A DNA stretch of 54,087 nt from Eubacteriaceae bacterium. GTDB lineage: Bacteria; Bacillota; Clostridia; Eubacteriales; Eubacteriaceae. The translations under genes were made by a program, and so were the position numbers. Of the stretch, positions 1 to 54,087 are shown in pieces (within the stretch, counting starts at the first letter, position 1; each line of letters starts with the position of its first letter). Location: the NCBI GenBank assembly GCA_012522805.1, contig JAAYJS010000008.1, positions 1 through 54,087 of the forward strand, written 5' to 3'. The notes under the pieces were generated by a model. It searched no databases. It was given only the letters and a program-made list of their open reading frames with translations, and was not told the DNA's origin.

Positions 1-1
1 A

Positions 2-1435
2 AAAATGCCTATGTTAGAACCCTCCGATAGCCAAGAAGCAAAGGACATGGTAGCAACTGCTTTAGAAATCAGTGAAACCTACGATGTACCTGTCATCATC
101 CGTCTGACCACAAGGGTGTGCCACTCCAAATCCATCGTAAAATGTCAAGACAGGCAAACCGTTGCGAATCGCCCTTATGTTAAAAACACCATGGGTCGCA
201 CAGTTGTGCCGGCGGCGGCTAAAGTCAATCAACAAAAGTTGATCAAAAATATGAAGGCTTTATCTCAGACTGTAGACGACTCTAAATGGAACTATATCGA
301 AGACAATCACGCTAAAATCGGCGTGATAGGGTCGGGGGTTGCCTATTATTATGGGAAAGAAGTGTTTGGAAAAAATGCCTCCTACTTAAAGGTCGGTTTT
401 TCTTACCCCATGCCCATGAATTTAATTAAAACCTTTGCGGATAAAGTGGAAACGCTTTACATTTTGGAAGAAAACGATCCGATTATGGAAACAGAAATTC
501 GTGCAGCCGGTATTGACTGTATCGGTAAAGAAGTGATACCGGAGTTTGGAGAATTAACGCCGGATCGTTTACGTGCCGCCATTTTTGGAAAAGACTTAAA
601 ACATTATCACGATATAGAGCCTCAAGATGCCTTGCCTAGACCGCCCTCCCTTTGTGTGGGCTGCCCCCATCGCGGTGTTTTTTATACCTTAGGCAAGAGA
701 AAAGATTTAATGATTTTTAGCGATATCGGATGCTACTCCCTTGGAATGGGCCCGCCTTATAACGCTACCGATGCGATGATCTGCATGGGTGCCAGTATCA
801 GCGGTGGTCATGGTGTTGCAAAAGCTTTGGAAATAAAAGGAGAAGATGCGGAACCCCTTCACGTGGTATCCCTCATAGGCGATTCGACCTTTTTCCACTC
901 GGGAATGACGTCTTTATTAGATGTTGTTTACAACCGTTCCGCTACCACCACCTTTATTTTGGATAATCGCATTACCGGTATGACCGGCCATCAGGAAAAT
1001 CCCGGATCCGGTTACGATTTAATGGGCAATCCAAGCCCAACGATCGATTTAGAAGCCTTGGTCAAAGCTCTTGGTATCCAACATGTTCGAACCATCGATC
1101 CCAATAATTTATCCGCTGTGGAAGAAGCTCTGGATTGGGGAATACAATTGGGAGAACCTTCGGTGATCATTGCGAAATGGCCCTGTGCCTTGAAAAAATT
1201 CACTGCAGAAGATCAAGCGGATTTCCCGGATGCCTTTACAAACAAGTGCTATGTGGATACAGATGCCTGTGTCGGTTGTAAAAAATGCTTAAAATCGGGT
1301 TGTCCTGCCTTGGCCTTTTCAACCATCGTTGAAAAAAAATCCAGCATCATTCAAGATGCTTGTTTAGGTTGTCGTGTTTGCTTGCAAATTTGTCCGGTTG
1401 ATGCCATTAAAATGGAGGAAACGTCACATGAATAA
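2..1435 (+). CDS. iorA: indolepyruvate ferredoxin oxidoreductase, alpha subunit (5' part cut by window edge)
   Basis: Catalytic subunit that oxidatively decarboxylates aryl pyruvates (indolepyruvate and relatives from aromatic amino acid breakdown) to aryl-acetyl-CoA, reducing ferredoxin. The frame is open to the first base, so the first visible Met is internal; about 477 residues remain of a family length near 590. Visible parts are a CVGCPHRG motif near residue 216, a TPP-binding GDSTFFHSG motif near 292, and a C-terminal ferredoxin domain with two CxxCxxC...CP clusters (starting near 422 and 452) for two [4Fe-4S] centres. The stop overlaps the start of iorB by 8 bp, so the two subunits are translationally coupled. 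Identification is firm. Confidence 0.95.
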   Translation, partial: KMPMLEPSDSQEAKDMVATALEISETYDVPVIIRLTTRVCHSKSIVKCQDRQTVANRPYVKNTMGRTVVPAAAKVNQQKLIKNMKALSQTVDDSKWNYIEDNHAKIGVIGSGVAYYYGKEVFGKNASYLKVGFSYPMPMNLIKTFADKVETLYILEENDPIMETEIRAAGIDCIGKEVIPEFGELTPDRLRAAIFGKDLKHYHDIEPQDALPRPPSLCVGCPHRGVFYTLGKRKDLMIFSDIGCYSLGMGPPYNATDAMICMGASISGGHGVAKALEIKGEDAEPLHVVSLIGDSTFFHSGMTSLLDVVYNRSATTTFILDNRITGMTGHQENPGSGYDLMGNPSPTIDLEALVKALGIQHVRTIDPNNLSAVEEALDWGIQLGEPSVIIAKWPCALKKFTAEDQADFPDAFTNKCYVDTDACVGCKKCLKSGCPALAFSTIVEKKSSIIQDACLGCRVCLQICPVDAIKMEETSHE

Positions 1436-2006
1436 TAAGAATATACTATTAGTCGGTGTTGGCGGCCAAGGAACCATAACCGCTGCCAAGTTGTTGACAA
1501 CCGGTTTAATTGAAAATGGATACGACGTTAAAATGAGTGAGATACACGGCATGAGTCAACGGGGCGGATCGGTTTCTACCCAAGTGCGTTTTGGAGAAGC
1601 CATCCAGTCGCCGGTCATCGAGCTCGGCACGGCAGACGTCATTGTCGCCTTCGAAAAAATGGAAGCCATGCGCTATTTGGATTACTTAAAAGAAGGCGGC
1701 CTGATCATCGTCAACGATCATGAAATATGGCCACTTTCTGTTGTGATCAACAAAGCGGACTATCCACAACATCTGATAGAAAAATTAGAAAATAAAACCA
1801 GAACTTTGAAAATAGATGCACAAAAAATGGCTACCGCTTTAGGTAATCCTAAAGTCGCTAATGTTATACTATTGGGTGTTCTCGTCAAAGCTTTGTCTTT
1901 GCAGGGTTTGGATTGGGATAAAATTCTCAAGGATACCGTTAAGAAGCAATGGATCGATTTGAATTCCAAGGCCTTTCAACAGGGAGTGGCCGCTTTCAAC
2001 GAATAA
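1428..2006 (+). CDS. iorB: indolepyruvate ferredoxin oxidoreductase, beta subunit
   Basis: Gamma-domain-type partner subunit of IorA, 192 residues, normal for IorB. The N-terminus carries a GVGGQG glycine-rich motif followed by a Q-R-G-G-S segment typical of the pyruvate/ketoisovalerate oxidoreductase catalytic domain. I chose the ATG at 1428 over the upstream in-frame start because GGAGG at 1414-1418 sits 9 bp before it and the protein then begins directly with the conserved fold. It overlaps iorA by 8 bp. With IorA it forms the cytoplasmic complex that feeds reduced ferredoxin and CoA thioesters into energy metabolism. Confidence 0.93.
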   Translation: MNNKNILLVGVGGQGTITAAKLLTTGLIENGYDVKMSEIHGMSQRGGSVSTQVRFGEAIQSPVIELGTADVIVAFEKMEAMRYLDYLKEGGLIIVNDHEIWPLSVVINKADYPQHLIEKLENKTRTLKIDAQKMATALGNPKVANVILLGVLVKALSLQGLDWDKILKDTVKKQWIDLNSKAFQQGVAAFNE

Positions 2007-2010
2007 GGGT

Positions 2011-2274
2011 ATGGAAAAATATAACGAACGCTTTTTTCAAAACACAAACTGCAAATATTTTCCTTGCCATCGCATCGAAGACACGGATGATTTCAATTGT
2101 CTTTTTTGTTATTGTCCTCTTTATGCCTTGGGTAGGAATTGTGGTGGTGACTTTCATTATACGAAAAAAGGCGTGAAGGATTGTACAAAATGTATTTTTC
2201 CTCATCAGCGAGAAAATTACGATAAGATGTTAGAAAAAATAAAGATCTTAATAGAAACCGTTAGGGAAAAATAA
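2011..2274 (+). CDS. cysteine-rich small domain protein
   Basis: An 87-residue protein with eight cysteines (residues 14, 19, 30, 33, 35, 44, 58, 61) arranged as CX4C, CX2CXC and CX2C pairs, with a C-P-L-Y...N-C-G-G-D-F core. This matches my memory of the 'cysteine-rich small domain' family (PF04071), a probable metal- or Fe-S-binding module of unknown function, in other genomes sometimes found beside cobamide genes. It starts 4 bp after iorB with no clear ribosome binding site (only AAGGG directly before the ATG), suggesting translational coupling. It is followed by plsY 11 bp on, so it is probably in the same transcript. Its biochemical role is unknown. Confidence 0.75.
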   Translation: MEKYNERFFQNTNCKYFPCHRIEDTDDFNCLFCYCPLYALGRNCGGDFHYTKKGVKDCTKCIFPHQRENYDKMLEKIKILIETVREK

Positions 2275-2285
2275 AGGAGATAAAA

Positions 2286-2903
2286 ATGTTTTCATTACAA
2301 GTTGTTTTATGGATTATTGTAGCGTATTTGATTGGAAATTTAAATTTCGCCTATATCATCGTAAAGTTTGCAAAAAATGAAGACATTAGAAACTACGGCA
2401 GTGGAAATGCGGGAACAACCAACGTATTGCGAGCAGCGGGAATGAAATACGCCGGACCAGTTTTTATTCTGGATGCTTTGAAGGGAACGGTCGTGGTCTT
2501 AATTGGACGCATGTTATTTCAAAATGACTGGATCGCCATGGCCGGTGTAATGGCTGTTGTCAGTGGTCACAATTGGCCGGTTCTATTAAAGTATCGTGGT
2601 GGAAAGGGGACAGCTACAACCTTAGGCGCAATGTTGCTATGGGACTACAAAGTGGCCCTCATTGCGATTGCCATCGGTTTGATCGTCCTTGCCATTTTTA
2701 AAATGGTGTCCTTGACCTCCATAACCGGTATCGGTATTTCACCCTTTGTAACGTTGTTGGTTCATGGCTTTGGTCATATTCCAACCCTTGTTTTAACCAT
2801 TTTTATAGCCCTATCCTCTATTTTTCAACACCGTACGAATATTAAACGCATTCTATCCGGCACTGAAAGTAAAGTCGGCCAGAAAATTAAAATGGATCAA
2901 TAG
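2286..2903 (+). CDS. plsY: acyl-phosphate:glycerol-3-phosphate acyltransferase PlsY
   Basis: Integral membrane enzyme that transfers the acyl group from acyl-phosphate (made by PlsX) to position 1 of glycerol-3-phosphate, the first step of membrane phospholipid synthesis. The protein is 205 residues with about five hydrophobic helices and the family motifs GSGNAGTTN (near residue 38), GHNWP (near 97) and YRGGKGTATT just after. AAAGGAGA precedes the ATG. Its partner PlsX lies in the minus-strand superoperon at 33.5-32.5 kb. Placement after iorAB is unusual, but spacing suggests co-transcription. Confidence 0.95.
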   Translation: MFSLQVVLWIIVAYLIGNLNFAYIIVKFAKNEDIRNYGSGNAGTTNVLRAAGMKYAGPVFILDALKGTVVVLIGRMLFQNDWIAMAGVMAVVSGHNWPVLLKYRGGKGTATTLGAMLLWDYKVALIAIAIGLIVLAIFKMVSLTSITGIGISPFVTLLVHGFGHIPTLVLTIFIALSSIFQHRTNIKRILSGTESKVGQKIKMDQ

Positions 2904-2991
2904 CTAGAATTTTTTTATGACCCTACTGAAAACTGACAGTTTTTATCGTTAAACCATTGTGATAAATTTTGTCAATAGAACGATACTAATA

Positions 2992-3019
2992 AAATAAATT
3001 CCCCTAGGGGAATTTATTT
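2992..3019. other. perfect 28-bp palindrome upstream of nrdJ (operator or terminator)
   Basis: Arms AAATAAATTCCCCT (2992-3005) and AGGGGAATTTATTT (3006-3019) are exact reverse complements with no spacer; as RNA it would fold as a 12-bp stem with a CTAG loop. It lies 20 bp before the nrdJ ATG and directly before the AAGGAG ribosome binding site. It could terminate the ior-plsY transcript, because the right arm ends T-rich, or be a repressor operator in the nrdJ leader. It does not look like the NrdR box that I know. Confidence 0.6.
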
Positions 3020-3039
3020 GTATATATAAGGAGAGATGT

Positions 3040-5988
3040 ATGATTGATGATGTAATAAAGCGCCACTTTACCACTGGTTTAGAGGCTGGGACACAAACCG
3101 TTTATGACTTGTTTAATTGGCAAACCATAGATATTGAATTAAAAAACCATCAAACAGGGAAAATTATTTTTGAAATGAAAAATTGCGAATTTCCCGAGGG
3201 TTACTCACAAAATGCTTGCAACATTATTGCCAGCAAGTATTTTAGAAGAAAAGGTATCCCCAGTACCCTAGGCTACGAGAGAAGTATGCGCGAAGTGGCG
3301 GACAGAATGGTCGGATTCTGGGCAGATGCACTCATGGATGAAGGGATCATCGACAACAAGGAACAGTGGCAAATTCTATACGATGAATTGGTGTATGCCT
3401 TTTTAAAGCAGTGGTGGGCACCCAACTCTCCACAATGGTTTAACACGGGACTTTATCGCAATTATAAAATATCCGGCGACAGTGACGGACTTTTTTATTA
3501 CGATACTGAAAAGGAACAAGTCGTCACAGCTCAAAGCCGCTATGAAAGAACCCAAGCCTCTGCATGCTTTATATTGTCTATTGAGGACCAGCTCTTAGGT
3601 CCGAACTCCATCAGCGATCATTACGTTTCAGAGACGAGATTGTTCAAAGGCGGTTCCGGTGTTGGAACCAATTTCTCTAATCTGCGAGGAGAAAATGAGA
3701 AACTCTCATCGGGAGGTTTTTCTTCAGGGATGATGAGTTTCCTCGTGGGGTTGGATAAGAATGCCGGCGCCATCAAATCCGGTGGTACAACCAGAAGAGC
3801 AGCTAAAATGGTGATCGTAGATGTAGATCATCCGGAAATCGAAAATTTTATCGACTGGAAAATGTTGGAGGAAGAAAAAGTCAAGGCCTTAGGCAAAATG
3901 GGCTACGACACCTCTATTGATGGTGAAGCTTATCAAACAGTTTCCGGGCAAAACGCGAACAACTCAGTTCGTTTAACCGGAGAATTTATGGACGCCGTCA
4001 AGGAAATTAAAGAAGGGCGCGATTCCAACTTTACATTAAAGGGACGTGTAGATGACTCTGTCAATAAAAATATATCCGTCAAAGCTTTGTGGGATAAAAT
4101 CAATCTTGCTACTTGGAGTTGTGCAGACCCCGGCCTACAATTCGATGATATCTTCAACCAATGGCACACGTGCCCGGCAGGTGAGGATGGCATTTTAAAT
4201 GCCAAACACAATCGTATCAATGCAACAAATCCATGTTCCGAATATGCTTTTTTAGATAATACGGCTTGTAATTTAGCATCCATTAACTTATACGGCTTTC
4301 TGGAATCTAAATCTAAAACCATACGTGTGGAAGATTATATACACCTCGTTGGTTTGATACAACTCATTCTAGAGGCTTCCATTCACCATGGACAGTTTCC
4401 AACGGAATCCGTAGCGAGAAAAAGTCACGGCTTTCGAACCACCGGTTTAGGCGTTGCCAATGCCGCTTCGGTGGTGATGGCTATGGGATACCCTTATCAT
4501 TCCGTTGAATCCAGAGCTTTGATAGCCAGTTTAATCGGTCTGATGACCGGTCATTCCTATTACACCTCTGCATTAATGGCGGAAAAAATTGGTCCTTTTC
4601 AGCACTACGAATTGAATAAACCCTATATGAATCGAGTCATTCGCAATCACGGCAGAGTAGCAGGTGCTTTAAAAGACGACTATGAAGATTTAAGTTATAC
4701 CCCTCATAGAATTAACCATGGTTTATTGGAAGAAATGGGCCAAGAAAATCTCAGTCAAGCCTTGAAAACATCTTGGAAGCACGCTATTGATCACGGCGAA
4801 AAGTATGGCTACCGCAATGCACAAGTATCGGCCATCGCGCCTACGGGTACCATTTCTTTCGCTATGGATTGTGGCGCTACATCGGTAGAGCCTTTTTACA
4901 ACCACATCGTGATGAAAAGATTAATCGGTGGCGGTGTCATGGAGATGATTAACCCGGTGATGCAGACGGCACTAGAAAATCTCGATTATTCAGAGAAACA
5001 AATTGAAGACATCATGAGCTACCTTTTGACGAGGGATGAAGATGGTCGTTTGGTTCACATAGACTTCAATCAAGCACCGCATATCAAGCCCGAGCACGTA
5101 GCTATTTTCGATACGGCCGGCGATATCAGTCCGGAAGGGCATGTGCTGATGGTTTCCGCAGTAACGCCGATGGTCTCCGGTTCCGTTTCAAAAACGGTCA
5201 ATATGAAAAACGATGCAACCATCCAAGACGTAGAAAATATCCATTTGTTGGCTTATCAAACAGGTACCAAGGCGATTGCCGTGTATCGTGATGGCTGTAA
5301 AGTTTCACAACCTTTAAGCAGTTTTGATGAGGAAAGCAAAGAATCCAACTTAGAAGATTTGACCTATCAAGAATTATTGGATTACGCTAAAAAAAGTGAC
5401 TCCAGCGTTCCTGTAAGACTTAGACCGGATGGTATGCGGGAAAGCAGAACCCACGCAGCAAAGATAGGGGACATTGAGCTCTATATCACCATAGGTTTTT
5501 ACGACGATGGGCAAATAGCGGAAATATTTGTATCCACCGATAAAGACGGCACCGTCGTCAAAGGCTTATTGGCTTCTTTGTCTAAATCGATATCCAATAT
5601 GCTTCAATATAAAATACCGCCAGAAAAAATATCCAGAATGTTAAGAGGACAAAAGTATGAACCTGCCGGGTTTGTTTCCCGTCATCCTTATATCAAATAC
5701 GCCTCATCAATTTCGGATTTAATCTCTAAGGTCATCGATTTTGAATGTGGCGATTATTCCAGGTGTCAAGTCAAACCACATCAAACCAATGTCGAGCGAA
5801 AAACATTTAAAGAAAAAAAACAAAAAGTAAAACCCGTTGTTGAAGAGTATCAGCCTTATGCAGCACCCCAAGTAACCGGAGAAAAACTCTACGATTCGAT
5901 CTGTGCCCAATGTGGCAGCGATCAGATGATACAAAGCGGAACCTGTAAAGTCTGCTTGGACTGTGGCTCCACAACCGGTTGTAGTTAA
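3040..5988 (+). CDS. nrdJ: adenosylcobalamin-dependent (class II) ribonucleoside-diphosphate reductase
   Basis: Makes deoxyribonucleotides using a B12-derived radical, independent of oxygen. The 982-residue chain has the class II NrdJ layout: an N-terminal domain; the first redox Cys in SACFILS; the NPCSEY active-site segment with catalytic Cys; the APTGTIS motif; a TSCPD-like C-terminal domain; and a terminal C-x2-C...C-x2-C zinc-ribbon/redox tail ending T-G-C-S. AAGGAG at 3028-3033 sets the start. No cobalamin riboswitch is visible upstream; a 28-bp palindrome sits there instead. The dependence on B12 fits an anaerobic lifestyle. Confidence 0.96.
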   Translation: MIDDVIKRHFTTGLEAGTQTVYDLFNWQTIDIELKNHQTGKIIFEMKNCEFPEGYSQNACNIIASKYFRRKGIPSTLGYERSMREVADRMVGFWADALMDEGIIDNKEQWQILYDELVYAFLKQWWAPNSPQWFNTGLYRNYKISGDSDGLFYYDTEKEQVVTAQSRYERTQASACFILSIEDQLLGPNSISDHYVSETRLFKGGSGVGTNFSNLRGENEKLSSGGFSSGMMSFLVGLDKNAGAIKSGGTTRRAAKMVIVDVDHPEIENFIDWKMLEEEKVKALGKMGYDTSIDGEAYQTVSGQNANNSVRLTGEFMDAVKEIKEGRDSNFTLKGRVDDSVNKNISVKALWDKINLATWSCADPGLQFDDIFNQWHTCPAGEDGILNAKHNRINATNPCSEYAFLDNTACNLASINLYGFLESKSKTIRVEDYIHLVGLIQLILEASIHHGQFPTESVARKSHGFRTTGLGVANAASVVMAMGYPYHSVESRALIASLIGLMTGHSYYTSALMAEKIGPFQHYELNKPYMNRVIRNHGRVAGALKDDYEDLSYTPHRINHGLLEEMGQENLSQALKTSWKHAIDHGEKYGYRNAQVSAIAPTGTISFAMDCGATSVEPFYNHIVMKRLIGGGVMEMINPVMQTALENLDYSEKQIEDIMSYLLTRDEDGRLVHIDFNQAPHIKPEHVAIFDTAGDISPEGHVLMVSAVTPMVSGSVSKTVNMKNDATIQDVENIHLLAYQTGTKAIAVYRDGCKVSQPLSSFDEESKESNLEDLTYQELLDYAKKSDSSVPVRLRPDGMRESRTHAAKIGDIELYITIGFYDDGQIAEIFVSTDKDGTVVKGLLASLSKSISNMLQYKIPPEKISRMLRGQKYEPAGFVSRHPYIKYASSISDLISKVIDFECGDYSRCQVKPHQTNVERKTFKEKKQKVKPVVEEYQPYAAPQVTGEKLYDSICAQCGSDQMIQSGTCKVCLDCGSTTGCS

Positions 5989-6026
5989 TCAAACCGATCG
6001 TAAAAAGCGGAAACACTGACTTTTAT

Positions 6027-6055
6027 TTGTAAGAAAAAAACATTAATGCTATAAT
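6027..6055 (+). promoter_or_regulatory. sigma-A-type promoter for proB
   Basis: TTGTAA (6027-6032), 17-bp spacer, TATAAT (6050-6055). Transcription would begin about 45 bp before the proB ATG. Confidence 0.75.
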
Positions 6056-6105
6056 AAAATCGCTTTATCCAGCTGGAAAAGCTAACTTATCCCGGAGGCT
6101 TGTGA

Positions 6106-6918
6106 ATGAGAAAAAAGGCTATCAGTAAGGCTAAAAAAATGGTCATTAAGGTTGGAACGACCTCAGTAACACACAAAAACGGACAACCTAATTTCAAAAA
6201 AATGGACGAATTAGCCTTGGTTTTGACAGATTTAGAAAACTCAGGTTATCAGATTGTTTTAGTTTCTTCCGGTGCCATCGGATGCGGTATGAAGAAACTA
6301 GGCTTAAAAAAACGCCCTAAAACCTTAGAAGGAAAACAAGCGACGGCTTCTGTTGGACAAGGCATTATAATGAGTACTTATCAGAAGTTTTTTGATGAAT
6401 ACCATCAAGTTGTCGGGCAAATTTTGCTGACCAAAGATGTCTTTAACAACGGAACGAAAAGACAAAATGCAATCAATAGCTTTAGCGCGCTGAAAAGACG
6501 TATGGTTATACCGATTGTCAACGAAAATGACTGTGTTTCGACAGAAGAAATTGAAGAAGAGAATTTTGGAGACAACGACATTTTATCGGCCATGACGGCA
6601 GAAATTTTCGGAGCGGATTTATTGATCATCTTGTCCGATGTTCAGGGTTTGTATGACTGTGATCCCAATCATAATGAAAATGCTCAATTCATTGAGCAAA
6701 TTGACAAGATCGATGTCGACACTTATGATTACGCAGAGTGTTCATCATCCAACCGCGGAACAGGTGGCATGATTTCCAAAATTTCAGCGGCTCAGTTTGC
6801 AACCGAAAAGGGAATCCATACGATTATTGCATCCGGAGAGAGTTTTAAAATTCTCTACGATATTTTAAATGGTAAAAAAGTAGGAACTTTTTTTAAGGGA
6901 GGAAAAAGAAATGCTTAA
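6106..6918 (+). CDS. proB: glutamate 5-kinase, kinase domain only
   Basis: Phosphorylates the gamma-carboxyl of glutamate with ATP, the first step of proline synthesis. At 270 residues it contains only the amino acid kinase fold: VIKVGTTSV near the N-terminus, VSSGAIGCGM, the NENDCVST segment, FGDNDILSA, and SDVQGLYDCDP. The C-terminal PUA domain of longer ProB proteins (about 370 residues) is absent, as in many short bacterial ProBs. GGAGG at 6094-6098 is 7 bp from the ATG. proA and proC are not neighbours here. The 3' end overlaps a small membrane ORF by 8 bp. Confidence 0.9.
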   Translation: MRKKAISKAKKMVIKVGTTSVTHKNGQPNFKKMDELALVLTDLENSGYQIVLVSSGAIGCGMKKLGLKKRPKTLEGKQATASVGQGIIMSTYQKFFDEYHQVVGQILLTKDVFNNGTKRQNAINSFSALKRRMVIPIVNENDCVSTEEIEEENFGDNDILSAMTAEIFGADLLIILSDVQGLYDCDPNHNENAQFIEQIDKIDVDTYDYAECSSSNRGTGGMISKISAAQFATEKGIHTIIASGESFKILYDILNGKKVGTFFKGGKRNA

Positions 6919-7066
6919 AAGGATTGTGATTGGCACCTGTGTCGTCACTGCCGGTATGATGACTTTGTTTGGGGTCTATACCGCTATTGAAAAACATAGA
7001 GAAAAAATTATGGGGGGACGACTCATGAAAGTACAGTATAGATTTACCCAGGAGTACAACGATTAG
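6911..7066 (+). CDS. small single-helix membrane protein, unknown function (51 aa)
   Basis: I read a 51-residue ORF starting at the ATG at 6911, with GGGAGG at about 6898-6903 as a well-placed ribosome binding site, overlapping proB by 8 bp and ending 15 bp before the next gene. The N-terminus (M-L-K-R) leads into a hydrophobic stretch of roughly residues 5-25, followed by a charged tail (E-K-H-R-E-K). This is typical of a small anchored membrane protein. I do not recognise a family. Coupling to proB and tight packing against the glycosyltransferase gene argue that it is translated; there is no functional evidence. Confidence 0.6.
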   Translation: MLKRIVIGTCVVTAGMMTLFGVYTAIEKHREKIMGGRLMKVQYRFTQEYND

Positions 7067-7081
7067 GAGAGCAGGTTCCAC

Positions 7082-8209
7082 ATGAAAAAGGTTTGTATTT
7101 TCACCGCATCAACAGGAGGTGGCCATAATTTAGCTGCACAGTCGGTACAGCAAGCTTTGATAGAAAAGGGAATCTTCTCTGCAATTTACGATACTTTTAA
7201 AGACAGCAACCCTCTTTTAAACAAAATGGTTGTGAGGGGTTACGAGCAAATGGTGGAAATTGCCCCAGTGCTGTACAGAGTCATCTATCAGCAGTTCAAC
7301 TTGATGACTTCATTTCAACAAAGAATTTTAGATACGGTTTCGTATTTTGTTAATCCGGATATTGTGTCCATTATTAAAAGAGATCAACCGTCTTTAATGA
7401 TATCCACGCACCCCTATGTTACTTATCTTTTAGTAGGTTTAAAGGAACATGGTGTCTTCGATGTACCCATCATTTCTTTTGTAACAGATTATAAGGTTCA
7501 TGGATTATATGTCGGTAGGCTGGCAGATGCTTACATCGTCGCAACCGGGTACACAAAAAAAACCTTAATCGACAAAGATGTTCCCGAAGAAATCATTTAC
7601 CCTTATGGCATACCCATACGCCAGGAATTCTTGAAAAAACTCATAGATAAAAATAGGGAAAAAGACGATGCGCCTGAATTGACGGTTTTACTCATGGCCG
7701 GATCTTTGGGAGGCAAACAATTAGAAACTGCCTTTAATTCTTTGATGCGCATCGAAAATAAATTGAGAATCATTGTCGTTTGCGGAAAGAATAAAAAAAT
7801 AAAAACATCCATTGAACAGCTTGTTCAAACTTATGGATCAAACAATAAAGAAATATCGATCTATGGATTCGTGGATAATATCTCGCAACTCATGGACGAA
7901 GCGGATGCTTTGATTACAAAGCCCGGGGGGTTAACCACCACAGAGGCTATTATTAAAAACATGCCCATGATCATACCCTACGTCTATCCCGGGCAAGAGG
8001 AAGAGAATGCGGATTTTCTAGTGGCCAACGGTATGGCGATACGTGCGGACAAAGTTTCCGACTTAACCGAGATTATCAGCTTTTTAATTTCCCATAAATT
8101 TGTTATGGATAGAATGATGAAAAATATGTCCCACAGTGCGTCCAACTACTCTTTGGACAACACTGTCGAACTATGTATAAAAATGATTGAAACGTATGAA
8201 AAAGGTTGA
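7082..8209 (+). CDS. UgtP/MGDG synthase-like glycosyltransferase
   Basis: 375-residue GT28-family enzyme resembling processive diacylglycerol glucosyltransferases (UgtP/YpfP) and MGDG synthases, which build glycolipids and lipoteichoic acid anchors from UDP-sugars. The N-terminal domain has the TASTGGGHNLAAQ acceptor-binding motif. The C-terminal half has the MurG-like nucleotide-sugar fold with M-A-G-S-L-G-G-K, V-V-C-G-K-N, and KPGGLTTTEA. It would act at the inner face of the membrane. AGGAGA at 7065-7070 precedes the start. The sugar and acceptor cannot be read from sequence. Its 3' end contains the rpsO -35 element. Confidence 0.85.
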   Translation: MKKVCIFTASTGGGHNLAAQSVQQALIEKGIFSAIYDTFKDSNPLLNKMVVRGYEQMVEIAPVLYRVIYQQFNLMTSFQQRILDTVSYFVNPDIVSIIKRDQPSLMISTHPYVTYLLVGLKEHGVFDVPIISFVTDYKVHGLYVGRLADAYIVATGYTKKTLIDKDVPEEIIYPYGIPIRQEFLKKLIDKNREKDDAPELTVLLMAGSLGGKQLETAFNSLMRIENKLRIIVVCGKNKKIKTSIEQLVQTYGSNNKEISIYGFVDNISQLMDEADALITKPGGLTTTEAIIKNMPMIIPYVYPGQEEENADFLVANGMAIRADKVSDLTEIISFLISHKFVMDRMMKNMSHSASNYSLDNTVELCIKMIETYEKG

Positions 8210-8234
8210 CTAAGATATCATTAGATGATATACT
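8206..8234 (+). promoter_or_regulatory. promoter for rpsO
   Basis: TTGACT (8206-8211), 17-bp spacer, TATACT (8229-8234). The -35 overlaps the last codons of the glycosyltransferase gene. The leader to rpsO is about 70 nt and holds two AACGTT copies (8238-8243 and 8273-8278) that can pair, a possible S15 autoregulatory structure. Confidence 0.75.
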
Positions 8235-8314
8235 TATAACGTTATGCAATACACTTGGTTTAACGATGCTCCAACGTTTTTCTAAGTCTATTGTGAATTT
8301 ACATTAAGGAGAAA

Positions 8315-8584
8315 ATGATGATAACAAAAGAACAAAAAGAACAAATCATGAAGCAGCATCAAACCCACGAAGGAGACACCGGGTCACCAGAGGTGCAAAT
8401 TGCTTTATTGACAGCAAGAATTAACGACTTAAACCAACACTTCGCCATCCATAAAAAAGATCACCATTCCCGTAGAGGATTACTCAAAATGGTTGGTCAA
8501 AGAAGAGGTTTATTAAACTATTTAAAAAATAAGGACATCATGAGGTATCGTGATCTTGTCCAAAAATTAGGATTAAGAAAATAA
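8315..8584 (+). CDS. rpsO: 30S ribosomal protein S15
   Basis: 89-residue primary 16S rRNA-binding protein of the small subunit platform. Conserved [24 protein letters not shown] and LRNKD-like (here [10 protein letters not shown]) segments are all present. Two ATGs stand in tandem: the one at 8315 gives the length of Bacillus S15, while the one at 8318 has better spacing from AAGGAG (about 8306-8311). The gene is followed by a terminator and then pnp, the rpsO-pnp arrangement seen in many bacteria. Confidence 0.97.
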
Positions 8585-8591
8585 TATGACG

Positions 8592-8616
8592 GGGCGGTTT
8601 TCCGCCCTTTTTTCTT
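8592..8616 (+). terminator. intrinsic terminator between rpsO and pnp
   Basis: GGGCGG (8592-8597), TTTT loop, CCGCCC (8602-8607), then a T-rich tail TTTTTTCTT. No separate promoter for pnp is evident, so this is probably a partial terminator that lowers pnp expression relative to rpsO. Confidence 0.9.
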
Positions 8617-8634
8617 AATTGTTCAGGAGGAATA

Positions 8635-10731
8635 ATGAAGACTTACAAAATGGATCTCGCTGGGCGACCTTTCGTCGTAGAAATAGGTGAGGTTGCACAA
8701 TTAGCCAAGGGATCCGCAATGGTCCGCTATGGTGAGACCAGTGTATTGGCAGTAGCCGGTGCATCAAAAAAACCAAGAGAAGGTTTGGATTTCTTTCCAC
8801 TTTCTGTAGATTATGAAGAAAAACAATATGCTGTGGGCAAAATACCTGGCGGTTTTTTGAAAAGAGAAGGACGCCCCAGCGAAAAAGCAATCTTAAATGC
8901 TAGATTAATCGACCGTCCGATTCGTCCACTCTTTCCGGATGGTTTTAGAAACGATGTGCAAATTGTTACCACGGTTTTATCTGTGGAGCAAGATAATGCA
9001 CCGAACATCACCGCTATGATCGGAGCATCCATCGCTTTATCCATCTCGGATATACCCTTTGACGGACCGGTGGGATCGGTGTGTGTTGGTCTGATCAACA
9101 ACCAACTCGTATTAAACCCGACAGAATCGCAAAGAGAAGAGAGCAAATTAGATCTAGTTGTATCCGGAACCGAAGAAGCCATCATGATGGTTGAAGCCGG
9201 TGCCGATGAAGTCGATGAAGCGACCATGTTGAAGGCGATCTTGTTTGCCCACGAAGAAATTAAGAAAATAGTCGCATTCCAAAACGAGATCATTGCAGAT
9301 TTAAATGTCGTTAAAAAAGATTACACATTTTACTTGCCGTCAGAAGAAATGGTCAGTGAAATCACAGCGGATATCGCTGAAAAGATGCAGCGCGCCGTTC
9401 ACACCGTAGATAAATTAGAGCGACAAGAAAATATCAATGCACTGAAGGATGAAACCTTAGAAAAATATCTTGAAAAATATCCGGAGAATGAATCGGAAAT
9501 TCTAGAAGTAATTGAAGATTTACAAAGAACTGAAATTAGAAGTTTAATTTTAGATGATCACATTCGTCCGGACAATAGAAAAATGGATGAAGTGCGACCC
9601 ATTGAATCTAAAGTGGATTACATTCCCAGAGTACATGGAGCAGGACTCTTTTCTAGAGGTGAAACCCAAGTTTTATCCGTCGCTACCTTAGGTGTTCTAA
9701 GAGATGCACAAATTTTAGATGGTTTGTCCAACGAAACCGAAAAAAGGTATATGCACCAGTATAACTTCCCCTCTTACTCCGTCGGTGAGACCAGACCCAT
9801 GAGGGGTCCGGGTAGACGCGAAATAGGACATGGTGCTTTAGCCGAAAGAGCCTTATTGCCGATGATACCCTCGGAGGAATCCTTCCCTTATGCCATACGC
9901 GTGGTGTCAGAGGTTTTAAGTTCTAATGGCTCCACCTCTCAAGCTTCGGTTTGTGGATCTACATTAGCTTTAATGGCGGCAGGAGTACCCATCAAAAAAC
10001 CGGTAGCCGGTGTTGCCATGGGCCTCATGAAGGAAGGCGACAAACTGGCTATTTTAACGGATATCCAAGGTGTCGAAGATTTTATGGGCGATATGGACTT
10101 TAAAGTTGCCGGTACAGCTGACGGTATTACGGCCATCCAAATGGATATCAAGGTTCATGGTATCGATAAAGACGTGTTGACCAAAGCTTTGGAACAAGCG
10201 CGCATTGGACGTCTTCACATCCTCAATAAAATGTTGGAAGTGATACCAGAGCCTAGAGAAGAGTTGTCCCCCTATGCACCGAGAATTTTAACTATGCAAA
10301 TCAATCCGGAAAAAATTCGGGATGTTATTGGCTCCGGTGGAAAAGTGATCAATAAAATCATTGAACAAACCGGTGTCACCATCGATATCGAAGACAGCGG
10401 TATGGTGTATATTGCTTCAGCAGATTCTAAAGCAGCAAAAGAAGCTCAAGATATCATTGAAAACATCGTTCACGAAGTGGAAGTAGGCGAAATCTATACC
10501 GGTAAAGTCGTCAGTATTTTGAAATTCGGTGCTTTTGTATCCCTACCAGGTGGTAAAGACGGTTTAATTCACATTTCGAAATTGGCCAACGAAAGGGTCA
10601 GACAAGTCGAAGATGTGGTCAAACTTGGGGATGAAGTTAAGGTAAAAGTCATTGAAATAGACGATCAAGGTCGAATCAACCTGTCCAGAAAGGCTTTACT
10701 AGGAAAAAAACCACATGGAAACAAAGCCTGA
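8635..10731 (+). CDS. pnp: polyribonucleotide nucleotidyltransferase (PNPase)
   Basis: Phosphorolytic 3'-5' exoribonuclease of RNA decay. The 698 residues contain two RNase PH domains (the second has [20 protein letters not shown] and [18 protein letters not shown]), then a KH domain ([10 protein letters not shown], near residue 560) and an S1 domain (G-K-V-V...F-G-A-F-V near 625), a normal full-length architecture. AGGAGG at 8625-8630 sets the start. The 3' end overlaps dut by 17 bp. Confidence 0.97.
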
Positions 10732-11173
10732 TTTAAAGGTTAAAATATATAATAGCAGTCCTTACCCCATTCCTCGCTATGCGACGGAAAATTCCGCCGG
10801 TGTCGATCTTTATGCACACTTAGAAAAGGAATTAACCGTTGAAAGGGGTCGCATCTATGCCGTACCAACCGGTATTCATTTGGAAATTCCCATTGGTTAT
10901 GAAGCGCAAGTACGAGCACGTAGCAGTTTAGCTTTAAAACACGGGATTTCTTTAGTCAACGGCATTGGAACGATAGACTCTGATTTTCGCGGTGAAATTA
11001 AAGTGATTTTAACCAATTAATCAGAAAAAAAATATACAATAAAACCCGGTGATCGAATTGCACAGATGGTGTTTAATCGATACGAACGTGCTGTTTTTTA
11101 CCCTGTTGAAACCGTCGATACACTGACAAAAACAGATAGGGGAGAGGGAGGTTTCGGCCATTCGGGTAAATAA
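10715..11173 (+). pseudogene. dut: dUTP diphosphatase, interrupted by an in-frame TAA
   Basis: dUTPase hydrolyses dUTP to dUMP and pyrophosphate, keeping uracil out of DNA. The open part (codons 1-101) has motif I SAGVDLYA, motif II ARSSLA and motif III around [15 protein letters not shown]. At codon 102 (11018-11020) a TAA stops the frame. The same frame then continues without a shift through motif IV RIAQMVF and the C-terminal motif [11 protein letters not shown] to a TAA at 11171-11173, directly before a terminator. A single base change (for example TTA, Leu, the usual residue after Asn) would give a normal 152-residue dUTPase. As read, the product lacks motifs IV and V. It could be a sequence error or a true nonsense mutation. 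Confidence 0.9.
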
Positions 11174-11198
11174 AGAGTACACCCAGTGTACTCTTTTT
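11172..11198 (+). terminator. intrinsic terminator after dut
   Basis: AAAGAGTACAC (11172-11182), CCA loop, GTGTACTCTTT (11186-11196), then TTA. Its position supports 11173 as the natural end of dut. Confidence 0.85.
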
Positions 11199-11332
11199 AC
11201 GTTATTTGGAATAACTCCCTTTTCCCCGCAACATAGTAGAAATAGTGTCGTGTATGAAAACATATATACAATACAAAACAATCACACCAAGGGCAACCAT
11301 CAATTTTCTGCTATGAAAGAAAGGATTGTGTT

Positions 11333-13678
11333 TTGAGTCGAAATAAACAAAGAAACAAAAAACAAACAAATACTGGGCGAAGCAGTCAAAAAATATGGGG
11401 AATCGTCTGTATATTATTTGGTGCTTACAGTTTATATGCTTTTACCGCTGCTATGCCGGCCATCTTAGATAAAATAATCGGTAAAATAATTTTTTCTTAT
11501 CTATTTGGTAATGGCAGCATTTTGGTTTCTTTATGGATCGTTGCCATAGGGATCGCCTTACTCATATCAAAAATAAAGGAATTCTCAAAGGGATTGCTCC
11601 TCAGTGCACTTTTCATCTTAAATATGATGGTGCTCTTCAGTTCAAATATTCCGAACTTAACTCAATATACGGGGATCAAGGACTTGCTGGATTTGGCATT
11701 ATACGGATATTATGGTGGTATCATCGGCAATGTGTTGGCTTATTACACGATTATACTGGTTGGTAAAAACGGTTTAATCGCTCTTTTTATCCTTACAACT
11801 ATTATTTATATCGGACTTTTTATTAGAACGTATTTTACCGGTTTTTATGAAAAACTGAAGGCAAACCGATACGGATTAAATTGGTTGCAGTTGCTTTTCC
11901 AACGTGGACGCGAAAAAGTCTCTTATTACCAAATGCTCAGAGAACGAAAGCAAGAAAAAAAAGCTTTGCAAGAGAGCTTAGACAATTTAGAAGACACAAG
12001 CAATGGACTTTTTAAAAGAGATGAAGAAGGCAGTGTTTCCGTCGATACGCAAGTGATCTCCATTCCGGAAGAACTGTTGGCCCAATTAGATGAGGATGCC
12101 ATCGATGAGGCTTTACAGGAACAAACCCGGCACAAGCCAAAGGAACCCTTCTTAGTAGAGCAAAATAAAAAAGAGACCGCCCTAAAAACTTCAAAATCTC
12201 AAGAGGACTTGGAAGATTTGGGCCTTTCATCCGCTAAAAACGCACCTGTAGAGATCGCTTATCGTTTTCCAAGCGTGGACTTATTGGATCCTATCTCCAA
12301 GGGTAATAAGGCAAAGAGAGAGGAAATCGAAAATAAAGCTCAAATCATCGAAACCACGTTGCATAACTTTGATGTCAGTGCCCGCATTACAGGGATCGAT
12401 GTAGGTCCTACGATAACGCGGTTCGAATTAAAACCGGATGTGGGTGTTAAAGTGAATCGTATCGTCTCCTTGGCCGACGACTTGGCTTTGAAATTAGCGA
12501 CCACCGGTATTCGTATAGAAGCTCCCATACCCGGAAAAGCCGCCGTCGGTATCGAAGTACCCAACGATACCAAGGAAACGGTGGGCATTCGAGAGTTGAT
12601 TACCTCCCCACAATTTCAAAATAATCCCAATCCACTGGCTTTTGCTTTAGGGAAAAGTATTTCCGGTCAACTGATTATCGGAGATCTTGCAGATATGCCC
12701 CACGTTCTGATAGCCGGTGCCACCGGATCGGGTAAATCGGTTTGCATCAACAGTATTATTATTTCACTGCTCTATAAATCTTCACCGGAGGATGTTAAAT
12801 TTATTTTAATTGACCCTAAGATGGTGGAACTCAACCAATACAACGGTATTCCTCATTTGATGATTCCTGTTGTGACGGACCCACAAAAAGCGAGTTATGC
12901 CTTAAGTTGGGCTCTCAAAGAAATGACCGATCGCTACCAATTGTTCAAAGAAAATAATGTGCGTAACATCGACGGTTACAATGAATTATCGAAAACTGAA
13001 GATATCACCAAACTACCTCGAATCGTCATTATCATCGATGAGTTGTCCGACTTAATGATGACTTCCCCTAAAGAGTGTGAACATGCCATTTGTCGCTTGG
13101 CTCAACTAGCCAGAGCTTGTGGCATCCACTTGGTTATTGCCACGCAACGACCTTCGGTGGATGTTATTACCGGTCTCATTAAGGCCAACATTCCTTCCCG
13201 AATTGCCTTTGCTGTGACGTCCAATACCGACTCCAGAACAATTTTAGATATGGCAGGAGCAGAAAAACTTTTGGGTAAAGGAGATATGTTGTATTTCCCC
13301 TCCGGCATTTCCAAGCCGATCCGCTCGCAATGTACCTTTGTCAATGATAAAGAAATCAAACGCGTGCTCAATGATATCAAAAAACATCAAGATGCCGAAT
13401 ACGATGAAGAAGTCGAAGAAGCTATTGAAACCAAATCGGAAATAGGAAACCAACAAGAACATCAGGATGAATTATTGGAAGAAGCCATCGACTTAGCTCT
13501 CAATTCTGAAAACATTTCTACCTCTATGTTGCAAAGACGTTTAAGAATCGGTTATGCACGGGCCGGGCGCATCATCGATACAATGGAAAGTATGGGTCTC
13601 ATTTCCGGACCCAACGGCTCCAAACCAAGAAATATCCTCATTTCCTACGAGGAGTACAAAAGGAGACAACAGGATTGA
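11333..13678 (+). CDS. ftsK: DNA translocase FtsK/SpoIIIE
   Basis: Membrane-anchored ATP-driven DNA pump that clears chromosomes from the division or sporulation septum. The 781 residues hold about four N-terminal membrane helices (residues 20-170), a charged linker, the alpha/beta motor with Walker A GATGSGKSV and Walker B IVIIIDELSDLMM, and a C-terminal winged-helix gamma domain (from about 700) that reads DNA polarity. The start is TTG at 11333, supported by AAAGGA 8 bp upstream. The stop overlaps the TTG start of rimO. A Xer-type recombinase lies 6 kb on. Confidence 0.95.
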   Translation: MSRNKQRNKKQTNTGRSSQKIWGIVCILFGAYSLYAFTAAMPAILDKIIGKIIFSYLFGNGSILVSLWIVAIGIALLISKIKEFSKGLLLSALFILNMMVLFSSNIPNLTQYTGIKDLLDLALYGYYGGIIGNVLAYYTIILVGKNGLIALFILTTIIYIGLFIRTYFTGFYEKLKANRYGLNWLQLLFQRGREKVSYYQMLRERKQEKKALQESLDNLEDTSNGLFKRDEEGSVSVDTQVISIPEELLAQLDEDAIDEALQEQTRHKPKEPFLVEQNKKETALKTSKSQEDLEDLGLSSAKNAPVEIAYRFPSVDLLDPISKGNKAKREEIENKAQIIETTLHNFDVSARITGIDVGPTITRFELKPDVGVKVNRIVSLADDLALKLATTGIRIEAPIPGKAAVGIEVPNDTKETVGIRELITSPQFQNNPNPLAFALGKSISGQLIIGDLADMPHVLIAGATGSGKSVCINSIIISLLYKSSPEDVKFILIDPKMVELNQYNGIPHLMIPVVTDPQKASYALSWALKEMTDRYQLFKENNVRNIDGYNELSKTEDITKLPRIVIIIDELSDLMMTSPKECEHAICRLAQLARACGIHLVIATQRPSVDVITGLIKANIPSRIAFAVTSNTDSRTILDMAGAEKLLGKGDMLYFPSGISKPIRSQCTFVNDKEIKRVLNDIKKHQDAEYDEEVEEAIETKSEIGNQQEHQDELLEEAIDLALNSENISTSMLQRRLRIGYARAGRIIDTMESMGLISGPNGSKPRNILISYEEYKRRQQD

Positions 13679-15024
13679 GCACAATACAAAACGTTTATTT
13701 AGAGACACTGGGATGTGATAAAAATACGATCGATTCTGAACTCATGGCAGGACGCATCCTTCAAGAAGATACCATGAGAGTTACCACTCGTTTAGAAAAA
13801 GCAGATGTGGTCATAGTCAACACCTGTTGTTTTATTCACGATGCCAAGCAACAATCCATCGATGCGATTTTTGATTTAATCTATGAGAAACAAAAGGGTA
13901 CTTTTCAGTATTTAGTTGTCACCGGTTGTTTGTCAGAGCATTACCACGAGGAGTTACAACCCCTGATCCCGGAAATAGACGGTTACTTGGGCCCCGGGCA
14001 GCTGGACAAAATTGTCGATTTGCTTAAAGCTTTACCCTACAAAGAGATCCCTTCTTATACGGGATGCATTCACTCCGAGTATCCGGAAACAATTCGAAGA
14101 GCTGTGCCGGAGGGCAGCGTCACGGCGTATTTAAAAATTTCCGAAGGCTGTAACCGCCATTGTACTTACTGTATCATTCCTCAGATACGCGGAAAATACC
14201 GAAGCAGGCCCATGGAAAGTATTTTCGAAGAAGCCCGCTATCTCGAAAGCAAAGGCGTTAAAGAATTAATTTTAATTGCCCAAGATTTGTCAGAATACGG
14301 AAGGGATTTACCTGAACAAAAAAGTTTGGCAAATTTATTGGAAGTGTTGGCCCGTGATTATTCCTTCCATTGGATTCGCCTGCTTTACATGTACCCGGAA
14401 GGGATTGATCAAAAACTTTTAGAGACTATGGCTCAGTACAAGAATATTTGTGCTTATTTGGACATGCCAATTCAACACACGGAAACAGAAATTCTGAGAA
14501 AAATGGGACGGAAAATCACCAAAGGTCGACTTTGTGATACAATAGCTTTAATACGTCAAACACTTCCCGATGCGGTTCTGCGAACGACCATCATTACAGG
14601 TTTTCCAGGTGAGACGAAAAAAGACCACCAAGCCCTGATGTCAACATTAAAGAAACTCGCCTTCGATCGTTTAGGTGTCTTTACATTTTCTGCTGAGGAA
14701 GGCACTCCGGCCGCAGGTATGACTGACCAAGTTCCCCCAGAAGTCGCTCTTTTAAGGCAAAGGGAAATCTACGAACAGCAGAAGGAAATTTTGGAAACAA
14801 AGCACAACGAAAAAATTGGTGCTGAAGTGGAAATCATCATTGAAGAACAAGTATCATCCGACCAATATGTGGGACGTACCCGAGGGGATGCACCGGATAT
14901 AGATTGTCTGATATACGTTAAAAGTACAAAGCCTCTTAAAATTGGTGGTTTTTATACAGCTATGGTGCTCTCCTTTGTGGAGTATGATTTGATAGGGGAG
15001 GTAAAAAATGAATCTACCGAATAA
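13675..15024 (+). CDS. rimO: ribosomal protein S12 methylthiotransferase RimO
   Basis: Radical SAM enzyme that adds a methylthio group to the conserved Asp of ribosomal protein S12. The 449 residues contain the N-terminal UPF0004 domain with cysteines in LGCDKN, NTCCFI and VTGCLSE (second Fe-S cluster), the radical SAM CX3CX2C motif in GCNRHCTYCIIP, and a C-terminal TRAM domain. The IAQDLSEYGRDL segment is RimO-like rather than MiaB-like. The TTG start overlaps the ftsK stop, with AAGGAG upstream. It overlaps pgsA by 17 bp. Confidence 0.93.
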   Translation: MSTIQNVYLETLGCDKNTIDSELMAGRILQEDTMRVTTRLEKADVVIVNTCCFIHDAKQQSIDAIFDLIYEKQKGTFQYLVVTGCLSEHYHEELQPLIPEIDGYLGPGQLDKIVDLLKALPYKEIPSYTGCIHSEYPETIRRAVPEGSVTAYLKISEGCNRHCTYCIIPQIRGKYRSRPMESIFEEARYLESKGVKELILIAQDLSEYGRDLPEQKSLANLLEVLARDYSFHWIRLLYMYPEGIDQKLLETMAQYKNICAYLDMPIQHTETEILRKMGRKITKGRLCDTIALIRQTLPDAVLRTTIITGFPGETKKDHQALMSTLKKLAFDRLGVFTFSAEEGTPAAGMTDQVPPEVALLRQREIYEQQKEILETKHNEKIGAEVEIIIEEQVSSDQYVGRTRGDAPDIDCLIYVKSTKPLKIGGFYTAMVLSFVEYDLIGEVKNESTE

Positions 15025-15547
15025 AATTACGATGTTTCGAATATTTTTGATACCTGTATTCATCATGGCTTTGCTGATACCATTTCCGGGACATAAATGG
15101 ATTGGACTCATTGTCTTTATTGTGGCTTCCGCAACGGATTTTTTAGATGGCTACCTGGCGCGAAGTCGCAATCTAATTACGGATTTTGGTAAGTTTATGG
15201 ATCCCTTGGCGGACAAATTGTTGACTTCTGCAGCTTTTATCTGCTTGGTGGAGCTGCAAGCCATTCCATCTTGGGTGGTCATCGCCATTTTATCTCGAGA
15301 ATTTGCCATCACGGGTTTCCGTACCCTGGCAGCATCGGATAATGTGGTCATTGCAGCCAGTAAATGGGGGAAAGCGAAAACCGTTTCTCAAATCATAGCC
15401 ATTGTATCCTTACTACTCGTATATGCATATCCCATCAGTTTTCTGAAGCTATTTGGAAATATCATGATCTATGTTGCATTGGCGTTAACCGTGTACTCCG
15501 GATATGATTACTATAGACTCAATAAGGATGTTATAAAAAGTTATTAA
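15008..15547 (+). CDS. pgsA: CDP-diacylglycerol--glycerol-3-phosphate 3-phosphatidyltransferase
   Basis: Membrane enzyme forming phosphatidylglycerophosphate, precursor of phosphatidylglycerol and cardiolipin. The 179-residue protein has several membrane helices and the CDP-alcohol phosphatidyltransferase signature D-G-x2-A-R-x8-G-x3-D-x3-D, read as DFLDGYLARSRN...FGKFMDPLADK. GGGGAGG lies just before the ATG, inside rimO. The pgsA-cinA-recA order is typical of Bacillota. Confidence 0.95.
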   Translation: MNLPNKITMFRIFLIPVFIMALLIPFPGHKWIGLIVFIVASATDFLDGYLARSRNLITDFGKFMDPLADKLLTSAAFICLVELQAIPSWVVIAILSREFAITGFRTLAASDNVVIAASKWGKAKTVSQIIAIVSLLLVYAYPISFLKLFGNIMIYVALALTVYSGYDYYRLNKDVIKSY

Positions 15548-15550
15548 TTT

Positions 15551-16795
15551 ATGAAAGCTGAAATTATTACCATCGGTACAGAATTGTTAACCGGTGATAC
15601 CATCAACACCAATTCACATTTTTTAACCAAAGACCTTTCCATCAGAGGTGTTTCGGTCTATTATCACACCACCATTGGTGATAACTACGAAAGAGGCCGT
15701 GCCGTCTTAAAAGCCGCCTTGCAGAGAAGCGATTTGATTATCTTTACCGGCGGTTTGGGACCCACCCAAGACGATATGACGAAAGAAATGGTGGCTGATA
15801 CCTTAAATCTTGAATTGTTGAAAGTACAAAAAATTGAGAAACAACTCATTGATTATTTTAAAAAAAGAAATTATCCCATTACAGAAAATAATTTTAAGCA
15901 AGCCTATGTGCCCGAGGGGGCAGAGACTTTGCCCAACGACAATGGTACCGCACCGGGTATTTATATTCACTTAGAGGAAACAGGACAAAAAATATTTTTA
16001 TTACCCGGCCCACCGGGAGAAATGAAAACCATGTACACCCGGTATGTGACACCGCATCTGAACCATGATGTCGCCGTCATTCCACATTATTATGGCATCA
16101 TCGGGGTAGGGGAATCCCAAGTAGAAGACAGGCTGTTGGACATCATCGAAGGTCAGACCAATCCCACCATTGCAACCTATGCAAAGAATGGGGAAGTCAT
16201 GTTACGCTTGACAGCAAAGGGTAAAAACAAAAACGATGCAGAGCAAAAGCTGTTGGAATACGATAAAATTGTCAGAGAACGCTTCGAAGGCAATATCTTT
16301 ACAAACCGTCAAGAAAGCATCGAAACCGTTGTGTCCCGCTTATTAATGGCAAAAAAATTGCGTATAGCAGTTGCTGAGTCTTGTACAGGAGGATTAATTG
16401 CGTCTCGTTTCACTAGATTGCCAGGTATTTCAAAAGTATTTGACTCCGGCATTGTGGTGTACTCGAATCAAGCAAAACGCGATTTCCTACAAGTTAAGGA
16501 AGAAACTTTGGAAAAATATGGTGCTGTCAGCAAAGAAACCGCAAAAGAAATGTCGGAGAACTTACGTCAATTGAGGGATGTGGACATTGCAATTTCCACT
16601 ACGGGAATTGCCGGACCGGATGGTGGCAACCTTGAAAAACCCGTTGGCTTAGTTTATGTCGGTATTGCGACAGCACATAGCACGGAGGTCAGCGTTAATG
16701 TTTTTTCCGGCGATCGATTGGTGATACAAAACCGCTCTGCAAAGAAGGCATTTCAAATGATCTATGATATAATTAAAAGAGAAAGTACAGTGTAG
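15551..16795 (+). CDS. cinA: CinA family protein, competence/damage-inducible, with nicotinamide-nucleotide amidase domain
   Basis: 414 residues in two domains: an N-terminal MoCF-like domain ([11 protein letters not shown] at residue 5, [11 protein letters not shown] near 65) with ADP-ribose pyrophosphatase-type chemistry in studied members, and a C-terminal PncC-type deamidase domain ([12 protein letters not shown] near 276, [10 protein letters not shown] near 350) that recycles NMN to NaMN. It begins 3 bp after pgsA without a strong ribosome binding site, so coupled translation is likely. It ends just before recA; the TAG overlaps the recA ribosome binding site. Confidence 0.92.
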
Positions 16796-16805
16796 GAGGT
16801 TGCCC

Positions 16806-17954
16806 ATGGCACGCAAAGGCAAAACGAAAGCCGTTACAGAAAACAAAGACCGATCAGCAAAAACCGACGCACTTCAAGCGGCGTTAAAAAATATTGAAAA
16901 ATCCTTTGGAAAGGGTTCCGTCATGCGCTTAGGCGATGATGCCGCACAAATTGATGTCGATGTCATATCCACTTCATCCATAGGTATTGATGCTGCCTTG
17001 GGAATCGGCGGCATTCCAAGAGGACGTGTCACAGAAATCTATGGTCCGGAATCCTCCGGGAAAACGACCTTAGCGTTGCATATCATAGCTGAGGCACAAC
17101 AAAATGGCGGTTACGCAGCCTTTATCGATGCCGAACATGCCTTGGATCCCATCTACTCCAGAAATTTGGGTGTCGATATGGACGAACTTTTAATCTCCCA
17201 GCCGGACACCGGAGAGCAAGCCTTAGAGATATTGGAAGCCTTGGTTCGAAGCGGCGCCTTGGATGTTATAGTCGTAGACTCTGTCGCAGCTTTGGTACCT
17301 CGAGCAGAAATTGAAGGTGAAATGGGCGATAGCCATATGGGTTTACACGCCAGATTAATGTCTCAAGCATTGAGAAAATTAACCGGTATCATTAAAAAAT
17401 CCAACACAGCTGTTGTCTTTATCAACCAACTCCGCGAAAAAGTCGGTGTGGTTTTTGGTAACCCAGAAGTAACAACCGGTGGACGCGCGCTCAAGTTTTA
17501 TTCTACCGTTAGAATTGATATCAGACGTATTGAAAGTATCAAAAAAGGAAAAGATGTTATCGGCAATCGTACCCGAGTCAGGGTAATGAAAAACAAAATG
17601 GCTCCACCCTTTAAATCTGCAGAATTTGAGATTATTTACGGCGAAGGCATTTCTAAACTGGGCGATTTACTCGATACTGCGGTAGAGTTGGACATCATTA
17701 AAAAAGCCGGATCTTGGTTCTCCTATGAAGACGAGAATATCGGTCAAGGACGAGAAAAGGTTAAAGAGTTCATGGAAGAAAACGAAGCGTTTTCTGAGAT
17801 GATCGACGAACTGGTTCGAAAAGAACTTTTTAAAGATGCCCATCAAGAAGATCAGAAAGATTCAGAAGAAATACAAGACAAAGAAAAAACGACACAAGGA
17901 ACTATGAACCTAGACAGTTTTGATTTAGATCAAATTGTAGTAGAAGATGAATAA
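16806..17954 (+). CDS. recA: recombinase RecA
   Basis: ATP-dependent strand-exchange protein, also the co-protease that triggers self-cleavage of LexA-type repressors. 382 residues with Walker [19 protein letters not shown] (Walker B) and the [15 protein letters not shown] loop; the acidic C-terminus is normal. The start is ATG at 16806, 6 bp after AGGAGG (16794-16799), not the upstream TTG at 16800. Its activity may matter for the S24-peptidase regulator at 37.5 kb. RNase P RNA begins 8 bp after the stop. Confidence 0.97.
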
Positions 17955-17962
17955 AAGAATAC

Positions 17963-18300
17963 ACCAACCGGATCAGTAATCGCGGATTCAGTGAATCTGA
18001 GGAAAGTCCGAGCACCACAGAGCAGAATGCCGGGTAACACCCGGTGGAGGTGACTCCAAGGCAAGTGCAACAGAAAGCAAACCGCCATGAAAATGGTAAG
18101 GATGAAAGGGTGAGGTAAGAGCTCACCGGTGGCTTGAGTAATCGGCCAGCCAGGCAAACCCCATTCGGTGCAAGACCAAGAAAAGGCTCAAAAAGCGGTT
18201 GCTCGCCGCTGCCAAAATGGTAGGTCGCTAGAGTTTATTGGTAACAATAAACCCAGATAGATGATTACTAAACAGAACTCGGCTTATAGATCCGGTTGGT
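17963..18300 (+). ncRNA. rnpB: RNase P RNA (class A type)
   Basis: Catalytic RNA that trims the 5' leader of tRNA precursors. The ends form a perfect 12-bp P1 helix: ACCAACCGGATC (17963-17974) with GATCCGGTTGGT (18289-18300). Inside are the universally conserved GAGGAAAGTCCGAGCACC (CR-I) and ACAGAACTCGGCTTATAGA near the 3' end (CR-V), plus the CAAGACCAAGAAAAGGC-type L15 region. It is followed 10 bp later by a terminator. An antisense ORF here is a shadow. Confidence 0.95.
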
Positions 18301-18310
18301 ACATAGATGG

Positions 18311-18342
18311 AATGTTACTTTCGGGTAACATTTTTTGTTTTT
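18311..18342 (+). terminator. terminator of RNase P RNA
   Basis: AATGTTAC (18311-18318), loop TTTCGG, GTAACATT (18325-18332), followed by TTTTGTTTTTT. It ends about 15 bp before the nucleoside hydrolase start. Confidence 0.9.
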
Positions 18343-18358
18343 TATAGAGAGGTCGATG

Positions 18359-19327
18359 ATGAGAAATATCATAATAGATTGCGATCCGGGTATCGACGAT
18401 GCCTTGGCTTTAATCTTAGCTTTATCTGATTTGGATTTCAATATATTGGGAATTGTAGCCGTAGCAGGCAATTTACCGATTCAAACAACCACTCGCAATA
18501 TCCTGCGAATTTTAACCTTGATGGATCGTTTAGACGTACCGGTAATCGCCGGTTATGGAAATCCCCTTAAGCGTGAGCCTGTCAGTGCTTCTGAAGTGCA
18601 TGGAGACGATGGCTTGGGAAACGTCGATTTGACAGCGAACCCTTCAATAAAAGTCGAAGATATAGAAGTCGAAGCCTTTTATCACAGTATGTTGTGTCAA
18701 CACAAAGATGTCGAAATCATCACCTTAGGTCCTTTGACCAATATTGCAAAAACCATGATGTGTTATCCGACTATTTTTGAAGCGGCTAAAAGCTTAGTTG
18801 CCATGGGTGGCGCCTTTGATGTTCCCGGAAACTGCAGCCCTGTTGCAGAATACAATATTTGGGCAGATCCTCATGCTGCAAAAATGGTTTTTAAGGGCTT
18901 TTCAGAGCCCATAACTTGCGTGGGTTTAGATGTGACCCGTAAAACGCTTTTAACGCCGAATTATATGGAGTTCATTAAAACCTCCGGCAGTCCTATAGCT
19001 ACATTCATCAACAAAGCGCTACAATTTTATTTAGAATTTCATTGGCAAAACAACCGTGTGATGGGATGCGAAATGCATGATCCCTTGGCGGTGGCTATTG
19101 CGCTATATGAAAACATCGGTAAGGTTTATCAAGCTGATGTGGATGTCATCTGCGAAGGCGATGCCATTGGACAAACAATAGCTCATAAAAATGGTCAAGG
19201 TAACGTATCTATAGTTTATCAAGTAGACAGAAAGAAATTTTTGGAGTTGTTGATCGGAAATATTTTTCCACAATTAAAGGAAGATCTTGCTTGTATGATA
19301 GATAATCCAATTTACGGTGTTTTTTAA
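18359..19327 (+). CDS. inosine/uridine-preferring nucleoside hydrolase family protein
   Basis: Calcium-dependent N-ribohydrolase that splits ribonucleosides into base and ribose for salvage. The N-terminus has the D-C-D-P-G-I-D-D-A metal-binding motif (residues 6-14); later motifs include ITLGPLTNIA, an AEYNIWADPHAA segment and CEMHDPLAVA, all typical of IunH/RihA-type enzymes. Two adjacent ATGs (18356, 18359) follow GAGAGG; I prefer 18359 for spacing (322 residues). A longer start at 18335 lies inside the rnpB terminator and is rejected. Substrate preference cannot be read. Expression probably relies on read-through from rnpB or a promoter I did not find. Confidence 0.88.
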   Translation: MRNIIIDCDPGIDDALALILALSDLDFNILGIVAVAGNLPIQTTTRNILRILTLMDRLDVPVIAGYGNPLKREPVSASEVHGDDGLGNVDLTANPSIKVEDIEVEAFYHSMLCQHKDVEIITLGPLTNIAKTMMCYPTIFEAAKSLVAMGGAFDVPGNCSPVAEYNIWADPHAAKMVFKGFSEPITCVGLDVTRKTLLTPNYMEFIKTSGSPIATFINKALQFYLEFHWQNNRVMGCEMHDPLAVAIALYENIGKVYQADVDVICEGDAIGQTIAHKNGQGNVSIVYQVDRKKFLELLIGNIFPQLKEDLACMIDNPIYGVF

Positions 19328-19345
19328 AACTATAAACAGTGGGAC

Positions 19346-19373
19346 TTGCAAAAAAAGAATTAAATGATATAAT
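19346..19373 (+). promoter_or_regulatory. promoter for the tyrosine recombinase gene
   Basis: TTGCAA (19346-19351), 16-bp spacer, TATAAT (19368-19373). The expected start point (about 19380) is just upstream of the 14-bp inverted repeat at 19390-19423. Confidence 0.65.
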
Positions 19374-19389
19374 TATGAACAAATAACAC

Positions 19390-19423
19390 AACTTGTCGCT
19401 AAACTATTATTTAGCGACAAGTT
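19390..19423. repeat. perfect inverted repeat with 6-bp centre, dif-like, before xer
   Basis: Arms AACTTGTCGCTAAA (19390-19403) and TTTAGCGACAAGTT (19410-19423) are exact reverse complements around the 6-bp centre CTATTA. Two inverted arms with a 6-bp central region are the geometry of Xer recombination sites. There is no T-tract, so it is not a terminator. The arms do not match the canonical Bacillus dif sequence I know. It lies 8 bp before the GAGGTG ribosome binding site of the recombinase gene. Confidence 0.7.
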
Positions 19424-19443
19424 CTAGATTGAGGTGATTTGAT

Positions 19444-20424
19444 ATGGCTCATGATTTCCAGAACTTTGATAATGCCCTACTCAAAGATTTCGGCGGATAT
19501 CTGTTAAGCATTAAAGGGCTTTCAATTAATACCGTTAATTCCTATCTCTACGACTTGTTGGTGTACTTCAGGTATTTAAAAGTTCGTTACGCCATGGTAC
19601 CGGATAAACTGCCCTTTGAAAGTATTACTGTCGAAGATGTCGACACCGACTTACTCTCCGAGATTACGATAACGGATTTATACGGTTTTGTTTCTTACAC
19701 TGCGACACACTTACGTAATACAGCTTTTGGTCGTACACGTAAAATTTCTGCCCTCGGAGCTTTTTATGATTATATGTGTGATAAACGAAATTTGTTGCCA
19801 TCCAACCCCATCTTGGAACTGGAGCGACCGCGCTTGCAAAAGCGTTTACCTGTTTACCTTAGCTTAGAGGAATCCATACAATTGCTGAAAAGCATTGAAG
19901 GTCGCAACCGAGTTCGGGATTACGCCATCATTACTTTGTTTCTAAATTGCGGGTTGCGGCTGTCCGAATTGACCAACATTAAAATGACGGACATCAAAGG
20001 CGATACTTTAAAAGTAATCGGCAAAGGTAACAAAGAAAGGACCATTTATTTAAACGAAGCTTCTCAAGCCGCTTTGAAACAATATTTAGAAATTAGAAAA
20101 CAAAAAAAAGTTCACAACGTCCCCTATTTATTTTTATCAGAACAAAACAATCCAATATCCAACCGTGCTGTGCAACATGCGGTCAAAAAGCACATTCGCG
20201 CAGCGAAACTGGATGATTCAAAAATATCTGTACATAAACTTCGCCATACGGCGGCCACTTTGATGTACCAATACAGCGATACCGATATCCGCGCCCTGCA
20301 ACAGATCCTCGGACATGAAAATATAGCTACGACGGAAATTTATACGCACATCGACGATGCCAGACTTCGAGATGCCGTAGCACTGAACCCTCTTGCACAC
20401 ATCCAACCACCAAAAACTGAATAA
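19444..20424 (+). CDS. XerC/XerD-family tyrosine recombinase
   Basis: 326-residue site-specific recombinase with an N-terminal SAM-like core-binding domain (residues 8-130) and a C-terminal catalytic domain carrying the full set: Arg in NCGLRLSEL, Lys in GKGNKER, H-x-x-R in HKLRHTAATL, His in ILGHENIATTEIYTH and the nucleophile Tyr in that same segment. It is slightly longer than XerC/D (about 300), nearer to single-protein Xer enzymes such as XerS. It stands alone between two hairpins, with no phage genes nearby, so a chromosome-dimer resolution role is plausible. GAGGTG at 19431-19436 sets the start. Confidence 0.9.
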   Translation: MAHDFQNFDNALLKDFGGYLLSIKGLSINTVNSYLYDLLVYFRYLKVRYAMVPDKLPFESITVEDVDTDLLSEITITDLYGFVSYTATHLRNTAFGRTRKISALGAFYDYMCDKRNLLPSNPILELERPRLQKRLPVYLSLEESIQLLKSIEGRNRVRDYAIITLFLNCGLRLSELTNIKMTDIKGDTLKVIGKGNKERTIYLNEASQAALKQYLEIRKQKKVHNVPYLFLSEQNNPISNRAVQHAVKKHIRAAKLDDSKISVHKLRHTAATLMYQYSDTDIRALQQILGHENIATTEIYTHIDDARLRDAVALNPLAHIQPPKTE

Positions 20425-20449
20425 ATAAGAAGAATACTTATTCTGGTAT

Positions 20450-20500
20450 AAAACCAAAGCCCATCATTTATAGGCATTCAAATGATGGGCTTTGGTTTTT
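20450..20500. terminator. bidirectional terminator between xer and rnhB
   Basis: 20-bp stem: 20450-20469 pairs with 20480-20499 (core CCAAAGCCCATCATTT with its complement), 10-nt loop, A-run before and T-run after. It serves both converging genes. Confidence 0.9.
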
Positions 20501-20529
20501 AAACTTTATTAAAATTGTTCATAACAATC

Positions 20530-21696
20530 TTAGTAATAGATGCTGGTCGAAAAAGCATTGGGGTAATGTTTATAAGAGTAGTTTTCTTTCATCACATCGC
20601 CGACAATTTCAATAATATCGAAGCGTATGGGCGGATGTTGAAGATTTTTTTTAATTAAATAGCTCAAAGCGGTTTTTATGATCTTATTTTGCTTAGTTTT
20701 ATCGACAAACTCTCCAGGATGGCCATAATTCGTGTTTTTACGGGTTTTCACTTCTGTGAATACATAAACCCCTTGGTGATGAGAAATAATGTCTATTTCT
20801 CCGGATTTTTCAGTGTAATTTTTTTCTAAAACAAGATGACCTTTGTTTTTTAGTATTTTTGCAGCGATTTCCTCCGCACGGTTGCCAATCGCCTTATTCA
20901 GCCTTTTATTTTCGATCGGTCCTCGGACAATATTTTTTATAAAGGATTTTCTATGAATTGGACAAGGCCCATAAGTTTTAAGGGCTTGTATGTGCTTTTG
21001 GGTCCCGTAACCTTTGTTGGATGCAAAATCGTATTCCGGATAAAGATCATGATAGTCAACCATGAGTTTGTCTCGATACTCCTTTGCAATGATGCTCGCT
21101 GCTGCAATACTGTAACAGCGCTCATCCCCTTTAATCATAACCGATTTTGGAATTGTCGGATGATCGTCCAGAGTCACGGCATCGATTAAGAGATAATCTG
21201 CCTGAGTTTTTAAATGAGATACAGCTTGAGCCATCCCTCTCTTAGTCGCTTGTAAAATATTGATTCTATCGATCGTCCTTGGATTGACTTCGCAAATAGC
21301 ATAAGATACCGCGTCTTCCAATATGCGCTTTGTCAAGCTTTTGCGTTTTTCGTGGGATAACTTTTTTGAATCGTCGATGCCGATTATTTTAGAATCCGTC
21401 TTCATGATGATGGCCGCAATGACTAAAGGACCTGCCAGCGGTCCTCTTCCTACTTCATCGATACCACAGACGGATTTGTAACCCTCTTGATTGAGATTGA
21501 CTTCCATGGACTTTAGAGCCATCAATTTATCTTGAAGGGCCTCTTCTTTGGATATTTTTCGTTCTTCTCGAAGGACGAGTTTTTCAACAGTTTTTCGAGT
21601 GTCCTTTTCTTTGAGTTCTGTTAAGACCTTTCTTTTTTCTTCGCCGGAAAGCGTTTTTAGCAGTGATTTGATTTTATTAACTGTCAAAGCATGCAT
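20530..21696 (-). CDS. rnhB: ribonuclease HII fused to YraN-family (UPF0102) nuclease-like domain
   Basis: 388 residues. Residues 1-75 resemble the Bacillus RnhB N-terminal extension. RNase HII follows with the GIDEVGRGPLAGPL active-site motif (near 79-92), DDSKKLS, and the later DAVTLDD and SIAAASIIAK segments; it removes RNA from RNA-DNA hybrids. After the usual RNase HII end (HRKSF, near 268) a short linker leads into a full YraN domain: GNRAEEIAAK, the PD-(D/E)xK-like SGEIDIIS...FTEVKTRK. The two are normally separate, neighbouring genes. The start overlaps rbgA by 13 bp, with AAAGGA about 13 bp upstream. Last gene of the superoperon. Confidence 0.93.
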   Translation of the reverse strand: MHALTVNKIKSLLKTLSGEEKRKVLTELKEKDTRKTVEKLVLREERKISKEEALQDKLMALKSMEVNLNQEGYKSVCGIDEVGRGPLAGPLVIAAIIMKTDSKIIGIDDSKKLSHEKRKSLTKRILEDAVSYAICEVNPRTIDRINILQATKRGMAQAVSHLKTQADYLLIDAVTLDDHPTIPKSVMIKGDERCYSIAAASIIAKEYRDKLMVDYHDLYPEYDFASNKGYGTQKHIQALKTYGPCPIHRKSFIKNIVRGPIENKRLNKAIGNRAEEIAAKILKNKGHLVLEKNYTEKSGEIDIISHHQGVYVFTEVKTRKNTNYGHPGEFVDKTKQNKIIKTALSYLIKKNLQHPPIRFDIIEIVGDVMKENYSYKHYPNAFSTSIYY

Positions 21697-22544
21697 GGCT
21701 CAGTTGATCCTTTAACCTTCTCAATCGTGATCGGTCCGAGTTTTCCATCTTTAAAATCTTTTAAAATAGTGTCGGCAGTTCGAGCATAATCGTAGTCTCC
21801 ACCCCTTATAAGAAAGCGACGAATCGATGCGATCGCCTCCATCAGCATAATCGTTTTTTCATTTAATATTTTTGGGTCCAATTGATAAGCTTCGATTAAA
21901 CGTTGCGAATAATTTTTATGGAGAAATAGCAAGAGTTCAAAAGCTAAATTTTCTTTTTCATAAATTGTATCTTTGATAGATCCAATCCATGCTAAGCGCA
22001 TACCTACTTTTGGATCTTCAAATTTTGGCCACAACAAGCCGGGAGTATCCAATAGTAGGATCTTTTCATCAATTTTAACCCATTGGTTGACCTTGGTGAC
22101 ACCGGGCTTGTTGCCGATAACAGTTTTTTTCTTTCCCGATAAGAGATTGATCACTGAGCTTTTTCCAACATTAGGTATACCACAAATTAAACAACGTTTT
22201 TGGTTTGATTTCGTTTTAAGTTGACGAATTTGAGATAGGAGTTTCTTTTTATCCCGTGGGTTGTGAATTGAAAAAGCCATAGGGTAAGTGTGCTTATCTT
22301 CACGTTTTATCTTATCGATCCATTGATTTGTTTCGCCTTCATCGGCTAAATCTGCTTTGTTTAATAATAAAATGTGTTTTTTATTACCGATTAAAGATTC
22401 AATACTTGGATTTTTTGAAGAGATTGGAATGCGCGCATCGACAATTTCAATAACGATATCTATGAGTTTAAGTTGTTCTTTAATTTTTTTAAAGGCTTTG
22501 GCCATATGGCCGGGATACCATTGTATTGAAGAAGTTTGATTCAT
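21684..22544 (-). CDS. rbgA: ribosome biogenesis GTPase RbgA (YlqF)
   Basis: Circularly permuted GTPase needed for late 50S subunit assembly. 286 residues with G4 LNKADLAD before G1 GIPNVGKSSVINLLSGK and G3 DTPGLLWP, which is the permuted order, and the W-Y-P-G-H-M-A-K N-terminus. It starts directly after the lepB stop and overlaps rnhB, as in many Bacillota. Confidence 0.95.
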   Translation of the reverse strand: MNQTSSIQWYPGHMAKAFKKIKEQLKLIDIVIEIVDARIPISSKNPSIESLIGNKKHILLLNKADLADEGETNQWIDKIKREDKHTYPMAFSIHNPRDKKKLLSQIRQLKTKSNQKRCLICGIPNVGKSSVINLLSGKKKTVIGNKPGVTKVNQWVKIDEKILLLDTPGLLWPKFEDPKVGMRLAWIGSIKDTIYEKENLAFELLLFLHKNYSQRLIEAYQLDPKILNEKTIMLMEAIASIRRFLIRGGDYDYARTADTILKDFKDGKLGPITIEKVKGSTEPCML

Positions 22545-23072
22545 TTATAACTTTCCTGCATGAGAGAGTGGGAGCATCCGAAAAACAACTTTGCCAATGA
22601 TGGCCGATCGGTTGACAAATCCTAAGGAAGGTGACCGACTGTCAGAACTGTGTGCTCGATTATCCCCCATAACAAAATATGAATTGTCCGGTACAGTCGT
22701 TAGAGGAAAATCCGGATAGGGTTCATCATTAATATAGGATTCGGTTAAAGCTTTACCATTTCTGTATACGACGTTATCTACGATTTCTAGGGTATCTCCG
22801 CTTTTTCCAATGACACGTTTCACATATTCTACGTTTTGTTTGTAATGTAAAATTACAATATCTCCATAATCCGGCTCGTTTAAAAAATAAGTAAACTTTG
22901 AAACAATTAAGCGATCTCCTCCATCTAAAGTCGGATACATGGATTGACCATCCACATAGGCAAAATCAAAAATAAAGAATTTGATGACAAATGCAACGAT
23001 TATTGCAAAGCTGATAGATTGTACCCATTCTTTTACTTCAGATTTTTTATTGATAGTATTTTTACCTTCCAT
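22545..23072 (-). CDS. lepB: signal peptidase I
   Basis: Membrane-bound protease that removes signal peptides from exported proteins. 175 residues: one N-terminal membrane helix (about residues 17-37), catalytic Ser44 in DGQSMYPTL, catalytic Lys85 in YVKRVIGKSGD, and the MGDNRAHSSDSR box. This is the normal size for the Gram-positive type with a single anchor. It abuts rbgA without a gap. Confidence 0.95.
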   Translation of the reverse strand: MEGKNTINKKSEVKEWVQSISFAIIVAFVIKFFIFDFAYVDGQSMYPTLDGGDRLIVSKFTYFLNEPDYGDIVILHYKQNVEYVKRVIGKSGDTLEIVDNVVYRNGKALTESYINDEPYPDFPLTTVPDNSYFVMGDNRAHSSDSRSPSLGFVNRSAIIGKVVFRMLPLSHAGKL

Positions 23073-23102
23073 CGTTGTTTTCTTTCTGTACTTTTAAGTT
23101 CA

Positions 23103-23131
23103 ATACAAAGAAAGAGCCTGAAAAGGCTCTT
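23103..23131 (-). terminator. weak terminator between rplS and lepB
   Basis: On the minus strand AAGAGCC (23131-23125), six-base loop, GGCTCTT (23118-23112), then a short T-rich tail. The tail is poor, so partial read-through into lepB is likely. Confidence 0.6.
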
Positions 23132-23134
23132 AAC

Positions 23135-23482
23135 TTAACGTCTTTCTTTAACTTTCGTTGCTTTACCGATCCGGTCGCGGATATAATGTAAGCGAGCGCG
23201 TCTGACTTTACCACGTCTAACCACTTCGACCTTTTCAATTTTTGGTGAATGAATCGGAAAAGTTCTTTCAACACCGATACCATAAGATATTTTCCTGACT
23301 GTAAAGGTTTCACTGATGCCGCCATTTTGTTTCTTTAGCACCACACCTTCAAAAATCTGGATTCTTTCTCTCTTGCCTTCGACAACTTTGAAGTGAACTC
23401 TAACGGTATCACCTACATCGAATTTTGGTTTTTCGGTTTTCATGTTGTCTTGGTCGATTTTTCTAATGATTTCTATATTCAT
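23135..23482 (-). CDS. rplS: 50S ribosomal protein L19
   Basis: 115-residue ribosomal protein at the subunit interface. Conserved [26 protein letters not shown] and the basic [15 protein letters not shown]-terminus are present. The frame extends upstream, but the ATG at 23482, preceded by AAAGGAGG, gives the normal N-terminus; the longer version is rejected. Confidence 0.97.
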
Positions 23483-23564
23483 GATCGTAACCTCCTTTAC
23501 AGTAATTGCCTGTTCATATCTCATAATCGGATAGAGGAACAACAGCATACCTAAATAGTATACC

Positions 23565-24260
23565 TTAATGTTTGTTTTTAGACAAGTACTTTTTGTATAA
23601 ATCCGGACGTATTTGAACAGTTTTTTCGATGGATTGTTTCAATCGCCATTCTTTAATTTGTCCATGATTGCCGGACAACAATATTTCCGGTACCTGCATT
23701 CCTTCAAATTCTCTTGGTCTCGTATATTGAGGGTATTCCAAAAGGTTTTCGTTGAAGGATTCATCCTCTAAACTCTCCGGATTTCCTAAATAGCCTTTCA
23801 AATGTCTGCAAACACTGTCACAAATAATGAGAGCAGCCAATTCTCCACCAGTTAAAATATAGTCTCCTACACTTAGTTCATAGTCCACATAAGCGTCTAT
23901 AATACGTTGATCGATACCTTCATAGCGACCACAAATTAAGATGAGTCCGGGATAAGCTGAAAGATCAGAACTTGTTTTTTGTTTGTAGGTGCTGCCTCCG
24001 GATGAAAGATAGATAACCGGATATTTTTCTCTTTCAGGGATACTTTTGAGTGCATCGATAATGGGTTGGGGTGTCATGACCATACCGGCTCCCCCACCGA
24101 AGGGGTAATCGTCCACCCGTTTATGTTTATCCTGAGAGAAATCTCGAATGTTCAAAACTTCATAGTCGATAATGCCTTCTTTTAAGCCTTTTTCCATCAA
24201 ACTTTCCTTAAAATAGGCATGGATCATCTCGGGAAAAAGAGTTAAAAAATAAAATTTCAT
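23565..24260 (-). CDS. trmD: tRNA (guanine-37-N1)-methyltransferase
   Basis: SPOUT-fold methylase that makes m1G37 and prevents frameshifting. 231 residues with F-L-T-L-F-P-E-M at the N-terminus, [23 protein letters not shown] and [12 protein letters not shown] knot motifs. It overlaps rimM by 4 bp (ATGA). Confidence 0.96.
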
Positions 24261-24784
24261 AATGCGTAGAATTCCTCGGGTATTTCCGAAAGTATCATTT
24301 GATTGGCGACATCAATTTCTTTAAAATACACGTCTCGAAAGGGAACAAAAATAATTTTACCATTCTCTAAGCGTATTTCTATGTTGTTAACGGTTCCGGT
24401 AGTCTGAATGACATCCACAACGGTTCCTATGGTCTTTTGACTGGAATCACATACCTTTATTCCGATCAGATCTGCTATGAAAAACTCATCTTCCTCTAGA
24501 TCAACCGCTTCTTCGCGAGTAATTTTAATGAAAGCTTGCCTCAAAGCTTGGCTTTCATCTCTGGAGTCGATCGTTTCGAATTTTATCAGCACCAAACCTT
24601 TGTGCAATCTAACGCCTTCAATCGTATAAAGATGTTCTTTTTTGTTCTTATCTTCGACAAAAACTTCTTTCAAGTCAAAGAAACGTTTGGGGTCATCGGT
24701 CAAAGGTTGGACTTTTACTTCTCCACGAACTCCGTGTACCCCTTGAATGAGTCCAATGGTCATTTTTTTCTTGTTCATAATCAT
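24257..24784 (-). CDS. rimM: ribosome maturation factor RimM
   Basis: 16S rRNA processing factor that binds S19 during 30S assembly. 175 residues with G-x-x-Q-G-V-H-G-V-R-G-E at the N-terminus and a PRC-barrel C-terminal domain (DLIGIKVCDSS...FVPFRDVYFKEID). The start region lacks a clear ribosome binding site; ATGs at 24784 and 24778 are both possible. A terminator hairpin lies directly upstream, so rimM-trmD may be expressed below the upstream genes. Confidence 0.93.
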   Translation of the reverse strand: MIMNKKKMTIGLIQGVHGVRGEVKVQPLTDDPKRFFDLKEVFVEDKNKKEHLYTIEGVRLHKGLVLIKFETIDSRDESQALRQAFIKITREEAVDLEEDEFFIADLIGIKVCDSSQKTIGTVVDVIQTTGTVNNIEIRLENGKIIFVPFRDVYFKEIDVANQMILSEIPEEFYAL

Positions 24785-24790
24785 AAAAAG

Positions 24791-24823
24791 TAAAAAAGGA
24801 TTCGCGACATTTATCCCGAATCC
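24791..24823 (-). terminator. internal terminator between khpA and rimM
   Basis: On the minus strand GGATTCG (24823-24817), 12-nt loop, CGAATCC (24804-24798), followed by TTTTTT. No promoter is obvious after it, so it is likely an attenuator within the superoperon. Confidence 0.75.
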
Positions 24824-24829
24824 ATGAAA

Positions 24830-25060
24830 TTAATCCACTATCTCTAATGAGACATGCTTATCCTCTTTGGTAGCGGAAGCTTTAAGCACCGTTCGAATCG
24901 CTTTGGCTATTCTGCCTTGTCGTCCGATGACCTTTCCCATGTCAGAGCTTGCGACTTTAAGTTCCAACTGGATTTTGTTGTCTTCATCGGTTTCAGTGAC
25001 GATGACTTGGTCCGGGTTGTCCACTAAAGCTTTGGCTATGATATTTACTAATTGTTTCAT
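24830..25060 (-). CDS. khpA: KH-domain RNA-binding protein KhpA
   Basis: 76-residue single KH domain with the GKVIGRQGRIAKAIRTVL loop that contacts RNA. KhpA-type proteins bind many RNAs, often with KhpB, and affect division and elongation in streptococci and related genera. It sits between rpsP and rimM, its usual position in Bacillota. Confidence 0.93.
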   Translation of the reverse strand: MKQLVNIIAKALVDNPDQVIVTETDEDNKIQLELKVASSDMGKVIGRQGRIAKAIRTVLKASATKEDKHVSLEIVD

Positions 25061-25078
25061 GGAAAAACCTTTTGCTTA

Positions 25079-25321
25079 TTAAAGAATATTTTGTTTTTTC
25101 AAAAGAGCTTTAACCGTATCGGTAGGTTTTGCACCATTGCCCAACCATTTCTTGATAGCTTCGTCTTCTAATTTTAACTCGATTGGATCTGTGCAGGGGT
25201 TGTAATAACCAACCTCTTCAATGAAACGACCATTTCTTGGCGCTCTTTCATCTGCTACAACGATTCTATAAAAAGGATTCTTCTTTTTACCCATTCTTTT
25301 CATTCTAATTTTTACTGCCAT
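25079..25321 (-). CDS. rpsP: 30S ribosomal protein S16
   Basis: 80-residue small subunit protein: [11 protein letters not shown] at the N-terminus, [20 protein letters not shown] and the GYYNPCTDP segment. GGAGG precedes the ATG. It is followed by khpA after 18 bp. Confidence 0.97.
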
Positions 25322-25352
25322 AAAGTCCTCCTAATATTGTGTTTTTTATTTA

Positions 25353-26690
25353 TTACATAAAAGGCAGTTTAAAACGGCCTTTTTTTGCCTTAGTTGTATT
25401 GGTCATCTGCTTGAGCATTTTCTTGGATTGCTCAAAATTCTTCATCAATCGGTTAATGTCGGAAACGGTTGTACCGCTACCTGTTGCGATTCTTTTACGA
25501 CGGCTACCATTGATGAGATGGGGCTTTGCTCTTTCTTCCATGGTCATGGATTGGATGATCGCTTCACTTTTAACGAGATAATCTTCTGAAAAATCCATAC
25601 CTTTTAAGGCTTTTTTGTTGATGCCGGGCATCATCTCCAAAAGCTCCGTCATAGATCCCATTTCCTTGAGTTGTTCCAATTGATCTAAAAAATCGTTAAA
25701 ATCAAAGTCTTGGGTTCTTAATTTAGCTTCCAACGCCTTGGCTTTCTCTTCATCGATGGAACTTTGAGCCCTGTCGATGAGAGACAGTACATCGCCCATA
25801 CCCAAAATCCGAGATGCCATGCGGTCGGGGTAAAATAACTCGATATCCGATAGCTTTTCGCCGGTTCCAATAAAACGGATACTCTTTCCTGTCGTGTAAG
25901 CGATGGACATAGCGGCACCACCACGGGTATCGCCGTCTAATTTTGTTAAAACGACACCGGTGATATCCAGTAGATCATCGAACTCCTTTGCGACATTAAC
26001 GGATTCTTGACCGGTCATACCATCTACAACCAACAACACTTCCGTTGGTTGTATCAAGTCTTTGATATCATTTAATTCCGTCATCAAGCTCTGATCAATT
26101 TGCAAACGTCCCGCTGTATCCACAATGACCAAATCGTGATGATTTTGTTTGGCAAAGTCCAAAGCTTTCTGTGCAATTTCTCGTGGGTCTGCTTCTGTAC
26201 CCATTTCAAAAACAGGTATTTCCAGTTCTTTACCCAAAATTTTGAGTTGTTCCACTGCAGCCGGTCTATACACATCGCAAGCGACCAACAATGGGGATAA
26301 TTTTTTTTCTTTTCGCAATAAATTGGCAATTTTACCGGTCGTTGTGGTTTTACCCGTTCCCTGTAGTCCCACCATCAAAAAAATATTTGTTTGGGAAGAG
26401 TCCACATCCATCTTTTCAATTTCACCGCCGAGTAAACTGACCATTTCATTGTGAACAATTTTTATGAATTGCTGCCCAGGTGTTAGAGATTTTAATACAT
26501 CTTCACCCAGAGCGCGTTCAGATACGGCCTTGGTAAATTGTTTAACAACTTTAAAGTTGACATCGGCTTCCAACAAAGCCAGTCTGATTTCTCTACTAAC
26601 GGCTTTGATGTCTGTCTCGGATAATTTGCCTTTGCGCCTTAATCCAGCGAAAATATCTTGAAATTTTTCATTTAAACTTTCAAATATCAT
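25353..26690 (-). CDS. ffh: signal recognition particle protein Ffh
   Basis: SRP GTPase that binds signal sequences on translating ribosomes. 445 residues: N domain, G domain with GLQGTGKTTTTGK (near residue 108), DTAGRLQID, TKLDGDTRGGAA, then a methionine-rich M domain (from about 330) with the SRP RNA-binding segment near residue 405 (INGSRRKRIATGSG). It pairs with FtsY upstream; ylxM is adjacent. Confidence 0.97.
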   Translation of the reverse strand: MIFESLNEKFQDIFAGLRRKGKLSETDIKAVSREIRLALLEADVNFKVVKQFTKAVSERALGEDVLKSLTPGQQFIKIVHNEMVSLLGGEIEKMDVDSSQTNIFLMVGLQGTGKTTTTGKIANLLRKEKKLSPLLVACDVYRPAAVEQLKILGKELEIPVFEMGTEADPREIAQKALDFAKQNHHDLVIVDTAGRLQIDQSLMTELNDIKDLIQPTEVLLVVDGMTGQESVNVAKEFDDLLDITGVVLTKLDGDTRGGAAMSIAYTTGKSIRFIGTGEKLSDIELFYPDRMASRILGMGDVLSLIDRAQSSIDEEKAKALEAKLRTQDFDFNDFLDQLEQLKEMGSMTELLEMMPGINKKALKGMDFSEDYLVKSEAIIQSMTMEERAKPHLINGSRRKRIATGSGTTVSDINRLMKNFEQSKKMLKQMTNTTKAKKGRFKLPFM

Positions 26691-26697
26691 CTTAATC

Positions 26698-27057
26698 CTA
26701 GTAACTTTCTTCTATACGTATGAGTATAGATTCCAATGCTTCCAAGTCGTTTTGTGCATGAAAGCTTGAGCTCAAATTGTCTTTTATTTTCTTCAATAAA
26801 TCTAGGGCATGGATCAGGGCTTGTTTATTTTCGAAATGTCTGTCCAAAAGATGCAACTTGCTTTCGTAGTTCATCATAATGCTTTTAGACCGTTTGTAAG
26901 AGTCGTAAACACCTTGACGGGTTACATCGATCAAATCTCCTATTTCGGATAGGCCATAGTCTTCGTTATAATAATAATTTAAAATCTCTCTTTGCTTTTC
27001 CGTCAACAAATCTCCATAAAAGTCATACAAAAGTCTTTCTTTTACTTTATCGTCCAT
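26698..27057 (-). CDS. ylxM: YlxM-family helix-turn-helix protein
   Basis: 119-residue protein with a sigma-70-region-4-like helix-turn-helix (L-T-E-K-Q-R-E-I-L-N-Y-Y, E-I-G-D-L-I-D-V-T-R-Q-G-V-Y-D). YlxM proteins lie upstream of ffh in Bacillota and are thought to modulate SRP. It starts a sub-operon with its own promoter and ends 7 bp before ffh. Confidence 0.9.
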   Translation of the reverse strand: MDDKVKERLLYDFYGDLLTEKQREILNYYYNEDYGLSEIGDLIDVTRQGVYDSYKRSKSIMMNYESKLHLLDRHFENKQALIHALDLLKKIKDNLSSSFHAQNDLEALESILIRIEESY

Positions 27058-27099
27058 TTTTGCCCCATTCGTAAAGCTAAACGACTTGACACACTAGTT

Positions 27100-27128
27100 A
27101 TTTTAATCATAGTTTGTTATTTTGTCAA
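27100..27128 (-). promoter_or_regulatory. promoter for ylxM-ffh
   Basis: On the minus strand TTGACA (27128-27123), 17-bp spacer, TAAAAT (27105-27100). It gives the downstream genes a supply independent of the main superoperon promoter. Confidence 0.75.
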
Positions 27129-27135
27129 GCTATTT

Positions 27136-28035
27136 TTAACCAAAGAGTAAAGAAATAAATGTACTCGGTTCGAATTCGATCAGGTCGTTGGCACCTTCGC
27201 CAATACCGATGTATTCGATCGGAATAGACAATTCATTTAAAATGGGGACGACCACCCCACCCTTCGCAGTTCCATCCATCTTTGTAATAATAATACCGCT
27301 GATGTCTATGGCTTCATTAAAGGTTTTCGCTTGGTTTACGGCATTTTGCCCCGTCGTCGCATCTAATACGAGTAGATGGTGTTTATGAAAACCTTCACCC
27401 TCTCTGTCGATGATCCGTTTCATTTTTTCTAATTCTTTCATCAAATTGACCTTGTTGTGTAGACGTCCGGCGGTATCGCAGATAACAATATCTGTTTTTC
27501 GTGCTCTGGCAGCTTGAATGGCATCGAAGAGTACTGAGGAGGGATCTGCCCCTTGAGCACTCTTAACGATATCCACACCGATTCGTTGCGACCAAGTGTC
27601 CAATTGTTCGTTCGCCGCAGCTCGGAAAGTATCCCCCGCTACGACCATTACAGATAAATCTTGGTTTTTGTAGATACTTGCCAATTTGGCAATAGATGTT
27701 GTCTTACCTACACCGTTAACCCCCACCACCAAAAGGATGGCCGGAGTTTGTAAGGGTACAATCGGTAAATTAACCATGTCGCTGATAATTTGTCTGAGCT
27801 CGGTGGTAACTTCTTCTTTTCTTTTGATGCTTTTTTCTTTAAGGTTTTTGCGTAAGGTTTCGACAATTTCCAGAGTTGTGTCCATACCGAAGTCTGCCAG
27901 CAGCAAGGTTTCTTCCAATTCTTCGAAAAAATCTTCATCGTATTCTTTAGCAGTCAACGCGTTGTTGACTGAGCTTACAAAACTTTCAGTTGTTTTTGAA
28001 AGTTTATCTTTCATGCGTTCATATAGCGATTCCAT
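27136..28035 (-). CDS. ftsY: SRP receptor FtsY
   Basis: GTPase that docks SRP-ribosome complexes at the membrane. 299 residues with a short N domain and G domain motifs GVNGVGKTTSIAKLA (near 109), DTAGRLHNK, TKMDGTAKGG and GIGEGANDL. It lacks a long acidic N-terminal A domain, as is usual in Gram-positives. The start overlaps the 3' end of smc by 17 bp. Confidence 0.96.
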   Translation of the reverse strand: MESLYERMKDKLSKTTESFVSSVNNALTAKEYDEDFFEELEETLLLADFGMDTTLEIVETLRKNLKEKSIKRKEEVTTELRQIISDMVNLPIVPLQTPAILLVVGVNGVGKTTSIAKLASIYKNQDLSVMVVAGDTFRAAANEQLDTWSQRIGVDIVKSAQGADPSSVLFDAIQAARARKTDIVICDTAGRLHNKVNLMKELEKMKRIIDREGEGFHKHHLLVLDATTGQNAVNQAKTFNEAIDISGIIITKMDGTAKGGVVVPILNELSIPIEYIGIGEGANDLIEFEPSTFISLLFG

Positions 28036-31000
28036 CTTCTTCTCCTCTGCTTTTCATATATTCTTCCAAATCTAAAGAAATGACTTGGGAAATTCCATTT
28101 TGAGCCATGCTGACTCCGTAAATTTTTTTACAAACTTCTACAGTATTGCGCCTATGTGTGATCAGTAAAAACTGAGTTTCCTGAGAGAAATGCAATAAAT
28201 AATCTGTAAAGCGATCGATATTATTGTCGTCCAAGGAAGCATCGATTTCGTCTATGATACAAAAGGGAGAGGGATTGAGCTCAATGAAAGAAAAGAGCAA
28301 CGAAATGGCCAGCATGGATTTCTCCCCTCCGGACAATAGGTTTAAGTGGGTCAGGTTTTTTCCAGGTGGTCTTGCAATAATGTGAACACCGGAATTCAAA
28401 ACATCCTCCGGCGTTTCGTAATTAATTTCAGCATAACCACCTTCAAATAATGTTTTAAAGGTCCTTTTAAAAATAGTTTGTAAAATTTCGAATTTCTCTG
28501 CAAACTGCGCTTCTATAGAAGTGTTTAATTCATTGATAATTTCCAGTACAGACTCTCTGGACGCCGTTAAGTCATCGTATTGTGTGGAAATAAATTGATA
28601 ACGTTCATCTAAGTCTTTAAACTCTTCGATGGCGTTGACATTGATGTTTCCTAATTTATCGATGGATCTTCTCAATTTTTCTTGTTCGGTTTTACTGATC
28701 ATCGGTGCTGATTTGTGTTCGCGATGATGGTCCTCAATCATGGTCAGATTGTAACCATAGTTTTTGTACGCCTCTTCTTCTATATTATGAAGTTTGTTTT
28801 CCAAATTGTTGACTTGCAACTTCAGGGCACTTTCCGTTTCAGTTAAATTTAAGATCGCTCGATTTTTCTCTTTAATAGCTGTCTCGGTCTTTTCGCTGGC
28901 AGCCTTTAGTGTATTTATTTTTTCTATCGTCTGACGTTGAGATGCGGCTAAGCCAAGATTGAGCTCTTCGAGCTCAGTATGCTTTTCCTTCAATTTTTGA
29001 AGAGCATCCATGCAAGTCGCCTGTTTGTTTTGCGCAAGTTTAAGTTCTTTACGAGCTATATCGCATTGGTTCTCTATATGCGATAGTCTATTTTCGTGAT
29101 GGGATAGACGTTCTGTCGTAATGGCCAATTCTTTGTCTATTCTGAGAATTTCCAATTGTTTTTCCTGCAAGTTGTTCTCTATTGCTTGAATTGCATTGGT
29201 TTTTTGATCGATTTCTTGATCGATGGCTTCTGGCTTTGGTCTTTCGTTTTCATGTCTTTTTAATTGATTTTTCAAAAGATCTAAAGTTCTGTTTTCAGAA
29301 ATTTGAGCCTTTGAAAGAGCCTGAGCTTTGTCTATATTCTCCAAATAAAGTGCACTCTTGGTTTCAACTTCATAGGAAAGGTTTTGAAGCACTTTGACCA
29401 TCTTTAAATGATTTTGCCGTATATGTTGAATTGCCTTCTCCTGAAGTGCACTTTTTTGAGCATACCATGTGTATTGCTCTTGACTTTCATCGATTTCTAC
29501 TTTTAGATTTTGCTTCTTTTTATTAAGCTCAGCCTTCTTTTTCTGTAGGGCTTTGGTTTCTTGGCGTCTCATAAAAGGAGTATCCATATTTCTTTTGGAT
29601 TCTCCACCGACTATTGATCCGTTAGGGTAGAAAATTTCCCCTTCTGTTGTAACGACCATGTGTTTTTTATGGATGCCGTTAAAAAGATTTTGGGCATTTT
29701 GAAAGCCATGGACGATCAATGCGCGTCCAAAGACCATTTCAATAACCGGTAAAAAGAGTGCATCTCCTTGAATTAAATCCTTTGCCAGTCCAATAAAGCC
29801 TTGGTATGTTTGGCATTTTTTTAGTATACTATGATCGATGACGTAGGCTTGAATATTGGAGAGGGGTAAAAAGGTTACCCTTCCCCATTTTTTCTCCTTC
29901 AACAACTCAATACAAGCGCGTGTCGACTGAAGGTCCTCCACAACGATATGGTTGCTCCGTGCTCCCATCACCGCATTGATCGCTTTAGAATATTGAATTT
30001 CCGTTGTGATCAAATCGCTTAGAGGGCCATATAAAACCGCATTTTTTAACGAGGCATCCTTTTGACTGGACATGATTTTTTGCACAGCAAAAAAGTAGTC
30101 CTTATAATTCTCCTGCAAACTGATTAAGTATTGAAGTTTTGATTGAAGGACTTGCGTTTGATTTTCCAGAGCAGACATCCGATCATTTTGTTTTTTCAGT
30201 GCTTCTTCACGATGCTGCCTTTGATTTACAATGCTCGTCAATTCAAGGCGATTTTTTTGAAGTTCCTGATAAATTTGACGGAAGTTTTGATGCCACGCCT
30301 TATAGGCTTCAGCTTGACTTACAATTTTTTCAAAAATATTGTTGTTGGCCTGGTCTATTTGGGTCAGATCATCCAAAACATGTTTGAGTTCTTCTTGTTT
30401 TTGGATGACTTGGGTCCCTAGATTTTGTATAATTTGTTGTTCATTATTAAATTTTTGCTGTAAATCCAATTGATTGTGTCGCAATTGGTCCAAATGCCTT
30501 TGTTTTTCTTCTCTGGCTCGTTGGAGGGTCTTCTCTTCATGACAATACTGGGAACGCTTTAAGAGATTCTCTTCCTTTTCCTGTGCATTTTTTTCTAACA
30601 AAGGCAGTAGATTGTTTTTCTCTTCACTCAGTTGGCTTAACAGTTTTTCACCATGAACGAGGTTGTTTTCTTCAATGTTTTTTTCTTTTTCTAAAACAGA
30701 AATTTGGTCTTGGGATTGCGTTAACCTTTTTAAACAATCCTCTTGTGCATCACCCTGTTGTTCTCTTTTTGATTCCAACTCTTTGATTTGAGCTTTTATA
30801 TTCAAGTACTCTTTGTCTTGCGTTTCATATTCTATTTTGTAGTTATAGACTTGCGTCTCAATATCTTTTAGATCATTTTTAACGGTCCTAACATCTTCGT
30901 CGATTTTTTGAATTTCTTGATGGTAATAAAACAAATCTGCCGTTTTTAGCTTTTCTCTAAGGTCGAGGTACATTCTTGCTTTTTCAGCTTGTCGTTTAAG

Positions 31001-31600
31001 AGGTTTATATTGTCTTTCAACTTCTATGCGTATATCGTTGATTCTTTCCAAATTATCATTCGCTTTGATCAACCGCTTTTCAGCCTCGATTTTTTTTGAT
31101 TTGTAGGTGACAATTCCCACTGCTTCTTCAACGATTTCTCTTAAATCTGAAGGAGAGGCATTGACAATGCTATCAATCCCACCTTGGCTAATAATTGAAT
31201 ATCCGTTTTTACCAACACCGGTATCCATAAACAAACTAAGAATATCCTTCAGCTTTACCTTTTTTTGATTAATTTTATATTCACTCTCTCCGTCTTTAAA
31301 AAGTCGTCGCGTGATTAAAAGGTCGCCTTTATCTGATTTATCTCTGCCTAGTAGCAAATTCACCTCGGAAAAACCCATCGCCGAACGGTTGTCAGCCCCG
31401 CTGAAGATGACATCATTCATTCTTCTGCTTCTGAGGGATTTCGAGCTTTGCTCACCTAACACCCACCGAATGGCGTCTATGATATTGGATTTTCCCGACC
31501 CGTTGGGGCCAACAATTGCCGAAATTTCCGTTGAAAAAGTTAACTTAGTATAGTCGGCAAAAGATTTAAAGCCCTTTATCTCTAATTCTTTTAGATACAT
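28019..31600 (-). CDS. smc: chromosome segregation protein SMC
   Basis: Condensin ATPase organising the chromosome. 1193 residues: Walker A GPNGSGKSN near residue 32, long coiled coil, hinge near 505-660 (ends of the G-A-R-S-N-H-I segment), second coiled coil, C-terminal signature LLSGGEKSM and Walker B DEIDASLD. I place the start at the ATG at 31600, after AAAAGGA, giving M-Y-L-K-E-L-E-I-K-G-F-K-S-F; the in-frame extension to 31666 is rejected. It overlaps rnc by 35 bp. Several antisense ORFs within it are shadows. Confidence 0.97.
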   Translation of the reverse strand: MYLKELEIKGFKSFADYTKLTFSTEISAIVGPNGSGKSNIIDAIRWVLGEQSSKSLRSRRMNDVIFSGADNRSAMGFSEVNLLLGRDKSDKGDLLITRRLFKDGESEYKINQKKVKLKDILSLFMDTGVGKNGYSIISQGGIDSIVNASPSDLREIVEEAVGIVTYKSKKIEAEKRLIKANDNLERINDIRIEVERQYKPLKRQAEKARMYLDLREKLKTADLFYYHQEIQKIDEDVRTVKNDLKDIETQVYNYKIEYETQDKEYLNIKAQIKELESKREQQGDAQEDCLKRLTQSQDQISVLEKEKNIEENNLVHGEKLLSQLSEEKNNLLPLLEKNAQEKEENLLKRSQYCHEEKTLQRAREEKQRHLDQLRHNQLDLQQKFNNEQQIIQNLGTQVIQKQEELKHVLDDLTQIDQANNNIFEKIVSQAEAYKAWHQNFRQIYQELQKNRLELTSIVNQRQHREEALKKQNDRMSALENQTQVLQSKLQYLISLQENYKDYFFAVQKIMSSQKDASLKNAVLYGPLSDLITTEIQYSKAINAVMGARSNHIVVEDLQSTRACIELLKEKKWGRVTFLPLSNIQAYVIDHSILKKCQTYQGFIGLAKDLIQGDALFLPVIEMVFGRALIVHGFQNAQNLFNGIHKKHMVVTTEGEIFYPNGSIVGGESKRNMDTPFMRRQETKALQKKKAELNKKKQNLKVEIDESQEQYTWYAQKSALQEKAIQHIRQNHLKMVKVLQNLSYEVETKSALYLENIDKAQALSKAQISENRTLDLLKNQLKRHENERPKPEAIDQEIDQKTNAIQAIENNLQEKQLEILRIDKELAITTERLSHHENRLSHIENQCDIARKELKLAQNKQATCMDALQKLKEKHTELEELNLGLAASQRQTIEKINTLKAASEKTETAIKEKNRAILNLTETESALKLQVNNLENKLHNIEEEAYKNYGYNLTMIEDHHREHKSAPMISKTEQEKLRRSIDKLGNINVNAIEEFKDLDERYQFISTQYDDLTASRESVLEIINELNTSIEAQFAEKFEILQTIFKRTFKTLFEGGYAEINYETPEDVLNSGVHIIARPPGKNLTHLNLLSGGEKSMLAISLLFSFIELNPSPFCIIDEIDASLDDNNIDRFTDYLLHFSQETQFLLITHRRNTVEVCKKIYGVSMAQNGISQVISLDLEEYMKSRGEEDGIAI

Positions 31601-32297
31601 GTTTTTTTCCTTTTGCACTTTGAGTGTCCCGCTCTGTGCATTGGGCCAGGTAAACCTTAGCGGCATTTTGTTCCGCTTCTTTTTTGCTTTTACCCGATCC
31701 CTCAGAAACGATTTTTTTGTTGTGCTGTAATTGGATATAAAATGTTTTATCGTGTTCCGGACCTTCCGATTTTACAAGGCTATATTCAAGCATATTTTTT
31801 TCATACTGTTGTATATACTCTTGTAATTCCGTTTTGTAGTCTTTGACTAATTTGCCGTCTAACGATAATGAAATATTTTTTTTCAAAGCGTGGAGAACCA
31901 CACTTCTGGTATTTTCATAGTCCGAATCTAAAAATACAGCTCCTACTACTGCTTCAAAGGCGTTGGATAAGTTGGATTTTCGTCGCCTTCCGCCTGTAAC
32001 AAGTTCCCCTTTTCCCATAATGAGGTATTCGCCAAGTCCCAGATTTTTTGCCGCCATTGTGAGGGATTCAGAGCAGACGATGTTGGCTCTTAGCCGTGTC
32101 ATTACGCCTTCTTTAAAAGGGTAATGGCTATACAAATATTCTGAGATAACCAGTTCTAAAACGGCATCTCCTAGAAACTCTAACCGTTCATTGTCAATGT
32201 CGTTTCCTGTAAAAGAGCTGTGGGTCAGAGCTTCCTGTAGGAGATGTTTGTTTTTGAATCGATAATTGATTCTTTGTTCTATTTTTTTCATGATCAC
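31566..32297 (-). CDS. rnc: ribonuclease III
   Basis: Double-stranded RNA endonuclease for rRNA and mRNA processing. About 243 residues with the signature NERLEFLGDAVLELVIS (near 36), a second acidic site NAFEAVVGAVFLDS, and a C-terminal dsRNA-binding domain (YKTELQEYIQQ ... SGKSKKEAEQNAAK). Either GTG at 32297 (9 bp after a weak AAGAG) or ATG at 32291 is the start. It overlaps smc by 35 bp. Confidence 0.95.
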   Translation of the reverse strand: MIMKKIEQRINYRFKNKHLLQEALTHSSFTGNDIDNERLEFLGDAVLELVISEYLYSHYPFKEGVMTRLRANIVCSESLTMAAKNLGLGEYLIMGKGELVTGGRRRKSNLSNAFEAVVGAVFLDSDYENTRSVVLHALKKNISLSLDGKLVKDYKTELQEYIQQYEKNMLEYSLVKSEGPEHDKTFYIQLQHNKKIVSEGSGKSKKEAEQNAAKVYLAQCTERDTQSAKGKKHVSKRIRDKGL

Positions 32298-32309
32298 ATA
32301 AAATAACTC

Positions 32310-32531
32310 TTATGGAATCGCATTGATGATATCGCCAATGGTTTTAATTTCTCTTAGAGCTTCATCGGGCAATTTTTGACCATATTCTGCTTCAAAGGCC
32401 ATCACCAATTCCAAGAGATCCAATGAATCTGCTTGTAGGTCTTCTACCAAATCCGTTTCTTCTGTTAATTCATCTTCCGGGACGTCCAATTGCTCCGAAA
32501 CAATTCTCTTGATCAGTGCGTATTTTTCCAT
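32310..32531 (-). CDS. acpP: acyl carrier protein
   Basis: 73-residue carrier of growing fatty acyl chains; the phosphopantetheine attaches to Ser in the QADSLDLLELVMAFE motif. The acidic composition is typical. It sits between plsX and rnc as in other Clostridia. It is the substrate carrier for the Fab enzymes at 50-54 kb. Confidence 0.96.
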   Translation of the reverse strand: MEKYALIKRIVSEQLDVPEDELTEETDLVEDLQADSLDLLELVMAFEAEYGQKLPDEALREIKTIGDIINAIP

Positions 32532-32540
32532 GATTTCTCC

Positions 32541-33523
32541 TTATTTAAAACTTTCTTCTATTTTATGTAAAACTTTGTTTTCAGAAAACAAGATGCTTTG
32601 ACGTATTGCATTTTTAATAGCAAAAGCATTGCTACTGCCATGTGCTTTAATCAAACCGCCCTTTACACCTAAAAGGGGTGCACCGCCGTGTTCATCCGGA
32701 TTAAAGTCTTTAGCAAAACTTTTCAATTCATCCTTTATCAATAAGCCACCGAGCTTTCCCTTTGTGGTCCCAATAATGCACTTTTGATGCCAGACATTAA
32801 AAATTTCAACATACCTTCCATCAATTTTAAAACAACATTTCCGGTAAATCCGTCGGTGACCAAGACATCGGCATTGGATACCAAGAGATCCCTGGCTTCG
32901 ACATTGCCGATAAAGTTGATCGGTGATTCCGATAGTTTTAAAAAAGCTTCTTTCATCAAAACGTTGCCTTTTTGTGGCTCTACACCGATATTGATCAATC
33001 CTACCTTTGGGTCTTTAATATTGTGGATACTTTCCATGTAAATACTGCCGATTCGTGCAAATTGTTCTAAATAGTCCGGTTTGCAATCGGCATTGGCGCC
33101 GGAATCCAACATCAAAGTAATGCCATCCTTCTTTGGCAAGGTTGTAGCCAACGCAGGTCTTTTGATCCCTTTAATTCGACCTAAAATCAAAGTACCCCCC
33201 GTCAGTAAAGCACCCGTACTTCCGGCAGAAATCAAGACGGAACCCGGGTTGTTTTTAACGGCCTGTAACCCGATGACCATGGAAGATTCTGTTTCATTGC
33301 GAATAGCTAAAATCGGATCGTCTTCCATAGTGATCGTGCTGTTGGCATGGAGAATTTCAATTTTGTTTTGATCATAATCGTATTGGCTTAAGTGTTGACG
33401 CAAAACACTTTCTTGGCCTATGAGCGTAACGGAGATGCCATATTCATTGACCGCATCAACAGTGCCCTTGATAATTTCTAAAGGTGCATAATCGCCACCC
33501 ATTGCGTCGATATAGTATTTCAT
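32541..33523 (-). pseudogene. plsX: phosphate acyltransferase PlsX, frameshifted near its C-terminus
   Basis: PlsX makes acyl-phosphate from acyl-ACP for PlsY. From the ATG at 33523 (M-K-Y-Y-I-D-A-M-G-G-D) the protein matches PlsX for about 255 residues up to SALLGP. The frame then runs to an early TGA at 32738. The remaining conserved segment (GKLGGLLIKDELKSF ... DEHGGAPLLGVKGG...AHGSSNAFAIKNAI) continues in another frame to 32541. Adding one base near 32762-32772, for example in the three-C run (plus strand), restores a 327-residue PlsX. I see no slippery heptamer that would support programmed frameshifting. It could be a homopolymer sequencing error or a real lesion. Confidence 0.9.
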
Positions 33524-33572
33524 ATTATAAAATTCTTTCCTTATATACAAAAAAACAGAGTCGAAACTCTGT

Positions 33573-33749
33573 TTATTCATTAATCAATACTTCGGTATCT
33601 TTATAAGTGCCGCAAGCTTTACATACTCGGTGAGGCAATTTCGTTTCGCCACATCTCGGGCATGTACTCATTCCTGGTAAATTAAGTTTATAATGTGTTC
33701 TTCTTTTATCTCTGCGAGACTTAGATGTTTTTCTCTTAGGTACAGCCAT
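33573..33749 (-). CDS. rpmF: 50S ribosomal protein L32
   Basis: 58-residue zinc-ribbon ribosomal protein: [13 protein letters not shown] start, and CPRC ... CKAC cysteine pairs for zinc. I chose the ATG at 33749 behind GGAGGTGGGAG; a longer in-frame start is not needed. The yceD-rpmF-plsX order is classical. Confidence 0.97.
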
Positions 33750-33772
33750 TTCTCCCACCTCCAAATTCTAGA

Positions 33773-34249
33773 TTAATTGTTTAATAGATCTTTCAATTTT
33801 TCAAAACGCGGATCAATGGCATTTTGCTTATCACATTGGCAACTCTCTTCGTTCAAGTTGATGCCGCAATGCATACACAATCCTTTACAATCCTCATCAC
33901 ACAACACTTTCATCGGTTCATTGATATACAAAACATCGACAATGTATTCTATTATATCAATGACAGGGTTTTCTTCATCAACTTTTACAATTTCTTCGTA
34001 GTCATAAAGACAGGTGTAGCTGGTTGATTCCAAGCAGCGTGAACATGGATAGATCATATCTGCCGTCAATCGAAAGCGCAAAACAAAACGATCTTTGTCT
34101 TCTTTGATGATTTTACCTTGGACATGAACACCCTTCTCGTTGATGATTCCCTCCGTATTATCCAAATACTCTTGTAAATCGGAGGCTTTCAAATCTAATG
34201 AAAGTGTATAAGGTTTTTCTGTTGTTATGATTTGAGTGTCTATTAACAT
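33773..34249 (-). CDS. YceD/DUF177-family protein
   Basis: 158-residue protein of the YceD family (rRNA accumulation protein, linked to 23S rRNA handling in other organisms). It has two cysteine pairs: C-S-R-C in the middle (YPCSRCLES) and C-x3-C, C-x2-C near the C-terminus (CDEDCKGLCMHCGINL), likely metal-binding. The start is ATG at 34249, six bases after GGAG; the upstream TTG overlaps that ribosome binding site and is rejected. First gene after the consensus promoter at 34302-34274. Confidence 0.9.
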   Translation of the reverse strand: MLIDTQIITTEKPYTLSLDLKASDLQEYLDNTEGIINEKGVHVQGKIIKEDKDRFVLRFRLTADMIYPCSRCLESTSYTCLYDYEEIVKVDEENPVIDIIEYIVDVLYINEPMKVLCDEDCKGLCMHCGINLNEESCQCDKQNAIDPRFEKLKDLLNN

Positions 34250-34273
34250 ATTAAACTCCAAAAGAGCATTTAA

Positions 34274-34302
34274 ATTATATAAATAAAGATCGCAATTGTC
34301 AA
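34274..34302 (-). promoter_or_regulatory. consensus promoter of the yceD-rpmF-plsX superoperon
   Basis: On the minus strand TTGACA (34302-34297), exactly 17 bp, TATAAT (34279-34274): a perfect sigma-A consensus. The leader to yceD is only about 18 nt. Confidence 0.9.
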
Positions 34303-34312
34303 GCTTTTTTCT

Positions 34313-35509
34313 TTACAAGTTTTTAATGATCTCTACGGTATCTCGTGCAATCATAATCTCTTCATTTGTAGGAATGACCATAACGGTAATTTTGGATTCC
34401 GGAGAAGAAACGATGAGGCTCTTACCCCTCGTCTGATTTAATTCTTCATCCAATTGAATACCCAAGCTGGCCAATTTATCGCATATTGCTTGTCGCGTCG
34501 AGCCAGAGTTTTCTCCGACACCGGCGGTAAAGACGATGCCGTCAATTTTACCTAATGCAACAAGATAGGATGCTATAGTTTTGGCTACACGGTAATGATA
34601 AACATCCAGTGCCAATTGTGCTCTTTCATTGCCTTCATCGGCCGCTTCATCTAAATCTCTAAAGTCTTCACTAACACCGGATACTCCTAAAACACCGGAT
34701 TCCGAATTTAAAATCTTGTTAATTTCTTATACTTTATAACCTTTGTTGTATAAAAAGGGATAGATGGATGGATCGATATCTCCACTTCTTGTGCCCATGG
34801 GTACACCTTCTAGTGGGGTTAATCCCATAGATGTATCGACACTTTTGCCGCCCTTCACTGCGCAAAGGCTGGCGCCATTGCCCAGATGACAAGTTATTAA
34901 ATTGAGGTCTTCGATTTTTTGAGCCATGAGATCTGCCGCAGATAACGCAACAAATTTATGAGAAGTACCGTGAAAACCGTACTTGCGAATCGCGTGTTTT
35001 TCATAAAGTTCATAGGGAATAGCATACATATGAGCTTCAGCAGGAATCGATTGGTGAAAAGCAGTGTCAAATACTGCAACATTCAACGAATCCGGTAAAA
35101 TCTTTTGGCAGGCTTGAATACCCATCAAGTTGACAGGATTGTGCAATGGTGCCAACTCAATATATTCTTCTATTTTAGAGCTTTCTGTTTCTTTAACCAG
35201 AACAGACTCTTTAAAATAATCGCCACCCATGGCCACTCTATGTCCTATGCCATCAATTTCTTCGTAACGTTTTACAACACCGCAATCCGGATCTATCAAA
35301 GCTTTGAAAATAATTGCCAATGCTGCTTCATGGTCCGGTAAGGGTTGGATAAATTCTACAGGCATTTTTCCGGTAGGCTTATGTGTGATTTTTGATTGCT
35401 TAGAGCCAATTCTTTCCGCTAATCCTTTTACCAACACACTCTCGTCTGTCATATTGATCATCTGATATTTGATGGTAGAACTACCGGCATTAATTACCAA
35501 AATCTTCAT
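34313..35509 (-). pseudogene. ackA: acetate kinase, interrupted by an in-frame TAA
   Basis: AckA converts acetyl-phosphate and ADP to acetate and ATP, working after Pta. Codons 1-260 carry VINAGSSTIKYQ, the YGFHGTSHKFV motif, HLGNGASLCAVK and the GTRSGDIDPSI segment. Codon 261 (34729-34727) is TAA. The same frame resumes with E-I-N-K-I-L then SGVLGVSGVSEDFRDLDEAA, FTAGVGENSGSTR and NEEIMIARDT to a natural end, giving the normal total of 398 residues. One base substitution would repair it. As read, the product lacks the last third. AAGGAG precedes the ATG. It may be a sequence error or a real nonsense mutation. Confidence 0.92.
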
Positions 35510-35788
35510 TCTATTCTCCTTAAATGTTTTTGTCGTTATCTACTACCCAATTATTATAACAACCAATGTAACAATAAACCAGTGATTCTCAAGTTTTTAT
35601 CTAATTTTTCAGGATATTTTTCGTTATTGAAAAACAAAAGATAAAAACATAGCAGAAAGAAGCTAAATAATGCATGTGTTCCAATGTTTTTTGAACCATT
35701 TAAGTATTATATATAAAATACTGATAAAGACCAGTAATGTTTAGAAAAAAAGTGTATACTAACCATATCATGACAGGACGGTATAATA

Positions 35789-37009
35789 ATGAAAATCATG
35801 GCCACCATTGCGGAATACAACCCCTTTCATAAGGGGCATCTGTTTCATTTAATTCAATCCAAAGAAAAAAGTTCCTGTACCCACACCATGGTATTGATGA
35901 GCGGTGACTTTGTTCAGCGTGGTACACCTGCCATTGCAGACAAATGGACTCGCACGAAGATCGCTTTATTAAATGGTGTCGATTTGGTATGTGAATTGCC
36001 TTTTTACGCTGCAAACCAAAGTGCAGAGTTTTTTGCAAGAGGTGCGTTAGATATTCTCAATGCGACGCATGCCGTGGATTTCTTGTCCTTCGGTTGCGAA
36101 GAAAGAACGATAGAAAAATTGTATGAGGTGGCGTATCGGATGGTCGATGAAAGCGATTCCTTTAAAACTTTATTGCAGTCACGTTTAAAAGAAGGCTACA
36201 GTTTTGCAGCAGCAAGACAATACGCAGTTTCAAAACTGTACACCGTCACTATTGGAGAGATACTCTCTCGACCCAATAACATTTTAGCTGTTGAATATTT
36301 AAAATCCATGATAAGAACGAACTCGCTGATCAAACCCCTAGGTGTTCAACGAAAGGGAGAAACCTACGATGCCAACCAATGGCCACCACCTTCCAACTAC
36401 GCCTCGGCAACGCAAATACGAAAAGGACTATTAGATGGCCTCGATGTGCAGCCCTATCTTCCCTACCCCCTGAGTCATCTAGAAAACGCCATCGAAAATG
36501 CCGCATCGGGAATCGCTAAATTTGATTTGGCATTGACGACTCGCTTACTTCAAACATCGGCTGTAGAATTACGCCACTTTCCCTATGTGTCGGAAGGCAT
36601 TGAAAATCGCATTTTAAAAAGCTTGCATCATCATCAAACTTTAGAGGATATTTCTAAACACGTTGCTTCTAAGCGAATGCCGGAAAGTCGTATACGCAGG
36701 ATATTGACTAATTTTATGCTGGGTATGTCTGTAAATTTATTTAATACCGCCTATTCCGGTGAAGTGCAACCCTACCTGCGTGTTTTAGGCTTTAATAAAA
36801 AAGGCACAGAGATTCTGAATCGTATTAAAAACATTTCGACGATTCCCAGATTAACCCAACTTAAAAAAGCAAAAAATATTTTAACAGAAAACCAATACAA
36901 ACTACTGGAAAAAGATATTTTGGCAAGCAATCTCTATCATTTGTATTTTAATCCTCGATTTGTTTACAATGAAGACTACTATCGTTCACCAATATTGATA
37001 AAGCAATAA
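35789..37009 (+). CDS. tmcAL: tRNA(Met) cytidine acetate ligase TmcAL (YlbM family)
   Basis: Uses acetate and ATP to acetylate C34 of elongator tRNA-Met in Bacillus. 406 residues with the nucleotidyltransferase H-x-G-H motif in AEYNPFHKGHLFHL, SGDFVQRGTPAIADKWTR and ELPFYAANQSAEFFARG. It is divergent from ackA, a familiar neighbourhood in Bacillota (tmcAL/ackA/yceD/rpmF). The ribosome binding site is weak (AGGACGG). A TATACT at 35755-35760 may be its -10. Confidence 0.93.
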   Translation: MKIMATIAEYNPFHKGHLFHLIQSKEKSSCTHTMVLMSGDFVQRGTPAIADKWTRTKIALLNGVDLVCELPFYAANQSAEFFARGALDILNATHAVDFLSFGCEERTIEKLYEVAYRMVDESDSFKTLLQSRLKEGYSFAAARQYAVSKLYTVTIGEILSRPNNILAVEYLKSMIRTNSLIKPLGVQRKGETYDANQWPPPSNYASATQIRKGLLDGLDVQPYLPYPLSHLENAIENAASGIAKFDLALTTRLLQTSAVELRHFPYVSEGIENRILKSLHHHQTLEDISKHVASKRMPESRIRRILTNFMLGMSVNLFNTAYSGEVQPYLRVLGFNKKGTEILNRIKNISTIPRLTQLKKAKNILTENQYKLLEKDILASNLYHLYFNPRFVYNEDYYRSPILIKQ

Positions 37010-37027
37010 ACCGTACGAGCTCGAAAA

Positions 37028-37090
37028 AGAACCGGATTCAGGAATGATCATCAATGACTTGATGGTATTTCCAAAATCCGGTTCTCTTTC
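37028..37090. terminator. bidirectional terminator after tmcAL
   Basis: AGAACCGGATT (37028-37038) pairs with AATCCGGTTCT (37075-37085); an inner ATCATCA/TGATGGT pairing extends it. The stronger T-run (TTTTTC) is on the minus-strand side, suiting the convergent small membrane protein gene. Confidence 0.85.
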
Positions 37091-37116
37091 ATATATTTAG
37101 ATGTCTAGAAAGCACT

Positions 37117-37317
37117 TTAATGTTTGTATTGCCGAGAATTGTCTCGCCTTGTAATTTGGAATTCTTCCCCTAAGTAAAAGAATAGGATGAATACACCCAA
37201 ACCGGTCAACCATAAAAATCCTGTTTTTATATCTTCAAAACCGGAGCATGCTAAAATTAAAAAAAATATAAATCCTAAATTGCCAACTACCTTCGTTAAG
37301 CGATTAAAAAGTAACAT
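37117..37317 (-). CDS. small two-helix membrane protein, unknown function (66 aa)
   Basis: 66 residues from the ATG at 37317, which has AAGGAG six bases before it; the upstream in-frame ATG at 37335 would put that ribosome binding site inside the gene and is less likely. Two hydrophobic helices (about residues 10-27 and 32-50) are followed by a charged tail (E-E-F-Q-I-T-R-R-D). I do not recognise a family. It is transcribed divergently from the S24-type repressor gene, from a good promoter whose start region carries the same 12-bp operator as the repressor promoter, so it is probably the regulator's target. Confidence 0.7.
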   Translation of the reverse strand: MLLFNRLTKVVGNLGFIFFLILACSGFEDIKTGFLWLTGLGVFILFFYLGEEFQITRRDNSRQYKH

Positions 37318-37353
37318 ATTCTTCTCCTTACTCATTATTTTGAATCTTCTTGT

Positions 37354-37362
37354 TGTTGCATA
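37354..37362. promoter_or_regulatory. third partial operator copy
   Basis: TGTTGCATA, the first nine bases of the 12-bp element found at the two divergent promoters, lying in the leader of the small membrane protein gene. Confidence 0.4.
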
Positions 37363-37399
37363 TCGAGTGCATTTACTGCAGTTGCTGATTGTTGTTACG

Positions 37400-37442
37400 T
37401 ATTATGCAACATCAGTGTACTATGTATTTTGTCACGTGTCAA
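37400..37442 (-). promoter_or_regulatory. promoter and operator of the small membrane protein gene
   Basis: On the minus strand TTGACA (37442-37437), 17 bp, TACACT (37419-37414), followed two bases later by the element TGTTGCATAATA (37411-37400) at the expected transcription start. Confidence 0.7.
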
Positions 37443-37465
37443 GTGATTTATCTGAATTCGCCCAA

Positions 37466-37483
37466 TATAATTGTTGCATAATA
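37466..37483 (+). promoter_or_regulatory. promoter -10 and operator of the repressor gene
   Basis: TATAAT (37466-37471) is followed immediately by TGTTGCATAATA (37472-37483), an exact inverted copy of the element at 37400-37411. The -35 is weak (GTGATT). The layout suggests autorepression. Confidence 0.65.
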
Positions 37484-37518
37484 AGAGAAATATGTTAAAC
37501 TGTATTTAGGTGATTAAA

Positions 37519-38148
37519 ATGACTATTCATAAAAGATTAAAAGATAAGCGACAAGAAAGTGGTATGACGCTCCAAGAGGTTGCCGACCTTGTTGGTGTCA
37601 GCAGACAAACCATCCAACGATACGAATCGGGAAATATAAAAAATATCCCATCAGAAAATGTTGAAAAACTAGCTGACATCTACCATACGACCCCACAACA
37701 GCTTTATAACTGGGAAGTACAAAAAGAAGTAGAGGTATCTATTCGCGATTTAATTCCTCTCGTTACCAAGCAATTACCTCTTTTAGGAGATATTGCCTGC
37801 GGAGAGCCCATTTTAGCCGATGAACATCACGGCGAATGGGTCGAAACTACCGAAAATATCAATGCAGATTTCTGTATTCGGTGTAAAGGCGACTCCATGG
37901 TAGGAGCTCGTATTTATGATGGTGATATCGTATTTATAAAAAAGCAAGCGGATGTAGAAAATGGCGAAATCGCAGCTGTTTTAATAGAAGATGAAGCAAC
38001 CTTAAAAAGAGTAAACAAAAACAATAAAGGTTTTATATTTTTAATGGCGGAAAATCCCGCCTATGCACCAATCGTTATAGATTTAAAAGAAAACGGTCGT
38101 ATTGTAAAAATTTTGGGAAAAGCGGTCGCCTTTCAAAGCGTTTTGTAA
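37519..38148 (+). CDS. XRE-family repressor with S24 (LexA/CI-like) self-cleavage domain
   Basis: 209 residues: an N-terminal XRE helix-turn-helix (MTLQEVADLVGVSRQTIQRYESG, residues about 14-36) and a C-terminal S24 peptidase domain with a candidate Cys-Gly cleavage site in DIACGEP, catalytic Ser in CKGDSMVGA and catalytic Lys in EATLKRV. Such proteins cut themselves when RecA filaments form on damaged DNA, releasing their targets. The fold is phage CI-like, but no phage genes are near; it may serve as the LexA-like SOS regulator or a local repressor. The start is ATG at 37519 behind TAGGTGAT; the track GTG at 37510 overlaps that site. Its 12-bp operators flank both divergent promoters. Confidence 0.88.
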   Translation: MTIHKRLKDKRQESGMTLQEVADLVGVSRQTIQRYESGNIKNIPSENVEKLADIYHTTPQQLYNWEVQKEVEVSIRDLIPLVTKQLPLLGDIACGEPILADEHHGEWVETTENINADFCIRCKGDSMVGARIYDGDIVFIKKQADVENGEIAAVLIEDEATLKRVNKNNKGFIFLMAENPAYAPIVIDLKENGRIVKILGKAVAFQSVL

Positions 38149-38207
38149 TGATCGTCAGTAACTATAGTAAGAGTCTCTTATAAAAAAAATTGATCAAAAT
38201 CGACCAC

Positions 38208-38241
38208 AAAAGAGGCCGGTACATTTGTACCGGCCTCTTTT
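38208..38241. terminator. bidirectional terminator after the repressor gene
   Basis: AAAAGAGGCCGGTACA (38208-38223) pairs with TGTACCGGCCTCTTTT (38226-38241). A-run and T-run flank it on both sides; it also serves the converging glmM operon. Confidence 0.9.
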
Positions 38242-38285
38242 TATCTTGTTTTATATTTTTTTACGACCCCTTTAATGGACGTTTA

Positions 38286-38335
38286 GAACAATTCTTACTG
38301 ACGCTTAGTCATCTGTTCTCATAGAATAATTGTTC
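38286..38335. repeat. imperfect inverted repeat downstream of glmM
   Basis: AGAACAATTCTT-like left arm (about 38284-38296) against AGAATAATTGTTC (38323-38335). No T-run follows on either strand. It lies in the 3' region of the murT-gatD-glmM transcript; function unknown. Confidence 0.35.
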
Positions 38336-38359
38336 CGCTAGAGTTTTTAAGCCGACTTT

Positions 38360-39703
38360 CTAAACATTCAATCTCTCTTCGATAAAAGAAGCTAAAGATG
38401 TAGCAATATGATCTAATTCCTTTTGATCTTCACCCTCTATCATCACGCGAACTAAGGGCTCCGTGCCTGATGGTCGTATTAAAACCCTTCCGTTTTCATG
38501 AAATTGAGATTCAATCTCTTCGATTTTTTTGCAGATTTCAGGATGATCCATATAATGATATTTTTTATCGTTGCGAACCCGAGCATTCTTTAAGACTTGA
38601 GGAAACACTTCCATTTCAGCTGAAAGTTCGGATAAGGGTTTTTGACTATCGACAATTAGTTTTGAAAGCAATAAACTCGTCATCAACCCGTCGCCCGTGG
38701 TGTTGTAATCGAGATAAATGATATGCCCTGACTGTTCACCTCCCAAATTACAACCGTTTTCCAGCATGTTTTCTAGAACGTACCGGTCTCCTACTTGGGT
38801 TATTTCCAAGTTAATTTCCTCATGATTTGCCGCTTTGTGTAGTCCTAGATTAGACATCACCGTGATGACAAGGGTATCCTTGCCAAGTTTGTTCTCTTTT
38901 TTAAGTGATTTTCCCAATAGGTATAAAATCTTATCTCCATCCACCAAACGCCCTTTGTTGTCGACGGCAAGGCAGCGATCGGCATCACCATCGAAGGCGA
39001 AACCAAAATCAGCCTCATGGTCGACGACGTGTTTTTTTAACCTTTGCATATGTGTGGAGCCGCATTGTTCGTTAATATTTTTACCGTCCGGTTGACCGCC
39101 TAATGTTAAAACCGAAGCCCCTAACGATTCAAACACCTTGGGCGCAATATCATACAATGCGCCGTTGGCACAGTCTAAAACAATCCTTTGCCCTTCTAGA
39201 TCGGGTTCAATATGGGCCAGCAGTGTATCCGTATAAAGGGATGGCGCATTTTCCAACAATTGAGGGGATGTTTTTTTGAAAGAAATTCTATTCTGATCTA
39301 GGTCATTGAAGATCAATGTTTCGATTTCTTTTTCTGTCTCGTCGGGTAATTTAAACCCATAGTGGTTAAAGAATTTGATGCCATTGTATTCAGAAGTGTT
39401 GTGAGAAGCGGATATTACAATCCCTGCATGGGCATCTAAACTTTTGGTTAGAAGGGCCACCGCCGGTGTCGGCACAACACCTAAACTGACAGCTTGGCCA
39501 CCCGAGGCCTGGATGCCCGCAATTAAAGCTTCTTCCAGAGCCTCTCCCGAGGCTCTCGTATCTCTTCCGATGAGTATTTTAGGATGGTCCTTTTCTTTTG
39601 CTAAAACCATCGTGCCATATTTTCCTAATAAAAATGCCAAATCATCTGTCAGTTCGCAACCGTACAAACCTCTGACACCGTCTGTACCAAATAATTTTCT
39701 CAT
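38360..39703 (-). CDS. glmM: phosphoglucosamine mutase
   Basis: Interconverts glucosamine-6-phosphate and glucosamine-1-phosphate for peptidoglycan precursor synthesis. 447 residues with KLFGTDGVRG at the N-terminus, the phospho-serine loop ISASHNTSEYNG, metal-binding FDGDADRC, and the RPSGTEPLVRVM phosphate-binding loop. The ATG at 39703 overlaps the gatD stop (ATGA) behind GGGGAG. Confidence 0.96.
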   Translation of the reverse strand: MRKLFGTDGVRGLYGCELTDDLAFLLGKYGTMVLAKEKDHPKILIGRDTRASGEALEEALIAGIQASGGQAVSLGVVPTPAVALLTKSLDAHAGIVISASHNTSEYNGIKFFNHYGFKLPDETEKEIETLIFNDLDQNRISFKKTSPQLLENAPSLYTDTLLAHIEPDLEGQRIVLDCANGALYDIAPKVFESLGASVLTLGGQPDGKNINEQCGSTHMQRLKKHVVDHEADFGFAFDGDADRCLAVDNKGRLVDGDKILYLLGKSLKKENKLGKDTLVITVMSNLGLHKAANHEEINLEITQVGDRYVLENMLENGCNLGGEQSGHIIYLDYNTTGDGLMTSLLLSKLIVDSQKPLSELSAEMEVFPQVLKNARVRNDKKYHYMDHPEICKKIEEIESQFHENGRVLIRPSGTEPLVRVMIEGEDQKELDHIATSLASFIEERLNV

Positions 39704-40467
39704 TGTTTCGCTCCCCTGCAAGGGCGTAAGTTCGTTTTTTTGCCCATGATGTATTTCTTTTTTTCTTCGAAGGATTTCTGTTCTATGTTGAAGGTCAAAT
39801 TCTCAGTGGTCTCTTCATTTTTATTGGACAATGCCACATTGATAAATTCATTGCAAAGCCATGGGTTTAAAATGAACAACGGGCCCAAAGTATTGGTGAA
39901 AATCCCTTGATGGATGCCATAACCTTCGTAACAATCAGCCCCATTGTTTCCGTATCCATAAGTTAGAATTCCAAAAGGATGATCATTGTCCTCATAGTTG
40001 AAATCCGCCATCTGTATTTGATTCCCGATGATTTCAAAGGATCGGCCGTTGTATTGTGCTTGATAGATTAAATCGTCTCCATAAACGGCAACATTTTCTT
40101 TCACTTCCAAAGGAAGAAGCCCCAAACCTTCAATGATTTCCTTATCTTCGCGAAGAATACGCTTACCCCATAAAGCAACAGAAGTGCCTGTTACAAGCAT
40201 AGGTTTCCCATCTTTGAGATAGTTCTTTAAAGAAATCTGATGGGGGGTTAAAGCCTCAAGTATCCTTGGAAATAACGAAATCTCACCGGATAACATAACG
40301 ATCATATCATAAACATCGGGTTGAAAGGGTGAGTCGAGATGAATTTCATCAATTTGAAGATCAATATTCCTCATACCACATAGTCTGTGTAAAGCTAAAA
40401 TATTGCCCCTTTCCCCATGCAAGTTGAAATTATCCGGAAACAACCAAGCTAAGCGTAAAGTTTTCAT
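39700..40467 (-). CDS. gatD: GatD-like glutamine amidotransferase subunit lacking the catalytic Cys and His
   Basis: Partner of MurT; in Staphylococcus GatD releases ammonia from glutamine so that MurT can amidate D-Glu of lipid II. This 255-residue protein aligns over the class I amidotransferase fold, but the nucleophile elbow reads MLVTGTSVALWGK, where GatD has an I-C-G-G-Y-Q-type sequence, so there is no Cys. The later T-Y-L-H-G-P-type segment reads IFTNTLGPLFI, so the His is missing too. Remaining cysteines lie elsewhere. The position and 4-bp overlaps with murT and glmM still support a MurT partner role, but not classical glutaminase activity. This alignment is from memory. Confidence 0.8.
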   Translation of the reverse strand: MKTLRLAWLFPDNFNLHGERGNILALHRLCGMRNIDLQIDEIHLDSPFQPDVYDMIVMLSGEISLFPRILEALTPHQISLKNYLKDGKPMLVTGTSVALWGKRILREDKEIIEGLGLLPLEVKENVAVYGDDLIYQAQYNGRSFEIIGNQIQMADFNYEDNDHPFGILTYGYGNNGADCYEGYGIHQGIFTNTLGPLFILNPWLCNEFINVALSNKNEETTENLTFNIEQKSFEEKKKYIMGKKTNLRPCRGAKQ

Positions 40468-41816
40468 TGCAATTTCTCCTGGATTTGTGTATTCAACTCA
40501 TCGTAGGATGCCAAACAAGTTATTAAATAGATATTATCCGTCGTCATTTCAGAGATATGATGTAACATTTCGTCAAAGTCTCCATTGGGTTGAATATAAA
40601 GCTTTTCTTCTGAAACACCTTCATAAATCAGTCGATTGGCAGTATCATAAGCGACTACCGGAGAAAAGCATAAGAACTGTTCAACGTTTGCTGCAGCCAT
40701 AGGACCAAAATCGCAATCAAAGGTATAAAAGGTATTGGTATAATAGGGTACTATATCTTCTACAGGATATAAACCGATACACACTGCTTTCGGCTCAGGA
40801 TCTTGAGCAATAACGTTGAGTGTATTCTGCAGAGTATCCGGATTTTCTTGTTTGATTCTCATGTATTTAATGGTTTTTCGACCATAGGGTATCTTTTCAA
40901 AACGACCGGCAATATTTTTAAAATCATCAAATACAGGAACACATGCGTCGATTTCTTTGTGAAAGAGTTTGTCCATGATCAGCAATGCACCGGCGTAATT
41001 GTAGAGCATATAAGGCAGATCGTAAGGCATTGGAAAGCGAATACCGTCTTTTTTAAAAGTTTTGTCTTTAAAGTTGACATCTGTTATGCGCGCATCCGGA
41101 TTTTCTTGGCTGGAAAAACCGCAATGATCACAATGAAAATCGCCAATATTGTCTACATTAAAATAAGTGTATCGGATACCATGTGCACATCTGGGACAAC
41201 TTAAACTGGGAAAGGAATCGGGTTTCCGAAAAGTTTCTTCATGTTTTGCCACCGAATAATAAAATGTAGATGCGCCTTGATCTTCAAAGGCTTTACTTCT
41301 TGGATCTTCATTATTTAAATAAAGATTGAGTTTCGGATTCATAATTTGATTAATTTTTCTTACGATAAAGTCCGGATCTCCGTTACGTTGTACCTGGTCC
41401 TTTTGTAAATTGGTTATGAGCAAGTGTTCTGCAGGCAGTTGTTCATAAATTAAGGGCAAATACCTTTCGTCGGTTTCGAAAACCATATAGTCGTAATCTA
41501 AATACCCACGCCAATTCGCTGCTTTGCTCAAGGAGGTGGCAATACCGGGCAATAAATTGGCACCTTCCAAATTGGTGATGATTTTAAGAGGATATGGAGC
41601 CAAGAGATGGTTAATGAGATGCGTTGTCGAGGACTTACCGTTGGTCCCGGTGATAAATAATATCTTAGCGTAATCGATTCCTTTAAAGTGAGAAACCATT
41701 TGAGGATCAATTTTAAGTGCTTTCGCTCCGGAAAAATTAGAACCCTTATTTTTGTCGATTAATTGAATCAGAAAATTTAAGATTTTTGCAAACCATAAAG
41801 CCAAATAAAAACGCAT
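40464..41816 (-). CDS. murT: lipid II isoglutaminyl synthase subunit MurT
   Basis: Mur-ligase-like subunit that amidates the alpha-carboxyl of D-Glu in lipid II. 450 residues: an N-terminal hydrophobic segment, ATP-binding TGTNGKSSTTHL (near 55), an inserted four-Cys zinc ribbon (C-P-R-C ... C-D-H-C, near 205-230) diagnostic of MurT, and a C-terminal DUF1727 domain. GACAGGAGG precedes the ATG. First gene of murT-gatD-glmM. Because GatD here lacks its nucleophile, MurT may use free ammonia or a different donor. Confidence 0.92.
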   Translation of the reverse strand: MRFYLALWFAKILNFLIQLIDKNKGSNFSGAKALKIDPQMVSHFKGIDYAKILFITGTNGKSSTTHLINHLLAPYPLKIITNLEGANLLPGIATSLSKAANWRGYLDYDYMVFETDERYLPLIYEQLPAEHLLITNLQKDQVQRNGDPDFIVRKINQIMNPKLNLYLNNEDPRSKAFEDQGASTFYYSVAKHEETFRKPDSFPSLSCPRCAHGIRYTYFNVDNIGDFHCDHCGFSSQENPDARITDVNFKDKTFKKDGIRFPMPYDLPYMLYNYAGALLIMDKLFHKEIDACVPVFDDFKNIAGRFEKIPYGRKTIKYMRIKQENPDTLQNTLNVIAQDPEPKAVCIGLYPVEDIVPYYTNTFYTFDCDFGPMAAANVEQFLCFSPVVAYDTANRLIYEGVSEEKLYIQPNGDFDEMLHHISEMTTDNIYLITCLASYDELNTQIQEKLQ

Positions 41817-41901
41817 AGAGACCTCCTGTCACTGCCATTTTTTACAAAAAATCAGGACAGAAAGATATACTTCCAATCCTATCAATTGATTTTACGTATA
41901 G

Positions 41902-41931
41902 ATTATAAACGAAAAAAGTTGTTTAGTACAA
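41902..41931 (-). promoter_or_regulatory. promoter for murT-gatD-glmM
   Basis: On the minus strand TTGTAC (41931-41926), 18-bp spacer, TATAAT (41907-41902). The leader to murT is about 80 nt. Confidence 0.7.
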
Positions 41932-42013
41932 GAATCTTTAAATAATTCTCATCAAACGACTCTTGTCCTATCAGAAAAATCCATAAAAAAACAGTCTTAT
42001 AATGTCTTTTGCA

Positions 42014-42042
42014 TTGTCATTTACAAAAATCAATAGTATAAT
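42014..42042 (+). promoter_or_regulatory. promoter for the aminotransferase gene
   Basis: TTGTCA (42014-42019), 17-bp spacer, TATAAT (42037-42042), 33 bp before the ATG. Confidence 0.8.
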
Positions 42043-42075
42043 CGAAACAATTTCTTAAAATAAATGGAGGGCGTT

Positions 42076-43254
42076 ATGCTATCAATCAAAGCAAAGAGCA
42101 TTACACCATCGATTACCATGAGCATCTCTAGCCGGGTAAAAGAGCTTAAAAGTCAAGGTGAAGACATCATCAATTTGAGTATTGGTGAACCGGATTTTAC
42201 AACACCGGAAGCAATAAAAAAAGCGGGCTGTAAAGCCATTGAAGACAATATAACGAAGTACGATGCTGCAGCAGGAAATGCCGTATTAAGGCAAGCCATA
42301 GCTGAAAAACTAAAGGATGAGAACGGTGTTCATTATACTGCAGACCAAATTGTGGTTACCAATGGTGCCAAGCAAGCGATTACCAATGCTTTAATCGCAA
42401 CCTTAGATCCGGGAGACGAGGTCATCCTACCCACACCCTATTGGGTTAGTTATCCGGAAATCATTGCTCTGTGCGGCGGTGTTACAAAAGTTGTAAAAAC
42501 CGATAAAGCTACCGGCTTTATCTTAACCTTAGAAGATTTGAAAAAACACATCACCGCTAAAACAAAAGTGGTACTGATCAACAATCCTTCCAATCCTACC
42601 GGTAATGTTTACTCTCAAGATGAGTTGTCTGAGATTTGTACCTATTTGGCAGATCGAGGCATCATTATTTTAGCTGATGAAATCTACGAACGCATTGTTT
42701 TTGATGAACCTTTTTGTTCGATTCCCTCTATCAGCCAAAAGGTGTATGATCACACCATTCTGATCAACGGCTTAAGCAAATCGGTTTCTATGACCGGTTG
42801 GCGCATGGGCTACACAGCGACTTCTCAAAAATTGGCTAAGGCCATGGCCGGCATCCAATCCCATTTAACGGGACATTCCTGTACCATTACCCAAGCTGCT
42901 TCTATCACTGCTTTAAAGGATTGTGAAAACGACATAGAAGAAATGGTAGCCATTTATAAGAAAAGACGTGACTTCATCGTTCGTTTTTTCCAAGATTGGA
43001 AAGGTTTGGACATTGTCCCACCTAAAGGCGCTTTTTACGTTTTTATCGACATCTCATCCTTAAGGTCTTATCTATCCGAAGACTTGTCCATGAGTTTTTG
43101 TAGCGAAATTTTGGAACAACAAAAAGTAGCTTTTGTCCCGGGAATAAGTTTTGGAGAGGACGACTTTGTTCGCATGAGTTATGCAGCCAGCATGGAGGAC
43201 ATCGAACAAGGTTTAAACCGACTCAAAGCTTTTATCGAAAATTTAAAAAAATAA
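42076..43254 (+). CDS. class I pyridoxal-phosphate aminotransferase (aspartate aminotransferase-like)
   Basis: 392 residues of the aspartate/aromatic aminotransferase class I family: GEPDFTTPE, the YDAAAGNAVLRQAIAEK segment, NNPSNPTG, DEIYERIVF, the PLP-Lys in LINGLSKSVSMTGWRMGY and a late Arg in FVRMSYA. It shuttles amino groups between aspartate (or aromatic amino acids) and 2-oxoglutarate; with IorAB in the same window an aromatic role is possible but not shown. The start is ATG at 42076, five bases after GGAGG; the in-frame ATG at 42064 lies upstream of that site. Monocistronic, between its own promoter and terminator. Confidence 0.9.
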   Translation: MLSIKAKSITPSITMSISSRVKELKSQGEDIINLSIGEPDFTTPEAIKKAGCKAIEDNITKYDAAAGNAVLRQAIAEKLKDENGVHYTADQIVVTNGAKQAITNALIATLDPGDEVILPTPYWVSYPEIIALCGGVTKVVKTDKATGFILTLEDLKKHITAKTKVVLINNPSNPTGNVYSQDELSEICTYLADRGIIILADEIYERIVFDEPFCSIPSISQKVYDHTILINGLSKSVSMTGWRMGYTATSQKLAKAMAGIQSHLTGHSCTITQAASITALKDCENDIEEMVAIYKKRRDFIVRFFQDWKGLDIVPPKGAFYVFIDISSLRSYLSEDLSMSFCSEILEQQKVAFVPGISFGEDDFVRMSYAASMEDIEQGLNRLKAFIENLKK

Positions 43255-43258
43255 TTCA

Positions 43259-43307
43259 AATGAGCCATGCATTTCGACAATTCAACGTTGTCTTGGCATG
43301 GCTCATT
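43259..43307. terminator. bidirectional terminator after the aminotransferase
   Basis: AATGAGCCATGC (43259-43270) pairs with GCATGGCTCATT (43296-43307); an inner GACAA/TTGTC helix extends it; TTT follows. It also lies after the AmmeMemoRadiSam operon on the minus strand. Confidence 0.85.
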
Positions 43308-43335
43308 TTATATTCAAAAATTGTACTAACCGGTA

Positions 43336-44217
43336 TCAAGATAAGCCCGGAACATTGCCGATATAAACCCGTTTCAAATATCGTTTTGCAATGTCTTTGG
43401 CTTGAATGATGGTATTAATTGCGGTAGGTGACAATTGCATGCGATGTGTAGGAAAATAGCGCGATAAATGTAAAGGAATATTGTCATCTATTTCGGCGAT
43501 GGTTGTCGCTATTTTTTGAATTTCATCAGGCGTTGTATTCAGTGGCTCAATCAACAAAGTCGTAATCTCTACATGAGTTTTCTGAGCTGCCAAAGCAATT
43601 GTCTTTAAGACCGGTTCTAAACGACCACCACAATATTTTTTGTAAAAATCCTCCCGGATACTTTTTAAATCGATGTTCATACCATCGACATATGGTAAGA
43701 GATCGACCAGTGGTTTCTCGTTGATGTAGCCATTGGTGACAACGACATTTTTATAGCGCTGATCCATTTTCTTGAGTTTCACAGCAAGAGAATACATCCC
43801 TTCATACCAAACCGTCGGTTCGTTATAGGTGTAAGCTAAGCCGATGGAGCTTTCCGAGGTGGCTTTTTCTAAGATGAAATCTTCTGTAAAGGTGCCCGAG
43901 TATTCCGGATTGGAGACAATTTGGTGGTTTTGACAAAAATCACAAGTAAAATTACAGCCAAAGCTGCCGATTGAAAAGATCTTGCTCTTAGGCGATAAGT
44001 GATAGAGCGGTTTTTTTTCGATGGGATCGTAATGCAAACCACAATAGCGATCTCGATTGAGAAGAACGAGCTCTCCCTCACGGTTGTATCGTGTCTTGCA
44101 AAATCCTTTTTGACCAAGGGAGATCAGGCAATACCTTGGGCATAAGGTACAGCGAACTTTGTCGCCATTCTCCTTTTCATAAAACAATGCCCTATCCCTT
44201 AAATTATGTTTCTTCAT
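43336..44217 (-). CDS. AmmeMemoRadiSam system radical SAM enzyme
   Basis: 293-residue radical SAM protein resembling pyruvate-formate-lyase activases. It has an N-terminal cysteine set (CTLCPRYCLIS...GFC), the cluster motif GCNFTCDFC (CX3CX2C) near residue 89 that binds the [4Fe-4S]/SAM centre, AYTYNEPTVW, and the usual VYIGNVPG near the end. Here the protein stops right after that (G-L-S), without the CPxCG-type tail that longer relatives carry. It overlaps the protein A gene by 14 bp. The substrate is unknown; it co-occurs with the AMMECR1 and Memo proteins. Confidence 0.9.
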   Translation of the reverse strand: MKKHNLRDRALFYEKENGDKVRCTLCPRYCLISLGQKGFCKTRYNREGELVLLNRDRYCGLHYDPIEKKPLYHLSPKSKIFSIGSFGCNFTCDFCQNHQIVSNPEYSGTFTEDFILEKATSESSIGLAYTYNEPTVWYEGMYSLAVKLKKMDQRYKNVVVTNGYINEKPLVDLLPYVDGMNIDLKSIREDFYKKYCGGRLEPVLKTIALAAQKTHVEITTLLIEPLNTTPDEIQKIATTIAEIDDNIPLHLSRYFPTHRMQLSPTAINTIIQAKDIAKRYLKRVYIGNVPGLS

Positions 44218-44719
44218 GTCGCTCTACTTTAAAACGGCTGATTTCATACGTTTCTTCAAAACCAATACCTGCTTTTTGTAATGCAATGGCTAATTGTTCT
44301 TCAACGGTAGTCACACCTTCCAACCTCGGTAAAAGAACACCGGTGCGGTAACCCTTGCGGACAATGACACCGTATTGTTGTGGATCTAATGAATCGATAG
44401 CCGTGACAACTTCGGATTCTCCAAGAACATCGACCGAATAAACCAATGAATCAAGTTCTGCTTCTGTAACGCTGTTAAAACGTGGGTCGCGCAAACCTGA
44501 GGATATGGCATTGTCTCTGATCTCTTCCCATAGAGAATTTTTAGTGGGCTCCAATGTGCCGATACACCCTCTCAGCTGACCATTTTGATAAAGTGTAACA
44601 AAACAGGCTGCCTTTAATTGCAGCAATGGATGCTCATCGGGCATGGGCAGAGGCTTTTTGTTTTGTAGATAATAAACTAAACTTTCCCTTGCCAATGCAA
44701 TGTGTATATCTGTTTTCAT
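44204..44719 (-). CDS. AmmeMemoRadiSam system protein A (AMMECR1 domain)
   Basis: 171-residue AMMECR1-domain protein with the family hallmark LRGCIGTLEP (near residue 53) and SSGLRDPRF. The conserved Cys may be functional. Three ATGs are stacked (44740, 44725, 44719); GAGGGGGG is best spaced for 44719, giving M-K-T-D-I-H. The frame runs up to the end of the protein B gene. Middle gene of the three; function unknown. Confidence 0.88.
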   Translation of the reverse strand: MKTDIHIALARESLVYYLQNKKPLPMPDEHPLLQLKAACFVTLYQNGQLRGCIGTLEPTKNSLWEEIRDNAISSGLRDPRFNSVTEAELDSLVYSVDVLGESEVVTAIDSLDPQQYGVIVRKGYRTGVLLPRLEGVTTVEEQLAIALQKAGIGFEETYEISRFKVERHEET

Positions 44720-44736
44720 TCTCATCCCCCCTCTTC

Positions 44737-45567
44737 TCATTCCTTTAAGTCAATAAAAGCGTTCAGATAGCCGACACCGAAGGGACCTTCGTAAGAAATG
44801 AGGTTAGAATCATAATGACCCTGATTTAAAGCACCTACTAAAATTAAAATTGATCTTAAGCCGCATTCCCCTGCATTTTCTGTTAAGGTTTCTGGCAAAT
44901 CGCGAATACCCTCTAGGCGGTTTTCTTCTACCAATTCCACAATACTCTGGTCAAAAGCCGGCCCTGCCGGATGAAAGTCGTAGGGGCCTTCATTTTTAAG
45001 TCTATGGGATAAATCTCCCGATGCAATGATAATCGAAGGTCTTTTCAAAGCATTAATCGCCAACTTCATAATCTCTCCAAAGGCAATCAGCTTTTCTCGG
45101 GACAATAACCCGTAAGTAATGACTATTAAGCGATAGTCTTTTAAATATTGAGATAAAAAATAAAGGGGCACCATGACTCCTTGGTCCAATCCGGGATTGA
45201 GATGATACTGTTCTGTCGTTTCTTCATCCAAATACACTGTTGAAATTCGTTTTTTGTTTGCCATTTTGGAAATCATATCTGCCAATTCACAATCGTTCTC
45301 TTTCGTCAAGGTGACTTCCCGGTGTCCGTAATTTCCAAAATGTCCCGTTAAAATCGGCAACCCTTGTATGCTGATGGCATCTCTGAACATGTTGCCATGG
45401 GGTGTAATGACGATAACCGTTTCCGGTTGTTTATCAGAGAGTTGTTGAGATAATTTGTCAATGCCTTCTGTGGTTTTTTCAGCTTTTAGGGCATCCCTTC
45501 CACCGATCTCCGGTACAATAATCGGTGGATGAGGCATTATGGCCCCCGCCAATAAATAATCTTTCAT
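44737..45567 (-). CDS. AmmeMemoRadiSam system protein B (Memo/LigB-like)
   Basis: 276-residue Memo-family protein with the class III extradiol dioxygenase (LigB) fold. Potential metal-binding His residues appear in AIMPHPP (near 12), ITPHGNMF (near 57) and ASGDLSHRL (near 184). Human MEMO1 belongs to this family. AAAGGAG precedes the ATG; a TATAAT -10 lies at 45605-45600, with no good -35. First gene of the operon B-A-radical SAM. Confidence 0.88.
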   Translation of the reverse strand: MKDYLLAGAIMPHPPIIVPEIGGRDALKAEKTTEGIDKLSQQLSDKQPETVIVITPHGNMFRDAISIQGLPILTGHFGNYGHREVTLTKENDCELADMISKMANKKRISTVYLDEETTEQYHLNPGLDQGVMVPLYFLSQYLKDYRLIVITYGLLSREKLIAFGEIMKLAINALKRPSIIIASGDLSHRLKNEGPYDFHPAGPAFDQSIVELVEENRLEGIRDLPETLTENAGECGLRSILILVGALNQGHYDSNLISYEGPFGVGYLNAFIDLKE

Positions 45568-45599
45568 AAGGGGCTCCTTTCTATAGTTTTTTTGATACT

Positions 45600-45605
45600 A
45601 TTATA
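45600..45605 (-). promoter_or_regulatory. possible -10 of the AmmeMemoRadiSam operon
   Basis: Minus-strand TATAAT (45605-45600), about 33 bp before the ATG. The -35 region is poor (AGCCAA), so an activator or weak expression is possible. Confidence 0.4.
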
Positions 45606-45635
45606 TTGGGCTTTGGAATATTTTGGCTTAATACT

Positions 45636-45672
45636 AAAAAAAGGCTACTACCCGAAGGGGCAGCAGCCTTTT
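45636..45672 (-). terminator. terminator after pta
   Basis: On the minus strand AAGGCTGCTGCCC (45670-45658) pairs with GGGTAGTAGCCTT (45653-45641) through two G-U wobbles, then a T-run. On the plus strand those positions are A-C mismatches, so it works for the minus strand only. Confidence 0.88.
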
Positions 45673-45677
45673 ATATT

Positions 45678-46649
45678 TTAATCTGCTAATGCTGCAGATA
45701 CGATGCACAATTGACAAATTTCGTCTTCAACACAACCTCTGGATAAGTCGTTAATCGGTGCATTTAAACCTTGTAAAACCGGTCCGATCGCCTTAAAGCC
45801 TCCGAGTCGTTGTGCGATTTTATACCCGATGTTGCCCGCAGCAATATTGGGGAAAATAAAAACATTGGCATTTCCCTTTAATGGAGAGTCGGGTGCTTTT
45901 AACTCTTGAACTTCCCTAGCTACGGCTGTATCAAATTGAACTTCACCGTCTATGAGCATATCGGGATTGAGTTCTCTAGCTAAAGCTGTTGCCCCTGCTA
46001 CTTTTGTGACTTCTTCGTGTTTTGCAGAGCCTCGAGTTGAAAAAGAGAGCATAGCGATACGGGGTTCAATCCCTAATTTGGTTGCCGTTTCATGGCATTG
46101 CACCGCTTGTTCTGCTAAATCTTCTTTTGTAGGATCGATATTAACAGCTCCGTCGCAGGTCATATATATTTCGTCCCCTCTTATTAATAGGAACACCCCG
46201 GACACTTTTTTATAAGCCGGTTTTGTTTTAACGATTTGTAAAGCTGGACGAACTGTATCGGCCGTGGAATGAACGGCACCGGAAACCATCGCGTCTGCTC
46301 TTCCGGTATAAACCAACATCGTACCAAAATAATTAACTTGTCTATTGAGCAATTCCCACGCATCGGTTGCCAATATTTTGCCTCTTCTTCTCTTAACAAA
46401 AGATTGTAAGAGTTCGTCAAAATAATCTATTCTTGTGGGATCTTCAATGCGTATGCCATCAATTTTTAGTTGCCATTTTTTTGCTAAGCCGTTAATTTCG
46501 TCGACCTTACCGATTAATATAGGCTTTAAAACGCCGTCGTTGTGAAGCCTGCTTGCTGCTGACAAAACGCGTTTGTCCGTTGCTTCAGGCAATACAACGG
46601 AAGGCTGTTTAGCCTTAACTTCCTCGGTTAGGTTCTGAATTATGTCCAT
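45678..46649 (-). CDS. pta: phosphate acetyltransferase
   Basis: Converts acetyl-CoA and phosphate to acetyl-phosphate, the step before acetate kinase. 323 residues, the short single-domain form common in Clostridia, with VLPEATDKRVLSAASRL at the N-terminus and NVFIFPNIAAGNIGYKIAQRLGG (split here as NVFIFPNIAAG plus NIGYKIAQRL) near the C-terminus. The start is ATG at 46649 behind AGAGG; earlier in-frame starts are unnecessary. ackA is 11 kb away rather than adjacent. Confidence 0.94.
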   Translation of the reverse strand: MDIIQNLTEEVKAKQPSVVLPEATDKRVLSAASRLHNDGVLKPILIGKVDEINGLAKKWQLKIDGIRIEDPTRIDYFDELLQSFVKRRRGKILATDAWELLNRQVNYFGTMLVYTGRADAMVSGAVHSTADTVRPALQIVKTKPAYKKVSGVFLLIRGDEIYMTCDGAVNIDPTKEDLAEQAVQCHETATKLGIEPRIAMLSFSTRGSAKHEEVTKVAGATALARELNPDMLIDGEVQFDTAVAREVQELKAPDSPLKGNANVFIFPNIAAGNIGYKIAQRLGGFKAIGPVLQGLNAPINDLSRGCVEDEICQLCIVSAALAD

Positions 46650-46704
46650 TTCTACCTCTTTTTCCATTCTATTAGCAAATTCTAAAACCATCATTTACAT
46701 ATTA

Positions 46705-46713
46705 ATTATAACA
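46705..46713 (-). promoter_or_regulatory. extended -10 promoter for pta
   Basis: Minus-strand TGTTATAAT (46713-46705), an extended -10 with no clear -35, about 55 bp before the pta start. Confidence 0.55.
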
Positions 46714-46778
46714 TGAGATTTATTTGGCAAATAGTAATATTTCGTACACTCCAATAAAATATTAGCGTTTCCGGTCGA

Positions 46779-47117
46779 TTAAAAGACTAATATTTGGAAA
46801 TCATCATCTATATATAACTTAACACCTGCATGTCCATTCATGTCATCCAATAACGGCAAACCTGTTGCGACATTGGCTTCATAAACATCTAACACTTTAG
46901 AGCATGCTTTGCAAATACCGGCAATCAAACCTTTTTCCTTGGCTTTAAGATATAAAGGTGTCTTTTCTTCTTCAAAAACAGGTGGTAATTTAACAGATGC
47001 GCCCTCAAAAATTACTTTAACTTCATGACCTGCTTGATGCAAATCCATAGCGTTCATTAAAACGTGCATAAAACACATTTGCTCTCCACGCATAGCGTAC
47101 AATAAAACTTTTTTCAT
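46779..47117 (-). CDS. DsrE-family protein
   Basis: 112-residue protein of the DsrE/DsrF-like fold, cytoplasmic, with a cysteine pair in CKACSKVLDVYE (near residue 69) and a single Cys near residue 15. Members bind or relay sulfur or act as small redox-related proteins; this one has no assigned function. It lies 72 bp after thiC on the same strand and might share its TPP control, though it has no place in the known HMP-P pathway. Confidence 0.75.
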   Translation of the reverse strand: MKKVLLYAMRGEQMCFMHVLMNAMDLHQAGHEVKVIFEGASVKLPPVFEEEKTPLYLKAKEKGLIAGICKACSKVLDVYEANVATGLPLLDDMNGHAGVKLYIDDDFQILVF

Positions 47118-47189
47118 CTTTGTTACCTCTCTTTGTTTTATTATAAAAGATGTACCAAGACTCTGTCTTAAATAATCTACAAAAAAACA

Positions 47190-48497
47190 TTAGTCCATGA
47201 TATCTACATGGTCACCTGCCATCGCTTTTTTCATATTGCGAATGGAACACATCTTACCGCACATGGTACAAGTATCGGGATTTTCGGGATGGGAATCTTT
47301 GCGATAACGTTTTGCTTTTTCCGGATCGATGGCTAATTCAAACATCGTGTCCCAGTCCAAATTCTTTCTAGCGACAGACATTTTATAATCCCAAAGCGCA
47401 GCGCCGGACAACCCTTTGGCGACATCCGCTGCATGGGCAGCTATTTTACAGGCAATGATTCCCTCTTTAACGTCATCGGTATTGGGCAAACGTAAATGTT
47501 CAGCCGGGGTAACGTAGCATAAAAAGCTGGCACCCTGACTGGCTGCGATGGCACCTCCAATAGCAGAAGTAATATGGTCATAACCGGGAGCCACATCGGT
47601 AACCAAGGGTCCTAAAACATAAAAAGGTGCACCGGAACAAATGCTTTGTTGTATGGTCATGTTGGCTTCGATTTGATTCAGTGGAACGTGTCCGGGGCCT
47701 TCTACAATCACTTGTACATCTTTTTTCCATGCGCGCTTGGTCAACTCGCCAATGGTCACCAACTCCGCAATTTGGGCTATATCTCCTGCATCGGCCAAGC
47801 AACCGGGTCTGCATGCATCCCCCAAAGAGATGGTCACATCGTATTCTCTGCATATTTCTAATACTTGATCGAAATGTTCGTAAAAGGGATTTTCCCGACC
47901 TGTCATTTCCATCCACGAAAAAATTAAAGCGCCGCCTCTGGAGACCATGGGCATCAATCGGTTGGTATTTTTAATTTTTTCTGCGATTTCACGGTTTAGA
48001 CCACAATGAAGTGTTATAAAATCCACCCCATCTTCCGCGTGCATCTCAACGACGTCTAGCCACTCTTCTTCAGTAATTTCATTTAAGGGTTTATTATAGT
48101 AAACCAGACCGTCGTAAATCGGTACTGTGCCGATCATGGCGGTACTTCTTGCTATGAGTTCTCTTCTAAAACGCTTGGTATCCCCGTAGGAACTTAAATC
48201 CATTATAGCTTCGGCGCCCAAATCAATCGCCGTTTGAAACTTTTTAAATTCTTCCTCGATATTGAGACAGTCCTTCGAAGTACCTAAATTGACATTGATT
48301 TTTGTACGCAAGGCATTGCCCAAGCCATAGGGTGTTAAGGATGTGTGATTTTTATTAGTCGGTATGACGAGTTGACCCTCTGACATTAAAGCCATGAGTC
48401 TTTCCACCGTAATATTTTCGTCTTTTGCTACATGCATCATTTCCTGTGTTATGATACCTTTTTTTGCCGCATCCATTTGAGTTGAATAGTTTTTCAT
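47190..48497 (-). CDS. thiC: phosphomethylpyrimidine synthase
   Basis: Radical SAM enzyme that turns aminoimidazole ribotide into HMP-P, the pyrimidine half of thiamine. 435 residues, the short bacterial form, with [12 protein letters not shown], the [18 protein letters not shown] substrate site and the C-terminal cluster motif C-x2-C-x4-C in [14 protein letters not shown]. The start is ATG at 48497 close behind GGAGGT; the upstream frame runs into the riboswitch leader and is rejected. No other thiamine gene lies in the window. Confidence 0.96.
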
Positions 48498-48526
48498 ATT
48501 ACCTCCAATAAGGGGGCATAAGAGAA

Positions 48527-48554
48527 CAAAAAAACACATTCCAGCTGAATGTGT
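48527..48554 (-). terminator. attenuator terminator of the TPP riboswitch
   Basis: On the minus strand ACACATTC (48554-48547), five-base loop, GAATGTGT (48541-48534), then TTTTTTT. Placed between the riboswitch and thiC, it is the expression platform: TPP binding should favour termination. Confidence 0.85.
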
Positions 48555-48561
48555 CGTAAAC

Positions 48562-48640
48562 GTGTTTTCCCTACGGTGGCATTATCCACATCAGGTTAAA
48601 GGGTTTAGGATTTCATTCCATTCTCAGCCATAGCTCCCCA
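48562..48640 (-). promoter_or_regulatory. TPP riboswitch (THI box) controlling thiC
   Basis: Minus-strand sequence carries GGGGAGC, GGCTGAGA, CCCTTTAACCTGAT, GGATAATGCCA and CGTAGGGAAA in order, the conserved THI-element segments. It senses thiamine pyrophosphate and shuts off thiC through the terminator just downstream. Confidence 0.95.
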
Positions 48641-48657
48641 ATATTTAATTCGTTTCA

Positions 48658-48687
48658 ATAATAGCATAGATGTAAGAAAATGTACAA
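48658..48687 (-). promoter_or_regulatory. promoter of the thiC transcript
   Basis: On the minus strand TTGTAC (48687-48682), 18-bp spacer, TATTAT (48663-48658), ending about 18 bp before the riboswitch. Confidence 0.6.
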
Positions 48688-48792
48688 TTAATCTAAAAAC
48701 TCACCTGCTTTCGTCAATGTAAAACGCCTCGCTTAAAAATGTTGCAGTCCTTTATATTTCATAAACAATCGCGTTTGGATTCTTTAAAATGT

Positions 48793-48821
48793 TTGACAAA
48801 AACACAAGCTTGGTGTAGGAT
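48793..48821 (+). promoter_or_regulatory. promoter of tRNA-Thr
   Basis: TTGACA (48793-48798), 17-bp spacer, TAGGAT (48816-48821), 12 bp before the tRNA. Confidence 0.75.
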
Positions 48822-48833
48822 ATTTTTTATAAT

Positions 48834-48909
48834 GCTGATGTGGCTCAGGTGGTAGAGCAGCTGATTCGTAATCAGCAGGTCAGCGGTTCGAGTCCGCTCA
48901 TCAGCTCCA
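48834..48909 (+). tRNA. tRNA-Thr (anticodon CGT)
   Basis: Acceptor GCTGATG pairs with CATCAGC (48899-48905); D arm GCTC/GAGC; anticodon stem GCTGA/TCAGC with loop TTCGTAA, anticodon CGT reading ACG; T arm AGCGG-TTCGAGT-CCGCT; CCA (48907-48909) is encoded. It stands alone with its own promoter and terminator. Confidence 0.95.
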
Positions 48910-48919
48910 GCGCAATCAT

Positions 48920-48958
48920 ACGGAAATCCTGTGTTTATCAGGGTTTCCGTTGTTTTTT
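48920..48958 (+). terminator. terminator of tRNA-Thr
   Basis: ACGGAAATCCTG (48920-48931) pairs with CAGGGTTTCCGT (48939-48950), with one G-U pair, then TGTTTTTT. Confidence 0.85.
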
Positions 48959-49055
48959 ATCGGCATTAGGATTTCACTAAAACGGTGAAAATCGGTTAAA
49001 ATATGCTTGGTTGTCGTACATTTTAGTAAAACCATGGAAGGTTGATACAATTTTT

Positions 49056-49083
49056 AAAGCCGGGCATTACACCCGGCTTTTTT
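49056..49083 (+). terminator. orphan plus-strand terminator
   Basis: AAAGCCGGG (49056-49064), seven-base loop, CCCGGCTTT (49072-49080), then TTT. No gene precedes it after the tRNA terminator, so it may end a small RNA of about 100 nt. Confidence 0.75.
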
Positions 49084-49216
49084 AATCTCAATTTATTTGT
49101 ATAGAATCAAATAGCTGGACGTTTAAACAAAGTACTTGACCACCCCACATGTCACAGCTTCTGGCATTCTAAGCAGTCCATTTACGTATAGATGCACAAT
49201 ATCTTCTCCATGCGTT

Positions 49217-49246
49217 ATCCTAAGCAGGTTTTCACCTGCTTAGGAT
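49217..49246. repeat. 13-bp hairpin downstream of marR
   Basis: ATCCTAAGCAGGT (49217-49229) and ACCTGCTTAGGAT (49234-49246) are exact complements around four bases. Read on the minus strand the loop is a GAAA tetraloop, fitting the 3' end of the fab-marR transcript; there is no T-run. Confidence 0.6.
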
Positions 49247-49400
49247 TCTGTTGAATTTCATATTACGTCCATCATTAAAAGACAATTGCTCGTCAATTTA
49301 AGCGACCTTGTCATGATGTCCATTGATGACCTATTAATTTCATATTTGCTTGTAAATCGGATTAAGTTTTTGATAGATCATCATCCTTTAACATCTTCAC

Positions 49401-49874
49401 TCAACTTTTATTGCGCTTGCTCTTTGACTTTTCTATCAGTTCAGTGACTTCAGGCATCAACTCCGTAGACATTAATTCTAAAATTCTTGCTAAGGTATCG
49501 ATGTCTTCCTTTGGTAAACGTTCTTTAAGCCTATCCATGACGATGTGAACGTAAAGTTTTTTCAATTCGTCGTACTTGTCGTACTTTTCTGTCAGCTCTA
49601 AAAAACGTTCTCGTTTGTCTTCCGTTGATGGCACTTTTTTAATGTACCCTTTACGGGTTAAACTGGATACCTTATATGCGGTATTCGGCTGTGATATATC
49701 CAAAAATTCTGTTACTTCTTTAATGGTTGGCCGATTTAAGGCTGCAATCACCTCAACACAAAATGTTTCGATGGCAGTCAAGGCCGTTTCTCCTTCTTCC
49801 AAGCCTTGAAACATGCGCCGATAAAAACTTAATTTGAATTTATCGTAGACTTCATTGAATAACTTTTCTACCAT
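49401..49874 (-). CDS. MarR-family transcriptional regulator at the end of the fab operon
   Basis: 157-residue MarR-type winged-helix protein: helix-turn-helix near residues 52-75 (T-I-K-E-V-T-E-F-L-D-I-S-Q-P-N-T-A-Y-K-V), wing with K-K-V-P-S-T-E-D-K-R-E-R. By position it resembles FabT, the MarR repressor of fatty acid genes in lactic acid bacteria, but FabT usually leads the operon and this gene is last. GAGGAGAT lies 11 bp upstream of the ATG. An inverted repeat CATCTAT-N8-ATAGATG (49906-49927) just upstream is a possible binding site. Confidence 0.85.
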   Translation of the reverse strand: MVEKLFNEVYDKFKLSFYRRMFQGLEEGETALTAIETFCVEVIAALNRPTIKEVTEFLDISQPNTAYKVSSLTRKGYIKKVPSTEDKRERFLELTEKYDKYDELKKLYVHIVMDRLKERLPKEDIDTLARILELMSTELMPEVTELIEKSKSKRNKS

Positions 49875-49905
49875 CTATGACTATTATCTCCTCTCATGTT
49901 CTCAC

Positions 49906-49927
49906 CATCTATTGAGTCGGATAGATG
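49906..49927. promoter_or_regulatory. possible MarR operator
   Basis: CATCTAT (49906-49912), eight bases, ATAGATG (49921-49927); a further CATCTAT half-site at 49872-49878 overlaps the marR start codon. It is in the gap between fabZ and marR. Confidence 0.45.
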
Positions 49928-49946
49928 CATACATCTCAATCTTATT

Positions 49947-50372
49947 TTATTGTATAACAAAGGTTAACTCCGCTTCGCACGCAACTTCGTCACCAACTTT
50001 TGCAATCCCTTTTCCAATACCGATGCGTCCTCGCCTTTTTATAATTTCACAGTTCAGAGTGAGGACATCCCCGGGACGTACTTGTTTTCTGAATTTTGCA
50101 TTTTTGATGCCACCAAATAATGCCATTTTACCACTAAATTCATCTAAGCTCAAAATTGCGATGGCTCCGACCTGAGCTAAGGCTTCTATAATCAAGACAC
50201 CGGGCATAACGTGATATTCTGGGAAATGCCCTGTAAATACGGGCTCTCCGGCGGATACACTCTTCCTACCCCTTGCCCAAACACCGGCTTCACCGTCTTC
50301 TATGGCATCCACCAATAAAAACGGGTATCTATGGGGGATGATTTCTTGGATCTCATTGCTGTTCAGTTTCAT
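49947..50372 (-). CDS. fabZ: 3-hydroxyacyl-ACP dehydratase FabZ
   Basis: Dehydrates 3-hydroxyacyl-ACP in each elongation cycle. 141 residues, hotdog fold, with catalytic His in PHRYPFLLVDAI and Glu in MPGVLIIEALAQVGA. The ATG overlaps the fabF stop by 4 bp. Confidence 0.96.
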   Translation of the reverse strand: MKLNSNEIQEIIPHRYPFLLVDAIEDGEAGVWARGRKSVSAGEPVFTGHFPEYHVMPGVLIIEALAQVGAIAILSLDEFSGKMALFGGIKNAKFRKQVRPGDVLTLNCEIIKRRGRIGIGKGIAKVGDEVACEAELTFVIQ

Positions 50373-51622
50373 CGATCACTCCACTTTTTAAAACAGACGG
50401 AGGTGTTGTGTCCACCGAAACCCAAGGAGTTGCTTAAAGCATACCGTATATCGGAATCTCGACCTTGATTTGGTACGATATCTAAATCGCAATTGGGGTC
50501 TTTTTCGCGGTAATTAATGGTCGGCGGTATATAGCCCTTGTGTAGTGCAAGAGCGGTAACAATGCCTTCGACGGCACCGGCGGCTCCTAATAAGTGACCG
50601 ATCATAGACTTGGTGCTGCTGATGGCTAGACGGTCTGCATGTTCACCGAAGGCCGCGCGTACAGCGGTGGTTTCATAGTGGTCGTTTAGCGGTGTGGACG
50701 TGCCATGAGCGTTGATATAGTCCACTTGGTCCGGTGTAATACCGGCATCTTCCAATGCCTTTGTCATGGCTAAAGCAGCCCATTTTCCATCTTCTTGGGG
50801 GGCTGTGATATGTCCGGCATCGCAAGTGGAACCGAAGCCTACCACTTCCGCATAAATGGTTGCGTTTCTCTTTAATGCGCTTTCTAGAGACTCCAGGACC
50901 ATCACACCGGCCCCTTCGCCCATCACAAATCCTGAACGGTCCTTGTCGAAAGGAATAGAGGCACGGTTGGGGTCCGTTTCCAGTGTCAGTGCTTTCATGG
51001 CGGTAAAACCACCCATGCCTAGTGGGGTAATGCTTGCTTCTGAACCACCGACAAACATAATATCCGAATAGCCGTCTCGAACCATTCTAAACCCTTCTCC
51101 GATGGCGGAAGTCCCTCCTGCACAGGCGGCAACGGGGCAAGAACAATGACCGTGTAATCCCAGTTCGATGGCTATTTCAGCAGCTGTCATGTTGACAATG
51201 ACCATGGGAATAAAGAAAGGTGAGATGCGATCATACCCTCTTTTTAGACCTCTTTGGTGCTCTGTTTCGATGGTCATTAAACCGCCGATTCCCGAAGAAA
51301 CGATGGTTCCGGCATTTAATTGGCTCTCCAAATAATCCTTGGTCAGTCCGGCGTGTTCTGCCGCCTTTAAGCCTGCGATAACGCCCAGTTGGTTGACTCG
51401 ATCCATTCTCCTAACGGTTTTTCTGTCGAGATATTCTTCAGGATCGAAATCCTTTACCTCTCCGGCTACTTTGGCTTTCATCTTTTCGGTATCGTAGGCG
51501 GTAATCGGTCCGATGGCACAGTGGCCTTTTCTTAAACTGCTGTAAATATCTTCAATGGTATGACCGATTGGGGTTACAGCACCCATTCCGGTAATGACGA
51601 CTCTTCTTCTTTCGCCACTCAT
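50369..51622 (-). CDS. fabF: 3-oxoacyl-ACP synthase II FabF
   Basis: Condensing enzyme that elongates acyl-ACP with malonyl-ACP. 417 residues from the ATG at 51622: RRVVITGMGAVTPIG, nucleophile Cys in VAACAGGTSAIGE, and the two His in NAHGTSTPLND and SMIGHLLGAAG. The in-frame extension to 51685 runs into fabG and is rejected; the chosen start overlaps the fabG stop (ATGA). Confidence 0.96.
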   Translation of the reverse strand: MSGERRRVVITGMGAVTPIGHTIEDIYSSLRKGHCAIGPITAYDTEKMKAKVAGEVKDFDPEEYLDRKTVRRMDRVNQLGVIAGLKAAEHAGLTKDYLESQLNAGTIVSSGIGGLMTIETEHQRGLKRGYDRISPFFIPMVIVNMTAAEIAIELGLHGHCSCPVAACAGGTSAIGEGFRMVRDGYSDIMFVGGSEASITPLGMGGFTAMKALTLETDPNRASIPFDKDRSGFVMGEGAGVMVLESLESALKRNATIYAEVVGFGSTCDAGHITAPQEDGKWAALAMTKALEDAGITPDQVDYINAHGTSTPLNDHYETTAVRAAFGEHADRLAISSTKSMIGHLLGAAGAVEGIVTALALHKGYIPPTINYREKDPNCDLDIVPNQGRDSDIRYALSNSLGFGGHNTSVCFKKWSDR

Positions 51623-52362
51623 ATGTTCATGCCTCCATCTACAGAAATCACTTGACCGGTTATATAGTCGCCGCCCTCGGAACATAAAAAGACAACTGTT
51701 TTGGCGATGTCCTGCGGTGTACCGAAGCGGTTTAAAGGAATCTGCGTTTTAATCTTTTCTTGGATCTCTTCATTGAGAGCCGCAGTCATATCCGTCGTAA
51801 TAAAGCCCGGTGCAATGGCATTGGCTGTGATGTTACGACCGGCCAATTCCTTCGCGATGGTTTTGGTCAATCCGATCAAGCCCGCTTTGCTGGCGGCATA
51901 ATTAGCTTGACCTGCGTTACCCCTAACACCCGATATACTGGAAATATTGATGATCCTCCCATAGCGTTTTTTCATCATGAGCGATGAACATAGTTTTGAC
52001 AAGTAAAAAGCGGATGTCAAATTGGTGTGTATGACGCTTTCAAAGTCTTCCGGTTTCATGCGTAGAATTAGATTATCCTTGGTGATACCTGCGTTGTTAA
52101 CCAAAACATCAACGCGACCCCATTTTTCTTTGATTTTTTGAACCATATCTTCGCAGGCGGCGTAATCATCGATATCTGCTTTTAATAGCAATACCTCTGC
52201 TCCGTAACCTTCGCATATTTTTTTAGTTTCCAACGCTTCTTCTTCGCTTGAACGATAATGAACGCCAATATGATAACCGGCTTCTGCCAATGCGACGGCT
52301 ATAGCATGACCGATGCCTTTACCTGCTCCGGTTACCAAGGCCACTTTTTTAGTATTCTCCAT
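51619..52362 (-). CDS. fabG: 3-oxoacyl-ACP reductase FabG
   Basis: NADPH-dependent reductase of the elongation cycle. 247 residues, short-chain dehydrogenase fold: cofactor loop TGAGKGIGHAIA, NNAGIT, catalytic Ser in NISSISG and Tyr-x3-Lys in YAASKAG. It abuts fabD and overlaps fabF by 4 bp. Confidence 0.96.
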   Translation of the reverse strand: MENTKKVALVTGAGKGIGHAIAVALAEAGYHIGVHYRSSEEEALETKKICEGYGAEVLLLKADIDDYAACEDMVQKIKEKWGRVDVLVNNAGITKDNLILRMKPEDFESVIHTNLTSAFYLSKLCSSLMMKKRYGRIINISSISGVRGNAGQANYAASKAGLIGLTKTIAKELAGRNITANAIAPGFITTDMTAALNEEIQEKIKTQIPLNRFGTPQDIAKTVVFLCSEGGDYITGQVISVDGGMNI

Positions 52363-53285
52363 TATTGCTTCTCCTTCAAATAGCTTTCTATACTTTCTAC
52401 TGTGTTCACTTCAAACACCGGTGTATTCCTATTTATTTTTCTAATAAAGCCTTTTAAAACACCGCCGAATCCTATTTCAACGAAGGTCTGGACACCATTT
52501 TTGATCATAAACTCGATACTGTTTTGAAAATAAACCGGAGATTGCAATTGACGCACCATTAATTCCGGGATGCTTTGATGATCTCTTGTTTGTCCGAGGC
52601 TGTTGAACACAACGGGTATTTGTTCGTCTCCAAAAGTAATGTTTTTAAAATAATTCTCTAAAGCATCTCCCGCCGGTTTCATATAAGAGGTATGAAAAGG
52701 ACCTGAAACTTTTAATGGAATTAAACGACGAGCTCCAGCACTTTTTAAAGCTTCCGATGCTTCAGCAACACGGCTTTTTTCTCCGGATATCACAACTTGA
52801 CCCGGACAGTTGATATTGGCAATTTCCGCTCTATTCTCCGAAGGGGGTAATTGTCTCAATACCTCCGCTATGTGTTCCGGTGTCATGCCCATGACGGCGA
52901 TCATGGACGTGTCGATATCTTTCGAAGCTTTTTCCATTTCGACACCTCTAAATGCCACTGTGGATACGGCTTCCGCATCTTCTAAGACACCGGCGGTGGC
53001 CAGAGCGGAGTATTCTCCTAAACTTAAGCCCGCAACCATGGTGGGCTTGATACCGTTTGAGATTAAAATGTTTTTGACAGCTACCTGAAAAGCAACCATA
53101 ATCGGTTGTGTGTTGGCGGTTTGAGAGATTTCTTCAAATCTGCCATTAAAACTTAAGTTTTTAATTCTATCTGCATCTTCTAAACCGTCATAAATAGTTC
53201 GCACTTCAGATAAGTATAGGTATAAATCGCCTCCAATGCCCTCTTTTTGGCTGCCTTGATCTGAGAATTAAAAAGCTGTATTCAT
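52362..53285 (-). pseudogene. fabD: malonyl-CoA:ACP transacylase FabD, interrupted by an in-frame TAA at codon 6
   Basis: FabD loads malonyl groups onto ACP. The ATG at 53285, overlapping the upstream stop (ATGA) behind GGAG, opens M-N-T-A-F, then TAA (53270-53268), then F-S-D-Q-G-S-Q-K-E-G in the same frame, matching the normal N-terminus M-x-T-A-F-L-F-x-G-Q-G-S-Q with Leu (TTA) at the stop. The rest is intact: catalytic Ser in AGLSLGEYSAL, His in GPFHTSY, total 307 residues. The only later Met start (53204) would lose the GQGSQ loop, which also has Asp where Gly is expected. One copy is normally essential, so a sequence error is likely, but a real lesion is not excluded. Confidence 0.9.
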
Positions 53286-54087
53286 GCATTTCTCCATTCT
53301 TCCATGATTGAAGAGATAATCTCTTTGACTGTGGATATCTTGTCGATACGTTCAACGTTAGAACCTGAAAAAAACAAACCTTCTTCTACATCCCCAACTA
53401 CCGCTTTGGATAGCGCATGCGAAATGCAATAGGGTGTGGTTTTCGGATCGCAAACTGAAAGGCATTTGATACAGCGTTTCGGCGGTATTCTTCCAACGTT
53501 CTTTATGTTTTGCACTAAAGGTGTTTGGATGGCCCTTGCCAACATACCTACCGGGCTTTTGATAACAACCAAATCCTTTTGAGTTGCCTTGAGGATAACC
53601 TCCTTAAAGCCTTTACTGGCGTCGCATTCTTCCGTAGCGATAAATCGCGTACCGATTTGAACTCCGCTTGCTCCTAAATCCATGTATTTTTTTAAATCGA
53701 ATCCGTCGAAGGCGGAACCGGCTGCAAAAACCGGAATGGACTCCTTTGCTGTCTTCAGAAAATCGACGATCTCTTTTACAATTGTCGTCGTGCTGCGACC
53801 GGGGTCTGTCATTTCTTCTTCAGAAAAACCCAGATGACCGCCTGCATCACGGCCTTCTACAATGATAAAGTCGGGTTTGCGATTGAATCTTCTGCTCCAA
53901 GCTCGCATGATTAATGCCAAAGCTCGTTGACCCGACACAATGGGCGCGATTGCAATGTCTGCATCCCCCACCAATTTGGGCAAATCCAAGGGCAATCCTG
54001 CCCCCATAATAATGGCGTCTACTTTTGCTTCGACAGCGGATTTGATGTGTTCTTTATAATCTTGAATGGCAGTCATGATGTTGACCC
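53282..54087 (-). CDS. FabK-like / nitronate monooxygenase-family flavoprotein (5' part cut by window edge)
   Basis: FMN-dependent TIM-barrel oxidoreductase of the FabK/2-nitropropane dioxygenase family. The frame is open to the right edge (G-V-N-I-M-T-A-I precedes the first listed Met), so the N-terminus is missing. Visible: IIMGAGLPLDLP, VEGRDAGGHLGF, FAAGSAFDG, G-A-S-G-V-Q-I-G-T-R-F, and an unusual C-terminal cysteine set C-x2-C-x3-C-x7-C (CIKCLSVCDPKTTPYC) that classical FabK lacks. First gene of the visible fab operon, so an enoyl-ACP reductase role is plausible; nitronate oxidation is the alternative. Confidence 0.82.
   Translation of the reverse strand, partial: VNIMTAIQDYKEHIKSAVEAKVDAIIMGAGLPLDLPKLVGDADIAIAPIVSGQRALALIMRAWSRRFNRKPDFIIVEGRDAGGHLGFSEEEMTDPGRSTTTIVKEIVDFLKTAKESIPVFAAGSAFDGFDLKKYMDLGASGVQIGTRFIATEECDASKGFKEVILKATQKDLVVIKSPVGMLARAIQTPLVQNIKNVGRIPPKRCIKCLSVCDPKTTPYCISHALSKAVVGDVEEGLFFSGSNVERIDKISTVKEIISSIMEEWRNA

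Follow-up and report, generated by a model that had tools for sequence, protein, structure and literature searches.

A phage CI-type repressor opposite a small membrane protein ORF: a candidate damage-relieved unit in a LexA-less member of the Eubacteriaceae

Introduction

What does a repressor of the self-cleaving type control when it stands opposite an ORF for a small membrane protein, among housekeeping genes, in a bacterium in which we find no LexA? The locus lies in a 54,087-nucleotide stretch of DNA from an Eubacteriaceae bacterium (the window), part of a genome assembly of 2.02 Mb that is 97.8% complete. A preliminary description of the window, made from its sequence alone, had seen in this locus two divergent genes under mirrored 12-bp operators, and had proposed that the small protein is a membrane effector induced by DNA damage. 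Here, we follow up this proposal computationally.

Results

A divergent pair among housekeeping genes

The whole unit occupies 1.1 kb and consists of the repressor gene and the divergent gene of the small ORF, with a 201-bp spacer between them:

37519-38148, plus strand: XRE-S24 repressor of phage CI type, 209 aa, best start ATG 37519
38208-38241, plus strand: predicted intrinsic terminator downstream of the repressor
37117-37317, minus strand: small protein of 66 aa with two predicted membrane helices, start ATG 37317
37324-37329, minus strand: ribosome-binding site AAGGAG, 6 nt before ATG 37317

It is flanked by tmcAL on one side and by glmM-gatD-murT on the other (names from reading the sequences; the last is murT-like), a site among housekeeping genes and not in a defence island. 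No integrase or other phage gene is seen around it. The search for flanking att-like repeats gave nothing beyond a 10-bp direct repeat, A-rich and of low complexity. The earlier statement that no phage genes are near holds for these immediate flanks; the repressor itself is of the temperate-phage CI type. Elsewhere in the window, the acetate kinase gene (34313-35509) contains one in-frame TAA at 34727-34729, its frame being intact on both sides.

The repressor is of temperate-phage CI type and retains its cleavage residues

The repressor (212 aa if the alternative start GTG 37510 is used) has an HTH_3 domain (Pfam PF01381, 8e-15) followed by a Peptidase_S24 domain (PF00717, 2e-25). Its S24 half aligns with LexA structures, and the alignment places the bond C94-G95 and the dyad S126/K163 in register with the cleavage sites and catalytic residues of LexA and CI. 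The protein thus combines an A-G or C-G bond with a Ser/Lys dyad, as the RecA-dependent self-cleaving S24 class does, in agreement with the preliminary description. The single-sequence AlphaFold model was poor beyond the HTH (mean pLDDT 43) and was not used.

It is not a canonical LexA, which we define by the winged-helix LexA DNA-binding domain together with a TIGR00498 score above 110.95 bits: the repressor reaches 91.1 bits, through its S24 part only, and its N-terminus is XRE/HTH_3. Its kin are found among phages. It matches phrog_4 of PHROGs (1.3e-41) and 278 phage records, 153 of them over at least 80% of the length; this full-length similarity, together with the XRE HTH and S24 domains, characterizes the temperate-phage CI type. 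The closest relatives come from a prophage-like locus of another member of the family (L005, 48%) and from a viral contig (L065, 49%). In a tree, the repressor clusters with phage CIs in a group that is not resolved further, separate from the LexA clade and two further S24 clades, and it shares the C-G bond with L005, L065, the phages mv4 and Lugh and a faecal phage. The autocleavable residues noted earlier are therefore confirmed, but in a repressor of the temperate-phage CI type, as its relatives and the tree indicate, rather than in an independent LexA.

In these CI relatives the divergent gene typically encodes a Cro-like HTH protein. Here, instead of a Cro-like gene within a phage genome, we find the 66-aa membrane ORF, between tmcAL and glmM. 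The repressor gene appears to be under selection, being intact and of good codon usage where all other phage genes are gone.

Operator-like sites cover both predicted transcription starts

The spacer and the leader of the small gene contain the following elements:

37466-37471, plus strand: predicted -10 of the repressor promoter, TATAAT (from the sequence)
37472-37490, plus strand: O_R, TGTTGCATAATAAGAGAAA, over the predicted start of the repressor transcript; includes the plus-strand 12-mer
37414-37442, minus strand: predicted small-gene promoter, TTGACA-17-TACACT (TTGACA at 37442-37437, TACACT at 37419-37414)
37393-37411, no strand assigned: O_L, imperfect 19-bp dyad TGTTACGTATTATGCAACA, over the predicted small-gene start; includes the minus-strand 12-mer
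37350-37363, plus strand: third operator-like half-site, TTGTTGTTGCATAT, in the small-gene leader

The 12-mer TGTTGCATAATA occurs exactly at 37400-37411 (minus strand) and 37472-37483 (plus strand), once per orientation and nowhere else in the window, as first described. Each copy begins 1-3 nt past a -10 element and so spans a predicted transcription start; the claim that it covers the starts of two divergent promoters is thereby borne out for the predicted starts. The perfect TTGACA of the small-gene promoter was also recovered, with its 17-nt spacer. For the repressor promoter, no good -35 was found by sequence.

How much weight can the pair of 12-mers bear? When the 201-bp spacer was simulated 5000 times with a first-order Markov model, a repeat of at least 12 bp arose 50 times (~1%), so that the mirrored pair alone is suggestive and not overwhelming. 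The case becomes stronger because the left copy is one arm of the 19-bp dyad O_L, with half-sites TGTTACGTA and TGTTGCATA, and because a third half-site exists: an exact TGTTGCATA at 37354, in the leader of the small gene. Apart from the operator half-sites, the 9-mer TGTTGCATA does not occur in the window. O_R has one perfect and one weak half-site (5/9), and the 14-mer at the third half-site recurs 39 bp away with 86% identity. Since the unit is seen in a single genome, the operator cannot be checked phylogenetically.

Beside the third half-site, at 37350-37360, lies the reverse complement of an 11-mer, TGCAACAACAA, that is also present upstream of an S24 gene of a presumably non-cleavable type (L116, upstream of 2476); this coincidence may be due to chance.

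LexA is absent from the genome, and the 12-mer is not a general SOS box

No protein of this 97.8% complete genome reaches the LexA cut-off. A weak LexA_DNA_bind match on contig C22 belongs to a 91-aa frame beside a FeoB-like gene and is not LexA. Across 40 genomes of the family, LexA above the cut-off is present in 21 of the 24 genomes of two genera and in none of the 16 genomes of the other seven, a single-contig genome rated 100% complete among them. LexA has apparently been lost lineage-wide across seven genera of the family, a loss of which we found no description in the literature.

Could the repressor then be the general LexA substitute of this organism, with TGTTGCATAATA as its SOS box? 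Two facts speak for this idea, the missing canonical LexA and the cleavable-type S24 architecture of the repressor. We scanned for a regulon by pattern searches and in targeted stretches of the genome. Exact copies of the 12-mer number 3 genome-wide, against 1 for the reversed control pattern, and the third copy sits within an ORF on contig C22; with one mismatch allowed, the whole genome holds 15 copies against 14 for the reversed pattern, i.e., no excess. Neither upstream of recA, which stands at 16800 of the window after a cinA-like gene, nor at the promoter of the Y-family polymerase gene did we find the 12-mer, even with 3 mismatches allowed.

Besides the studied repressor, the genome encodes two S24 proteins, on contigs C1 and C32. 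The C1 repressor, whose cleavage bond is A-G, is divergent from the Y-family polymerase gene (L115 976-2500; G000 contig C1 ~124.5-126.0 kb). The arrangement also occurs in the genomes G005, G008 and G015, and three of the LexA-less genera have such a unit. The repeats of its control region, AGCCATAAAAGA and GAGAAATAATGGT, each present twice, differ from the 12-mer. As the 12-mer is missing at recA and the polymerase gene faces a different S24 repressor, it is not the general SOS box that the preliminary description had asked about. In addition, no clear orthologue of the studied repressor is seen in the other LexA-less genera of the family. The role of general LexA substitute is thus largely refuted, and we regard it as very improbable.

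Some observations on these genes deserve mention in their own right. The Y-family polymerase gene has one in-frame TGA (L115 ~976-978) and is open on both sides of it, a nonsense change or an assembly error. In the C32 protein, the third S24 of the genome, the cleavage bond is lost and Arg replaces the catalytic Lys. This third S24 type (L116 1811-2476, L122, L123 and L126), with YDLP in place of the bond, is conserved in LexA-less genera and lies close to recA in one genus; judging from these residues, it is likely a non-cleavable S24 regulator.

The small membrane protein has a single recurrent, weak match, to part of rhomboid proteases

The 66-residue, two-helix membrane ORF described earlier was recovered from ATG 37317, and its AAGGAG-6-ATG arrangement has ideal spacing. 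AlphaFold predicts a two-helix hairpin (pLDDT 77). Codon usage is ambiguous and does not prove that the ORF is coding: its total codon score is below that of 99% of gene segments, and its synonymous-codon score is inside the gene range.

The preliminary description had staked its proposal on conservation of the small ORF, and here it did not hold: our searches of 60 relatives and of 391 class genomes found no orthologue of the small protein. The repressor/small-ORF pair is known from one genome and is absent from the other genera of the family among the genomes searched. Phages, plasmids and viral contigs yielded no homologue either, and Pfam, PHROGs, PADLOC and NCBIfam no convincing match.

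The only recurrent match, a weak one, is to the TM4-TM5 part of rhomboid proteases. In six genomes, the hits that fell in ORFs of ~190-210 aa all lay in one and the same region of a single rhomboid protease subfamily. A profile of these rhomboids, which were picked by their likeness to the 66-aa query, scores 27 bits with it, and none of 5000 segment-preserving shuffles exceeds 11.8; three rhomboids not picked by likeness give 14.5 against a shuffle maximum of 11.7, and hhalign assigns the relationship a probability of 49%. The alignment runs from the catalytic GASG, which is GNLG here, with the Ser replaced, to the catalytic His, where the ORF ends. A rhomboid protease requires a six-TM core with GxSG and His; since only TM4-TM5 aligns and the Ser is replaced, the small protein cannot be a protease. 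No remnants of a complete rhomboid gene were found in the frames around the ORF. Descent from a rhomboid fragment is possible on this sequence evidence, and the likeness means that the ORF may be no more than debris. The protein is not a division inhibitor of the YneA/SosA/DivS kind, as it has two helices, no LysM and no LexA alongside.

Discussion

A candidate mechanism

The explanation that we favour, with middling confidence, is that a co-opted temperate-phage CI-type repressor and the small membrane protein form an autoregulated divergent unit that is relieved by DNA damage. Starting from the operator-like sites, the two ORFs and the intact cleavage residues that are apparent in the sequence, we infer repressor binding, RecA-stimulated cleavage, induction by damage and translation of the small ORF. 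Repressor dimers on the strong dyad O_L (37393-37411) would silence the strong promoter of the small gene, and repressor on the weaker O_R would limit its own synthesis. Upon DNA damage, RecA filaments would prompt S126/K163 to cut the C94-G95 bond. Thereupon both promoters would open, and the two-helix membrane protein would be made until the repressor re-accumulates. The sequences also show the repressor to be kin to phage CIs and LexA to be missing. In this LexA-less lineage, S24 units number at least two, the studied one and a separate one that faces the Y-family polymerase gene.

A damage-induced effector is a plausible role for the small protein by analogy with FddR, YneA and SosA, and the most likely form of it would be a membrane brake on growth or division. 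In members of the order that keep LexA, a small TM+LysM-like protein is encoded divergently from lexA; by analogy, the position opposite the repressor would be a natural place for such a brake. A more specific version, in which a dead two-helix fragment derived from a rhomboid became the damage-induced effector under a captured phage repressor and replaced the lexA-yneA pair after LexA was lost, seems improbable to us.

Alternative explanations

The damage-relieved unit gains from the mirrored operator-like sites, from the intact cleavage residues of its repressor, unlike those of the C32 S24 protein, and from nearest relatives that are phage and prophage CIs, as well as from the intact repressor gene, the missing LexA, the polymerase unit apart from it and the FddR precedent. 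It loses from a small ORF that has no orthologue, a low total codon score, a likeness to rhomboids and a single host genome, and from a 12-mer pair that alone has a chance of ~1%. The missing orthologue and the low codon score suit its main rival, a prophage of which nothing but the CI gene with its operator region survives. These remains would either be retained, possibly for the immunity that they give against related phages, or simply not have been lost so far; the minus-strand ORF would be a frame arisen by chance or a decayed rhomboid fragment in the place of cro. That phage CIs typically stand opposite Cro-like genes, and that the sole recurrent match of the ORF is a rhomboid fragment without the catalytic Ser, would follow naturally from such an origin. 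A relic of this kind is harder to reconcile with an intact repressor gene and with surroundings of the 1.1-kb unit in which we saw neither an integrase nor other phage genes nor att-like repeats. The same goes for the signals of the small ORF: its AAGGAG-6-ATG is ideal, it has a TTGACA promoter, and the strongest dyad covers its predicted start. We consider it rather unlikely, though to be taken seriously.

The same pair might also act against phages: the S24 repressor would sense phage-caused damage and free a membrane-active, toxin-like protein that arrests the infected cell. What would fit such an exclusion module is that the repressor and the small membrane protein form a self-contained pair, that this pair comes from a phage and that it has a terminator of its own; XRE regulators of defence systems weakly match the HTH domain. 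However, the 66-aa protein matches no defence-system family, and the site lies among housekeeping genes and not in a defence island; we see little probability in this explanation.

Implications

If true, the damage-relieved unit would extend the idea that a lineage, once it loses LexA, builds a new damage response out of captured phage repressors in self-contained divergent units. That idea is so far based on Francisella, Streptococcaceae and Bacteroidetes, and the extension would concern a family in which seven genera have apparently lost LexA. Should the small protein be induced and active, a membrane checkpoint or growth brake would have re-evolved beside a new repressor; should it not be, the unit is a well-preserved fossil of prophage immunity. 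In our view, the family-wide LexA loss deserves no less interest than the unit.

Comparison with known systems

In the literature, we found no S24/small-membrane-protein unit beyond the comparisons with FddR, HdiR and lexA-yneA/sosA/divS. With the CI/Cro regions of Gram-positive phages (mv4, Geobacillus PK5.2, Faecalibacterium Lugh), the unit shares the repressor family, the C-G motif and divergent promoters, but it lacks Cro, integrase and any other phage gene.

In the lexA-yneA, lexA-sosA and lexA-divS pairs, a repressor of the self-cleaving type stands opposite the gene of a small membrane protein across a shared control region (PMC6851548), an arrangement that the studied unit resembles. 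Those pairs consist of a canonical winged-helix LexA and single-TM inhibitors, mostly with LysM, whereas here the repressor is XRE-type and the small protein has two predicted helices and no LysM.

HdiR of Lactococcus/Streptococcus is an XRE + S24 protein of LexA-less Gram-positives that clusters with phage repressors and regulates itself (PMC8565304). In outline, our repressor is alike: XRE + S24, kin to phage repressors, in a LexA-less Gram-positive. HdiR controls umuC (and, in S. thermophilus, cinA-recA), whereas recA and the Y-polymerase gene are not linked to the operator studied here.

FddR of Francisella is a co-opted phage repressor that regulates itself and a divergent gene of unknown function, and its paralogue faces dinB (PMC13148647). 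FddR belongs to a lambdoid-repressor clade and binds GTG-N11-CAC; the repressor studied here is of the CI type of Gram-positive phages, has a C-G bond and goes with a putative TGTTGCATA half-site. Throughout the genus Francisella the FddR pair is conserved; the studied pair has been seen in one genome, and a divergent 66-aa, two-helix membrane protein sets it apart from FddR units. Both cases nevertheless combine a LexA-less lineage with a co-opted phage S24 repressor whose cleavage residues are intact and whose own promoter carries an operator-like site, here palindromic, as judged from sequence, and located in the divergent promoter region. In both, the divergent gene is of unknown function, and a second S24 unit faces a Y-family polymerase.
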